A stretch of DNA of 45,727 bases from assembly GCA_902825995.1 (NCBI GenBank), contig CADEDE010000017.1, positions 1 through 45,727 of the forward strand, in the 5' to 3' direction. Under the pieces are notes generated by a model, which saw only the letters and a list, made by a program, of their open reading frames with translations, searched no databases and was not told where the DNA came from. Numbering within the stretch: the stretch's first letter is position 1; each line of letters starts with the position of its first letter. Position numbers and translations under genes: made by a program. Positions 1 through 45,727 of this stretch are shown in pieces. Origin of the DNA: an uncultured Burkholderiales bacterium (GTDB lineage Bacteria; Pseudomonadota; Gammaproteobacteria; Burkholderiales; Burkholderiaceae_C).

Positions 1-146
1 GGCTCACGCACCACTGCCACATCGTGGAGACGGGCAACGAGTCGATCCGCTTCAGCCGCAGTACGGCCCAGGCCAAGAAGCGCATCAAGGCGCGTGAGCA
101 GGCTCGCAAGGGCGCCAAGACCGAGGCTGAGGGCGAGCCATTCTGA
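1..146 (+). CDS. istB: IstB-like ATP-binding transposition helper, C-terminal fragment
   Basis: The last 47 codons of a gene that begins before the window and ends at the TGA at 144-146. The reading LTHHCHIVETGNESIRF is the typical C-terminal signature of IstB proteins, the AAA+ ATPases that help the IstA transposase of IS21-family elements choose and remodel target DNA. It is followed by a Lys/Arg-rich tail. The ATPase core (Walker A and B) lies outside the window. The IS21-type terminus that follows at 269-342 supports the identification. Confidence 0.8.
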   Translation, partial: LTHHCHIVETGNESIRFSRSTAQAKKRIKAREQARKGAKTEAEGEPF

Positions 147-268
147 ACCAGCGCCGCGCGTGGGAATCCGCCACGGGCTACGCCCTTCGCGTCTTCCCAC
201 GCGCGATCAACACAGCATCGAGGAGATCAACGAAACAGATCAAGCTCTACACTTATCCACAGCCGACC

Positions 269-342
269 GTCTCAAAGTCGGCTTCCACCCCTGGCTCAAT
301 ATTGAGTCGGCACGGTGGCTCAGATTTGAATCGGCGCCGACA
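269..342. repeat. Repeated motifs at the IS21 terminus (probable transposase sites)
   Basis: Two near copies of tggctca-N6-gaaTCGGC-like sequence start at 292 and 316, exactly 24 bp apart (tggctcaatattgagtcggc and tggctcagatttgaatcggc). A shorter third copy, ctcaaagtcggc, lies at 271-282. The outermost copy runs into the terminal cgccgaca at 342. Multiple terminal transposase binding sites are usual in IS21 elements. The function is inferred from position and family. Confidence 0.6.
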
Positions 343-762
343 GGCCGGATACACCAGCAACGTCGCCGGCGCCCACAGCAGACAGACCAGGTAGGCGTTC
401 TGGTCCAGCGCGCTGTAGAAGCGCGGCTCCCGGCCCCGGCCCGGGATGACTTCAACGGTGGCTGCACGCCCGATTACCCAGCGCCAGACGGCGGCGGTGA
501 GCCCGACGGCGATGAGCGCCACAGCGAGAGGCCGTGAAGCGGCGAACCGCTCCGCCAGCCACCCGACATAGATCGTCGCGAGGACCAGCACGACAGCGCT
601 CAGTCTTGCATTCGTCGCTGTCGCGCGATGGAGGCCGCGGCGCAGGCGTGCTTCGCTGTCGTTCCCGGCGGCGCCGGCGTCGGCGCCGCCGGTGGTAGGG
701 CTGGCCTCGGTGTTGTCCTCCGTCAAGGCGGAGTCGAGGTCGAGTGAGCTCACATCACCCAT
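343..762 (-). pseudogene. Membrane protein gene truncated by the IS21 element
   Basis: The minus-strand frame from ATG 762 encodes an acidic N-terminal stretch of about 45 residues, then three hydrophobic segments. These are roughly LSAVVLVLATIYVGWLAERF, PLAVALIAVGLTAAVWRWVI and AYLVCLLWAPATLLVYP. At 342 the frame enters the insertion-sequence terminus and the protein-like character ends (CRRRFKSEPP). About 140 original codons remain and the 3' part is lost or beyond the window. I do not recognise the family. The frame is open up to a TTG at 843, but no ribosome binding site favours that start. The gene diverges from the ATPase gene at 928. Confidence 0.45.
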
Positions 763-927
763 GTCTTGCACGCGAAGCGTTCGGGAGCGAAGCAGTACCA
801 ATCTGCCGAATGGATCCACCGAACGGCGGATCGTCGTTCGCAACCGGTTGACGACGGAGCCGTTGGCCTGAGACTCATGGGCGTGGTGAGAGTTATGGCA
901 AAGCGTAGCCGGGAAAGGGGAAATTCA

Positions 928-3420
928 ATGAACGACAAGGCATCCAATGCGCAACAGAATTCGGCGCGGGGCTACCGGCCATTGGCGCTGACGCTGACGG
1001 GTTTCAAGGGCATCAGGAGCGGGCTCGGGCGCGACACGGTCACGCTCGACATCGAAGAGATGGCCGGCGATGCCACGCTGGTCGCCATCGCGGGCGCCAA
1101 TGGACGCGGCAAGACAACGGTGATGGACAACCTGCACCCGTACCCGGTGATGCCCTCGCGCGCTGGCGCCGACGGCCTCGGGGCTTTCTCCTACTACGAC
1201 CACGTCTATCTGCCCGAAAGCCAGAAGGAATTGGTCTGGGAGCACCGTGGGCGCTGCTACAAATCGCAACTGGTGTTTCGCATCAATGGCAAACGCAAGA
1301 CGGAGGCATACCTGTTCGAGCAGGCTGGCAGCGCCTGGAAACCGGTCGTGATGGCGGACGGGACGGTTTGCGATGGCAAGGTCGACACGTACGAACGGGC
1401 CGTGCGCGAGTTGCTTGGGCCGCCGGAGACGTTCTTCACCTCGGTGTTCTCAGCCCAGGGCAAGCGGCCGCTCTCGGCCTACCGGAACGGTGAGATCAAG
1501 GGCTTGCTGGCCGACCTCCTGGGGCTGGACCGGGTCCGCGAACAGGGCGAGCGAGCGGCCGAGACCGCCCGGCTGCTGAGGAATGGACTGGCGGTGATCC
1601 GGCAGGAGCAGGCGGCGGCCGTTGCCGAGATCGACAGGCTGGCCGGCGAGATGGCCGCGTTGGGGGATACCGAAGCTGCGGTGACGCAGGCAACGACCGC
1701 AAAGACTGCGGCTGTACAGGCGCTCGACACGGCGCGGGCTGCCGAGTCCGCCGTCGCGGCGCAGGCGCAGGCAGCGGCAGGCAGCGAACAACGTCGGGCG
1801 GAACTGCTGGCCGAGCGCGACCGAGCAATCACGAGCGCCAAGGCGGCGCTGCAACGGATCGAGGAAGAGGCAGGGCGGATCGGCGGTCGAGCCGGCGCAC
1901 TGGCACAGCGGATCGCCAGTCGGCAACGGCAGAACGGCGAAACGCGGACGCGACTGATTCGCCAGCGCGACGCGCACCGGCAGGCCTGCGCGGGCGCGGG
2001 CCGGGTCGTCTGGGCGTCCCGCAGGCTGAGTCTTTCGGAACGGGTGGCGCAGCTGCGAGGCGCGCGTGCCGAGGCAGCCCAGGCGCTGGCAGACAAGGCG
2101 GATCAGCTGCGCGGCCGTCAGCGACTGCTGAACCAGCAGGTCGAGGGCATCGTGCGCGAAGCGGGGCAGGTATCCCTACGCCATGCGGACCTGACTCGTC
2201 GCTTCGGGCTGGTGGCGGAAGTGCCTTGCGCCGGGACTGACCTGCAGGGGCGCTGCAAGCTGCTGGGCGACGCGCGGGAAGCGCAGGCGCTGCTGCCGGC
2301 GGTCGATGCCCAGATCGACGCGCTCAGGGGGCGCCAGCGGGACGCGGAGGCGGAACAAACGGCGGTGGCAGAACAGCTTGTCCCGCTTGTCGATGCGGCG
2401 GAGCGCCGGAACGAAGCCGAGCGACGCGTCGAATCGGCGCAGGTGCGCTCCTCGAAGATCGCGAGACTGGCGGCGCGGGAGGGCGAGGTCCAGCAGAGTC
2501 AGGCGGCGATTGCATCGGTGGAGACGGAACTCGGGCAACTGACGGAGACCGCGCCGACCGAAACCGAGGAAGAAACGGCCGAGCGAGCGGAGATCGCCGC
2601 GGCACGCGACCGGCTTGCAGGAGAGCGCGGCCGCCTGGTTGGGGAGCGAGACGGGATGGCCGGGCGCATCGACGCGGCGCTGGCTGCCTTGCCTGCTCCG
2701 TTCGACGGACGCCGGCTCGATCAGGCGCGCCAGGTTTCAGCCCAGGCCGAAACGGGTCTGCGAAGCGCCGAGCAATCCCACCTGGTGGCGGTGCGCCGGC
2801 AGGAGCGATGGGCTGCGGTTCAGACGCAGCATGTGCGTGCCAGGGCCGAACAAGCCGCAGGCGATGCACGCGCTGGAAAGGTCGAAGCGGAACTGAGCGG
2901 GTGGACGCTGCTGGCGAAATGCCTGAGCAACGACGGCGTGATCGCGCTGGACATCGACGACGCCGGTCCGACGCTCGCCGGCCTGGCCAACGACCTGCTG
3001 CTGGCTTGCTACGGGCCGCGCTTCACGCTGGAGATTCGCACCCAGGTTGCAACGGCGAAGGGCGAGATGCGCGAAGGCTTCGACATCGTCGTCCATGACG
3101 GGCAGGGCGGAGAGACCAAGAGCGTGACCCTGCTCAGCGGCGGCGAAAAAATCTGGATCAACGAATGCCTGACGCGTGCGATCGCGCTCTACCTCGCGGG
3201 CAGCGCGGGCCGCGAGTACGGGACGCTGTTCTGCGACGAGGCGGACGGCCCGCTCGACCCGGAGCGCAAGCGCATGTTCATGGCCATGAAGCGCGAGGTG
3301 ATCCGGCTCGGTGGATACGAACGGGAGTTCTTCGTGTCGCAGACGCCGCAGCTGACCGCGATGGCCGACAAGGTCATCGACCTGAACGCATTCGCGTTGG
3401 CGAGGGAGGAGGTGCTGTGA
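928..3420 (+). CDS. SbcC/Rad50/SMC-type coiled-coil ATPase
   Basis: An 830-residue ABC-type ATPase of DNA repair or element defence. The nucleotide-binding halves sit at the two ends. Walker A GANGRGKT is at about residues 56-63, the Q-loop (FTSVFSAQGKRPLSAY) at about 175, the signature LSGGE at about 736-740 and Walker B LFCDEAD at about 767-773. A downstream FFVSQTPQLT replaces the usual H-loop. Between them lies a long Ala/Glu/Arg-rich coiled coil. At its middle two cysteines (C434 and C443, VPCAGTDLQGRCKLL) may form a zinc-hook-like apex, but with eight residues between them rather than the classical CXXC. The start at 928 is chosen for the aaagggg site 7 bp upstream; in-frame ATG 895 is possible. 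No SbcD-type nuclease gene is adjacent in the window. The gene appears to be cargo of an insertion into the HD-GYP gene that follows. Confidence 0.8.
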   Translation: MNDKASNAQQNSARGYRPLALTLTGFKGIRSGLGRDTVTLDIEEMAGDATLVAIAGANGRGKTTVMDNLHPYPVMPSRAGADGLGAFSYYDHVYLPESQKELVWEHRGRCYKSQLVFRINGKRKTEAYLFEQAGSAWKPVVMADGTVCDGKVDTYERAVRELLGPPETFFTSVFSAQGKRPLSAYRNGEIKGLLADLLGLDRVREQGERAAETARLLRNGLAVIRQEQAAAVAEIDRLAGEMAALGDTEAAVTQATTAKTAAVQALDTARAAESAVAAQAQAAAGSEQRRAELLAERDRAITSAKAALQRIEEEAGRIGGRAGALAQRIASRQRQNGETRTRLIRQRDAHRQACAGAGRVVWASRRLSLSERVAQLRGARAEAAQALADKADQLRGRQRLLNQQVEGIVREAGQVSLRHADLTRRFGLVAEVPCAGTDLQGRCKLLGDAREAQALLPAVDAQIDALRGRQRDAEAEQTAVAEQLVPLVDAAERRNEAERRVESAQVRSSKIARLAAREGEVQQSQAAIASVETELGQLTETAPTETEEETAERAEIAAARDRLAGERGRLVGERDGMAGRIDAALAALPAPFDGRRLDQARQVSAQAETGLRSAEQSHLVAVRRQERWAAVQTQHVRARAEQAAGDARAGKVEAELSGWTLLAKCLSNDGVIALDIDDAGPTLAGLANDLLLACYGPRFTLEIRTQVATAKGEMREGFDIVVHDGQGGETKSVTLLSGGEKIWINECLTRAIALYLAGSAGREYGTLFCDEADGPLDPERKRMFMAMKREVIRLGGYEREFFVSQTPQLTAMADKVIDLNAFALAREEVL

Positions 3421-3474
3421 CCTGGTGCAAAGCCTGGCAGGAAGTGGGTGGCTTGCCCCGGTCCTGCCATGTGC
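3421..3474. other. Probable end of inserted DNA, with an inverted repeat
   Basis: Fifty-four bases lie between the ATPase stop codon and the point where HD-GYP coding resumes on the other strand. They hold an 8-bp inverted repeat (tggcagga 3435-3442, tcctgcca 3462-3469) with a 19-base loop and no T-run. It could be an element terminus or a weak transcription stop. The exact junction cannot be fixed without the intact target gene. Confidence 0.3.
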
Positions 3475-3651
3475 AGCGTAGCGCGAGACGCGCCAGAGAT
3501 GGCCGCCGGTGTACGGGTCGCGCGCCTCGACCACCCAGGCCAGCACCAGCAGGCTGGCGAGCATGCGTTGGCGTTCGATGGCCACACTCGCCGATGGCGC
3601 CGTTGCGCTCGGTGCAGGTGAGCGCCGCGTGAAGAAGTTCAGCCAGGTCAT
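3475..3651 (-). pseudogene. HD-GYP domain protein, N-terminal remnant
   Basis: The minus-strand frame from ATG 3651 gives about 59 residues. They end in VVEARDPYTGGHLWRVSRYA, the start of an HD-GYP cyclic-di-GMP phosphodiesterase domain (EARDPYTGGH...RVS). After about 3475 the frame continues without family resemblance (AHGRTGASH...) into DNA antisense to the ATPase gene. The catalytic HD and GYP motifs are therefore missing. The rest of the gene may lie beyond the inserted DNA, left of the window. The gene sits 32 bp downstream of the glycosyltransferase remnant on the same strand, suggesting a former operon. Confidence 0.6.
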
Positions 3652-3683
3652 GATGTATTCCGATCGGCGTTTTCTGGGCGGCG

Positions 3684-3971
3684 TCAGGCGGGCGTTCCGA
3701 AGCCCCTCATGAACCGCGACAGCGCGATGTCCTCCATCAGGGGGATGTCGGGAAAACCGCCAACCTGGGTGAACCGGTCCTGGCGCACGAATATCGCCTG
3801 GTCGCCAGTGGCGATCCCGCGGGCGATCGCCCGCGTGTCGTCCACGCTGCCGCCATCGACCACGACCACGCGCGCGCCGCGCCGCCGAAAGGGCTGGAGG
3901 TTTTGCAGGCACTCGACCAGGGTCTGGGCTTCATCGAGCACCGGGACGACGATGCACAGGGCCGGTTTCAT
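3684..3971 (-). pseudogene. Family 2 glycosyltransferase (TIGR04283-like), internally deleted remnant
   Basis: A 95-residue frame that reads as the two ends of a longer enzyme joined together. The N-terminus CIVVPVLDEAQTLVECLQNL plus VVVVDGGSVDDTRAIAR is the start of a GT-A glycosyltransferase. It jumps directly to GIATGDQAIFVRQDRF and GGFPDIPLMEDIALSR, which in this family lies near residue 150-170. About 90 central residues with the metal-binding DXD region are missing, and the C-terminus stops early (FMRGFGTPA). The frame stays open across the deletion, so a short protein could be made, but an active enzyme is very unlikely. Confidence 0.6.
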
Positions 3972-4054
3972 CAGAGTACCTTCGTGCTGCGCACTCCGGG
4001 CGTGAGTGGCGATTTGCCATCCATGTTGCAATGGTCGCAGGCCAGGCCCGTTTC

Positions 4055-4180
4055 TTACAAAATCGTGATCGGCTGGATCTCGATCTTGCCGGCACATCGG
4101 CCCGGCTTCGTCACCAGTTCCAGCTGAAGTTGCCCCGATTTCGCGGACACCTGGTTCTTGAAGTCCAAGTCCAACTTCAC
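4055..4180 (-). CDS. Very small hypothetical frame in the gap before the cold-shock gene
   Basis: The stretch 3972-4263 (about 290 bases) has no clear gene. The only protein-like reading is a 41-codon minus-strand frame from GTG 4180 to TAA 4055 (VKLDLDFKNQVSAKSGQL... ending IEIQPITIL). It alternates charged and hydrophobic residues like beta strands. An in-frame stop lies just upstream, and a nearby ATG (MSL, then stop) is out of frame by a small indel, so this may be the end of a broken gene. I recognise no family. Confidence 0.2.
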   Translation of the reverse strand: MKLDLDFKNQVSAKSGQLQLELVTKPGRCAGKIEIQPITIL

Positions 4181-4263
4181 AGACTCATGTCCCGCCCTGT
4201 TTCAGGGCCTTTGCCGAGCTCCGCGAACTTGGCAACGCTAGGCGGCAGCCACTGGCTGGATAT

Positions 4264-4485
4264 TCACGATACGCCCTGAGTATCGATTGCGCGGATGTTC
4301 TGGGCCTGGTCTCCCTTGGGGCCTTGCACCAGGTCGTAGGACACCCGAGCGCCTTCTTTCAGACTGCGAAAGCCGTCCATGGCAATGCAGGAAAAATGCG
4401 CGAAGACGTCGGCGCCACCACCCTCGGGCTCGATGAAGCCGAAGCCCTTGGCGTCGTTGAACCACTTGACCTTGCCGAGCGTCAT
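4264..4485 (-). CDS. Cold-shock domain protein (CspA family)
   Basis: A 73-residue single OB-fold RNA/DNA-binding protein of the cold-shock family. It starts [11 protein letters not shown] and has the RNP1-type motif KGFGFI at residues 13-18 and an RNP2-type motif DVFAHF at 26-31, where Ala replaces the usual Val. The C-terminal part ([18 protein letters not shown]...QNIRAI) is also typical. ATG 4485 is preceded by a strong aggagggg site 4-5 bp upstream. Such proteins melt RNA secondary structure as chaperones. The roughly 170-base stretch between dsbB and this start could act as its own leader. Whether it is cold-induced cannot be told from the sequence. Confidence 0.9.
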
Positions 4486-4657
4486 ATTGCCCCTCCTGCC
4501 GCGGCGCAACGCGGCCGCAAAGCGGTGGCCATTGTGGAGACGATGGCAATGGTGCGTCAAGATGCCTGGAACGGCTGCTTCTCATGATGAGGCTGTACCT
4601 CACCGGTTTTCGCGTTCGGAACGAGAAACCCGGATTGGTTTCGTCGATGTCGTTCAT
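4486..4657 (-). other. Leader region of the cold-shock gene with a possible coupled small frame
   Basis: ATG 4657 on the minus strand overlaps the dsbB stop codon (ATGA) and has a GAGGAG site 3 bp upstream, so translation probably restarts here (MNDIDETNPGF...). In this frame there is no stop until 4238, running out of frame through the cold-shock gene. A one-base shift after PGF would instead give a short protein ending near 4557 ([17 protein letters not shown]...). Either it is a frameshifted small gene or the start is fortuitous. Confidence 0.25.
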
Positions 4658-5142
4658 CGTCTCCTCGAGACAGATCGCAACAGCAAGCTGATTGCTGCCG
4701 CCTCGATGGCGACCAACAGCGCCAGGCTCCAGAACTCGTAGGGCACACCGTACAGGTTCACCGCCGCATCGGCGCAGGTCGCGCGGGCCTCGAAGATTTC
4801 GGGCAGCAGGCCGGGCAGGCCGCTGGCATTCATGATGCGATCGGCCAGGGTCAGGTTGCATGAGGTGCTGGCGGCGGCGACGAAATGCTGCCAGAGCACA
4901 GTGGCGATGCCCGCCGCGCTCAGCGCCAGCAGGCCCAGGGCAACGCCGCGTTGGCCCGCCACCGAACGCCAGGCCAGGCCCAGCACCGCAAGCAGCGCGA
5001 TCAGTACGAAGATCAGCCGCTGCAAGACGCACCACGGGCAGGGCTGCATCTCGAAGACATGCTGCGAGACGAGGGCCGCGCCAACGGCGGTCAGCGATAT
5101 GGCCGCGATGCCGCCGAGCCAAACGCGCGCGGAAATCGTCAT
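4654..5142 (-). CDS. dsbB: Disulfide bond formation protein B (DsbB)
   Basis: A 162-residue inner-membrane quinone reductase that reoxidises periplasmic DsbA. Four hydrophobic segments are visible, at about residues 9-26, 40-58, 66-84 and 135-156. Both functional cysteine pairs are present: C35-P-W-C38 in the first periplasmic loop, and C95 (TSCNL) with C123 (ATCADA) in the second. Length matches the family. The ATG at 5142 overlaps the stop codon of the upstream RidA-family gene (ATGA), so the two are probably translated together, although no functional link is known. A possible small frame overlaps its stop codon. Confidence 0.92.
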   Translation of the reverse strand: MTISARVWLGGIAAISLTAVGAALVSQHVFEMQPCPWCVLQRLIFVLIALLAVLGLAWRSVAGQRGVALGLLALSAAGIATVLWQHFVAAASTSCNLTLADRIMNASGLPGLLPEIFEARATCADAAVNLYGVPYEFWSLALLVAIEAAAISLLLRSVSRRR

Positions 5143-5603
5143 GCCACTTCTGCGATCGCCTCGATTTCGACGCAGGCGCCGAGCGGAATCTGCGCCACCC
5201 CGAAGGCGCTGCGCGCATGCGCGCCGATCTCGGGGCCGAAGACTTCGCCGAGCAAGACCGAGCAGCCGTTGCTCACCAGGTGCTGTTCGGTGAAGGTCGG
5301 CGTGCTGTTGACCAGGCTCATGAGCTTGACGATGCGCTTCACGCGGCCGAGGTCGCCGCCGCAGGCGGCGGCCAGCGTACCCATCAGGTCGATGGCGATG
5401 GCGCGCGCTGCCGCCTGGCCTTCTTCGGTGCCCATCGTCAGGCCGAGCTGGCCGACCCAGGGTTTGCCGTCTCGCTTGGCGATATGGCCCGATAGAAAGA
5501 CCAGGTTGCCGCTGCGGGCGAAGGGCACATAGGCGGCGGCCGGCACGGCCAATGGCGGCAGTGCGATGCCAAGCGATTGGAGGCGTTCGGCGATGGTTGT
5601 CAT
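5139..5603 (-). CDS. RidA family protein (YjgF/YER057c/UK114 superfamily)
   Basis: A 154-residue protein of the RidA superfamily. The founding member hydrolyses reactive enamine/imine intermediates from pyridoxal-phosphate enzymes. Family features seen are FARSGNLVFLSGHIA near residue 30, GQAAARAIAIDLMGTLAAA in the middle helix, and the C-terminal block HARSAFGVAQIPLGACVEIEAIA. The latter keeps the conserved Arg-containing segment and final strand of the substrate pocket. It is longer than classical RidA (about 130 residues), so it may be a paralogous subgroup with a different substrate. It starts at ATG 5603, diverges from comEC with a 50-bp gap, and overlaps dsbB by 4 bases. Confidence 0.85.
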   Translation of the reverse strand: MTTIAERLQSLGIALPPLAVPAAAYVPFARSGNLVFLSGHIAKRDGKPWVGQLGLTMGTEEGQAAARAIAIDLMGTLAAACGGDLGRVKRIVKLMSLVNSTPTFTEQHLVSNGCSVLLGEVFGPEIGAHARSAFGVAQIPLGACVEIEAIAEVA

Positions 5604-5653
5604 GGTGTTCGGTGCGGCGATTGAGAGGGTCGCGACGATCCTACACTGCACCG

Positions 5654-8095
5654 ATGGCAGCTCATGATGCGTGGGGTTTGCGCGCTGCGGCGCTGGCGTT
5701 GGCCGGCATCGGTGGCGCGGCCCTGCAATTGCAGCAGGCGGCGTTGTGGTCGCCATCGAGCTATGCCGCACTGCTGGCCTTTGCGGCGGTGATGTGGGCT
5801 GCCGCCTATTTCAGGCCACGAGCGAGCTGGGTTGTTGTGCCCACCGCGCTGGCCTGCGCGTTATTCGCCGCCACCGGCCTGCGCGCCGGCCTGCGCTTGG
5901 CCGACGCGCTGCCGGCGGTGCTCGAAGGCCAGGACATCGTCGTCACCGGCGTGGTCGCGGCGCTGCCGCGCCAGTCGCCCGACGGCGTTCGTTTCAGCTT
6001 CGAGGTCGAGAGCGCCACCCACGGAGGCGCAGCAGTTGCGGTGCCGAGCCTGATCTCGCTCGGCTGGTACCGCGGCTGGGATGGCGATGCGCTGATCGCG
6101 GCGCCGTTCGAGGCCCTGCGCGCCGGCCAGCGCTGGCGCTTCACGGTGCGCCTGAAAGCGCCGCACGGCACGCTCAATCCGCACGGCTTCGATTTCGAGC
6201 TGTGGTTGTTCGAGCAGGGCCTCCGCGCCAGCGGCGATGTGCGCGCTACCCAGCGCAGCCCGGCGCTACGGCTGGCCGAGGGCGCCGCGCACCCGATCGA
6301 GCGCTTGCGCCAGCGCGTGCGTGAAGCGATCACGCTGCGCGTGGCCGATGCGCGGTCTGCCGGTGTGCTGGCGGCACTGGCGGTCGGCGACCAGGCGGCC
6401 ATCGAACGCAGCGACTGGGAGTTGTTCCGCGCCACCGGCATCGCGCACCTGGTCAGCATCAGCGGCCTGCATGTGACGATGTTCGCGTGGCTCGCGGGTG
6501 CGCTGATCGGCTGGCTGTGGCGGCGCAGCGTGCACGCCATGCTCGCCGTTCCCGCTCCGGTGGCCGCACGCTGGGGCGGCGTGGTGTGCGCCGCGCTGTA
6601 CGCGCTGCTGGCCGGTTGGGGCGTACCGGCACAGCGCACGGTGTGGATGCTGGCTACCGCAGCGTTGCTGGCGTCAGTCGGTGTGCGCTGGCCGTGGCCT
6701 CTGGTTCTGCTCGCTGCTGCGCTGGTGGTCACCGTGTTCGATCCGTGGGCGTTGTTGCAGCCGGGTTTCTGGCTGTCGTTTGCGGCGGTTGGCATGCTGA
6801 TGGCGTCGGCCCCGGTGCAGCAGGACGAGCCGGTTGTGCGAAGCCGGCTTCAGGCCCTCATGCAGAGCCTGCGCCACGGCCTGCGTACGCAGGTGGTCGC
6901 CACGCTCGGGCTGGCGCCGCTGACGCTGGTATTTTTCCAGCAGCTGTCGGTCGTCGGTTTCATCGCCAACCTGGTCTCGATCCCGCTGGTCACCTTGTTG
7001 ATCACGCCTTTGGCGCTGCTCGGCGTCTTGCTGCCCGCGTTGTGGCATGCGGGCGCCTGGCTCGTGCAGGGCCTCGCGCAAGGGCTCGGCTGGCTCGCCG
7101 CATGGCCGGGATCGGTGTGGACCGCTGGCGTGGCGCCAGGGTGGGCGCAGCTGGCCGGATTGTTCGGCGCGCTGCTGCTGGTGCTGCCGCTGCCGTGGCG
7201 CGTGCGTGTGCTGGCGCTGCCCTTGATGCTGCCGCTCGTGGTGCCGTCGCCGCCGCGTCCGGCTGAGGGCGCGATGCACATCACGGTGGCCGACGTCGGC
7301 CAGGGCAGCGCGGTGCTGGTACGCACCCGCAAGCACCTGCTGGTTCACGATGCCGGCCCACAGTACTCGCGCGACAGCGAAGCCGGCACGCGGGTGCTGC
7401 TGCCGCTGCTGCGTGCCCAGGCCACGCGCCGCATCGACCTGTTGATGCTCAGCCATCGTGATACCGACCACGTCGGCGGTGCCGCGGCACTGCTCGCGGC
7501 CTTGCCGGTGACGGCCCTGTGGTCGTCGCTCGGTGCCTCGCATCCGCTGCGCAGCGCCAGCGTGCCGCACACCCGCTGCGAGGCTGGCCAGCACTGGGTC
7601 TGGGACGGCGTGAGCTTCACGGTGCTGCATCCGCGCGCCGACGACTATCGGCGGCAGGATCCGAAACCCAATACGATGAGCTGCGTGCTGCGTGTGGCCG
7701 ACGCCCAGGGGCGCAGCCTGCTGCTCAGCGGCGATATCGAAGCCGAGCAGGAACAGCGTCTGGTCCAGGATCGCGCCGCCGCGCTGGCCAGCCGCGTACT
7801 GGTGGTGCCGCATCACGGCAGCAAGACGTCATCGAGCGCGGTTTTTCTCGACGCGGTGGCGCCGCAAGTCGCGGTTGTGCAAGCCGGCTACCGCAACCGC
7901 TTCGGCCACCCGGTGCCGTCGGTGATGGCGCGCTACGCCGAGCGCGGTATCGCGGTGCAACGCACGGATGCCTGCGGGGCCTGGGTCTGGCCGTCCGACG
8001 GCGGCGATCTGGCAGGGTACTGCGAGCGCGACGAACGCGCGCGATACTGGCACCATCGCGCCCGTGGCGGTGGCGCGGAACTTGCGACCCGCTGA
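5654..8095 (+). CDS. comEC: DNA internalisation competence protein ComEC/Rec2
   Basis: An 813-residue polytopic inner-membrane channel for uptake of single-stranded DNA in natural transformation. The N-terminal part has hydrophobic segments and an OB-like soluble region (GQDIVVTGVVAALPRQ, about 100-220). The competence domain follows (ATGIAHLVSISGLHVTMFAW, about 265-285) with many membrane helices to about 530. The C-terminal metallo-beta-lactamase-like domain begins VADVGQGSAVLVRT and keeps SHRDTDHVGG, LLSGDIE and VPHHGSKTSSS. Those motifs supply the metal ligands of the proposed nuclease site. ATG 5654 is chosen because it precedes the first hydrophobic segment. Upstream open frame overlaps ridA antisense and is probably not coding. 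No pilus or other com genes lie nearby. Confidence 0.92.
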   Translation: MAAHDAWGLRAAALALAGIGGAALQLQQAALWSPSSYAALLAFAAVMWAAAYFRPRASWVVVPTALACALFAATGLRAGLRLADALPAVLEGQDIVVTGVVAALPRQSPDGVRFSFEVESATHGGAAVAVPSLISLGWYRGWDGDALIAAPFEALRAGQRWRFTVRLKAPHGTLNPHGFDFELWLFEQGLRASGDVRATQRSPALRLAEGAAHPIERLRQRVREAITLRVADARSAGVLAALAVGDQAAIERSDWELFRATGIAHLVSISGLHVTMFAWLAGALIGWLWRRSVHAMLAVPAPVAARWGGVVCAALYALLAGWGVPAQRTVWMLATAALLASVGVRWPWPLVLLAAALVVTVFDPWALLQPGFWLSFAAVGMLMASAPVQQDEPVVRSRLQALMQSLRHGLRTQVVATLGLAPLTLVFFQQLSVVGFIANLVSIPLVTLLITPLALLGVLLPALWHAGAWLVQGLAQGLGWLAAWPGSVWTAGVAPGWAQLAGLFGALLLVLPLPWRVRVLALPLMLPLVVPSPPRPAEGAMHITVADVGQGSAVLVRTRKHLLVHDAGPQYSRDSEAGTRVLLPLLRAQATRRIDLLMLSHRDTDHVGGAAALLAALPVTALWSSLGASHPLRSASVPHTRCEAGQHWVWDGVSFTVLHPRADDYRRQDPKPNTMSCVLRVADAQGRSLLLSGDIEAEQEQRLVQDRAAALASRVLVVPHHGSKTSSSAVFLDAVAPQVAVVQAGYRNRFGHPVPSVMARYAERGIAVQRTDACGAWVWPSDGGDLAGYCERDERARYWHHRARGGGAELATR

Positions 8096-8125
8096 GCGCC
8101 CATCCTTGCAGTCCGGAGCCACGCT

Positions 8126-11100
8126 TTGTCCATCCACGTTGCCCTGAACCACGTCACGCATTACCGCTACGACCGGCGGGTGAAACTGTCGCCGCAGGTG
8201 GTGCGCCTGAAACCTGCGCCGCATTGCCGCACCAAGATCCTGGCCTATTCGCTGCGCATCGAGCCCGAACCGCATTTCATCAACTGGCAGCAGGATCCGT
8301 TCGCCAATCACCTGGCGCGCCTGGTTTTCCCCGAACCGACCACCGGGTTCAAGGTCACGGTCGATCTGGTCGCCGAGATGGCGGTCTATAACCCCTTCGA
8401 TTTTTTCCTCGAACCCGGCGCCGAGAAATTTCCGTTCAGCTACGGCGCCGAGCTGGCGCACGAGTTGGCGCCATATCTGATGAAGGGCGAAGCCACGCCG
8501 CGCCTGCATACGCTGTTGCAAAGCATCGACCTCACGCCGCAGCGCACGATCGACTTCCTGGTCGGCCTGAACCAGCGCCTGCAAAAGGATGTGCGCTACC
8601 TGATCCGCATGGAGCCGGGCGTGCAGACGCCCGAAGTCACGCTCACGAATGCCAGCGGTTCCTGCCGCGACAGCGGCTGGCTGATGGTCCAAGTATTGCG
8701 CCATCTGGGGCTGGCGGCGCGCTTCGTCTCCGGCTACCTGATCCAGTTGAAGCCGGATGTCAAAGCCCTCGACGGCCCCAGCGGCACCGAAGTCGATTTC
8801 ACCGACCTGCACGCCTGGTGCGAGGTCTATCTGCCCGGCGCGGGCTGGATCGGCTTCGACCCGACCTCGGGCCTGATGGCCGGCGAGGGCCATATCCCCG
8901 TGGCCTGCACGCCCGAGCCGTCGAGCGCGGCGCCGGTCAGCGGCGCGGTGGATGAATGCGAAGTCTCATTCGAGCACCAGATGGCGGTCACGCGCATCCA
9001 TGAATCGCCGCGCGTCACCCTGCCCTATACCGACGCTCAATGGCAGGCCATCGTCACGCTCGGCCACGCGGTCGATGCGCAATTGCAGGCCGGCGATGTG
9101 CGCCTGACCATGGGCGGCGAGCCGACCTTCGTTTCGGTCGATGACCGCGAAGGCGCCGAGTGGAATACCGACGCGCTGGGCCCGACCAAGCGCGGCCTGG
9201 CGCAGGGCCTGACGCAGAAACTGCGCGAGCACTACGGCGCCGGCGGCTTTCTGCATTTCGGCCAGGGCAAGTGGTACCCCGGCGAGCAATTGCCGCGCTG
9301 GGCGCTGTCGATCGCCTGGCGCGCCGACGGGCTGCCCTGCTGGAACGATGCCTCGCTGTTTGCCGATGAGCGCGAGGCGCATCGCTATACGAGCGCCGAC
9401 GCGGCGCGCTTGCTGAGCGCATTGACAGCCAAGCTCGGCCTGGACGCGAAATTCATCCAGCCGGCCTACGAGGACACCTGGTACTACCTGTGGCGCGAGC
9501 GGCGCTTGCCGGTCAATGTCGATCCCTTCGACTCGAAGCTCGATGACGAGCTGGAGCGCGCGCGCTTGCGCCGGGTTTTCGACCAGGGCCTGTCGCATAT
9601 CGTCGGCCATGTCCTGCCCCTGGCGCGCGCCGATGGTGTTGGCGCGCAGGGGCCGCGCTGGCACACGGGCGCCTGGTACCCGCGCGACGGGCGTCTGTAT
9701 TTGCTCCCCGGCGATTCGCCGATGGGCTATCGGCTGCCGCTGGATTCGTTGCCGTGGGCGAAGAAGTCGGACGTGCAGCATTTGATTGCGCGCGACCCGT
9801 TCGCGGCGCGAGAGCTTTTGCCGGCGCGCGCCCTCACCCCAGCCCTCTCCCAACGGGAGAGGGGGTCATCCAATTCAAACTCACTCCCTCTCCCTCAGGG
9901 AGAGGGTAGGGGTGAGGGCCACGCGGAGAAAGGAAACCCCCAGCGCTTCACCAGCGCCGCCGACATCATCCGCACCGCCCTGTGCGTCGAAGTCCGCGAC
10001 CCGCTACGCATGAGCGGCCCGAAAGCCGAGGCCCAGAGCAAGGCGGAAAAACGCGGCGTGCTCTACATCTTCATGCCGCCGCTGGCCGCGCTGGACGATT
10101 ACCTCGAACTCCTCGCCGCCATCGAAGCCACCTGCGCCGAGCAAAAACTGAAGATCGTTCTCGAAGGCTACCCGCCGCCGCGCGATCCGCGCCTGAAGCT
10201 GCTGCAGGTCACACCCGACCCGGGCGTCATCGAAGTCAATATCCACCCGGCGCACAACTGGAGCGAGCTCGTCGAGCACACCGAATTCCTCTACGAGGCC
10301 GCGCACCGCACGCGCCTGTCGAGCGAGAAATTCATGCTCGACGGCCGCCACACCGGCACCGGCGGCGGCAATCATTTCGTCCTCGGCGGCGCCACGCCCG
10401 CCGACAGCCCCTTCCTGCGCCGGCCCGATCTGCTGGCCAGCCTGCTCGCCTACTGGCACAACCACCCGAGCCTGTCCTATCTGTTCTCGGGCATGTTCAT
10501 CGGCCCGACCAGCCAGGCCCCGCGCATCGACGAATCGCGGCACGACCAGGTTTATGAAATCGAGATCGCGCTGAACGAGCTCGAGCGCCAGATGAAGGCG
10601 CGAGGCGACGCCGTGCCGCCGTGGCTGATCGACCGCGCGCTGCGCAATCTGCTGATCGATGCCAGCGGCAATACCCACCGCAGCGAGTTCTGCATCGACA
10701 AGCTGTATTCGCCCGATGGCCCCACCGGCCGCCTGGGCCTCTTGGAATTGCGCGCCTTCGAGATGCCGCCCCATGCGCGCATGAGCCTGGCGCAACAGTT
10801 GCTGCTGCGCGCGCTGGTGGCCTGGTTCTGGCGCACGCCGTATAAAGGCCGCGGCGCCACGCGCCTGACACGCTGGGGCACCGGCCTGCACGACCGCTTC
10901 CTGCTGCCGAGCTTCGTGCAGATGGATTTCGACGATATGATGGCCGATCTGCAAGGCGCGGGTCTTGCCTTCGACGCGGCCTGGTTCGCGCCGCATTTCG
11001 AATTCCGCTTCCCACGCATCGGCGAAATCGCCGTGGCCGACGTGCAGCTTGCGCTGCGCAATGCGCTCGAGCCCTGGCATGTGATGGGCGAGGAAGGCGC

Positions 11101-11548
11101 CCCCGGCGGCACCGTGCGCTATGTCGATTCGACGCTGGAGCGGATCGAGGTCAAGGCCACGGGCCTGAACGGCAACCGGCATGTGGTCACGGTCAACGGC
11201 CGCGCATTGCCGCTGCAGGCCACCGGCCGCGTCGGCGAATTCGTCTGCGGCGTGCGCTATCGCGCCTGGGCCGCGCCGTCGTCGCTGCACCCGACCATCA
11301 AGGCCCACGCGCCGCTGAGCTTCGACCTCGTCGATACCTGGTCCGAGCATTCGCTGGGCGGCTGCCGCTACCACGTGGCCCACCCCGGCGGGCTCAACCA
11401 CGAAGACTTCCCGGTCAATGCCTATACGGCCGAAAGCCGGCGCCTGGCGCGCTTCTCGCCGCTCGGCCACACGCCGGGCCGGATGGTGGTCAAGCGCGCC
11501 GTGCCGAGCCGGGAATTCCCCTGCACGCTGGATTTGCGCCTCGGCTAG
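8126..11548 (+). CDS. Transglutaminase-like protein with C-terminal DUF2126 domain
   Basis: A 1140-residue protein. Residues 1 to about 270 form a bacterial transglutaminase-like N-terminal and core domain (starts SIHVALNHVTHYRYDRRV). The catalytic triad is visible: C180 in GSCRDSGW, H229 in DLHAWCEVY and D245 in GFDPTSG. The rest is the large uncharacterised DUF2126 domain (TMGGEPTFVSVDDREG near 330; HTGTGGGNHFVLGGATPADSPF near 750). The start is TTG 8126, supported by a ggag site 7 bp upstream and by agreement with the family N-terminus. It opens a five-gene cluster with ATP-grasp and alpha-E proteins. Such clusters are predicted to make or process peptides or amides, but no reaction has been shown to my knowledge. 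Odd feature: residues about 569-598 (TPALSQRERG...PQGEGRGEG) are encoded by a dispersed palindromic repeat inserted in frame. Confidence 0.88.
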   Translation: MSIHVALNHVTHYRYDRRVKLSPQVVRLKPAPHCRTKILAYSLRIEPEPHFINWQQDPFANHLARLVFPEPTTGFKVTVDLVAEMAVYNPFDFFLEPGAEKFPFSYGAELAHELAPYLMKGEATPRLHTLLQSIDLTPQRTIDFLVGLNQRLQKDVRYLIRMEPGVQTPEVTLTNASGSCRDSGWLMVQVLRHLGLAARFVSGYLIQLKPDVKALDGPSGTEVDFTDLHAWCEVYLPGAGWIGFDPTSGLMAGEGHIPVACTPEPSSAAPVSGAVDECEVSFEHQMAVTRIHESPRVTLPYTDAQWQAIVTLGHAVDAQLQAGDVRLTMGGEPTFVSVDDREGAEWNTDALGPTKRGLAQGLTQKLREHYGAGGFLHFGQGKWYPGEQLPRWALSIAWRADGLPCWNDASLFADEREAHRYTSADAARLLSALTAKLGLDAKFIQPAYEDTWYYLWRERRLPVNVDPFDSKLDDELERARLRRVFDQGLSHIVGHVLPLARADGVGAQGPRWHTGAWYPRDGRLYLLPGDSPMGYRLPLDSLPWAKKSDVQHLIARDPFAARELLPARALTPALSQRERGSSNSNSLPLPQGEGRGEGHAEKGNPQRFTSAADIIRTALCVEVRDPLRMSGPKAEAQSKAEKRGVLYIFMPPLAALDDYLELLAAIEATCAEQKLKIVLEGYPPPRDPRLKLLQVTPDPGVIEVNIHPAHNWSELVEHTEFLYEAAHRTRLSSEKFMLDGRHTGTGGGNHFVLGGATPADSPFLRRPDLLASLLAYWHNHPSLSYLFSGMFIGPTSQAPRIDESRHDQVYEIEIALNELERQMKARGDAVPPWLIDRALRNLLIDASGNTHRSEFCIDKLYSPDGPTGRLGLLELRAFEMPPHARMSLAQQLLLRALVAWFWRTPYKGRGATRLTRWGTGLHDRFLLPSFVQMDFDDMMADLQGAGLAFDAAWFAPHFEFRFPRIGEIAVADVQLALRNALEPWHVMGEEGAPGGTVRYVDSTLERIEVKATGLNGNRHVVTVNGRALPLQATGRVGEFVCGVRYRAWAAPSSLHPTIKAHAPLSFDLVDTWSEHSLGGCRYHVAHPGGLNHEDFPVNAYTAESRRLARFSPLGHTPGRMVVKRAVPSREFPCTLDLRLG
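9831..9918. repeat. Palindromic REP-like repeat inside the DUF2126 coding frame
   Basis: An 88-bp element bounded by ccctcacccc (9831-9840) and its exact complement ggggtgaggg (9909-9918). It contains two hairpins of the type ccctctccc-N-gggagaggg. The same family occurs at 14142-14286. Such elements are normally intergenic. Here it is translated as roughly 30 low-complexity residues without breaking the frame. Confidence 0.8.
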
Positions 11549-11557
11549 GGTTTGGCG

Positions 11558-14119
11558 GTGTCCAGCCTGCCTGCATCCGAAGCTTCAGCAACGCCACCGG
11601 CCTTCGAGCCGGCCGAGCCCGGCGCCGCCGCGCATTGGGACGAATGCCGCGACGAGCGCGGCGCGCTGCGCCCCGCGTGGCAACGCTTCTTCGATGCCAC
11701 GCCTTCGCTGCAAGACGACGCCGCAGCGGCCTTCGCGCGCCAGCGCGAATCGATCGCCCAGCAGATTCGCGCCGACGGCGTCACCCACAACCTGCACGCC
11801 CCCGAAGGCACGCCCGCCGGTGCGGCGCGGCCCTGGTCGCTCGAAGCGCTGCCGCTGATCGTCGAGGCGGCCGATTGGGCGGCGATCGAGCGCGGCGTGC
11901 TGCAGCGCGCGCGCCTGCTGGGCGCGATGCTGGCCGATCTCTACGGCCCGCAGCGCTTGCTGCACGCGGCGCTGCTGCCGCCCGCCCTGGTCTTTCGCCA
12001 CAGCGGCTATCTGCGCCCGCTGCACGGCGTGGCGCCTGTCGGCGGCATGCACCTGCATATCGTGGCTTTCGATCTCGCGCGCGGGCCGGATGGGCGCTGG
12101 TGGGTGATTTCGCAGCGCACCCAATCGCCGTCGGGCCTGGGCTATGTATTGCACAACCGCCTGATCGTCTCGAAGCTCTTCCCCGAAGCCCTGCGCGAGC
12201 TGCGTGTGCAGCACATCGCTTCGGGCTACCGGCGGCTGCTGGATACCGTGCAGCAGCAGGCCGGCGAAGTGGCCGCGCGCCTGGGCGACGGCAATACCCC
12301 GCGCGCGGCCCTGCTGACCCCCGGCCCCTACAGCGAGACCTATTTCGAACACGCCTACCTGGCCCGCCACCTCGGCCTGCCGCTGGTGGAAGGGGCCGAC
12401 CTGACGGTCCGCGGCGAGCGCCTCTTTCTGCGCACAGTCGAGGGCCTGCAACCGCTGCACGCGCTGCTGCGCCGCCTCGACGACGACTTCTGCGATCCGC
12501 TCGAGCTGCGCCCCGATTCGGCCCTGGGCGTGCCCGGCCTGGTGCAGGTGCTGCGTGCGCGCAACCTGGTGCTGGCGAATGCGCTGGGCAGCGGCTTTCT
12601 GGAATCCAGCGCGGTGCAGGGCTTCCTGCCGGCAATCTCGAAGGCGCTGCTCGGCGAAGAACTTCAACTGCCGTCATTGCCAACCTGGTGGTGCGGCGAA
12701 GCGGCGGCCTGGGCCGGCGTGCGCGGCGATCTCGCGGGCCGCGTGCTGCGCCCGGCATTTCCGCGCGGCGGCGAAGGCGCGCAACGCATCGACGCCCAGG
12801 TCATCGAAGCCGTGCAGCGGCGCATCGATGCCGACCCCGATGCCTTCAGCGTGCAGGGTCATCTGCCGCCCTCGCACGCGGCGCTGGCCCTCCCCGATGG
12901 CCGGCTTTCGCCGCGCCCGGCCCTGCTGCGCGTGTATGCCATCGCCGATGCCGCCGAGCGCTGGCATCTGCTGCCCGGTGGCCTGACGCGGGTGGCCACC
13001 AGCGCCCCGCTGTCGGTTTCGATGGCCCAGGGCGGCACCAGCCTGGATACCTGGGTGCGCACGCAAGACGCAGTCGAAGCCGTGCCGGTGCTGCCGCAAC
13101 GCCTGGGCCTGGCCGAGCTGGCCGCGCGGCGCCCGCCGGTGGCCAGCCGCACGGCGGAGAACCTGTTCTGGCTCGGCCGCTATACCGAGCGCTGCGAGCA
13201 GGCGGTGCGCCTGGCGCGCGCCGCGCTCGATCTGGTCGATGGCGACGACGATGTGCCCGCGCCTTTGCTCGCCGCGCTCTCGCAACTGGTCAAATCCCAG
13301 GGCCTGGTGCCCGCGGGCACGCCGGGTGCCGAGCGCAGCACCGCTCTGTTCGAGCGCAACCTGCTGGCCGCGCTGGTGCAGCGCGACGCCGGCATCGGCT
13401 TCAATCTGCAAGCCCTGGCGCGCGGGGTCGGCGCGCTGCGCGACCGGCTCTCGCCCGAACAATGGGGCCTGGTGCGGCGCATGGGTGAAAGTTTTCAGCG
13501 CCAGTTCGCGCGCCGCGACGCCGTGCCCGGCACCCTGCAGGCCGTGCCCGCCTTGCAGCGCCTGACCCTGCAGCTCGCGGCACTCACCGGCGCGCAGAGC
13601 GACCGCATGACGCGCGACCACGGCTGGCGCCTGTTGTCGGTCGGGCGCCTAGTCGAGCGCCTGGCGGGCATGGCCGCCAGCCTGGCCACCCTGCTGGCGG
13701 CCTTCGATGCGCGCGGCGGCGCCGGCGCCACCACCGAATTGCTGCTCGAACTCTTCGACAGCCGCATCACCTTCCGCGCCCGCTACCAGCGCCATGAGGA
13801 CCTGCTCGCGCTGGCCGACCTGCTGGTCATCGACGACAGCAACCCGCGCGCCTTCGCCGGCACCCTGCGCCGCCTGCGCACCGAACTCGGCAAGCTGCCG
13901 GGCAGCGAAGAAGCCCGCGCCGCATTGCGCGAGCGCCTGCCGGCGCAGGGCGCGGGGCTCACCCTGGCCGAGTTGGCGGACTGCGACGATGAAACCCTGC
14001 GCGAGCGCCTGATCGCGCTCGCCCGGCGCCTGCAAGGCGATGCCTTGGCGCTCAGTGACGCCATCGGCCAGCGTTATTTCGCCCATGCCGAGGGCGGCGA
14101 CGACATGCAGCGGGTCTAG
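11558..14119 (+). CDS. Circularly permuted ATP-grasp / alpha-E fusion protein
   Basis: A protein of about 853 residues. Residues about 60-490 resemble the circularly permuted type 2 ATP-grasp family (PGPYSETYFEHAYLARHLGL, RRLDDDFCDPLELRPDS, LLPGGLTRVA). From about 525 an alpha-E helical domain follows (ASRTAENLFWLGRYTERCEQ). The same two domains are separate proteins at 15233-17658. Compared with that paralogue, the ATP-binding region has changed: the VVKEVHGAGGYGM stretch is replaced by GRVLRPAFPRGG (Lys to Arg at about residue 398), and SKDTWV-like becomes SLDTWV. It may therefore be catalytically altered and act as a partner subunit. GTG 11558 is chosen for the taggg site 7 bp upstream; TTG 11552 is alternative but too close. 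It follows the DUF2126 gene by 9 bases. Confidence 0.85.
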   Translation: MSSLPASEASATPPAFEPAEPGAAAHWDECRDERGALRPAWQRFFDATPSLQDDAAAAFARQRESIAQQIRADGVTHNLHAPEGTPAGAARPWSLEALPLIVEAADWAAIERGVLQRARLLGAMLADLYGPQRLLHAALLPPALVFRHSGYLRPLHGVAPVGGMHLHIVAFDLARGPDGRWWVISQRTQSPSGLGYVLHNRLIVSKLFPEALRELRVQHIASGYRRLLDTVQQQAGEVAARLGDGNTPRAALLTPGPYSETYFEHAYLARHLGLPLVEGADLTVRGERLFLRTVEGLQPLHALLRRLDDDFCDPLELRPDSALGVPGLVQVLRARNLVLANALGSGFLESSAVQGFLPAISKALLGEELQLPSLPTWWCGEAAAWAGVRGDLAGRVLRPAFPRGGEGAQRIDAQVIEAVQRRIDADPDAFSVQGHLPPSHAALALPDGRLSPRPALLRVYAIADAAERWHLLPGGLTRVATSAPLSVSMAQGGTSLDTWVRTQDAVEAVPVLPQRLGLAELAARRPPVASRTAENLFWLGRYTERCEQAVRLARAALDLVDGDDDVPAPLLAALSQLVKSQGLVPAGTPGAERSTALFERNLLAALVQRDAGIGFNLQALARGVGALRDRLSPEQWGLVRRMGESFQRQFARRDAVPGTLQAVPALQRLTLQLAALTGAQSDRMTRDHGWRLLSVGRLVERLAGMAASLATLLAAFDARGGAGATTELLLELFDSRITFRARYQRHEDLLALADLLVIDDSNPRAFAGTLRRLRTELGKLPGSEEARAALRERLPAQGAGLTLAELADCDDETLRERLIALARRLQGDALALSDAIGQRYFAHAEGGDDMQRV

Positions 14120-14141
14120 GTGGCAGCGTGGCTGGCGAACG

Positions 14142-14286
14142 CCCTCACCCCAACCCTCTCCCAACGGGAGAGGGCGTCATTCATTCACCTCTCCCAACGG
14201 AAGAGGGGGCCATGCAAAGTCGCCCGACCGACGAGGGAACGATGCGCGCTCCCTCTCCCCCGCCGGGGGAGAGGGCTGGGGTGAGG
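14142..14286. repeat. Composite REP-like palindromic repeat over a gene start
   Basis: It starts ccctcaccccaaccctctcccaa (trimmed here) at 14142 and ends ggggtgagg at 14278-14286, so its outer ends are complementary. Inside are three hairpins: ccctctcccaacgggagaggg at 14155-14175, a diverged copy near 14190-14210, and ccctctccccc...gggggagaggg near 14251-14275. It fills the space between the ATP-grasp/alpha-E gene and the next transglutaminase gene. It probably supplies that gene's ribosome binding site. Confidence 0.75.
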
Positions 14287-15195
14287 AGGCCGCGCAGCGC
14301 GCTGCTCGAAATCGAGCACCTCACGCATTACGCCTACGCCGCGCCCGTCGATCTGGCGCAGCACCTGGCCTACCTGCGCCCGCGCGACGATGCGGCCCAG
14401 CAGGTCGAATCCTTCGAGCTGCGCATCGAACCCGCGCCGCTGCACCGGCGCGATGAAACCGACCGCCTGGGCAACGCCCGCTGCGCCTTCACCGTGAGCG
14501 CGCCGCACCGCGCGTTGAGCGCGCGCGCCACGAGCCGCGTGCGCGTCGGTGCCGATGAAAGCATCGACGCCGACGCCAGCCTGCCCTGGGAAGCCGTGCG
14601 CGAGCGCCTGCGCTACGTGGCCGGCGCGGCCTTCGAGCCGGCCAGCGAATTTCGCTATGCCTCGCCCTTCATCCCGGCGCTGCCGGCCCTGCGCGAACTG
14701 GCCCTGCCCTCGTTCACGCCCGCCCGGCCGGTGGCGCTGGCGGCCATCGATCTGATGGCCCGCATCCACGCCGCATTCACCTACCGCAGCGCCAGCACCG
14801 AGGTCGATACGCCGCTGGCCGATGTGCTGGCCACGCGCGAGGGCGTATGCCAGGATTTCGCCCACACCGCGATCGGCGCACTGCGCTCGATGGGCCTGGC
14901 CGCGCACTACATCAGTGGCTACCTGCTGACCACGCCGCCCGATGGTGCGCATGGCGCACCGCTGCTGGGCGCCGACGCCTCGCACGCCTGGCTCGCCGTG
15001 TGGTGCCCGCAGACGCACGCTTCACCCGCGCGCTGGCTCGAACTCGACCCGACCAACAACTTGCTGCCGGGCCAGGCGCATATTCGCCTGGCGATCGGTC
15101 GGGATTACGGCGACGTGACGCCCCTGCGCGGCGTGATTCGCGGCGGCGGCGAGCACAAACTCGAAGTCCGCGTCCGGACCCGGCCACTGGCGTGA
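14281..15195 (+). CDS. Transglutaminase-like cysteine peptidase family protein
   Basis: A protein of about 304 residues with a bacterial transglutaminase N-terminal domain (LLEIEHLTHYAYAAPVDLAQ) and a core domain. The triad is C190 (GVCQDFAH), H235 (SHAWLAVW) and D256 (LDPTNN), counting from GTG 14281. Such domains are thiol enzymes that cleave or rearrange amide bonds; the substrate is unknown. It lacks the DUF2126 extension of its larger relative at 8126. The start is uncertain because the upstream frame is open through the palindromic repeat; ATG 14242, ATG 14212 and GTG 14128 are possible. GTG 14281 is preferred because family homology begins a few residues later and gagaggg lies just upstream. 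The repeat-derived N-terminus would otherwise be low-complexity. Confidence 0.85.
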   Translation: MRRPRSALLEIEHLTHYAYAAPVDLAQHLAYLRPRDDAAQQVESFELRIEPAPLHRRDETDRLGNARCAFTVSAPHRALSARATSRVRVGADESIDADASLPWEAVRERLRYVAGAAFEPASEFRYASPFIPALPALRELALPSFTPARPVALAAIDLMARIHAAFTYRSASTEVDTPLADVLATREGVCQDFAHTAIGALRSMGLAAHYISGYLLTTPPDGAHGAPLLGADASHAWLAVWCPQTHASPARWLELDPTNNLLPGQAHIRLAIGRDYGDVTPLRGVIRGGGEHKLEVRVRTRPLA

Positions 15196-15232
15196 CAAGC
15201 GCATGGCAAAAGAATTGCGAGGAGCCACTGGG

Positions 15233-16681
15233 ATGAGCACAGCTTTCGACGAGATGTACGCCGCGCCCGACGCGGTGCGCGCGCATTACCGCGGCTACGC
15301 CGAGTGGTTGGCCGCGCAGCCGGCCGAGCTGATGCGCTCGCGCCGCGAAGAGGCGGAGGTGATCTTCCGCCGCGTCGGCATCACCTTTGCCGTTTATGGC
15401 GCGCGCGACGAGGATGCGAAGTCGGGCAATCAGGGCACCGAGCGCCTGATCCCCTTCGACCTCATTCCGCGCATCATCCCGGCCGACGAATGGCGCCAGA
15501 TGCAGCGCGGCCTGGCCCAGCGCGTGACGGCGCTGAACCGCTTCATCCACGACGTCTATCACGACCAGGAGATCCTGAAGGCCGGCATCGTCCCGGCCGA
15601 GCAAATCCAGCGCAATGCGCAGTTCCGCCCCGAGATGGTCGGGGTGGATGTGCCCGGCAATATCTATTCGCAGATCGCCGGCATCGATATCGTTCGCGCC
15701 GCCGACGCCACGGGCGCGGGCACCTACTACGTGCTCGAGGACAACCTGCGCGTGCCCAGCGGCGTGAGCTATATGCTCGAAAACCGCAAGATGACGATGC
15801 GCCTTTTCCCCGAGCTGTTCAGCCGGCACCGCATCGAGCCGGTGGCGCATTACCCCGACTTGTTGCTGGAGACTTTGCGCTCGCTGGCCCCGGCCAGCGC
15901 GAATGAGCCGACGGTCGTCGTGCTCACCCCCGGCATGTACAACAGCGCCTATTTCGAACACGCCTTCCTGGCCCAGCAGATGGGCGTCGAGCTGGTCGAG
16001 GGCCAGGATCTGTTCGTACGCGAGGGCTTCGTCTTCATGCGCACCACGCAGGGCCCGCGCAAGGTGGATGTGATCTACCGCCGTGTCGATGACGATTTTC
16101 TCGACCCGAAAGCCTTCCGCCCCGACAGCACGCTGGGCTGCGCCGGCCTGCTGGATGTCTATCGCGCCGGCAACGTGACCTTGTCGAACGCCATCGGCAC
16201 CGGGGTGGCCGACGACAAGAGCATCTACCCCTATGTGCCGAAGATGATCGAGTTCTATCTCGGCGAAAAACCGATCCTGCAAAACGTGCCGACGCATCTG
16301 TGCCGCGACCAGGCCGGCTTGGCCTATGTGCTCGCGCATTTGAGCGAACTGGTGGTCAAGGAAGTCCACGGTGCCGGCGGCTACGGCATGTTGGTCGGGC
16401 CGGCGGCGACAAAGCGGGAGATCGAGGAATTCCGCGCCGCACTGCTCGCCAACCCGGGCAACTACATCGCGCAGCCGACGCTGGCGCTCTCGACCTGCCC
16501 GACGTACGTCGAGTCGGGCGTCGCGCCGCGGCATATCGACCTGCGGCCCTTCGTGCTCTCGGGCAAGAGCGTGCAGATGGTGCCCGGCGGCCTGACCCGC
16601 GTGGCATTGAAGCAAGGCTCCCTGGTCGTCAATTCGTCGCAGGGCGGCGGCACCAAGGACACCTGGGTGCTCGAGGTTTAG
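15233..16681 (+). CDS. Circularly permuted type 2 ATP-grasp protein
   Basis: A 482-residue protein of the DUF404/DUF407 (circularly permuted ATP-grasp) family, predicted to ligate a carboxylate to an amine using ATP. Family blocks seen are AVYGARDEDAKSGNQGTERLIPFDLIPRI (shown in part: PFDLIPRI), VLEDNLRVPSGVSYMLENRK, LTPGMYNSAYFEHAFLAQQM, RRVDDDFLDPKAFRPDS and LVVKEVHGAGGYGMLVGP. The last holds Lys376 and a Gly-rich loop. PGGLTRVALKQGSLVVNSSQ and GGGTKDTWV close the protein. ATG 15233 has a gaggag site about 10 bp upstream. It is followed 11 bp later by the alpha-E gene, the usual partner. Unlike the fused paralogue upstream, it keeps the expected ATP-binding residues. Confidence 0.9.
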   Translation: MSTAFDEMYAAPDAVRAHYRGYAEWLAAQPAELMRSRREEAEVIFRRVGITFAVYGARDEDAKSGNQGTERLIPFDLIPRIIPADEWRQMQRGLAQRVTALNRFIHDVYHDQEILKAGIVPAEQIQRNAQFRPEMVGVDVPGNIYSQIAGIDIVRAADATGAGTYYVLEDNLRVPSGVSYMLENRKMTMRLFPELFSRHRIEPVAHYPDLLLETLRSLAPASANEPTVVVLTPGMYNSAYFEHAFLAQQMGVELVEGQDLFVREGFVFMRTTQGPRKVDVIYRRVDDDFLDPKAFRPDSTLGCAGLLDVYRAGNVTLSNAIGTGVADDKSIYPYVPKMIEFYLGEKPILQNVPTHLCRDQAGLAYVLAHLSELVVKEVHGAGGYGMLVGPAATKREIEEFRAALLANPGNYIAQPTLALSTCPTYVESGVAPRHIDLRPFVLSGKSVQMVPGGLTRVALKQGSLVVNSSQGGGTKDTWVLEV

Positions 16682-16692
16682 GGAGGTTTCAA

Positions 16693-17658
16693 ATGTTGTC
16701 GAGAACCGCCGATCACCTGTTCTGGATGGCGCGCTATATGGAGCGCGCCGAAAATACCGCGCGCATGCTGGATGTGAACTACCAGATGTCGCTGCTGCCG
16801 CAAACGGCCCAAGAGGCCGAGCAGGGCTGGCGTTCGCTGCTCGGCATCTCCGAGTTGACGGCGCTGTTCGGCGAGCGCCACGCCGAGGTCAGCGCGCGCA
16901 ATGTCATGGATTTCATGGTCAGCGATGCGGGCAATGCGTCGAGCATCGCTTCGTGCGTGCGCGCGGCGCGCGAAAACGCGCGCGCGGTGCGCGGCGCGCT
17001 GACCACCGAGGTGTGGGAAACGCAGAACCAGACCTGGCTCGAATTCAACCGCCTGCTCGCCAGCGGCAATTTCCAGCGCGACCCGAGTTCGCTCTTCGAG
17101 TGGGTCAAATTCCGCTCGCATCTTTCGCGCGGCGTGACCGTGGGCACCATGCTGCAGGACGAAGCCCTGCACTTCCTGCGCATCGGCACCTTCCTCGAGC
17201 GCGCCGACAATACCGCGCGCCTGCTGGACGTGAAATTCCAGAGCCTGGCCGGCGACTATTTCGGTGCCGGCGCGGGAACCGCCGAAGCCCAGGAAGTTGA
17301 CTTCTACCACTGGAGCGCGGTACTGCGCTCGGTCAGCGGCTTCGAGGTCTATCGCAAGGTCTATCGCAACGTGATCCGGCCCGACAAGGTGGCCGAATTG
17401 CTGATCCTGCGCCCTGACATGCCGCGCTCCTTGGCTGCCTGCATGAACGAGGTGGTGGCCAACCTGACCCATGTGGCCAATGCGCAGAGCGGCGAAACCC
17501 TGCGCCGCGCCGGCCGCCTGCGCAGCGACTTGCAATACGGCCGCATCGACGAGATCCTGGCCACCGGGTTGCACGCCTACCTGACGCAATTCCTCGACCG
17601 CGTCGGTGATCTGGGCGTGGGCATCAGCCGCGACTTCCTGGTGCCGATGGCGGCGTAG
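16693..17658 (+). CDS. Alpha-E domain protein (DUF403)
   Basis: A 321-residue, almost entirely helical protein of the alpha-E family, named for its conserved glutamates. The N-terminus MLSRTADHLFWMARYMERAE and the internal repeat-like FLRIGTFLERADNTARLLDV are characteristic. The role is unknown; the family is nearly always encoded next to, or fused with, circularly permuted ATP-grasp proteins and is thought to be a partner subunit. ATG 16693 has a gggagg site directly after the stop of the ATP-grasp gene, so the two are surely co-expressed. It is the last gene of the transglutaminase/ATP-grasp cluster; dusA follows after 25 bp. Confidence 0.9.
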   Translation: MLSRTADHLFWMARYMERAENTARMLDVNYQMSLLPQTAQEAEQGWRSLLGISELTALFGERHAEVSARNVMDFMVSDAGNASSIASCVRAARENARAVRGALTTEVWETQNQTWLEFNRLLASGNFQRDPSSLFEWVKFRSHLSRGVTVGTMLQDEALHFLRIGTFLERADNTARLLDVKFQSLAGDYFGAGAGTAEAQEVDFYHWSAVLRSVSGFEVYRKVYRNVIRPDKVAELLILRPDMPRSLAACMNEVVANLTHVANAQSGETLRRAGRLRSDLQYGRIDEILATGLHAYLTQFLDRVGDLGVGISRDFLVPMAA

Positions 17659-17683
17659 GATCTTGCTCCCAGATCGAGGTCCG

Positions 17684-18694
17684 ATGAATCGACCCCCCAG
17701 TCCCTGGCGCCTGTGCGTCGCCCCGATGCTGGATTGGACGGATCGCCATTGCCGCGTATTCCATCGCCACATCACGCGCCATGCGCGGCTCTACACCGAG
17801 ATGGTCACCACCGGCGCGCTGCTGCATGGCGACGCGCCGCGGCATCTGGATTTCAGCGAGGCCGAGCACCCGGTGGCGTTACAGCTCGGTGGCAGCGAGC
17901 CGGCCGACCTGGCGGTCTGCGCCAAGCTCGCCGCGCAGTGGGGTTACGACGAAGTCAACCTCAATTGCGGCTGCCCGAGCGAGCGCGTGCAGCGCGGGGC
18001 CTTCGGTGCCTGCCTGATGGCCGAGCCCGCACTCGTGGCCGACTGCGTGAAGGCCATGCGCGACGCGACGCCGCTGCCGGTGACGGTGAAGCACCGCATC
18101 GGCATCGACCGCGAGGAGCGCTACGACTTCGTGCGTGATTTCGTCGGCACGGTGGCCGACCGGGGCGGTTGCGAGGTCTTCGTCGTGCACGCGCGCAACG
18201 CCTGGCTGAAAGGCCTGAGCCCGAAAGAGAACCGCGCGGTACCGCCGTTGCGCCACGAGTTCGTCTATCGCCTGAAGCGCGATTTTCCGGCGCTGACCAT
18301 CGTGCTCAACGGCGGTGTCACCGGCAACGACCAGATCGCCGAGCACCTGCGCCATGTCGATGGCGTGATGCTCGGCCGCGAGGCCTATCACCACCCCTGG
18401 CTGATGGCGCAATGGGACCGGCGCTTTCTCGGCGACGACGACGCTGCCGCGCCGACACGCGAGGGCGTCGAGGCTGCGATGGTCGAGTACATGACGGCGC
18501 TGGTGGCGCGTGGCATCGGCTGGCCGCATGCGGCGCGGCACATGCTGGGCCTGGTTCACGGCCTGCCCGGAGCGCGGCGCTGGCGCCAGGTGTGGAGCGA
18601 CCACCGGCTGAGAGACGCGGTGCCTGCGCGGGTGATGCAGCAGGCGCGGCAGGCGATGGCCGTGCGCAGTGCCGAAACCGAGGTGATTGGATGA
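17684..18694 (+). CDS. dusA: tRNA-dihydrouridine(20/20a) synthase DusA
   Basis: A 336-residue FMN enzyme that reduces uridines in the tRNA D-loop to dihydrouridine. The TIM-barrel start WRLCVAPMLDWTDRHCRVFH and YTEMVTTGALLHGD are typical of DusA. So are the active-site loop NLNCGCPSERVQRGAFGACL (catalytic Cys) and HARNAWLKGLSPKENR, which is specific to the DusA subgroup. VLNGGVT and DGVMLGREAYHHPWL bind the cofactor phosphate. ATG 17684 is preceded by a gagg site. It is close enough to the alpha-E gene (25 bp) to share its transcript, though no functional link is evident. Confidence 0.95.
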   Translation: MNRPPSPWRLCVAPMLDWTDRHCRVFHRHITRHARLYTEMVTTGALLHGDAPRHLDFSEAEHPVALQLGGSEPADLAVCAKLAAQWGYDEVNLNCGCPSERVQRGAFGACLMAEPALVADCVKAMRDATPLPVTVKHRIGIDREERYDFVRDFVGTVADRGGCEVFVVHARNAWLKGLSPKENRAVPPLRHEFVYRLKRDFPALTIVLNGGVTGNDQIAEHLRHVDGVMLGREAYHHPWLMAQWDRRFLGDDDAAAPTREGVEAAMVEYMTALVARGIGWPHAARHMLGLVHGLPGARRWRQVWSDHRLRDAVPARVMQQARQAMAVRSAETEVIG

Positions 18695-18789
18695 GTATCG
18701 AATCGACAGCCTGTTTACTGTTCGTTCACACAGCGTTGCCGAAGCGGCTTTGCGGTGCATCAAGCATTTGCGTTCGCCGCCTATGCTCT

Positions 18790-18803
18790 TTGACATTGAG
18801 CAA
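18790..18803 (+). promoter_or_regulatory. FNR/CRP-type half-palindrome upstream of the regulator gene
   Basis: ttgacattgagcaa resembles the TTGAT-N4-ATCAA operator of Fnr-type regulators, with TTGA and CAA kept. It lies 30 bp before the start of a Crp/Fnr-family gene, so autoregulation is possible. The first six bases also equal a perfect sigma-70 -35 box, but no convincing -10 follows at 17 bp. Confidence 0.35.
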
Positions 18804-18832
18804 CCGATGTCCAGCCCCAAGGAGCTAAGCGC

Positions 18833-19561
18833 ATGAATGCATCGTCCATTGCCCCGCAAGAGATCCAGGCCTGGCGCGATAACCTGGTGCTGGTACAGCA
18901 GTTGCTGCCGTTCACACGCCGCGTGGTCCATGCCGGCGATGCGATCTACGAAGGCGGTTCGCCCTTCGCTTACCTGAACCTGATCAATTCAGGGCAGTTC
19001 AAGACCGTGAACTTCACTGCCGACGGCCGTGGCCAGGTGGTCGGCCTGCACTTTCGCGGCGACTGGCTCGGCTTCGATGGCATTGCCGAGGGCCGCTATG
19101 GCTGCGATGCGATCGCGCTGGACACCGGCGAGGTCTGGAGCGTGCGATATGCCGACGTGCTGGCGGCCTGCGCCGGCTCGCCCGAGTTGATGCGCCTGAT
19201 GCACGCGGCCATGAGCCGCCAGATTGCTCGCGGCTGCGATTCGCTGCTGTCGCTGGGCACGCTGCCGGCCGATGCGCGGGTGGCCGACTTCATCAAGGAC
19301 TGGGCCCAGTCGCTCGCTTCACGCGGCCTGCGCACCGACCAGATTACGCTGCACATGACACGCGCCGAGATCGGCAACTACCTGGGCATGACGCTCGAAA
19401 CGGTGAGCCGCGCATTGCGTCGCCTGGCCCAATGCGGCGTGATCCGCTTCGACGAAAAGGGCCGTCGCGACCTGACGATCCCGAGCCTGTCCGCGCTCGA
19501 CGGTTTTATCCGCAGCGCGCTGGAGCAGGGTGGTGGCACGCGCTTGCCGGTAGCCGCCTGA
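18833..19561 (+). CDS. Crp/Fnr family transcriptional regulator
   Basis: A 242-residue regulator with an N-terminal cyclic-nucleotide-binding-like beta barrel (about 20-130: VVHAGDAIYEGGSPFAYLNL, VVGLHFRGDWLGFDGI). A long dimer helix and a winged helix-turn-helix follow (MTRAEIGNYLGMTLETVSRA, about 180-200; Glu and Arg at Fnr-like recognition positions). The N-terminus lacks the cysteine cluster that binds the iron-sulfur cluster in true Fnr, so its signal is unknown. The recognition helix ETVSR suggests TTGA-type targets, and such a site lies in its own upstream region. ATG 18833 has an aaggag site. Convergent with hppA. Confidence 0.88.
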   Translation: MNASSIAPQEIQAWRDNLVLVQQLLPFTRRVVHAGDAIYEGGSPFAYLNLINSGQFKTVNFTADGRGQVVGLHFRGDWLGFDGIAEGRYGCDAIALDTGEVWSVRYADVLAACAGSPELMRLMHAAMSRQIARGCDSLLSLGTLPADARVADFIKDWAQSLASRGLRTDQITLHMTRAEIGNYLGMTLETVSRALRRLAQCGVIRFDEKGRRDLTIPSLSALDGFIRSALEQGGGTRLPVAA

Positions 19562-19573
19562 GCCCCGACCCTT

Positions 19574-19593
19574 CAAGCCGCACCCGCGGCTTG
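19574..19593 (+). terminator. Hairpin after the Crp/Fnr-family gene
   Basis: caagccgc (19574-19581) and gcggcttg (19586-19593) form a perfect 8-bp stem with a 4-base loop, 13 bases after the stop codon. There is no T-run, so it is a weak or factor-dependent stop, or a transcript-stabilising end. Confidence 0.4.
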
Positions 19594-19621
19594 CGGGCCG
19601 ACATGGCGGTGGCCTGCGATG

Positions 19622-19648
19622 AAAAAAGGGCCGACATGAGCCGGCCCT
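19622..19648 (-). terminator. Rho-independent terminator of hppA
   Basis: Read on the minus strand: agggccg, an 8-base spacer, cggccct, then a run of six T. It sits 28 bases after the hppA stop codon, the expected place. Confidence 0.8.
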
Positions 19649-19675
19649 CGGAAATATCGCGCAAGTCAGTGCGAT

Positions 19676-22156
19676 TTACATCAGCTTGACCTCGACGCGG
19701 CGCGCGTCGTCGGCGCTGCCGCCATCGATCTGCTCGGGCTTCTTCAACTCGATGCGGTCTTCGGCGACGCCAGCAGCCTTGAGTGCGTCGCGTACGGCGA
19801 AGGCGCGCTGCTTGGCCAGCTCGGCATTTTTGGCCGGGTCGCCAGTGGCGTCGTGGAAGCCGCTGACCACCAGCTTGCCGGTGCCGGCCTTGGCCGCCGC
19901 GGCGAGGCTGGCGATGCTGTCGGCAGCGTTGGCTGGCAGGGCTGCCTGGCCGCTTTCGAACAGGAACTTGGCCGCAACCGCGGCTGCTGTGGCCACGACC
20001 GGCGCGGCCTGGGTTGCCGGCGTCGCGATGGTTGCAACCGCCGCGGGTGCGGTGGCCACCGCAGCCGCAGCCGCATGCGAGGTTGACGCCTTGGCTGCCA
20101 TGTCCGACGGCAGCAGCGGCACGATCAGCAGGGCCACGATATTGATGATCTTGATCAGCGGGTTGATGGCCGGGCCGGCGGTGTCTTTGTACGGGTCGCC
20201 CACGGTGTCGCCGGTGACGACAGCCTTGTGCGCCTCGCTGCCCTTGCCACCGTGGTGGCCGTCCTCAATGTACTTTTTGGCATTGTCCCAGGCGCCGCCG
20301 CCGGTGCACATCGAGATCGCGACGAACAGGCCGGTGACGATAGTGCCCATCAGCAGCCCGCCGAGCGCGGCCGGGCCGAGCAGCAGGCCGACCAGGACCG
20401 GCACCACCACCGGCAGCAGCGACGGGATGATCATTTCCTTGATCGCCGCCGTGGTCAGCATATCGACCGCACGGCCGTATTCGGGCTTGGCCGTGCCTTC
20501 CATGAGGCCCTTGATCTCCTTGAACTGACGGCGTACTTCGACCACCACCGAGCCGGCGGCGCGGCCGACGGCTTCCATTGCCATCGCACCGAACAGGTAG
20601 GGAATCAGGCCACCGATGAACAGACCGACGATGATTTTCGGGTCGCTCAGATCGAAACTCACGTTCAGGCCGCGGCCTTCGAGCGAGTGCGTGTAATCGG
20701 CAAACAGCACCAGCGCGGCCAGGCCGGCCGAGCCGATGGCGTAGCCCTTGGTGACGGCCTTGGTGGTGTTGCCCACCGCGTCGAGCGGGTCGGTCACGTC
20801 ACGCACGCTTTTCGGCAGCTTCGCCATTTCGGCAATGCCGCCGGCGTTGTCGGTGATCGGGCCATAGGCGTCGAGCGCGACCACGATACCGGCCATGCTC
20901 AGCATCGAGGTGGCGGCCACCGCAATGCCATACAGCCCGGCCAGGTTGTAGGCGACCAGGATCGCGGCGCAGACGAAGAGCACCGGCCAGGCCGTCGAGC
21001 GCATCGACACGCCCAGGCCGGCGATGATGTTGGTGCCGTGGCCGGTGGTCGATGCCTGTGCGATGTGCTGCACCGGACCGTACTGCGTGCCGGTGTAGTA
21101 CTCCGTGATCCACACCAGCGCTGCGGTCAGCACCAGGCCGACGGTGCAGGCGCCGAAGAGTTTCAGGTGCGTGCCTGCACCCAGCGCATCGGTTGGCATC
21201 ACCATCGTGGTGACGAAGTAGAAGGCGATCAGCGACAGCACGCCCGCCACCGCCAACCCCTTGTACAGCGCCGGCATCACGTTCTTCATCCCCGGCGAGG
21301 CCTTGACGAAGCCGCAGCCGATGATCGACGCGATGATCGAGACGGCGCCCAGCAGCAGCGGGTAGATCACCGCTTGCATCGGCGCGGCGCTGACCACCAA
21401 CGCACCCAGCGTCATGGTCGCGATCAGCGTCACCGCGTAGGTCTCGAACAGGTCGGCCGCCATGCCGGCGCAGTCGCCGACGTTGTCGCCGACGTTGTCG
21501 GCGATCACGGCCGGGTTGCGCGGGTCGTCTTCGGGAATGCCGGCTTCGAGTTTTCCCACCAGGTCGGCGCCGACGTCGGCGCCCTTGGTGAAGATGCCGC
21601 CGCCCAGTCGCGCGAAGATCGAAATCAGCGAGGCGCCGAAGGCGAAACCGAGCATCGGCTTCAATGCCGCGGCCAGGCTCTTGTCGGGCGTCATCTGGCC
21701 GTTCATGGTCGTGAACCAGAAGAAGGTGCCCACGCCCAGCAGGCCCAGGCCGACCACCAGCATGCCGGTGATGGCGCCGCCTTTGAACGCGATATTCAAC
21801 GCCGGGCCGATGCCCTGGGTGGCGGCCTGCGCGGTGCGTACGTTGGCGCGCACCGAGACGTTCATGCCGATGAAGCCGCAGGCGCCCGACAGCACGGCGC
21901 CGAGCACGAAGCCCGAGGCCGTGGTGCCGTCCAGGAAGACGGCGATCAGGATCGCCAGCACGACGCCGACGAGGCCGATGGTCTTGTATTGCCGCGCCAG
22001 GTAGGCGGCTGCACCCTGCTGGATGGCGCCGGCGATTTCCTGCATGCGGGCATTGCCCGCGTCCTGTTTCAGGATCCAGCTGCGCTGGATGAAGCCATAC
22101 AAAACTGCGGTAAGACCGCAGGCAAGCGCCAAATAGAGCGCCATGGTGGTGGACAT
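19676..22156 (-). CDS. hppA: Membrane proton-pumping pyrophosphatase with C-terminal OmpA-like domain
   Basis: An 826-residue protein. Residues 1 to about 685 are a 16-helix membrane pyrophosphatase that couples PPi hydrolysis to ion pumping. The catalytic blocks [38 protein letters not shown] and [12 protein letters not shown] are present. [10 protein letters not shown] with Lys466 marks the K+-independent, proton-pumping class; K+-dependent enzymes have Ala there. An Ala/Thr-rich linker (about 685-727) leads to a 99-residue domain resembling OmpA C-terminal peptidoglycan-binding modules. It contains [54 protein letters not shown] and ARRVEVKL. In this family the C-terminus faces the periplasm, which fits cell-wall contact. 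ATG 22156 has a gaggag site. It diverges from the soluble pyrophosphatase gene. Canonical enzymes lack the extra domain. Confidence 0.92.
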
Positions 22157-22343
22157 GAAGGAGGCTCCTCTTTTGTTTCAGGCCCCGGTGGGGCGCTACT
22201 TCCAGACAACTGCCCCGGCAACAGGCAGTTGCTGAGTCAACCCGCGATGTTACGCGATGCTGGCGACGTGCCTGGGCGAATTTTCCCCACCGGCCTGCGC
22301 GCCGTGGTCAGGGCGCAGCAATCTGAAGAGGATGGATGGCCCG

Positions 22344-22349
22344 TAGAAT
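22344..22349 (+). promoter_or_regulatory. Possible -10 box of ppa
   Basis: TAGAAT matches the sigma-70 -10 consensus at five of six bases and would start transcription about 25 bases before the ppa ATG. The -35 region is weak. It lies in the 225-bp space between the divergent hppA and ppa genes, which must hold both promoters. Confidence 0.35.
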
Positions 22350-22381
22350 TCGGGTTATCCCTGAATCACCCGAGCCGCGAC

Positions 22382-22912
22382 ATGAGCTTGCATGAAGTAT
22401 CGCCAGGCGCCAAGGCGCCCGATGAATTCAATGTGATCATCGAAATCCCGATGAACGCCGATCCGATCAAGTACGAAGTCGATAAGGCCAGCGGCGCCTT
22501 GTTCGTCGATCGTTTCATGACCACGGCGATGCATTACCCGTGCAACTACGGCTATGTCCCGCGCACCTTGTCGGACGACGGCGACCCGGTCGATGTGCTG
22601 GTGATCACGCCGTTTGCGCTGACCCCGGGCGTGGTGGTGAAGTGCCGGCCGATCGGCATCCTGAAAATGCAAGACGAGGCCGGCGGCGATGCGAAAGTGC
22701 TGGCCGTACCGACCTCGAAGATCCTGCCGATGTACGACCACTGGCAAAAACCTGCCGATGTGAACCCGATGCGATTGAATGCGATCCAGCATTTCTTCGA
22801 GCACTACAAAGACCTCGAACCGAAGAAGTGGGTCAAGGTGGTCGGTTGGGATGGGCCCGAGGCTGCGAAGAAGGAAATTGCCGACGGGATGGCGCACTGG
22901 GCCGCCAAGTGA
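22382..22912 (+). CDS. ppa: Soluble inorganic pyrophosphatase (family I)
   Basis: A 176-residue cytoplasmic Mg2+-dependent enzyme that hydrolyses pyrophosphate from biosynthetic reactions. Typical blocks are [40 protein letters not shown] and [12 protein letters not shown], the last being the metal-binding D-x-D-P-V-D signature. [13 protein letters not shown] is near the C-terminus. Length matches the E. coli enzyme (176 residues). It is divergent from the membrane pyrophosphatase gene, so energy-wasting and energy-conserving PPi hydrolysis are encoded back to back. Its stop codon abuts that of the convergent acyltransferase gene with no spacer. Confidence 0.96.
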
Positions 22913-24079
22913 TCAGCCCGGCTTGAACGGGTTGCGCTCGTTCAGTTCATCGACATAGGCGCCGACCCCGGCGCCTTCCTGTTGCAGGAAGGCGCTGACG
23001 GCAGATGCGAAGCGCTGATCGGCCAACCAATGTGCCGACACCGTCTTTGCCGGCAGCAGGCCGCGCGCCATCTTGTGCTCGCCCTGCGCGCCGCCTTCGA
23101 AGCGCAGGTAGCCGTGGGCGATGCACCAGGCCAGTGGTTGGTGGTAGCAGGCGTCGAAATGCAGGCAGGGCACATGGGCGACGGCGCCCCAGTAGCGGCC
23201 GTAGGCGACGCGGCGTTGCCGGTTCAGTGCGATCAGCGATGCGGCGATGCGCTGGCCGCCGAGCCGCGCGACGAACATCAACCAGGGTTGGGGCATCGTG
23301 CGCGCGATTTCTTCGAAGAAAGCACGCGTAAGGTAGGGTGTCGAGCGGTGTGCATGGTAGGTGAGGGTGTAGCAGCGGTAGAAAAAATCCCAGGCTGCCG
23401 CGTCGATCGACGCGCCTTCGAGTGTTTCGTAGCTGACGCCGACCTCAACCACACGGCGCCGCTCCTGGGCGATCTTCTTGCGCTTGTCACGCTGCAGGTT
23501 GCGTGTGAAGTCGTTGAAATCGGCGTAGGGCTCCGGCGCGCGGTTGTGCCAATGAAATTGCACGCCATCGCGTTGCATCCAGGCCCCCCGCTCGCAGGCC
23601 GCACGGTCGGCGTCCGACAGGAATAGCAGATGCACGGACGACAAGCCTCGCTGGCGTGCGAGGGCAAGGATCGCCTGCAATAACATATCGCGCGCAGCAT
23701 CGTTGACGGCCAGCAGCCGCGAGCCCGGCACGGGGGTGAATGGGACCGCGCCCAGCAGCTTGGGGTAGTAGGCCAGTCCGTGGTGCCGGTAGGCATCGGC
23801 CCAGGCCCGGTCGAAGACATATTCGCCGTAGGAATGGGCCTTCAGGTACAGCGCGCAGGCGGCAAGCAGTACGCCCCGGTGCTCGACCGTGAGCCAGACC
23901 GGCGCCCAGCCGGTATCGGCGATCGCGCTGCCCGAGCGATGCAGCGCACTCAGGTACTCGTGGCGCAGAAAGGGCGTTGGTGCATCCTGCAATTCGAGCA
24001 ATGCATTCCAGGCTTCGGCGTCGAGGGCGGACGGGTCGTCGTGGGCCCGGATGACATAATTCGTCGCATCGTTTTCCAC
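22913..24079 (-). CDS. DUF482/FemAB-like GNAT acyltransferase family protein
   Basis: A 388-residue protein of the family annotated as peptidogalycan biosynthesis protein (PF04339, related to FemAB/GNAT acyltransferases). Markers are APTPFLRHEYLSALHRSGS near the start, AWADAYRHHGLAYYPKLLGA, PEPYADFNDFTRNLQRDKRK and FYRCYTLTYHAHRSTPYLTR. ACYHQPLAWCIAHGYLRFEG and QGEHKMARGLLPAKTVSAHW complete the set. The biochemical role is unproven. It starts at GTG 24079, with nadE starting at GTG 24095 on the other strand, so only 15 bp separate the two starts. Its end abuts ppa. Confidence 0.85.
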   Translation of the reverse strand: MENDATNYVIRAHDDPSALDAEAWNALLELQDAPTPFLRHEYLSALHRSGSAIADTGWAPVWLTVEHRGVLLAACALYLKAHSYGEYVFDRAWADAYRHHGLAYYPKLLGAVPFTPVPGSRLLAVNDAARDMLLQAILALARQRGLSSVHLLFLSDADRAACERGAWMQRDGVQFHWHNRAPEPYADFNDFTRNLQRDKRKKIAQERRRVVEVGVSYETLEGASIDAAAWDFFYRCYTLTYHAHRSTPYLTRAFFEEIARTMPQPWLMFVARLGGQRIAASLIALNRQRRVAYGRYWGAVAHVPCLHFDACYHQPLAWCIAHGYLRFEGGAQGEHKMARGLLPAKTVSAHWLADQRFASAVSAFLQQEGAGVGAYVDELNERNPFKPG

Positions 24080-24094
24080 TCAGCAGGCTCCGAC

Positions 24095-25777
24095 GTGATC
24101 AAGGTTGCGCTGGCTCAGATCAACGCCACCGTCGGTGACCTGGCGGGCAATGCGCGCTGCATTGTCGATGCTGCACGTCGTGCCCATGCCGCAGGCGCAC
24201 AACTGCTGGTGAGCCCCGAACTCGCGCTGTGCGGCTACCCGCCGGAAGACTTGCTGCTGCGTCCGGCCTTCATGCAAGCCTGTGCCGACGCGCTAGTGGG
24301 CATCGCCGCTGAGTTGGCATCGTGCGAGGGCTTGTCGGTACTGGTCGGGCATCCGCACCAGTTCGGCGATCGCGGCGATGTCAGAACCAAATCCACCGCG
24401 TCGCCGCTGCGTTTCAATGCGGCCTCCCTGCTGGCGGGCGGGCGCATTGTCGGCACTTACTGCAAGCGCGAGTTGCCGAACTACCAGGTCTTCGACGAGC
24501 GGCGCTACTTCGCATCGGGCCGCGATGCAGGCCACGGTCCCCTGGTATTCGCCGTGGGCGACGTCAAGGTCGGTGTGCTGATCTGCGAAGACGCCTGGTT
24601 CGACGAGCCTGCGCAGTCGGCCAAGGCCGCCGGCGCGCAGGTGCTGGCGGTCATCAATGCCTCGCCTTTTCATCTCGACAAAGCCGACGAGCGCGAGCAG
24701 CGCATGGCCGAACGGGCGAGGGCGGTCGGCCTGCCGCTGCTCTACGCGCATCTGGTGGGCGGCCAGGACGAGGTGGTGTTCGACGGGGCATCGTTCGCGC
24801 TCGATGCGCAAGGTGCGCTGCGCATGCGCGCGCCGAGCTTCGCCGAAGCGCTGGCCATGATCGAGATCGATGGGAATGATCTGCGCGGCGAAGTCGCTGA
24901 AGTGCCTTTGCAGGAGGCGCAGGCCTGGTCGGCGCTGGTCGCCGGGGTGCGCGATTACGTCGGCAAGAATGGTTTTCCCGGTGCGATCATCGGCTTGTCG
25001 GGCGGTGTCGATTCGGCTTTGGTGCTGGCGGTGGCGGTGGACGCACTCGGCGCCGACAAGGTTCGCGCGGTGATGATGCCGTCGCCCTACACCGCCGACA
25101 TCTCGTGGATCGACGCCCGCGAGATGGCGCTGCGGCTCGGTGTGCGTTACGACGAGATCCCGATTGCGCCGATGTTCGACGCCTTCCGCGCCAGCCTGGC
25201 AGACCAGTTCGCGGGCCTGTCCGAAGACACCACCGAAGAAAATATCCAGGCCCGCATCCGCGGCACGCTGCTGATGGCCTTGTCGAACAAGACCGGCGCG
25301 ATCGTGCTGACCACCGGCAACAAGAGCGAGATGGCCACTGGCTACTGCACGCTGTACGGTGACATGGCCGGCGGCTTCGCGGTCATCAAGGACGTGGCCA
25401 AAACCCTGGTTTATCGCCTGTGCGACTGGAAGAACCGCCAGGCCACGCGGCGCACCGACGGCTCGATCGGACCGGTGATTCCCGAGCGCATCCTGACACG
25501 CGCGCCGTCGGCCGAACTACGCCTTAACCAGACCGACCAGGACAGCCTGCCTCCCTACGAGGTGCTCGACGCGATCCTGGCGCTGTACATGGAAGACGAC
25601 CGCAGTGTCGAGGACATCGTCGCGGCCGGCTACGAGCGCGCTATCGTCGAGCGTGTGACGCGCCTGATCAAGACCAACGAATACAAACGGCGCCAGGCGC
25701 CAGTGGGCATCCGCATCACGCACCGCGCCTTTGGCCGCGATTGGCGCTACCCCATCACGTCGAAATTCCGTGCTTAA
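24095..25777 (+). CDS. nadE: Glutamine-dependent NAD+ synthetase
   Basis: A 560-residue two-domain enzyme that converts deamido-NAD+ to NAD+ using glutamine nitrogen. The N-terminal nitrilase-type glutaminase has its triad: E42 (SPELALCGYPPED), K124 (CKRELPNYQVFDE) and C164 (LICEDAWF). The C-terminal synthetase has the ATP pyrophosphatase loop LSGGVDSA at about 302, plus TTGNKSEMATGYCTLYGDMA and the Arg/Lys-rich tail. Start GTG 24095 is chosen because VIKVALAQINATVGDLAGNA is the family N-terminus and upstream sequence belongs to the divergent gene. A PII gene follows 33 bp downstream. PII proteins are reported to control NadE in some proteobacteria, which makes the pairing meaningful. Confidence 0.95.
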   Translation: MIKVALAQINATVGDLAGNARCIVDAARRAHAAGAQLLVSPELALCGYPPEDLLLRPAFMQACADALVGIAAELASCEGLSVLVGHPHQFGDRGDVRTKSTASPLRFNAASLLAGGRIVGTYCKRELPNYQVFDERRYFASGRDAGHGPLVFAVGDVKVGVLICEDAWFDEPAQSAKAAGAQVLAVINASPFHLDKADEREQRMAERARAVGLPLLYAHLVGGQDEVVFDGASFALDAQGALRMRAPSFAEALAMIEIDGNDLRGEVAEVPLQEAQAWSALVAGVRDYVGKNGFPGAIIGLSGGVDSALVLAVAVDALGADKVRAVMMPSPYTADISWIDAREMALRLGVRYDEIPIAPMFDAFRASLADQFAGLSEDTTEENIQARIRGTLLMALSNKTGAIVLTTGNKSEMATGYCTLYGDMAGGFAVIKDVAKTLVYRLCDWKNRQATRRTDGSIGPVIPERILTRAPSAELRLNQTDQDSLPPYEVLDAILALYMEDDRSVEDIVAAGYERAIVERVTRLIKTNEYKRRQAPVGIRITHRAFGRDWRYPITSKFRA

Positions 25778-25795
25778 ATTCGACCAGTCCCCTGA

Positions 25796-26727
<932 letters not shown>

Positions 26728-26730
26728 CGC

Positions 26731-27114
26731 TCAGATCCCCCAAAATCGTTGCGCCAGTGCGGCGATCCAAATCCCGGCACACAGCAGCAGCGACAGCATG
26801 ACGGCAGCGCTGCCGAGATCCTTGGCGCGTTTGGACAGTTCGTGCCATTCGTAGGAGACACGGTCGACCACGGCCTCGATGCCGGAATTTAGGAGTTCGA
26901 CGATCATCACCAACAGCACCGATCCCGCCAGCAGGGTCACCTGGACCCAGCCCTGGCCCAGCCAGAGCGACGCCGGCAGCATCGCGGCGGCGAGCCAGAC
27001 TTCCTGTTTGAAAGCGTTTTCGCCGGTGTAGGCCAAGCGCAGGCCGCTGGCTGAGTGACCGGCGGCCCGGACAATCCGATCGATGCCTGTCCGCCCCTTG
27101 AACTCGTTGCTCAT
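26731..27114 (-). CDS. dgkA: Diacylglycerol kinase DgkA
   Basis: A 127-residue trimeric inner-membrane kinase that returns diacylglycerol to phosphatidic acid. The amphipathic N-terminus (GLRLAYTGENAFKQEVWLAA) has the active-site Glu/Asn region. Three membrane helices follow, with the signature VELLNSGIEAVVDRV and KRAKDLGSAAVMLSLLL. Length is typical (about 120). ATG 27114 overlaps the stop of the RDD gene (ATGA), indicating translational coupling. Confidence 0.93.
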   Translation of the reverse strand: MSNEFKGRTGIDRIVRAAGHSASGLRLAYTGENAFKQEVWLAAAMLPASLWLGQGWVQVTLLAGSVLLVMIVELLNSGIEAVVDRVSYEWHELSKRAKDLGSAAVMLSLLLCAGIWIAALAQRFWGI

Positions 27115-27650
27115 GCGCCGGATTGTGCCCGCCGGGCCGCCGGTCGCCACGTGACAAGCTGCGTGCCGCACAAAGCGTCATGCCAGAACTGGCGCTGCGG
27201 ATGCAGCCGAGACAGCAGCGCATACGCAATCACGCCCACCGCCATCAGGGTGAAGATTTGCGCCGCGCTGTGCAAGCCGGCCAGCCACGCTGTCACCAAG
27301 GCGGGGACGAACCAGACCCAGCTGGCGAGGTAGCGCAGGGTAGCGCGCGCTGGGCCGACCGGTCGGCCGTCGTGGGTGAGCAGCCGGACATGCCAGGCGC
27401 GCATCGCCACCGTTTGGCCGCCGTGGCTCCAGAACCAGACGAAGTAGATCGCCAGCACGATGAACAGGAAGGCCTGCAGGCCGGCCTGGCCTCGCAGCGC
27501 ATGATGTTGCTGGGTCAACGACGAATACAGATAGCCGGCGATCATGAGCACGCCGAACAGCAGCACGCCTTCGTAGAGGAAGGCGGCCAAACGCCGCGCC
27601 AGGCCGGGCGTTTCGAATGCGTCAACGGGCTGCGCCGGCGCAGCCTTCAT
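27111..27650 (-). CDS. RDD family membrane protein
   Basis: A 179-residue integral membrane protein with the RDD-domain pattern. The N-terminal GLARRLAAFLYEGVLLFGVL has an aromatic-Glu pair near the usual RDD aspartate positions. A second helix leads to HGGQTVAMRAWHVRLLTHDG, the typical GQT/KTLG-like turn, then LRYLASWVWFVPALVTAWLA and a C-terminal helix ending RQFWHDALCGTQLV. The function of the family is mostly unknown; some members transport compatible solutes or sodium. ATG 27650 overlaps the DUF3106 stop codon by 4 bases and its own stop overlaps dgkA. Confidence 0.85.
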   Translation of the reverse strand: MKAAPAQPVDAFETPGLARRLAAFLYEGVLLFGVLMIAGYLYSSLTQQHHALRGQAGLQAFLFIVLAIYFVWFWSHGGQTVAMRAWHVRLLTHDGRPVGPARATLRYLASWVWFVPALVTAWLAGLHSAAQIFTLMAVGVIAYALLSRLHPQRQFWHDALCGTQLVTWRPAARRAQSGA

Positions 27651-28399
27651 TGCGCCTTGTGCGGCGGGCCGTTGTCGCGCTCGGGCGAGCGCGCGGCAGC
27701 GCCCTGCGCGCCGCGTTGTGGCAGCAGCGTCGCGTTATCGACAAAACCTTGCGTCGCGGCCACCTTGGGCAGGCCAGCCTGTTGGTGTAGCGGTGGCGTG
27801 GCGGGTTTGGACACCAGGTTAGTCGAGGCGCCGGAGCCGCGCTGCACGACAGTCGGGCCGACCGGATGCACCGGTGCCGCCGCCGGCGCTCGAACGACGC
27901 TGGACTTGACGCTGGACTCAGCCTCGCGCGACGCGCGAGCGGCGGGGCGACTGCGGCCGGCTTGCTCGGCCAGCGCGCGGCGCTGGTCGGCCGGTAGCAC
28001 GCGATAGGCTTCCCACTGCTGTTTGCGCTCTTGCGGGCTGATCTGGCGCGCCTCCTGGAAATTCAGTCGGGCCGAGCCGCGCTCTTGCGGCGACAGGCGC
28101 GACCAGTTGGAGAGTCGCTGTTGGACGCGATTGCGCTCCTCGGTCGGCAAGGCCGGAAACCGGTTGGCCACCTCGGCCCACTTTTGCTGCTGCGACGGAG
28201 TGATGGATTTCCAGTCGCGCTCCAGCGGCGTCAGCACGCCACGTTGTGCTGGGCTCAATTCATTCCAGGCCACAGGGCCGGTGGCGGGCAGCGTCTGCGC
28301 GAATGCGGCGCAGGCAGCCGCCAAGCAGCAGGCGCTCGCCAGCATGGCGCGCCAGCGGCGCGTTAGCGCGGTCGCGCCTGTGCGGCTGTCTGCGGTCAC
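27647..28399 (-). CDS. DUF3106 secreted protein
   Basis: A 250-residue protein with a signal peptide (RRWRAMLASACCLAAACAAF-AQ). Three short W-containing repeats follow: WNELSPAQRGVLTPLERDWK, QQKWAEVANRFPALPTEERN and NWSRLSPQERGSARLNFQEA. QISPQERKQQWEAYRVLPAD completes the DUF3106 region, up to about residue 140. The remainder is Pro/Ala-rich and low in complexity. It is probably periplasmic. The start is GTG 28399, whose GTGA overlaps the stop of the DUF3619 gene. Position behind a sigma factor and a one-helix membrane protein suggests a role in that signalling unit; nothing more can be said from sequence. Confidence 0.8.
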   Translation of the reverse strand: MTADSRTGATALTRRWRAMLASACCLAAACAAFAQTLPATGPVAWNELSPAQRGVLTPLERDWKSITPSQQQKWAEVANRFPALPTEERNRVQQRLSNWSRLSPQERGSARLNFQEARQISPQERKQQWEAYRVLPADQRRALAEQAGRSRPAARASREAESSVKSSVVRAPAAAPVHPVGPTVVQRGSGASTNLVSKPATPPLHQQAGLPKVAATQGFVDNATLLPQRGAQGAAARSPERDNGPPHKAQ

Positions 28400-28857
28400 G
28401 GTCGCGCCGTCTTGAGGAACTCGGCGAAACCCTGGTCGCGGTAGGCCTCGGGCGGCAGGTCGTCAGTCAGGATCGCAGCATCGACCTCGGCCGCGGCCTC
28501 GATCTGGGAGCGTGCATATTGGTTGTCGATCAGTACCAGACCCGCCAGCAGAACCGCCAGCGGCAGCAGTGAGCCCAAGCGCAGCCACCACGGCGTGGTA
28601 CCGGATTCAGGACCACCCTCCAGCACAGCGGTGCCGCCTGAGGCCCCCATGACCGATAGCGCCGCGGCCGCCGTGCTGTGTTCCTTGCGCGCTGCGGCCA
28701 GGGCCTGGTCATGCGCAAAGCGCAGCCGCGTGTCGATGTCGGCATCGGCAGTCTTGCTTTGCAACTCGTTGAGCGCGGCGGTCAGGCGCAGCGCAAAGCG
28801 CGCCTGCGCGGCTTCGGCGCTGCGCTGGGCGAGGGCGGATGGCGGCAAATGGATCAT
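28396..28857 (-). CDS. DUF3619 single-pass membrane protein, possible anti-sigma factor
   Basis: A 153-residue protein with a soluble N-terminal part of about 90 residues (RFALRLTAALNELQSKTADA, DIDTRLRFAHDQALAAARKE). One membrane helix follows (LGSLLPLAVLLAGLVLIDNQ, about 100-118), then an acidic C-terminal tail that would be periplasmic (AAILTDDLPPEAYRDQGFAE). It belongs to DUF3619. Its ATG 28857 overlaps the stop codon of the sigma-factor gene (ATGA). The topology and tight coupling resemble anti-sigma factors of ECF sigma factors, but it has no recognised anti-sigma motif, so that role is inferred. Confidence 0.8.
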   Translation of the reverse strand: MIHLPPSALAQRSAEAAQARFALRLTAALNELQSKTADADIDTRLRFAHDQALAAARKEHSTAAAALSVMGASGGTAVLEGGPESGTTPWWLRLGSLLPLAVLLAGLVLIDNQYARSQIEAAAEVDAAILTDDLPPEAYRDQGFAEFLKTARP

Positions 28858-29423
28858 AGCGTGACTCCCTTGGAGCGCAGAGCCTTTGCCAGTGCGTGAA
28901 CAGCCCGGGAACAGTGCGTTTTTACACTGCCTTCCGAGCACCCCATGACAGACGCAGTCTCTGCAACATCCAGTTCCTCCCAGTAACGAAGCAAGAACGC
29001 CTCCCGTTGACGCGCGGGCAGTTGTTGCACCTGGGTGTCGATGATCTGCAGGGTCTGCATCCGGCCGACCGAATCCGCCGTGTTTTCGGTGCCGGTCTGG
29101 CCGCCGGAGGTATCAAGCAATTCGAGCAGGTCAAAGTCGCCGCCATCGTCATCAGCGCCCTCGAACTCCGACAGGTTGATAAACAGTGCATTGCGCACCT
29201 TCTGGCGCCGAAACCAGTCCATCGTGGCGTTGGACAGGATGCGCTGAAAGATCAGCGGCAATTCGGCCGCTGGCCGGTCGGCGTATTTCTCGGCCAGCCG
29301 GATCATGGAATCCTGCACGATGTCCAGCGCCGCCTCGTCATTGCGCACCGTATAGGCGCTGCGTTTGAAGGCGCGTTTCTCGACGCTCTTGAGGAAGTCG
29401 GAGAGTTCTTTGTCGGTGGCCAA
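28854..29423 (-). CDS. ECF-like RNA polymerase sigma factor
   Basis: A 189-residue sigma factor of the extracytoplasmic-function type. Region 2 is RNDEAALDIVQDSMIRLAEK with FQRILSNATMDWFRRQKVRN (about 28-78). An acidic linker follows (EFEGADDDGGDFDLLELLDT), then region 4 with LPARQREAFLLRYWEELDVA and a helix-turn-helix ETASVMGCSEGSVKTHCSRA (about 150-172). It heads a leftward string in which each gene overlaps the next by four bases down to dgkA. The apparent start is TTG 29423 without a strong ribosome site; a later start would cut region 2, so TTG is kept. Divergent from ilvB. Confidence 0.88.
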   Translation of the reverse strand: MATDKELSDFLKSVEKRAFKRSAYTVRNDEAALDIVQDSMIRLAEKYADRPAAELPLIFQRILSNATMDWFRRQKVRNALFINLSEFEGADDDGGDFDLLELLDTSGGQTGTENTADSVGRMQTLQIIDTQVQQLPARQREAFLLRYWEELDVAETASVMGCSEGSVKTHCSRAVHALAKALRSKGVTL

Positions 29424-29684
29424 GGCGGCAGCGGCGTGGGGCGCGAGGCCCCCGGCTTGGGAGCGCGGCGAATTATGTCACCGCACTGCAAAGGGGCCTG
29501 ACGCCGCCGGTACGGGCATCGACCGATGCCATAATATTATTTCGCACAACGCACTTTGGGGTCTGAGTTGGGCGACCCGACCCGGGCGCCCGGTATTTGA
29601 CTGCGCAGGTTCCACATCCGCCTCACGAGGGCGCGAGCAGGAACACCGATGGTTTTTCGTCAGAGAAATTCACAGAGGTTCTCA
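29424..29684. other. Intergenic region between the sigma-factor gene and ilvB
   Basis: About 260 bases that must hold divergent promoters. An inverted repeat ggcatc-gacc-gatgcc (29515-29530) is followed directly by the AT-rich ataatattat (29531-29540), the only such stretch here. It reads as a -10-like element in both directions. I see no leader peptide rich in Ile, Leu or Val upstream of ilvB, so attenuation like that before leuA is not evident. Confidence 0.35.
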
Positions 29685-31475
29685 ATGGACATGTCTGCCG
29701 CAGAAGTCAAGCGTGCCGCATCGGCACAGGCTTCTTCACCTTCCACACCGCCCACCCCATCTCGCGAGCCGAATGGCTCGGAGATTTTGATTCGCTGCCT
29801 GCAGGCCGAAGGCGTCAAATACCTTTGGGGTTACCCCGGCGGCGCGGTGCTCTATATCTACGACGCGCTGTACAAGCAGGAGTCGATCCAGCATGTGTTG
29901 GTGCGCCACGAGCAAGCAGCGGTGCATGCCGCCGATGGCTACGCGCGCGCCACCGGCGATGTCGGCGTGGCGCTGGTGACCTCGGGCCCGGGCGTGACCA
30001 ATGCCGTCACCGGCATCGCCACGGCGTACATGGATTCGATCCCGATGGTGATCATCACGGGCCAGGTGCCGACGCCGGCGATCGGCCTGGATGCCTTCCA
30101 GGAATGCGACACCGTCGGCATCACGCGGCCGATCGTCAAGCACAACTTCCTCGTCAAGGACGTGCGCGACCTGGCGTTGACGATGAAGAAGGCGTTCCAT
30201 ATCGCGCGCACCGGCCGGCCTGGGCCGGTGGTGGTGGATATTCCCAAGGACGTGTCGCTGAAGACGGCAGCTTTTCACTATCCAGAGCGCATCGAGATGC
30301 GCTCGTACAACCCAGTCAAGAAGGGCCACGGTGGCCAGATTCGCAAGGCGGTGCAGTTGCTGCTGGCGGCCAGGCGACCCTACATCTATACCGGCGGCGG
30401 CGTGATCCTGGGCGAGGCTTCGGCCGAGTTGCGCGAGCTGGTGCATCTGCTTGGCTTCCCCTGCACCCATACGCTGATGGGCCTGGGCGCAGTTGCTGCC
30501 AGCGACCCACAGTTCCTGGGCATGCTCGGCATGCATGGCACCTTTGAGGCCAACATGACCATGCAGCACTGCGACGTGCTGCTGGCGGTGGGGGCGCGCT
30601 TTGACGACCGCGTGATCGGCAATCCGAAGCACTTTGCCTCGGTCGAACGCAAGATCATCCACGTCGATATCGACCCGTCGAGCATTTCCAAGCGGGTCAA
30701 GGTCGATATCCCGATCGTCGGCGATGTGAAGGACGTGCTGCAGGAGTTGATAACGCAGGTCAGGGAAGTGCAGGCGCGGCCGGACAAGCCCGCGCTGCAG
30801 GCCTGGTGGGCGCAGGTTAACGATTGGCGCAAGCGCGACTGCCTGGCCTTCAAGAGGAGCGCCGATGTCATCAAGCCGCAGCAGGTGGTTGATACCTTGT
30901 GGCGCCTGACCAAGGACCGCGATACCTACATCACCAGCGATGTCGGCCAGCACCAGATGTGGGCCGCGCAGTTCTACCGCTTCGAAGAGCCGCGGCGCTG
31001 GATCAACTCTGGCGGCTTGGGCACGATGGGCGTGGGCCTGCCCTATGCGATGGGCATCAAGCTGGCCAGGCCGGATGCGGATGTGTTTTGCATCACCGGC
31101 GAAGGTTCGATCCAGATGTGCATTCAGGAACTCTCGACCTGTCAGCAGTACAAGACGCCGGTGAAGATCGTGTCGCTGAACAACCGCTATCTCGGCATGG
31201 TGCGGCAGTGGCAGGAACTCGATTACGAGGGCCGTTACTCGCACAGCTACATGGATGCGCTGCCGGATTTCGTCAGGCTCGCCGAGGCCTACGGCCATGT
31301 CGGCCTGCTGGTGGAAAAGCCGAGTGATGTCGAGCCGGCGCTGCGCGAGGCGATCCGTTTGAAGGATCGCACGGTATTCCTCGATATCCGTACCGATCCG
31401 ACTGAAAACGTCTGGCCGATGGTCAAGGCTGGACAAGGCATCTCGGAGATGCTGCTGGGCTCCGAGGATCTGTAG
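29685..31475 (+). CDS. ilvB: Acetolactate synthase, large (catalytic) subunit
   Basis: A 596-residue thiamine-diphosphate enzyme, first step of valine/isoleucine/leucine synthesis. Seen are GVKYLWGYPGGAVLYIYDAL, the catalytic Glu in VRHEQAAVHAADGYARATGD, and the FAD/dimer region GARFDDRVIGNPKHFA. The cofactor-binding motif runs CITGEGSIQMCIQELSTCQQ to VSLNNRYLGMVRQWQ, with GEG in place of GDG. The first 30 or so residues are a low-complexity extension rich in Ser/Pro. ATG 29685 has an agagg site; ATG 29649 is an alternative. The small subunit gene follows, but after an unusually long 162-bp gap. Confidence 0.95.
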   Translation: MDMSAAEVKRAASAQASSPSTPPTPSREPNGSEILIRCLQAEGVKYLWGYPGGAVLYIYDALYKQESIQHVLVRHEQAAVHAADGYARATGDVGVALVTSGPGVTNAVTGIATAYMDSIPMVIITGQVPTPAIGLDAFQECDTVGITRPIVKHNFLVKDVRDLALTMKKAFHIARTGRPGPVVVDIPKDVSLKTAAFHYPERIEMRSYNPVKKGHGGQIRKAVQLLLAARRPYIYTGGGVILGEASAELRELVHLLGFPCTHTLMGLGAVAASDPQFLGMLGMHGTFEANMTMQHCDVLLAVGARFDDRVIGNPKHFASVERKIIHVDIDPSSISKRVKVDIPIVGDVKDVLQELITQVREVQARPDKPALQAWWAQVNDWRKRDCLAFKRSADVIKPQQVVDTLWRLTKDRDTYITSDVGQHQMWAAQFYRFEEPRRWINSGGLGTMGVGLPYAMGIKLARPDADVFCITGEGSIQMCIQELSTCQQYKTPVKIVSLNNRYLGMVRQWQELDYEGRYSHSYMDALPDFVRLAEAYGHVGLLVEKPSDVEPALREAIRLKDRTVFLDIRTDPTENVWPMVKAGQGISEMLLGSEDL

Positions 31476-31637
31476 GGCAAGCCCAGGCGCGGGCATCGGT
31501 CGGCGTTACCGCGCCGCTCGGATCCAACGCCGCCGCCGCTCTCCAGATCGGAGATTTTCAAACTTGTTATCGAACCGCGTGGCCAAGCAACGCCGATCAC
31601 CGTCGGCAGCCGTGAAGAGCGCGCCAGGACGAAGTTC
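31476..31637. other. Unusually long ilvB-ilvH spacer
   Basis: 162 bases without a gene, where large and small acetolactate synthase genes usually lie within a few bases. I see no clear promoter, hairpin or coding frame. It has the same base composition as its surroundings. Confidence 0.4.
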
Positions 31638-32129
31638 ATGAAACACATCATTGCGCTGCTGCTCGAGAACGAGCCTGGTGCGCTGTCGCGCGTGGTGGCG
31701 CTGTTTTCCGCCCGCGGCTACAACATCGAAAGCCTGACCGTCGCGCCAACCGAGGATGCCTCGCTGTCGCGCATGACCATCGTCACGACTGGCAGCGACG
31801 AAGTCATCGAGCAGATCACCAAGCACTTGAACCGATTGATCGAAGTGGTCAAGGTGGTCGATCTCACCGAGGGCAGTTTCACCGAACGCGAGCTGATGCT
31901 GGTCAAGGTGAGGGCAGTGGGCAAGGAGCGCGACGAGATGAGCCGCATGGCGGACATTTTCCGCGGGCGCATCATCGACGTCACCGATAAGAGCTACACC
32001 ATCGAGTTGACCGGCGACGGCGCCAAGCTCGATGCCTTCCTCGTCGCGATCGATCGCGACGCGATTTTGGAAACGGTGCGCACGGGGGCCAGCGGTATCG
32101 GCCGCGGCGAGCGCATTCTCAGGGTTTGA
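31638..32129 (+). CDS. ilvH: Acetolactate synthase, small (regulatory) subunit
   Basis: A 163-residue regulatory subunit that activates the large subunit and confers valine feedback inhibition. An N-terminal ACT domain starts MKHIIALLLENEPGALSRVV, with the GYNIESLTVAPTED loop where valine binds. The C-terminal ALS_ss domain contains ELMLVKVRAVGKERDEMSRM, FRGRIIDVTDKSYTIELTGD and the family end GIGRGERILRV. Length is standard. It precedes ilvC by 24 bp. Confidence 0.96.
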   Translation: MKHIIALLLENEPGALSRVVALFSARGYNIESLTVAPTEDASLSRMTIVTTGSDEVIEQITKHLNRLIEVVKVVDLTEGSFTERELMLVKVRAVGKERDEMSRMADIFRGRIIDVTDKSYTIELTGDGAKLDAFLVAIDRDAILETVRTGASGIGRGERILRV

Positions 32130-33170
<1,041 letters not shown>

Positions 33171-33188
33171 GTGGCTATCCTCGCGCCT

Positions 33189-34025
33189 ATGGCTGAAGAC
33201 TCGCTCGATCCATTCGACGACGCAGCACAAGCGTCCGCAGCGCCGCTGCGGACGAAGCGCAAGGGCTTGTATATCCTGCCCAATGGCATCTCGCTGGCGG
33301 CGCTGTTTGCCAGCTTTTATGCCATCGTGATGGCGATCAATGGCCGTTTCGAGGCGGCGGCCTATGGTGTTTTCGCGTCGGCCGTGCTCGACAGTCTGGA
33401 TGGGCGTGTCGCGCGCATGACGCATACGCAGAGTGCGTTCGGCGAACAGATGGACAGCCTGTGCGACATGGTCAGCTTCGGTCTGGCCCCCGCGCTGATC
33501 GTCTATGTCTGGGCGCTCCAGGGCCTGGGCCGCTTCGGCTGGATGGCCGCCTTTGTTTATTGCGCCGCGGCGGCGCTTCGCTTGGCGCGGTTCAACGTCA
33601 ATATCGGCGTTGTCGATAAGCGCTACTTCCAGGGCCTGCCCAGTCCGGCGGCCGCGGCCCTGGTGGTCGGGCTGATCTACATGATGGACGACCTGGGATT
33701 CAAGAATGTGAACGCGCTGCGGTGGCTCGAATGGACCGCCTTCGCGGTCACGCTGTATGCCGGCCTGTCGATGGTCACCAACGCGCCGTTCTACAGCTTC
33801 AAGGACGTGAGCTTCAAGCGCAGCGTGCCCTTCATCGTCATCGTCGCCATTGCACTGGCCATTGCCGTGATCAACATCCACCCGCCGATCGTCCTGTTCG
33901 CCTTGTTCTGCCTCTATGGATTTTCGGGCTACGCGGTCTATGCCTACAAAAAGGCCAAGGGCAAGCCGGTCAGCGTGATCGCAACTTCGACCGACGAGCC
34001 GGATGAGGCCGGCCTTCACCGTTGA
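33189..34025 (+). CDS. pssA: CDP-diacylglycerol-serine O-phosphatidyltransferase
   Basis: A 278-residue membrane enzyme that makes phosphatidylserine, the precursor of phosphatidylethanolamine. The CDP-alcohol phosphatidyltransferase signature D-x2-D-G-x2-A-R-x8-G-x3-D-x3-D is complete, in LDSLDGRVARMTHTQSAFGE plus QMDSLCDMVSFG. About eight hydrophobic segments are visible, and RLARFNVNIG and KRYFQGLPSPAAAALVVG are typical. The start is uncertain: ATG 33189 is used here, while GTG 33171 directly follows the ilvC stop and adds six residues. The position after ilvC is common in betaproteobacteria. Confidence 0.93.
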   Translation: MAEDSLDPFDDAAQASAAPLRTKRKGLYILPNGISLAALFASFYAIVMAINGRFEAAAYGVFASAVLDSLDGRVARMTHTQSAFGEQMDSLCDMVSFGLAPALIVYVWALQGLGRFGWMAAFVYCAAAALRLARFNVNIGVVDKRYFQGLPSPAAAALVVGLIYMMDDLGFKNVNALRWLEWTAFAVTLYAGLSMVTNAPFYSFKDVSFKRSVPFIVIVAIALAIAVINIHPPIVLFALFCLYGFSGYAVYAYKKAKGKPVSVIATSTDEPDEAGLHR

Positions 34026-34050
34026 CTCGCTGTGCTACATTGACGCCGTG

Positions 34051-34107
34051 ATGTTCCAGCCCGACTCGATTTCGCTGCTACTACCTGGGGTGCTTGAGGC
34101 GCGCTGA
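34051..34107 (+). CDS. Leucine-rich leader peptide of the leuA attenuator
   Basis: An 18-residue frame, MFQPDSISLLLPGVLEAR, ends at TGA 34105-34107. Residues 9-11 are three consecutive leucines, coded ctg-cta-cta, and residue 15 is a fourth (ctt); Ile7 and Val14 are also branched-chain. CTA is otherwise rare in this GC-rich sequence, as expected for control codons where ribosomes stall when charged tRNA-Leu is scarce. A terminator follows 30 bases later and leuA starts at 34219. No strong ribosome site is visible before the ATG. The attenuation role is inferred from layout and content. Confidence 0.6.
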   Translation: MFQPDSISLLLPGVLEAR

Positions 34108-34136
34108 TCATCCACGTTCCCATTTCTCCCGGATCG

Positions 34137-34175
34137 ACGGCCCGCCCAGCGCAACGCAGCGGGCCGTTTGCTTTT
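34137..34175 (+). terminator. Attenuator terminator upstream of leuA
   Basis: acggcccgc (34137-34145) and gcgggccgt (34159-34167) form a perfect 9-bp stem with a 13-base loop, followed by ttgctttt. It lies between the leader peptide and leuA, not after a gene, which is the arrangement of an attenuator. gcgctg at 34101-34106, in the leader's last codons, can pair with cagcgc at 34147-34152 in the terminator loop and may help form the competing structure. Confidence 0.7.
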
Positions 34176-34218
34176 GTGTCGTGCAACCGGGCTGCGTGCA
34201 AACACTCAGAAAGACGCC

Positions 34219-35913
34219 ATGCCCATGCTCCAACAACCCGCCGCCAAGTACCGCGCCTTCGCGCCGGTGCGGCTCGCCGACCGCCGCTGGCCCGACGCCG
34301 TGCTCACGCGGCCGCCGCGGTGGTGCAGCGTCGATCTGCGCGACGGTAACCAGGCCTTGATCGAGCCGATGGATCCGGCGCGCAAATTGCGCCTGTTCAA
34401 GACCCTGGTGCGCATCGGCTTCAAGGAGATCGAGGTTGGGTTTCCGTCGGCTTCGCAGGCCGATTTCGACTTCGTGCGCCTGTTGATCACCCAAGGCCTG
34501 ATTCCCGACGACGTGACGATCCAGGTTCTGACGCAAGCCCGCGAAGCCCTGATCGATCGGACCTTCGAGTCGCTCGCAGGCGCTCCGCGCGCCATCGTGC
34601 ATCTGTACAACGCCACTGCGCCGGTGATGCGCCGCGTGGTACTGGGGCTCGACGAGGACGGCATTGTCGGATTGGCGGCGACGCATGCGCGCTTGGTGCA
34701 CGAGCGCGCCGCCCGGCAGCCGCAAACTCAATGGACTTTCCAGTACTCGCCGGAAATGTTCTCGGGCACGGAGTTGGCCTTCTCCAAATATGTCGTCGAT
34801 GCCGTGACTGCCGTCTGGGAGCCGACGACGGATCGAAAATGCATCGTCAATCTGCCCTCGACGGTGGAGCATTCGACGCCCAACATCTTCGCCGACATGG
34901 TCGAGTGGATGCACCGCCACCTCGAGCGCCGCGACGCGATCGTGCTGTCGGTGCATCCGCACAACGACCGCGGTACCGGCACGGCGGCCGGCGAGTTCGC
35001 GTTGATGGCGGGTGCCGACCGCATCGAAGGCTGTCTGTTCGGTAACGGCGAGCGCACGGGCAACGTCGACGTCGTCAATATCGCGCTCAATCTGTACACC
35101 CAGGGCGTAAATCCGGGCCTGGACTTCTCCGACATCGATGAGGTTCGGCGTTGCGTCGAGCACTGCAACCAGTTGCCGGTGCATCCGCGCCACCCGTATG
35201 TCGGCGATCTGGTTTACACCTCGTTCTCGGGCTCGCACCAGGACGCGATCAAGAAGGCCTTTGCGGTGCGGCGCGAAGGCGAAGTGTGGGATATGCCGTA
35301 TTTGCCGATCGACCCCAAGGATCTTGGCCGCAACTACGACGCCGTGATCCGCGTCAACAGCCAGTCGGGCAAGGGCGGCATTGCCTACCTGCTCGAAGCC
35401 GAATACGGCCTCGAGCTGCCGCGCCGCTTGCAGATCGAGTTCGGCCAGGCGGTGCAGGCGGTGATGGACGAGCGTGGGACCGAGCTGACCGCGGCCGACA
35501 TCTGGGCTGTCTTTGAAGCCGAGTATTGCTTGGCAGGAACGCGAGCACCGGTGGTCGAACACTGTGCGCTGGTCGAGCAGGACGACAGCAGCGTTGAACT
35601 GAATGCCGATGTGCAGTTTGGCCGTGATCGCATTGCCTTGCAGGGTCGCGGCAACGGGCCGGTCGATGCTTTTGTCGAAGGTTTGGCAAGCGCGCTTGGC
35701 ATGGAGTTGCGCGTGCTCGACTACCACGAGCATGCGATAGGCTCGGGCGCACAGGCGCGCGCGGTTGCCTATATGGAGTTGCGCGTCGGCGCGGCCCGCA
35801 CGCTGTTCGGCGTCGGCATCGACGCCAACATCCTGACGGCCTCGATGAGGGCTGTCTTGTCAGCGCTGCTGCGTGCCGGCATCACCACGGCGATCGCCAA
35901 CGCACACAGTTGA
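34219..35913 (+). CDS. leuA: 2-isopropylmalate synthase, LeuA2-type (actinobacterial-like form)
   Basis: A 564-residue enzyme condensing acetyl-CoA with 2-oxoisovalerate, the first committed step to leucine. It belongs to the longer, Corynebacterium/Mycobacterium-like form. Starts [20 protein letters not shown], with [20 protein letters not shown] as the metal/active-site start. [40 protein letters not shown] and [20 protein letters not shown] give the metal-binding and catalytic His/Arg/Glu positions. A C-terminal leucine-sensing region follows (about 420-564). ATG 34219 and ATG 34225 are both possible. It is preceded by a putative leucine attenuator and followed 22 bp later by a second, type-1 isopropylmalate synthase gene. 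Confidence 0.93.
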
Positions 35914-35935
35914 ATTCAATCGAGGAGTTGTTTGC

Positions 35936-37477
35936 ATGACCGACAAACTGATCGTTTTCGACACCACCCTGCGCGATGGCGAGCAATCCCCCGGCGCTTC
36001 GATGACCAGGGACGAGAAGCTGCGTATCGCGCGTCAACTCGAACGTCTGCGTGTCGATGTCATCGAGGCCGGCTTCGCGGCGTCCAGCAATGGCGACTTC
36101 GAGGCGGTGAAGGCTATCGCTGCGGCGATCAAGGATTCGGTCGTGTGTTCGCTGGCGCGCGCCAACGACCGTGATATTTCGCGTGCCGCCGAGGCACTGA
36201 AAGGAGCTGCCCGCTCGCGCATCCACACCTTTATCGCCACTTCGCCATTGCACATGGAAAAGAAGCTGCGCATGACGCCCGATCAGGTCTTCGAGCAGGC
36301 CAGACTGGCGGTGCGTTTCGCGCGAAACTGCAATGGCGATGTCGAGTTTTCGCCTGAAGACGGCTACCGATCCGAGCCCGACTTCCTGTGCCGCGTCCTC
36401 GAAGCCGTGATCGCCGAAGGCGCGCGCACGATCAATATCCCCGACACCGTGGGCTATGCGGTGCCCGAGTTGTTCGGCGAATTCATTCGCTCGCTGCGCG
36501 AGCGCATTCCCAATTCGGACCGGGCCATCTGGTCGGTGCATTGCCACAACGACCTCGGCATGGCGGTGGCCAATTCGCTGGCTGGCGTGAAGATCGGTGG
36601 TGCGCGCCAGGTCGAATGCACGATCAACGGCCTGGGTGAGCGCGCCGGCAACTGCTCGCTCGAGGAGGTGGTGATGGCGGTGAAGACACGCCGCGACTAT
36701 TTCAAACTCGATCTCGACATCGACACTTCGCAGATCGTCGCGGCCTCGCGCATGGTCAGCCACACCACCGGCTTCGTGGTCCAGCCGAACAAGGCCGTGG
36801 TCGGCGCCAATGCTTTCGCACATGCGTCCGGGATCCACCAGGACGGCGTTTTGAAAGCGCGCGATACCTATGAAATCATGCGCGCCGAAGACGTAGGCTG
36901 GAGCGCCAACAAGATCGTGCTGGGCAAGCTCTCGGGCCGCAATGCCTTCAAGCGGCGCTTGCAGGAACTGGGCATCCAGCTCGAGTCCGAAGCCGACAAC
37001 AACGCGGCCTTCGCCAAGTTCAAGGATCTCGCCGACCGCAAGAGCGAGATCTTCGACGAGGACATCATTGCGCTGGTTGGCGACGAGAGCGTCACGCACG
37101 AGCAAGAGCACTACCGCCTGCTCGCCTTGGCCCAGAGTTCCGAGACCGGTGAACGACCGCATGCCCGGGTATCGTTTGCGGTCGGCATGGACGAGTTCCA
37201 CACCGAGAGCGACGGCAACGGACCGGTCGATGCCAGCCTGAAGGCGATCGAATCCAGGGTGCGCAGCGGTGCCGAGTTGCTGCTCTATTCGGTCAATGCC
37301 ATCACCAGCGGCAGTACCGAATCGCAGGGCGAGGTGACGGTGCGTTTGCAACAAGGCGGGCGCATCGTCAACGGTGTTGGCGCCGACCCGGACATCGTTG
37401 TCGCATCGGCAAAAGCCTATCTCGCGGCCTTGAACAAGTTGCACAGCAAGGCTGAGCGCGTGGCCGCCCAAGGCTGA
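35936..37477 (+). CDS. leuA: 2-isopropylmalate synthase, LeuA1-type
   Basis: A 513-residue enzyme of the shorter enterobacterial-like class, catalysing the same reaction as its neighbour. It has [20 protein letters not shown] at the start, the [20 protein letters not shown] metal site and [40 protein letters not shown] follows, with a C-terminal regulatory domain (about 390-513) containing [20 protein letters not shown] 35936 has a gaggag site. It shares little sequence with the LeuA2-type protein upstream, so the pair is not a recent duplication. A weak terminator follows at 37532. Confidence 0.95.
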
Positions 37478-37531
37478 GGCGTAATCTGTCACAAACCGAG
37501 GGAAATCAGAGCATCAACTTGAGGAAAACAC

Positions 37532-37558
37532 CGCAAGTCTTTGTCTTGCGTGGCTTTT
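37532..37558 (+). terminator. Probable terminator after the leuA pair
   Basis: cgcaag (37532-37537) and cttgcg (37545-37550) form a 6-bp stem with a 7-base loop, followed by tggctttt. It is short, with an interrupted T-run, but sits correctly, about 55 bases after the stop codon. Confidence 0.5.
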
Positions 37559-37574
37559 GGGGGTGATCTACACT
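37546..37574 (+). promoter_or_regulatory. Possible sigma-70 promoter of the PBP7-type gene
   Basis: TTGCGT (37546-37551), a 17-bp spacer and TACACT (37569-37574) form a plausible promoter ending 28 bp before the start codon. Its -35 box overlaps the terminator stem of the upstream leuA pair. Confidence 0.4.
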
Positions 37575-37602
37575 CGGGCCAGACTGTTCCTCGGGTTTTC
37601 CC

Positions 37603-38628
37603 TTGACTTTCAACTTCTTTCAAATCGTCACGTTGCGCGCGCGCTCGCTGCCATGGCTGTTGGCCATGCTGGCCCTGCTGACGGCGCCTTTGGCGGCAGA
37701 GTCAAAGCCTCGCGCGAGCAAGACGCCGATCGTTGCCAAGAAAAAACTCAGCGCCAAGGCTTCGCGCTTGCGCGCAGTGCGTGTCGCGCCGGCACGGCCA
37801 TCGTTTGGCCAGATCTATGGCCTGCACAGCGCCGAGGATGCGCTCGAATTGAAGTCAAGCGTCGCCCTGGTGCTCGACCAGGACAGCAACGAGGTGCTGC
37901 TCAGCAAGAATCCGCAGGCGGTGTTGCCGATCGCGTCGATCACCAAGCTGATGACGGCTCTGGTGGTCAGCGAAGCCAAGCAGCCGCTGGATGAAATCCT
38001 GAGCATCAGTGCCGAAGATATCGATAGCGAAAAGGGCAGCCGCTCTCGACTGCAGGTGGGTACGCGTCTGTCGCGCGAAGAAATGCTGCACCTGGCCCTG
38101 ATGGCCAGCGAGAACCGTGCGGCGAGTGCGCTCGGGCGCCACTATCCGGGCGGCTCGCAAGCGTTTGTGACGGCGATGAACCGCAAAGCCCAGGCGCTGG
38201 GTATGAAGAACACGCACTATGTCGAGCCGACAGGGCTGTCCAGCCGTAACCAGTCGAGCGCCAACGACCTGGCGGTGCTGATGCGCGAAGTCGATAAACA
38301 CTCGCTGATCCGCCAACTGTCCACTTCGCCGGAGTACGAAGTGGCGGTCGGTGCGCGCCACGTCAACTTTCGCAATACCAATGGGCTGGTGCGCAGCAGT
38401 GAGTGGGACATCGGCTTGCAAAAAACCGGCTATATCGCCGAGGCCGGCCGCTGCCTGGTGATGCAGGCACAGTTGTCGGGCCGCAAGCTGATCATGGTGC
38501 TGCTCGATTCGGCCGGAAAATATTCGCGCATCGGCGACGCGGAGCGCATCCGCAAATGGCTCAGCGAAATGCCGCCAGTGCCGCGCATTCCGGCCGCTGC
38601 GGCCGCCGAAGCCGCGCCGCTGGTCTGA
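37603..38628 (+). CDS. pbpG: D-alanyl-D-alanine endopeptidase (PBP7/PbpG-like)
   Basis: A 341-residue periplasmic peptidoglycan hydrolase of the S11 serine peptidase family. The three active-site motifs are S112-I-T-K115 (PIASITKLMTALVVSE), S169-E-N171 (LMASENRAASALGRHYPGGS) and K274-T-G (LQKTGYIAEAGRCLVMQAQL). A signal peptide (LPWLLAMLALLTAPLAAE) precedes a Lys/Arg/Ala-rich segment of about 40 residues. It lacks the C-terminal domain of PBP5-type enzymes, hence the PBP7 assignment. The start is taken as TTG 37603, giving a positively charged pre-signal region; TTG 37630 would also leave a signal peptide. Convergent with the IclR gene, 2 bp apart. Confidence 0.88.
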   Translation: MTFNFFQIVTLRARSLPWLLAMLALLTAPLAAESKPRASKTPIVAKKKLSAKASRLRAVRVAPARPSFGQIYGLHSAEDALELKSSVALVLDQDSNEVLLSKNPQAVLPIASITKLMTALVVSEAKQPLDEILSISAEDIDSEKGSRSRLQVGTRLSREEMLHLALMASENRAASALGRHYPGGSQAFVTAMNRKAQALGMKNTHYVEPTGLSSRNQSSANDLAVLMREVDKHSLIRQLSTSPEYEVAVGARHVNFRNTNGLVRSSEWDIGLQKTGYIAEAGRCLVMQAQLSGRKLIMVLLDSAGKYSRIGDAERIRKWLSEMPPVPRIPAAAAAEAAPLV

Positions 38629-38630
38629 CT

Positions 38631-39404
38631 TCAGGTCTTGTCGCGGTGCCCGAGCGCGGCGGAGATCTGCCGCGCAGTGGCCTTGACACGGTCGATCCAG
38701 GCCTCTTCGATCCGGTCGGCCGGCGCTGAGATCGACAGCCCGGCCACCAGGCGACCGCCGTCGTCGTAGATGCCTGCGGCCATGCAGCGCACGCCGATCT
38801 CCAACTCTTCGTCGTCGCGGGCGATGCCGCGTGCGCGCACCTTGTCGAGTTCGCGCTCCAGCGCCGTCAACTGGGTCAGGCTGTTACGCGTGTGGCCGGC
38901 CAGGCCGGTGCGCGAAGCGTAGGCGCGCACGCGGTCGCGGTCGTCGCTGGCCAGGAACAGCTTGCCCACCGAGGTCAGGTGCAGCGGCGCGCGACCGCCG
39001 ACCGCGCGCACCACCTGCATGCCCGAGCGTTCGCTGTAGGCGCGTTCGATATAGACGATTTCATCGCCCTGGCGCACCGACAGGTTGACCGCCTGGTGCG
39101 TCAGCTTGTGCAACTCGCGCATCGGATCGAAGGCGGCGTCGCGCACATCCAGGCGGGCCTTGACCAGGTTGCCCAGTTCGAGCAATCGCATACCGAGGCG
39201 GTAGGTGCCGGCCTGCGGCCGATCGACAAAACGCCCGGCGACCAGGTCGTTGAGGATGCGGTGCGCCGTCGAGGGGTGCAGACCCGTGCGCTCGCTGATC
39301 AGCTTCAGCGCCAGGGATTCCGGTTGCGCCGCCAGGACGTCGAGCAACGCAAAGCTGCGCTCCAACACCTGGATGCTCGGGGTTCTGGCGTTGCTCTTCT
39401 GCAT
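38631..39404 (-). CDS. IclR family transcriptional regulator
   Basis: A 257-residue regulator. An N-terminal winged helix-turn-helix (VLERSFALLDVLAAQPESLA, ISERTGLHPSTAHRILNDLV, about 12-60) is joined to the IclR effector domain (LHLTSVGKLFLASDDRDRVR, ARGIARDDEELEIGVRCMAA, GGRLVAGLSISAPADRIEEA). The effector is unknown; family members often sense aromatic or short organic acids. It lies 58 bp downstream of hpnE on the same strand, so it may be co-transcribed with the squalene genes or have its own promoter in that gap. Confidence 0.9.
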   Translation of the reverse strand: MQKSNARTPSIQVLERSFALLDVLAAQPESLALKLISERTGLHPSTAHRILNDLVAGRFVDRPQAGTYRLGMRLLELGNLVKARLDVRDAAFDPMRELHKLTHQAVNLSVRQGDEIVYIERAYSERSGMQVVRAVGGRAPLHLTSVGKLFLASDDRDRVRAYASRTGLAGHTRNSLTQLTALERELDKVRARGIARDDEELEIGVRCMAAGIYDDGGRLVAGLSISAPADRIEEAWIDRVKATARQISAALGHRDKT

Positions 39405-39462
39405 ACGTCACAAGTATTGCATGACGAAATCGAACGTTGGATCTCGGGAACCTTGCCGGACC

Positions 39463-40749
39463 TCAGATTGCGCCAAGTGCAGCGATCGCGGCGACCCCGG
39501 AGCGCGCGGCGCCTTCGAGCGTGGCCGGATAGGGGCCATCGACATAGTCGCCGGCCGCCGCCAGTCGGGCGCCGACCGCTGTCGGTGGACGCGCCAGGCC
39601 GGGGGTGCAAAGAAAGGTGGCGCGGCGCTCGGCCAGGGTGCGAAGCAGTATGGGCGGTGTGCGCCAGGTGTGTGCCGCGAAGGCCGTCTGTGCCTGCTGC
39701 AGGGTCGCTGCTGCGGTGGCATCGAGGCCGCGTTCGACCCAGGCGCGGGCGCCGCTGACGACAAAGGCAAATAGGCCGTCGCGCGTACCGCCGCCATCGA
39801 TCGCCCCCAGGTCGAAGGCGAATTGCGCCGGCGCGTCGGCGCTGCTGGCCAAGGCGGTCATCGGCTGTGCCAGCCGTGTGCCGCGACTTTGCAGATAGAC
39901 CGTGACGATCGGCTCGTAGTCGAAAGCCGCGGCCTGGCGCGACCATGCGGGCGCGACCGGCAGCGTCAGGCGCGCGGCCTCGGTGGCGGTGCAGGCCAGC
40001 ACGACGCCATCGAAGGGTTGGCCATCGAGATCCCAACCGTCGGCTCGCGCCGTCAGCGTATTGATGCGCGTCGTGCGGCGCAAGTCTGCCCCGGCCGCTT
40101 CCAGCCAGGCGGCAGCCGGGTCGGGCAGCAGCGCAGACAAAGGCGCCCGCGGCAGCAGCAGGTCGGCCGATCCGGGCCCTGCGAACAGGGCGTCGCGCAG
40201 CACGCGCAGGAAGATGCGGGCGCTGGCCTGTTGCGCGGGTGTATTGAGCGCGGCCACACACAGCGGTTCGATCAGCGTGTGGCGCACGCGCGCCGACAGC
40301 CCGCGCGTCAGCTCCGCGACGCTGGTCTGCGCGCCGGCCTCGAAGCCGTTGAAGCGCCAGTGCAAGGCGGCGACGAGCACGCCGATGCGCTCGCCGAGCG
40401 ACCAGCCGCGGTGACCGAGCACGGCACGAACGAAGGCCGGCACTGGCGCACCGCCAGGCAGGCGCAGGCCATCACCCATTGGATCCACCAGCGCCAGCGG
40501 CAGGCGGCGCAACAGCGCGTCGGGGTCGGCACCCACCCGGCGCATCAGCGACAGCGTTTCGCGGTAGGCGCCGATCAGGATGTGCTGGCCGTTGTCGAGC
40601 GCCGGTTCGCTGCGATCGACGCGGCGCGCGCGACCGCCGAGCTGCGGCGCCATCTCGAACAGCGTGACGCGGTGGCCGGCTTCGGTGGCTGCGACCGCGG
40701 CCGAGATGCCGGCCCAGCCACCGCCGACCACCGCGGTGCGGCGCGACAT
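39463..40749 (-). CDS. hpnE: Hydroxysqualene dehydroxylase HpnE
   Basis: A 428-residue FAD-dependent amine-oxidase-like enzyme that reduces hydroxysqualene to squalene, the last step of the HpnC/D/E route. The dinucleotide-binding motif VVGGGWAGISAAVAATEAGH is at residues 7-26, with FEMAPQLGGRARRVDRSEPA next. DNGQHILIGAYRETLSLMRR is the HpnE family marker, and the C-terminal FAD motif appears as AAGDYVDGPYPATLEGAARS. ATG 40749 lies 5 bp after the hpnD stop. No hopene cyclase gene is in the window. Confidence 0.93.
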   Translation of the reverse strand: MSRRTAVVGGGWAGISAAVAATEAGHRVTLFEMAPQLGGRARRVDRSEPALDNGQHILIGAYRETLSLMRRVGADPDALLRRLPLALVDPMGDGLRLPGGAPVPAFVRAVLGHRGWSLGERIGVLVAALHWRFNGFEAGAQTSVAELTRGLSARVRHTLIEPLCVAALNTPAQQASARIFLRVLRDALFAGPGSADLLLPRAPLSALLPDPAAAWLEAAGADLRRTTRINTLTARADGWDLDGQPFDGVVLACTATEAARLTLPVAPAWSRQAAAFDYEPIVTVYLQSRGTRLAQPMTALASSADAPAQFAFDLGAIDGGGTRDGLFAFVVSGARAWVERGLDATAAATLQQAQTAFAAHTWRTPPILLRTLAERRATFLCTPGLARPPTAVGARLAAAGDYVDGPYPATLEGAARSGVAAIAALGAI

Positions 40750-40754
40750 GCGCT

Positions 40755-41603
40755 TCAGCGTTCCCGCCAATGGGTGTGCATCGCGATCCAGACTTTGCGC
40801 AGCGGTGTCAAGGCCACGCGCTGGTGCAGAACCTGGAAGTTGTCGGCCTCGATCTCGCGCAGCAGCGTGCGGTAAATCTGCGCCATCGCCAAACCCGGGC
40901 GTTGCGTGCGGCGGTCGGCCGCCGGCAGCAGCGCCAAGGCCTCGTCGTAGCAGCGGTGGGCACGCTCGGCCTGGAAACGCATCAAGGATGTGAAGCGCTC
41001 GCTGTAGCCCCAAGGCGCCTTGCGCTCCAGCAGCTCGCTGGCTTTGACGTCGAATTGTTTGAGTTCGTTGACCGGCAGGTAGATGCGCCCGCGCCGCGCA
41101 TCGTCGCCGACGTCTCGAATGATGTTGGTGAGTTGCATCGCCAGGCCGAGTTGGTGCGCATAGGCGATCGTCGCCGGCTGGTTACGGCCGAAGATATTGG
41201 CCGCGACCTCGCCGACCACCCCGGCCACCAGATGGCAGTAGCGTGCCAGGCTGGTGAAGTCGAGGTAGCGGCTTTGCTGCAAATCCATCTCGCAGCCCTC
41301 GATCACCGCCAGCAGCTGCGCCGCTTCGATGCTGTAGGCCGCCGCGTGGGGCAGCAGCGCGTGCATTACCGGATGGCTGGCGCGGCCGACGAAAGCGCCC
41401 GCCACTTCCTTGCGCCACCAGGCCAGCTTGGTCGCCGCGATGCCGGGGTCATGGACTTCATCGACGACGTCATCGACCTCGCGGCAGAAGGCGTAGAAGG
41501 CCGTGATCGCGGTGCGCTGCGGAGGCGGCAAGAAACGGAAGGCGTAGTAGAACGACGAACCGCTCTTGGCGGCTTTGTCCTGCACGTACTGCTCGGGGGT
41601 CAT
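40755..41603 (-). CDS. hpnD: Presqualene diphosphate synthase HpnD
   Basis: A 282-residue trans-isoprenyl diphosphate synthase of the squalene/phytoene family that joins two farnesyl diphosphates. The first Asp-rich motif DDVVDEVHD is in AFYAFCREVDDVVDEVHDPG. The second appears as NIIRDVGDDARRGRIYLPVN. FYYAFRFLPPPQRTAITAFY is the usual N-terminal block. ATG 41603 overlaps the hpnC stop (ATGA), indicating coupling. Paired with HpnC upstream and HpnE downstream, it makes squalene for hopanoid synthesis. Confidence 0.93.
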   Translation of the reverse strand: MTPEQYVQDKAAKSGSSFYYAFRFLPPPQRTAITAFYAFCREVDDVVDEVHDPGIAATKLAWWRKEVAGAFVGRASHPVMHALLPHAAAYSIEAAQLLAVIEGCEMDLQQSRYLDFTSLARYCHLVAGVVGEVAANIFGRNQPATIAYAHQLGLAMQLTNIIRDVGDDARRGRIYLPVNELKQFDVKASELLERKAPWGYSERFTSLMRFQAERAHRCYDEALALLPAADRRTQRPGLAMAQIYRTLLREIEADNFQVLHQRVALTPLRKVWIAMHTHWRER

Positions 41604-42454
41604 GAATGGAGGGCCGCCGGAGATAGCCCTGGGGGCTTCATGCGCCAAGCCCGCCACCCCAACAGGGGCAGGTCGGCCTTGGTGACGGTCGGGCGCTGCG
41701 ACAGCGCATTGCAATCGGCGACCTCGATTTTTTCCAGCACGCGCAAGCCGCCTTGCACGACGAAGCGCAGCTCCCAACCCATGCGGCCGGGCAGGCGGTG
41801 GACCAGGGCTGAGCCGACATGCATGGTGTCGCGGGCCCAGGCAACGAGCGAGCGCAACAGGGCGCGACTGGCGTCGCTGTCGGCGCCGGCCTGGAGCTGT
41901 CGCGCATCGAGGCCGAAGCGCGCTGCATCGGCCGCGGTGACATAGACACGGCCGCGCGGCAGGTCGATCGACAGGTCTTGCCAGAAGTTGATCAACTGCA
42001 ATCCAGTGCACACTGCGTCGGACTGCGCCAGCGCGTTGCGGTCTGTGATACCGGCCAGATGCAGCAGCAGACGGCCGACCGGGTTGGCCGAGCGCGCGCA
42101 GTAGTCGAGCAGCGCCACACGGTCGGGGTACAGCGGGTTGCCGGTATCTTGGGCAAAGGCGCTGAGCAGGTCGGCCAGCAGAGGCACTGGCAGGCGATGC
42201 TTCCCGATCACCACGCTCAGGGGTGCGAATACCTCCTGCCATTGGCCATGCGTATCGTCACCGTCGGCAGCGCGCAGCAAGGCTTGGCGGTAGTCGGCTA
42301 GCAGCGCCAGCCGCTTCGCAGGGCTGGCCTGACCTTCATCGGCAATATCGTCGGCGGTGCGCGCGAAGCGGTAAATCGCCACGATCGCAGCACGCAATGC
42401 CGGCGGGCACAGCCAGGACGCAACCGGAAAGTTCTCGTAATGATCGATGCTCAC
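41600..42454 (-). CDS. hpnC: Hydroxysqualene synthase HpnC
   Basis: A 284-residue homologue of HpnD that converts presqualene diphosphate to hydroxysqualene. It begins SIDHYENFPVASWLCPPALR, as HpnC proteins do. The first Asp-rich motif is IYRFARTADDIADEGQASPA and the second is LQLINFWQDLSIDLPRGRVY. GTG 42454 is preferred as start because it matches the family N-terminus; TTG 42508 is open but would add 18 atypical residues. First gene of the leftward hpnCDE operon. Confidence 0.92.
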   Translation of the reverse strand: MSIDHYENFPVASWLCPPALRAAIVAIYRFARTADDIADEGQASPAKRLALLADYRQALLRAADGDDTHGQWQEVFAPLSVVIGKHRLPVPLLADLLSAFAQDTGNPLYPDRVALLDYCARSANPVGRLLLHLAGITDRNALAQSDAVCTGLQLINFWQDLSIDLPRGRVYVTAADAARFGLDARQLQAGADSDASRALLRSLVAWARDTMHVGSALVHRLPGRMGWELRFVVQGGLRVLEKIEVADCNALSQRPTVTKADLPLLGWRAWRMKPPGLSPAALHS

Positions 42455-42544
42455 AGGATGCGATTGTCTCTCCGGTGCCGGGTCCGGCGCTGTCGGTAGC
42501 GGCCGCAAGCCTCAAAAATGGCTCAGTTTTCGGTCGGCGCCAAC

Positions 42545-42745
42545 ACCGGCCCTTCGGCTTCGTGGCGCTGCTCGGCTTCATCGCGCTGGCCGGGATGATC
42601 CTGCGCAATTCGGTGATCCCGCTCTCGCGCAGTGTCTTCTCTGGGGGCCGATGGCGGTGGCGATCCTGGGTGGCCTGATCGTCGCCACGGCACTGACCCT
42701 GCTGACGATGACCGCAGCCTGGTTCAGGGTCAAGAGGGATGCGCA
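42545..42745 (+). pseudogene. RND efflux transporter, C-terminal remnant
   Basis: Short pieces of the last membrane helices of an AcrB/MdtB-like RND pump, in order but broken. RPFGFVALLGFIALAGMILR-NSV is followed immediately by IPLSRSVFSG, although about 40 residues (ILVDQIE...TAAAAILAM in intact pumps) should separate them. A one-base shift then moves to GPMAVAILGGLIVATALTLL, and a further small deletion joins TMTAAWFRVKRD. The surrounding gap 42455-42814 otherwise holds only the hpnC upstream region and tRNA leader signals. Confidence 0.65.
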
Positions 42746-42754
42746 CCGGCAGGC

Positions 42755-42760
42755 TAAAAT
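42755..42760 (+). promoter_or_regulatory. Possible -10 box for the tRNA-Leu transcript
   Basis: TAAAAT, five of six matches to the sigma-70 -10 consensus, lies 55 bases before the tRNA. The -35 region is not convincing, being inside the degraded RND gene. Transcription from here would pass through the palindrome at 42783. Confidence 0.35.
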
Positions 42761-42782
42761 GCACGCTTTGCCGAATCGCCTG

Positions 42783-42805
42783 AAGGGCCCCGCGGGGCCC
42801 TTTCT
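42783..42805. terminator. Perfect GC-rich palindrome before tRNA-Leu
   Basis: aagggccccgcggggccctt (42783-42802) is a perfect 20-base palindrome followed by one more T. It could be the old terminator of the decayed RND gene, active in both directions, or a structure in the tRNA precursor leader. Confidence 0.5.
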
Positions 42806-42814
42806 GATCCCCTC

Positions 42815-42901
42815 GCGCGGGTGGCGAAATTGGTAGACGCACCAGGTTTAGGTCCTGACGCCAGCGATGGTGTGGGGGTTCGAGTCCCCCCCCGCGCACC
42901 A
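42815..42901 (+). tRNA. tRNA-Leu (anticodon UAG)
   Basis: An 87-base tRNA including an encoded CCA end. The acceptor stem is gcgcggg/cccgcgc. The D-arm region is gcgaaattggtagacgc, the anticodon arm ccagg-tttaggt-cctg with anticodon TAG, a long variable arm (acgccagcgatggtgt) is typical of class II tRNA-Leu, and the T-arm is ggggg-ttcgagt-ccccc. It reads CUA and other CUN codons, including the CTA pair in the leuA leader peptide. tig follows 32 bp downstream. Confidence 0.97.
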
Positions 42902-42933
42902 AACAAAGTCTCTTTACATCACGAGTTGAGATC

Positions 42934-44241
42934 ATGACGGTTACTGTCGAAACCCTCGAAAAACTGCAACGCCGCATCACCTTGACGCTGGCCGCCGAAA
43001 CCATCAACGGCGAGGTGCAGACCCGGCTGAAGAAGCTTTCGCGGACGGTCAAGGCCGACGGCTTCCGGCCCGGCAAGGTGCCGATGTCGGTGGTCGCCCA
43101 GCGCTACGGCTACTCGGTGCACTACGAGGTCATGAACGACAAGGTCGGCGAAGCCTTTGCCAGCGCCGCCAACGAAGCCAAGCTGCGCGTTGCCGGCCTG
43201 CCCAGCATCATGCCCAAGGAAGGCAGCCCCGAGGGGCAGATGGCCTTCGATGCCACTTTTGAGGTTTATCCCGAAGTCAAGCTGGGTGATTTGTCGGCGG
43301 CATCGATCGAGCGCGTCTCGACCGAGGTCAGCGAGGCGGCGATCGACAAGACCATCGATATCCTGCGCAAGCAGCGCCGCACCTTTGCCCAGCGCCCGGC
43401 CAGTGAGGGCGCCGCCGAGACCGATCGCGCGACGATCGACTTCGAAGGCAAGATCGACGGCGAGCCGTTTTCGGGCGGCAAGGCCGATGCCTTCCAGTTC
43501 ATCATCGGCGAAGGCCAGATGCTCGAGCAGTTCGACAAGGGTGTGCGCGGCATGAAGGTCGGCGAGAGCAAGACCTTCCCGGTGGCCTTTCCGGCCGATT
43601 ACCAGGGCCAGGATGTGGCCGGCAAGGAAGCCGATTTCCTGGTCACGATGAAGAAGATCGAAGCCCAGAACCTGCCCGAGGTTGAAGAGGCCTTCGCCAA
43701 GTCGCTGGGCATCGCCGGCGGCACGGTCGATGCGCTGCGCGCCGATGTGAAGAAGAATCTGGAGCGCGAGGTCAAATTCCGCGTCCAGGGCCGCAACAAG
43801 GCCGCCGTGATGGATGCGCTGGTCTCGGTGGCCGAACTCGATCTGCCCAAGGCCCTGATCGACAGCGAAACCGAGCGTCTGGTCGAGGCCGCGCGTGCCG
43901 ATCTGAAGCAGCGCGGCGTCAAGGATGCGGCGACCGCGCCGATCCCGGCCGAGCTGTTCACCGCGCAGGCCGAGCGCCGAGTGCGCCTGGGCCTGGTGGT
44001 TGCAGAACTGGTGCGCACGCACAAGCTGCAGGCCAAGCCTGAGCAGTTGCAGGCCCACATCGAAGAGATGAGCCAGAGCTACGAGAAGCCAGCCGAGGTG
44101 ATGCGCTGGTACCTGAGCGATCGCCAGCGCATGGCCGAGGTCGAGGCCGTGGTGATCGAGAACAATGTCGCCAACCATGTGCTGGCCACCGCCAAGGTGA
44201 CCGACAAGGTGCTACCTTTCGACGAATTGATGACGGCTTGA
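42934..44241 (+). CDS. tig: Trigger factor
   Basis: A 435-residue ribosome-associated chaperone and peptidyl-prolyl isomerase. The N-terminal ribosome-binding domain has the signature [17 protein letters not shown] (about 46-62). The FKBP-like domain follows ([20 protein letters not shown], about 160-245, ending [20 protein letters not shown]). The C-terminal helical arms hold the substrate cradle. Length is typical. It heads the conserved tig-clpP-clpX protein quality-control cluster, 25 bp before clpP. Confidence 0.97.
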
Positions 44242-44266
44242 ACGTCAGTCACAGCAAAGGAATCCG

Positions 44267-44875
44267 ATGAGCGCGCTGGAAACTCAAAGCCTGGGCTTGG
44301 TGCCCATCGTCATCGAACAGTCGGGACGCGGCGAGCGCGCCTACGACATCTACAGCCGCCTTTTGCGCGAGCGCATCGTCTTCCTGGTCGGGCCGGTCAA
44401 CGACGCGGTGGCCAACCTGGTCGTGGCGCAGATGCTTTTCCTGGAAAGCGAAAACCCCGACAAGGACATCTTTCTCTATATCAATTCGCCGGGCGGCAGC
44501 GTCAGCGCCGGGATGTCGATCTACGACACGATGAATTTCATCAAGCCCGATGTCTCGACGATGTGCATGGGCCTGGCGGCGAGCATGGGCTCCTTCTTGT
44601 TGATGGCCGGTGCCAAGGGCAAGCGCCTGTCGCTGCCGAATTCGCGGATCATGATCCACCAGCCTTCGGGGGGCGCGCAGGGCCAGGCCACGGATATCGA
44701 AATCCATGCCCGGGAAATCCTGAAGACGCGCGAGCAGCTCAACAAGATTTACGCCGAACGCACGGGGCAAACGCTGGAAAAGATCCAGTCCGATATGGAG
44801 CGCGATTTCTTCCTCGACCCGCAGGAAGCCAAGGCCTATGGCCTGATCGACGAGGTCATCGACAAGCGCCCCTGA
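44267..44875 (+). CDS. clpP: ATP-dependent Clp protease proteolytic subunit
   Basis: A 202-residue serine peptidase that forms the tetradecameric barrel of ClpXP/ClpAP. The family sites are the nucleophile Ser in [20 protein letters not shown], the His in [20 protein letters not shown], and the Asp in the [20 protein letters not shown] segment. The N-terminal [20 protein letters not shown] docks the ATPase partner. ATG 44267 has an aagga site. clpX follows after 110 bp. Confidence 0.97.
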
Positions 44876-44889
44876 TCCTGGGCGTTGGC

Positions 44890-44908
44890 GTGGCGTGATT
44901 CACGCCAC
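44890..44908 (+). terminator. Hairpin between clpP and clpX
   Basis: gtggcgtg and cacgccac form an 8-bp stem with a 3-base loop, 14 bases after the clpP stop. A second small hairpin, gaaaag/cttttc, follows. There is no T-run directly after the first stem, so termination would be partial at best. Confidence 0.4.
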
Positions 44909-44953
44909 GAAAAGGGGTTCTTTTCCGCGCCTGTGCGGCCCTGGGGCTTGCAC

Positions 44954-44959
44954 TATCAT
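44954..44959 (+). promoter_or_regulatory. Possible clpX -10 box
   Basis: TATCAT, five of six matches to the -10 consensus, lies 26 bases before the clpX ATG and after the hairpin. The -35 match 17 bp upstream (TGTGCG) is poor. It would allow clpX expression separate from clpP. Confidence 0.3.
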
Positions 44960-44985
44960 TGCTTCACTTCCCCTTAGGCGCGCCC

Positions 44986-45727
44986 ATGCCAGAGAAAAAA
45001 GGCCCATCCAGCGAGAAGGTTCTGTACTGTTCGTTCTGCGGCAAGAGCCAACACGAGGTCAAGAAGCTCATCGCCGGCCCGTCGGTCTTCATCTGCGACG
45101 AGTGCATTGAGCTTTGCAACGACATCATCCGCGACGAAGTGCCGGCCGATGCGCCGGGCTCGAAGGCGGCCAAATCCGACCTGCCGGTGCCCAGCGAAAT
45201 CAAGGGCAGCCTGGATGCCTATGTGATCGGCCAGGAGGTTGCCAAGCGCACGCTGTCGGTCGCGGTCTACAACCACTACAAGCGCCTGAAGCACATGGGC
45301 GGCAAGGACGAGGTCGAGCTTTCCAAGAGCAATATCCTCCTGATCGGCCCGACGGGCTCTGGCAAGACCCTGCTGGCCCAGACCCTCGCGCGTCTGCTCA
45401 ATGTGCCTTTCGTGATTGCCGATGCCACCACATTGACCGAAGCCGGCTACGTCGGCGAAGACGTCGAGAACATCATCCAGAAGCTGCTGCAGAACTGCAA
45501 CTACGACGTCGAGCGGGCGCAGCGGGGTATTGTCTATATCGATGAAATCGACAAAATCAGCCGCAAGGCCGACAACCCCAGCATCACCCGCGATGTGTCG
45601 GGCGAGGGCGTGCAGCAGGCGTTGCTGAAGCTGGTCGAAGGTACGATGGCCAGCGTGCCGCCGCAAGGCGGGCGCAAGCACCCGAACCAGGATTTCCTGC
45701 AGATCGACACCACCAACATCCTGTTCA
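44986..45727 (+). CDS. clpX: ATP-dependent Clp protease ATP-binding subunit ClpX, 5' part
   Basis: The first 247 residues of the AAA+ unfoldase that feeds ClpP, cut by the window end. An N-terminal zinc-binding domain with four cysteines ([16 protein letters not shown] and [12 protein letters not shown]) recognises adaptors and substrates. The AAA+ module starts with [20 protein letters not shown]. Walker A GPTGSGKT is at about 123-130 and Walker [21 protein letters not shown] at about 183. Pore-loop residues [15 protein letters not shown] are also present. ATG 44986 gives the standard N-terminus. Confidence 0.97.

Follow-up and report, generated by a model that had tools for sequence, protein, structure and literature searches.

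A cluster of five adjacent genes, all on the forward strand, lies within the window (the whole stretch of 45,727 nucleotides that was analyzed) from an uncultured Burkholderiales bacterium. A preliminary description of this DNA placed the five ORFs correctly, and each has a Pfam match (Table 1). The enzyme families that it named, and their tendency to co-occur, are borne out by these matches and by recurrence in the sampled genomes. Furthermore, the cluster encodes a free circularly permuted (CP) ATP-grasp together with a free alpha-E, the combination expected of an alpha-E/CP-ATP-grasp/transglutaminase peptide-synthesis system.

Table 1. Genes and other features of the cluster, in window coordinates.
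Feature	Position	Strand	Description
Sigma-54 -24/-12-like site	8071-8086	+	TGGCGCGGAACTTGCG; 2 mismatches to TGGCAC-N5-TTGCW
TD (transglutaminase-DUF2126)	8126-11548	+	1140 aa; Pfam Bact_transglu_N, Transglut_core and DUF2126 (1313 bits)
AE (ATP-grasp/alpha-E fusion)	11552-14119	+	855 aa; Pfam CP_ATPgrasp_2 (436) and Alpha-E (184)
T (stand-alone transglutaminase-like)	14128-15195 as listed	+	355 aa; Pfam Bact_transglu_N and Transglut_core
Palindromic repeat element	14131-14287		Separates AE from the conserved part of T; predicted to fold into a strong RNA hairpin (z -6)
A (free circularly permuted ATP-grasp)	15203-16681	+	492 aa; Pfam CP_ATPgrasp_2 (555)
E (free alpha-E)	16693-17658; listed ORF 16300-17658 (452 aa)	+	Pfam Alpha-E (334)

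The listed start of T is probably too early, since its first 58 codons cross the repeat element; in-frame alternatives further on are 14212, 14242 and 14281, with conservation setting in at about 14302. A starts at 15203 or 15233, and E probably at ATG 16693, giving 321 aa. The E protein has two ER-motif segments, and its gene contains an internal repeat (16741/17197; 89% over 46 nt).

Genome searches returned Alpha-E, CP_ATPgrasp_2, and Bact_transglu_N twice each, all within the cluster. We find DUF2126 in 39 of 60 genomes of a family sample (own genome included) and in 92 of 299 genomes of a phylum sample. The order TD-AE-T-A-E is seen again in 7 of 79 other TD-bearing stretches of a chosen set; among 80 named loci, 5 show it. 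Given the frequency of DUF2126 in both samples and the recurrence of the exact gene order, the cluster is not a chance arrangement; it is of a widespread, previously predicted kind.

The cluster had been described as two linked units. That linkage is upheld, although the boundary differs: T was originally grouped with A and E, whereas a transglutaminase tree and synteny place it in a TD-AE-T module. In the tree, all 62 transglutaminases that follow AE fall outside a group containing 51 of the 53 that follow E (support 0.968), and the exceptions (L093 and L114) both sit beside a reversed AE. The window T is placed with the transglutaminases that follow AE. Judged by sequence, the modules here appear to be TD-AE-T plus a bare A-E pair. 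A search of the genome for the small-type transglutaminase that usually accompanies A-E found none, TD and the AE-type T being the only transglutaminases. Both have the Cys-His-Asp triad of papain/transglutaminase-type cysteine enzymes: Cys180-His229-Asp245 of TD is kept in 80 of 80 homologues, and in T, Cys241 is kept in 125, His286 in 128, and Asp307 in 127 of 128. For the thiol chemistry proposed in the preliminary description, in the sense of thiol ligation, we find no support beyond these cysteines.

The two ATP-grasps differ sharply in their conserved residues. Across a reference set of 105 free A proteins of 400-620 aa (7 of 112 A-labelled ORFs were excluded for length), 81 positions are invariant. 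The window A is among these proteins and thus has the conserved residues of an active ATP-grasp ligase, from which catalysis is predicted. The window AE lacks conserved residues of its free relatives, including the E-x-N motif, and the loss is general among 72 fusions: R90, N181, S189, Y292, D337, D338, D446, P449, N477, and S479 are kept in none, E179, R183, V188, and K339 in one, H444 in two, G395 in five, and G392 in nine. Other changes are milder, with D337 replaced by Glu in 68 fusions, D180 kept in 36, and K386 in 33. Because E179, N181, D446, and N477, found in 105 of 105 free proteins, are so consistently lost, the fused ATP-grasp looks catalytically dead. By analogy with glutathione-synthetase chemistry, we take the lost residues to be putative ligands of ATP and Mg. 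The AlphaFold model of AE has a pLDDT of 86.8, and its ATP-grasp part matches 3n6x, named a putative glutathionylspermidine synthase, and glutathione synthetases. The window A also matches 3n6x (E 9e-217).

Of the 299 genomes in the phylum sample, 171 have a CP_ATPgrasp_1 match above the cut-off. The best one in each of them reaches E <= 4.3e-131, compared with 1.9e-87 for the window fused domain. Alpha-E occurs in the same 171 genomes, which include all 92 with DUF2126. AE itself is not universal, as two DUF2126 genomes (G095 and G123) have a single alpha-E, of the free type. The hetero-complex suggested earlier may take a more specific form, in which a pseudo-ligase AE works with an active A-E pair. 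An A homologue from Y. bercovieri is reported to free phosphate from ATP (PMC6376114).

A second ligase probably resides in TD instead. The preliminary description named the DUF2126 domain correctly and omitted its role: Pfam lists it as a putative amidoligase, it has conserved residues, and its predicted fold weakly resembles glutamine synthetase (GS). A fold search with the model, which is of moderate confidence (pLDDT 70), gave a GS homologue as first match (E 0.016; none <0.001). The weak matches include 4hpp and other GS-like ligases, among them a gamma-glutamyl-methylamide synthetase (E 0.64), as well as Dop (E 0.37), in a top 50 that also contains unrelated chains (TRAP subunits and antibody fragments). 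DUF2126 is probably the second ligase of the cluster.

The cluster was said to contain no regulator, a statement that missed both the sigma-54-like site and the published NtrC control of relatives; a regulator probably exists. The site lies 55 nt upstream of the TTG start of TD, within the 3' end of comEC, and its two-mismatch quality is found in 157 of 6513 window stretches (2.4%). Of 80 loci (the window plus 79 named ones; L191 was too short), 41 have a site with at most one mismatch upstream of TD, versus 7 of 1520 control stretches. These loci are related by descent and are not independent. The relatives' sites are at a similar distance to that in the window, and their commonest form is TGGCGC-N5-TTGCT; 40 of them (78 loci, leaving aside L186 and L257) comprise 26 distinct 16-mers and 23 distinct spacers. 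Another sample has 40 loci from the same family and 40 from elsewhere; 18 carry such a site before TD, every one of them in the family, so the TD promoter pattern is shown for this family only. In stretches lacking TD, a site precedes A in 20 of 59 cases (control, 8 of 1083), while none precedes AE in 72. The gene rpoN is present. Enrichment of NtrC-like palindromes is mild: of four spacings tried, spacing 7 gives 21 of 56, versus 15% in the control. Scans for sigma-70 promoters and terminators gave chance-level results, and Rfam at its gathering threshold returned one tRNA alone, outside the cluster. The repeat element between AE and T is, from its predicted hairpin, a possible attenuator.

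The TD-upstream sites fit the nitrogen-limitation control published for relatives. In B. cenocepacia, I35_5080-83 are reported as shared sigma-54 and NtrC targets, with changes of -6.0 to -9.4 in an ntrC mutant (PMC5491218). In P. putida, PP2685-2687 are reported to rise 6.6- to 11.1-fold under nitrogen limitation (PMC3325844), and PP_2686-2688 11- to 15-fold (PMC7801951). As counter-evidence, the latter report also gives a 14- to 20-fold rise of PP_2686-2688 in an rpoN mutant, and PP_2685 (Anbu) is near-constant there in the wild type (1.12). A Caulobacter NtrC preprint mentions a single transglutaminase, hvyA (PMC10274813).

Anbu, the usual partner of A-E, is not in the same operon here. The Anbu profile has a single match in the genome (G000:C12:32952-33704; E 4.7e-108), which adjoins the mutS gene away from the cluster and whose protein has no Pfam match at 1e-3. 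In the phylum sample, Anbu is nearly confined to alpha-E genomes (113 of 115), as is Peptidase_Mx (58 of 59), and Anbu is absent from 58 of 171 alpha-E genomes. We rejected an anticorrelation between Anbu and the larger module, as DUF2126 and Anbu co-occur positively in this sample (58/92 versus 57/207), with no significant difference in the family sample (35/39 against 15/21). We likewise reject Peptidase_Mx as a substitute for Anbu, since it occurs in 42 of 113 genomes that have Anbu and in 16 of 58 that do not (P = 0.24). A search for a conserved small tag gene among 3152 short ORFs within 3 kb yielded no group in more than four stretches. Next to the modules we find no recurring transporter or amine dehydrogenase family: of the ABC-ATPase clusters, the most widespread is present in 15 of 141 stretches. 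Among 109 of 239 neighbor candidates from stretches without TD (Pfam, no control), no clear nitrogen-gene group emerged; the scan yielded families such as ABC ATPases (8), LysR regulators (4), GATase (3), amidase (2), and OTCase (2). In the experiments reported for Y. bercovieri, pull-downs with Anbu gave no specific partner from its own operon and its peptidase activity was undetected (PMC6376114). Reports of an inactive membrane transglutaminase (PMC12239564 and PMC12096838), accompanied in the first by a RimK-like ATP-grasp, were set aside as describing a different system.

We propose, at about even chances, that the cluster is a sigma-54-driven, NtrC-activated operon that makes and breaks an amide conjugate in nitrogen limitation, which would serve nitrogen recycling. 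The amide bond would be of peptide or isopeptide type. Free A and its partner alpha-E would convert a carboxylate to an acyl phosphate and join it to an amine. TD would combine a second, GS-like ligase (DUF2126) with a cysteine amidase or acyltransferase domain, and T would be another cysteine hydrolase or transferase like that of TD. AE, a dead copy of A joined to an alpha-E, would probably bind the substrate of A or the A-E pair itself, thereby coupling TD and T to it. The peptidase that cleaves the product, or proteins carrying a tag, would likely be Anbu, whose gene lies away from the cluster.

The conjugate might instead be a small molecule. An amine nitrogen source (e.g., a polyamine) would be linked to a carrier of glutamyl or glutathione-like type and the conjugate hydrolyzed afterwards, with no protein tagged, on the model of glutathionylspermidine or gamma-glutamyl-amine pathways. 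The fold of the AE ATP-grasp part, the closeness of A to 3n6x, and the weak likeness of DUF2126 to 4hpp and other GS-like ligases, including the gamma-glutamyl-methylamide synthetase, all favor such a route, as do the putrescine/spermidine and urea genes reported in the B. cenocepacia NtrC regulon (PMC5491218). However, the neighborhoods show no recurrent transporter or amine dehydrogenase family and no clear group, and the association with Anbu and Peptidase_Mx would be left unexplained; we consider this route somewhat unlikely. The same association speaks for a Pup-like alternative: in nitrogen-starved cells, DUF2126 and A would couple a small peptide to proteins, the transglutaminases would remove or edit this tag, and Anbu or Peptidase_Mx would degrade the tagged proteins, recycling amino acids. 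The pairing of a GS-like ligase with a proteasome homologue parallels pupylation, which is reported to support M. smegmatis in nitrogen starvation (PMC8223512), and Dop is among the weak DUF2126 matches. Against this stand the lack of a conserved tag gene in the short-ORF search, the undetected Anbu peptidase activity, and the alpha-E genomes without Anbu, and we regard a Pup-like modification as distinctly unlikely. Its most elaborate form is more doubtful still: an independently evolved proteobacterial counterpart of pupylation, in which DUF2126 and ATP-grasp, with a pseudo-ATP-grasp scaffold, place a non-ribosomal peptide on proteins that Anbu and zinc peptidases recycle.

The modules might also be two independent neighboring systems, one perhaps not co-expressed, as the strong hairpin between AE and T would allow. 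Thirty of 80 TD stretches (<=20 kb, some ending at contig ends) do lack A-E. Yet A and E are present in the other 50, sigma-54-like sites lie upstream of A as well as of TD, and no DUF2126 genome is without free-type A and alpha-E, which makes independence unlikely. The original reading, that both ATP-grasps are active in successive or parallel ligations, can point to the retained fold of the fused domain, to a mean of 57% of A-invariant residues kept (including R107, E252, D269, and D301), and to the survival of K386 in some fusions. The loss of E179, N181, D446, N477, D338, and K339 in all but at most one fusion, and of G392 in most, together with the free-type A in every DUF2126 genome, renders two such ligations very improbable.

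Free-type ATP-grasp and alpha-E thus occur together in more than half of the phylum sample, yet our literature search, in agreement with the preliminary description, turned up no demonstrated product. Even for Anbu, the best-studied partner, no function was known as of a 2021 paper (PMC8665760). Our results point to a predicted active ligase, a candidate pseudo-enzyme, a relevant condition (nitrogen limitation), and a set of genes to consider together.

Among known systems, pupylation (PafA, Dop, and the proteasome) parallels the cluster in three respects: a ligase of GS type, for which DUF2126 is a weakly supported candidate, a proteasome or its homologue, and a link to nitrogen starvation. 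The short-ORF search found no tag gene, and the likeness is one of working only. E. coli GspS and eukaryotic-type glutathione synthetase share the permuted ATP-grasp fold, although aligning A to the GspS synthetase part gave nothing usable. The association of these families was reportedly predicted by Iyer et al. in 2009 among amidoligase peptide-synthesis systems; the present analysis tests the degeneracy of the fused ATP-grasp and the module boundary. B. cenocepacia I35_5080-83 (BCAM1233-1236) also comprises ATP-grasp, alpha-E, transglutaminase, and large transglutaminase genes (PMC5491218); a B. cenocepacia record (L263) reads A-E-T-TD-AE-T, with two single transglutaminases, in contrast to TD-AE-T-A-E in the window. 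The Anbu operon of P. putida (PP_2685-2688) and Y. bercovieri, with Anbu, transglutaminase, alpha-E, and ATP-grasp, has the A and E families in common with the cluster. We take PP_2687-2688 to be the alpha-E and ATP-grasp genes. These two are called hypothetical in PMC7801951, and the likeness of the Y. bercovieri operon follows its published description (PMC6376114). The P. putida operon is also reported to be under nitrogen-limitation control, as we propose for the cluster. Unlike the Anbu operon, the cluster has an A-E pair with neither Anbu nor a small-type transglutaminase adjacent, and it carries an additional TD-AE-T module.

Five adjacent genes lie on one strand, as the preliminary description had it; they sit between comEC and dusA and encode a transglutaminase (TGase) carrying DUF2126 (TD), a CP-ATP-grasp/alpha-E fusion (AE), a single TGase (T), a free CP-ATP-grasp (A), and a free alpha-E (E). 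The gaps between them are 3, 8, 7, and 11 nt (listed starts, with the E start taken as 16693). The window is one of the 140 contigs of a 2.82-Mb genome, and of the TD proteins from the named loci listed, those of Rubrivivax, Ideonella, and Aquabacterium resemble its own most (71-75% identity); records very near this genome may be missing from that listing. The listed T start reads through a palindromic repeat. Four copies of the repeat CCCTCACCCCARCCCTCTCCC occur in the window versus none in shuffles, arranged as two inverted pairs; a strong hairpin (z -6) is predicted at the second.

Features of the five-gene cluster and of the Anbu contig
Feature	Positions	Strand	Remarks
comEC	5552-8095		flank before the five-gene cluster
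-24/-12-like element	8071-8086		ahead of TD
TD, AE, T, A, E		+	five genes between comEC and dusA
CCCTCACCCCARCCCTCTCCC, inverted pair	9831-9918		within TD coding frame, in low-confidence DUF2126 linker
Palindromic repeat	14131-14287		read through from listed T start
CCCTCACCCCARCCCTCTCCC, inverted pair	14142-14287		between AE and T
ER-motif segment, two copies	16741-16786, 17197-17242		in the alpha-E gene
dusA	17606-18694		listed ORF; flank after the five-gene cluster
Anbu homologue after mutS	4360-7994 of L177		L177 = G000:C12:28500-38200, same genome

We find that DUF2126 (PF09899) is present in 39 of 60 family-sample and 92 of 299 phylum-sample genomes, alpha-E in 54 and 171, and the proteasome-like protein Anbu (profile A1) in 50 and 115; Peptidase_Mx, a zinc-ribbon metallopeptidase, is present in 59 of the phylum sample. 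Alpha-E accompanies DUF2126 in 92/92 genomes, Anbu in 113/115, and Peptidase_Mx in 58/59, a nearly perfect nesting within alpha-E genomes. Gene order was compared in 140 fetched stretches of at most 20 kb, not randomly chosen. Among 80 TD stretches (window included), TD and AE adjoin in 72, AE and T in 70, and free A and E are present in 50. The co-occurrence of these families named in the preliminary description held up. The order TD AE T A E was seen in eight TD stretches, counting the window, and in 5 of 80 named loci, where E- A- TD+ AE+ T+ is most frequent (20), followed by TD AE T (18) and then A E TD AE T (13). Eight TD stretches lack AE, which for some lies elsewhere in the genome; two DUF2126 genomes (G095 and G123) have a single, free-type alpha-E each. 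In L091 and L094, where AE is absent from the stretch, TD adjoins the small module, and in L085 DUF2126 is a 713-aa protein adjoining a separate TGase. A protein of ~155 aa (cluster c6, e.g., L045) occurs in 23/141 stretches, nearly all in the window's family; we read it as RidA/YjgF-like, with Ribonuc_L-PSP matches among the scanned neighbors.

T had been grouped with A and E as a second module, a boundary that the phylogeny of single TGases contradicts. A FastTree tree of 128 such proteins splits (support 0.968) with 51 of 53 E-following TGases on one side and all 62 AE-following TGases on the other. Both exceptions (L093 and L114) adjoin a reversed AE, so the fault is in the assigned label rather than the tree. 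The window T falls on the AE side. TD and T are the only Bact_transglu_N proteins of this genome, one of 26 among the 39 family-sample DUF2126 genomes with exactly two matches. The genome's single Anbu match is on contig C12, directly downstream of mutS, and a homologue of that MutS occurs in four of the five other Anbu stretches fetched. Given the position of T, the two TGases, and Anbu on C12, the second module here is a reduced Anbu module (A-E), sited behind the first. Peptidase_Mx lies in 10/141 stretches (L070, L078, L082, L084, L101, L106, L113, L129, L141, and L145), which, with its nesting among alpha-E genomes, makes it a candidate third protease of the system besides Anbu.

The ATP-grasp part of AE has diverged from free A proteins. 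Of 81 positions invariant among 105 A proteins, 72 fusions retain a mean of 57%, unevenly. Conservation exceeds 97% at W97, Q106, R107, D117, E252, D269, D301, and a number of glycines, but falls to 0 to 2 fusions at each residue of the E-x-N-x-R motif (E179, N181, R183), of D337-D338-K339, and at H444, D446, and N477. In the loop, G392 remains in 9 fusions, Y394 in 4, and G395 in 5. Milder changes are D337 to Glu (68/72) and retention of D180 in 36 and K386 in 33. The AE model (pLDDT 86.8) matches 3n6x and eukaryotic-type glutathione synthetases; by sequence, 3n6x is the sole match, covering the ATP-grasp part. Following glutathione-synthetase chemistry, we take E-x-N as the Mg carrier and assign ATP binding to the lysine together with the glycine loop. 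From the lost E-x-N and loop residues we infer that AE is probably a dead ligase retaining part of its substrate surface. Genome-wide scores are consistent with this. CP_ATPgrasp_1 exceeds the cut-off in 171/299 genomes (a sub-threshold match in one more, 1.8e-4, not counted), the same 171 that have alpha-E, including all 92 DUF2126 genomes; the best match in each of the 171 has E <= 4.3e-131, whereas the fused domain of the window scores a much weaker 1.9e-87. The best alpha-E match in each DUF2126 genome has E <= 3.0e-70, and no fused alpha-E domain of the family sample scores better than 4.0e-63.

The TD triad (Cys180, His229, Asp245) is intact in 80/80 proteins, and the T triad in 125 (Cys), 128 (His), and 127 (Asp) of 128, so that hydrolysis or acyl transfer would be expected of both. 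Pfam calls DUF2126 a "putative amidoligase." Glutamine-synthetase homologues and Dop are among the best PDB matches of its model (pLDDT 70), although these are weak (first E 0.016, none < 0.001) and mixed with TRAP subunits and antibody fragments; the resemblance to a glutamine-synthetase-like fold is suggestive only. The two ER-motif segments of the alpha-E gene show 89% agreement across 46 nt, and this repeat suggests that the domain is internally duplicated.

A -24/-12 element (<=1 mismatch, within 350 nt upstream of the TD start) precedes TD in 41/80 loci (79 named plus the window) versus 7/1520 random stretches from the same loci, occurrences that are not independent events since the loci are related by descent. 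The 40 sites counted in 78 of these loci comprise 26 different 16-mers and 23 different spacers, and 36 sit 49 to 112 nt ahead of TD. Base-shuffled upstream sequences gave 0.13%; the reverse strand of these regions had sites in 8/78, plausibly promoters of divergently oriented A-E genes. Within the unnamed sample (control rate 0.7-2.2%), TD had a site in 18/80 loci, all within the 40 same-family loci, and AE in 0/72. A had one in 15/52 cases where the stretch holds TD and in 20/59 where it does not; this second set comes from several orders and classes. The window's candidate element departs from the general consensus at two positions and from the form most frequent in relatives at one; rpoN is present. 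Confidence in a sigma-54 link is good for relatives in the family and moderate for the window itself.

This is a widespread system of a previously predicted kind, reportedly anticipated by Iyer et al. in 2009. Its architecture and residue findings are strong, and its chemistry we infer. The accessible portions of the open-licence papers searched report neither a product nor degeneracy of the fused ATP-grasp. A marine metagenome study tied these domains to urea metabolism (PMC3597751). In P. putida, PP2685-2687 (PMC3325844) and PP_2686-2688 (PMC7801951) are reported as up under nitrogen limitation; in the latter, PP_2685 is almost unchanged in wild type, and PP_2686-2688 also rise in an rpoN mutant. 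The B. cenocepacia cluster I35_5080-83 is described as NtrC- and sigma-54-dependent. In a B. cenocepacia record the genes run A-E-T-TD-AE-T, and a site with one mismatch lies close to where the A ORF starts.
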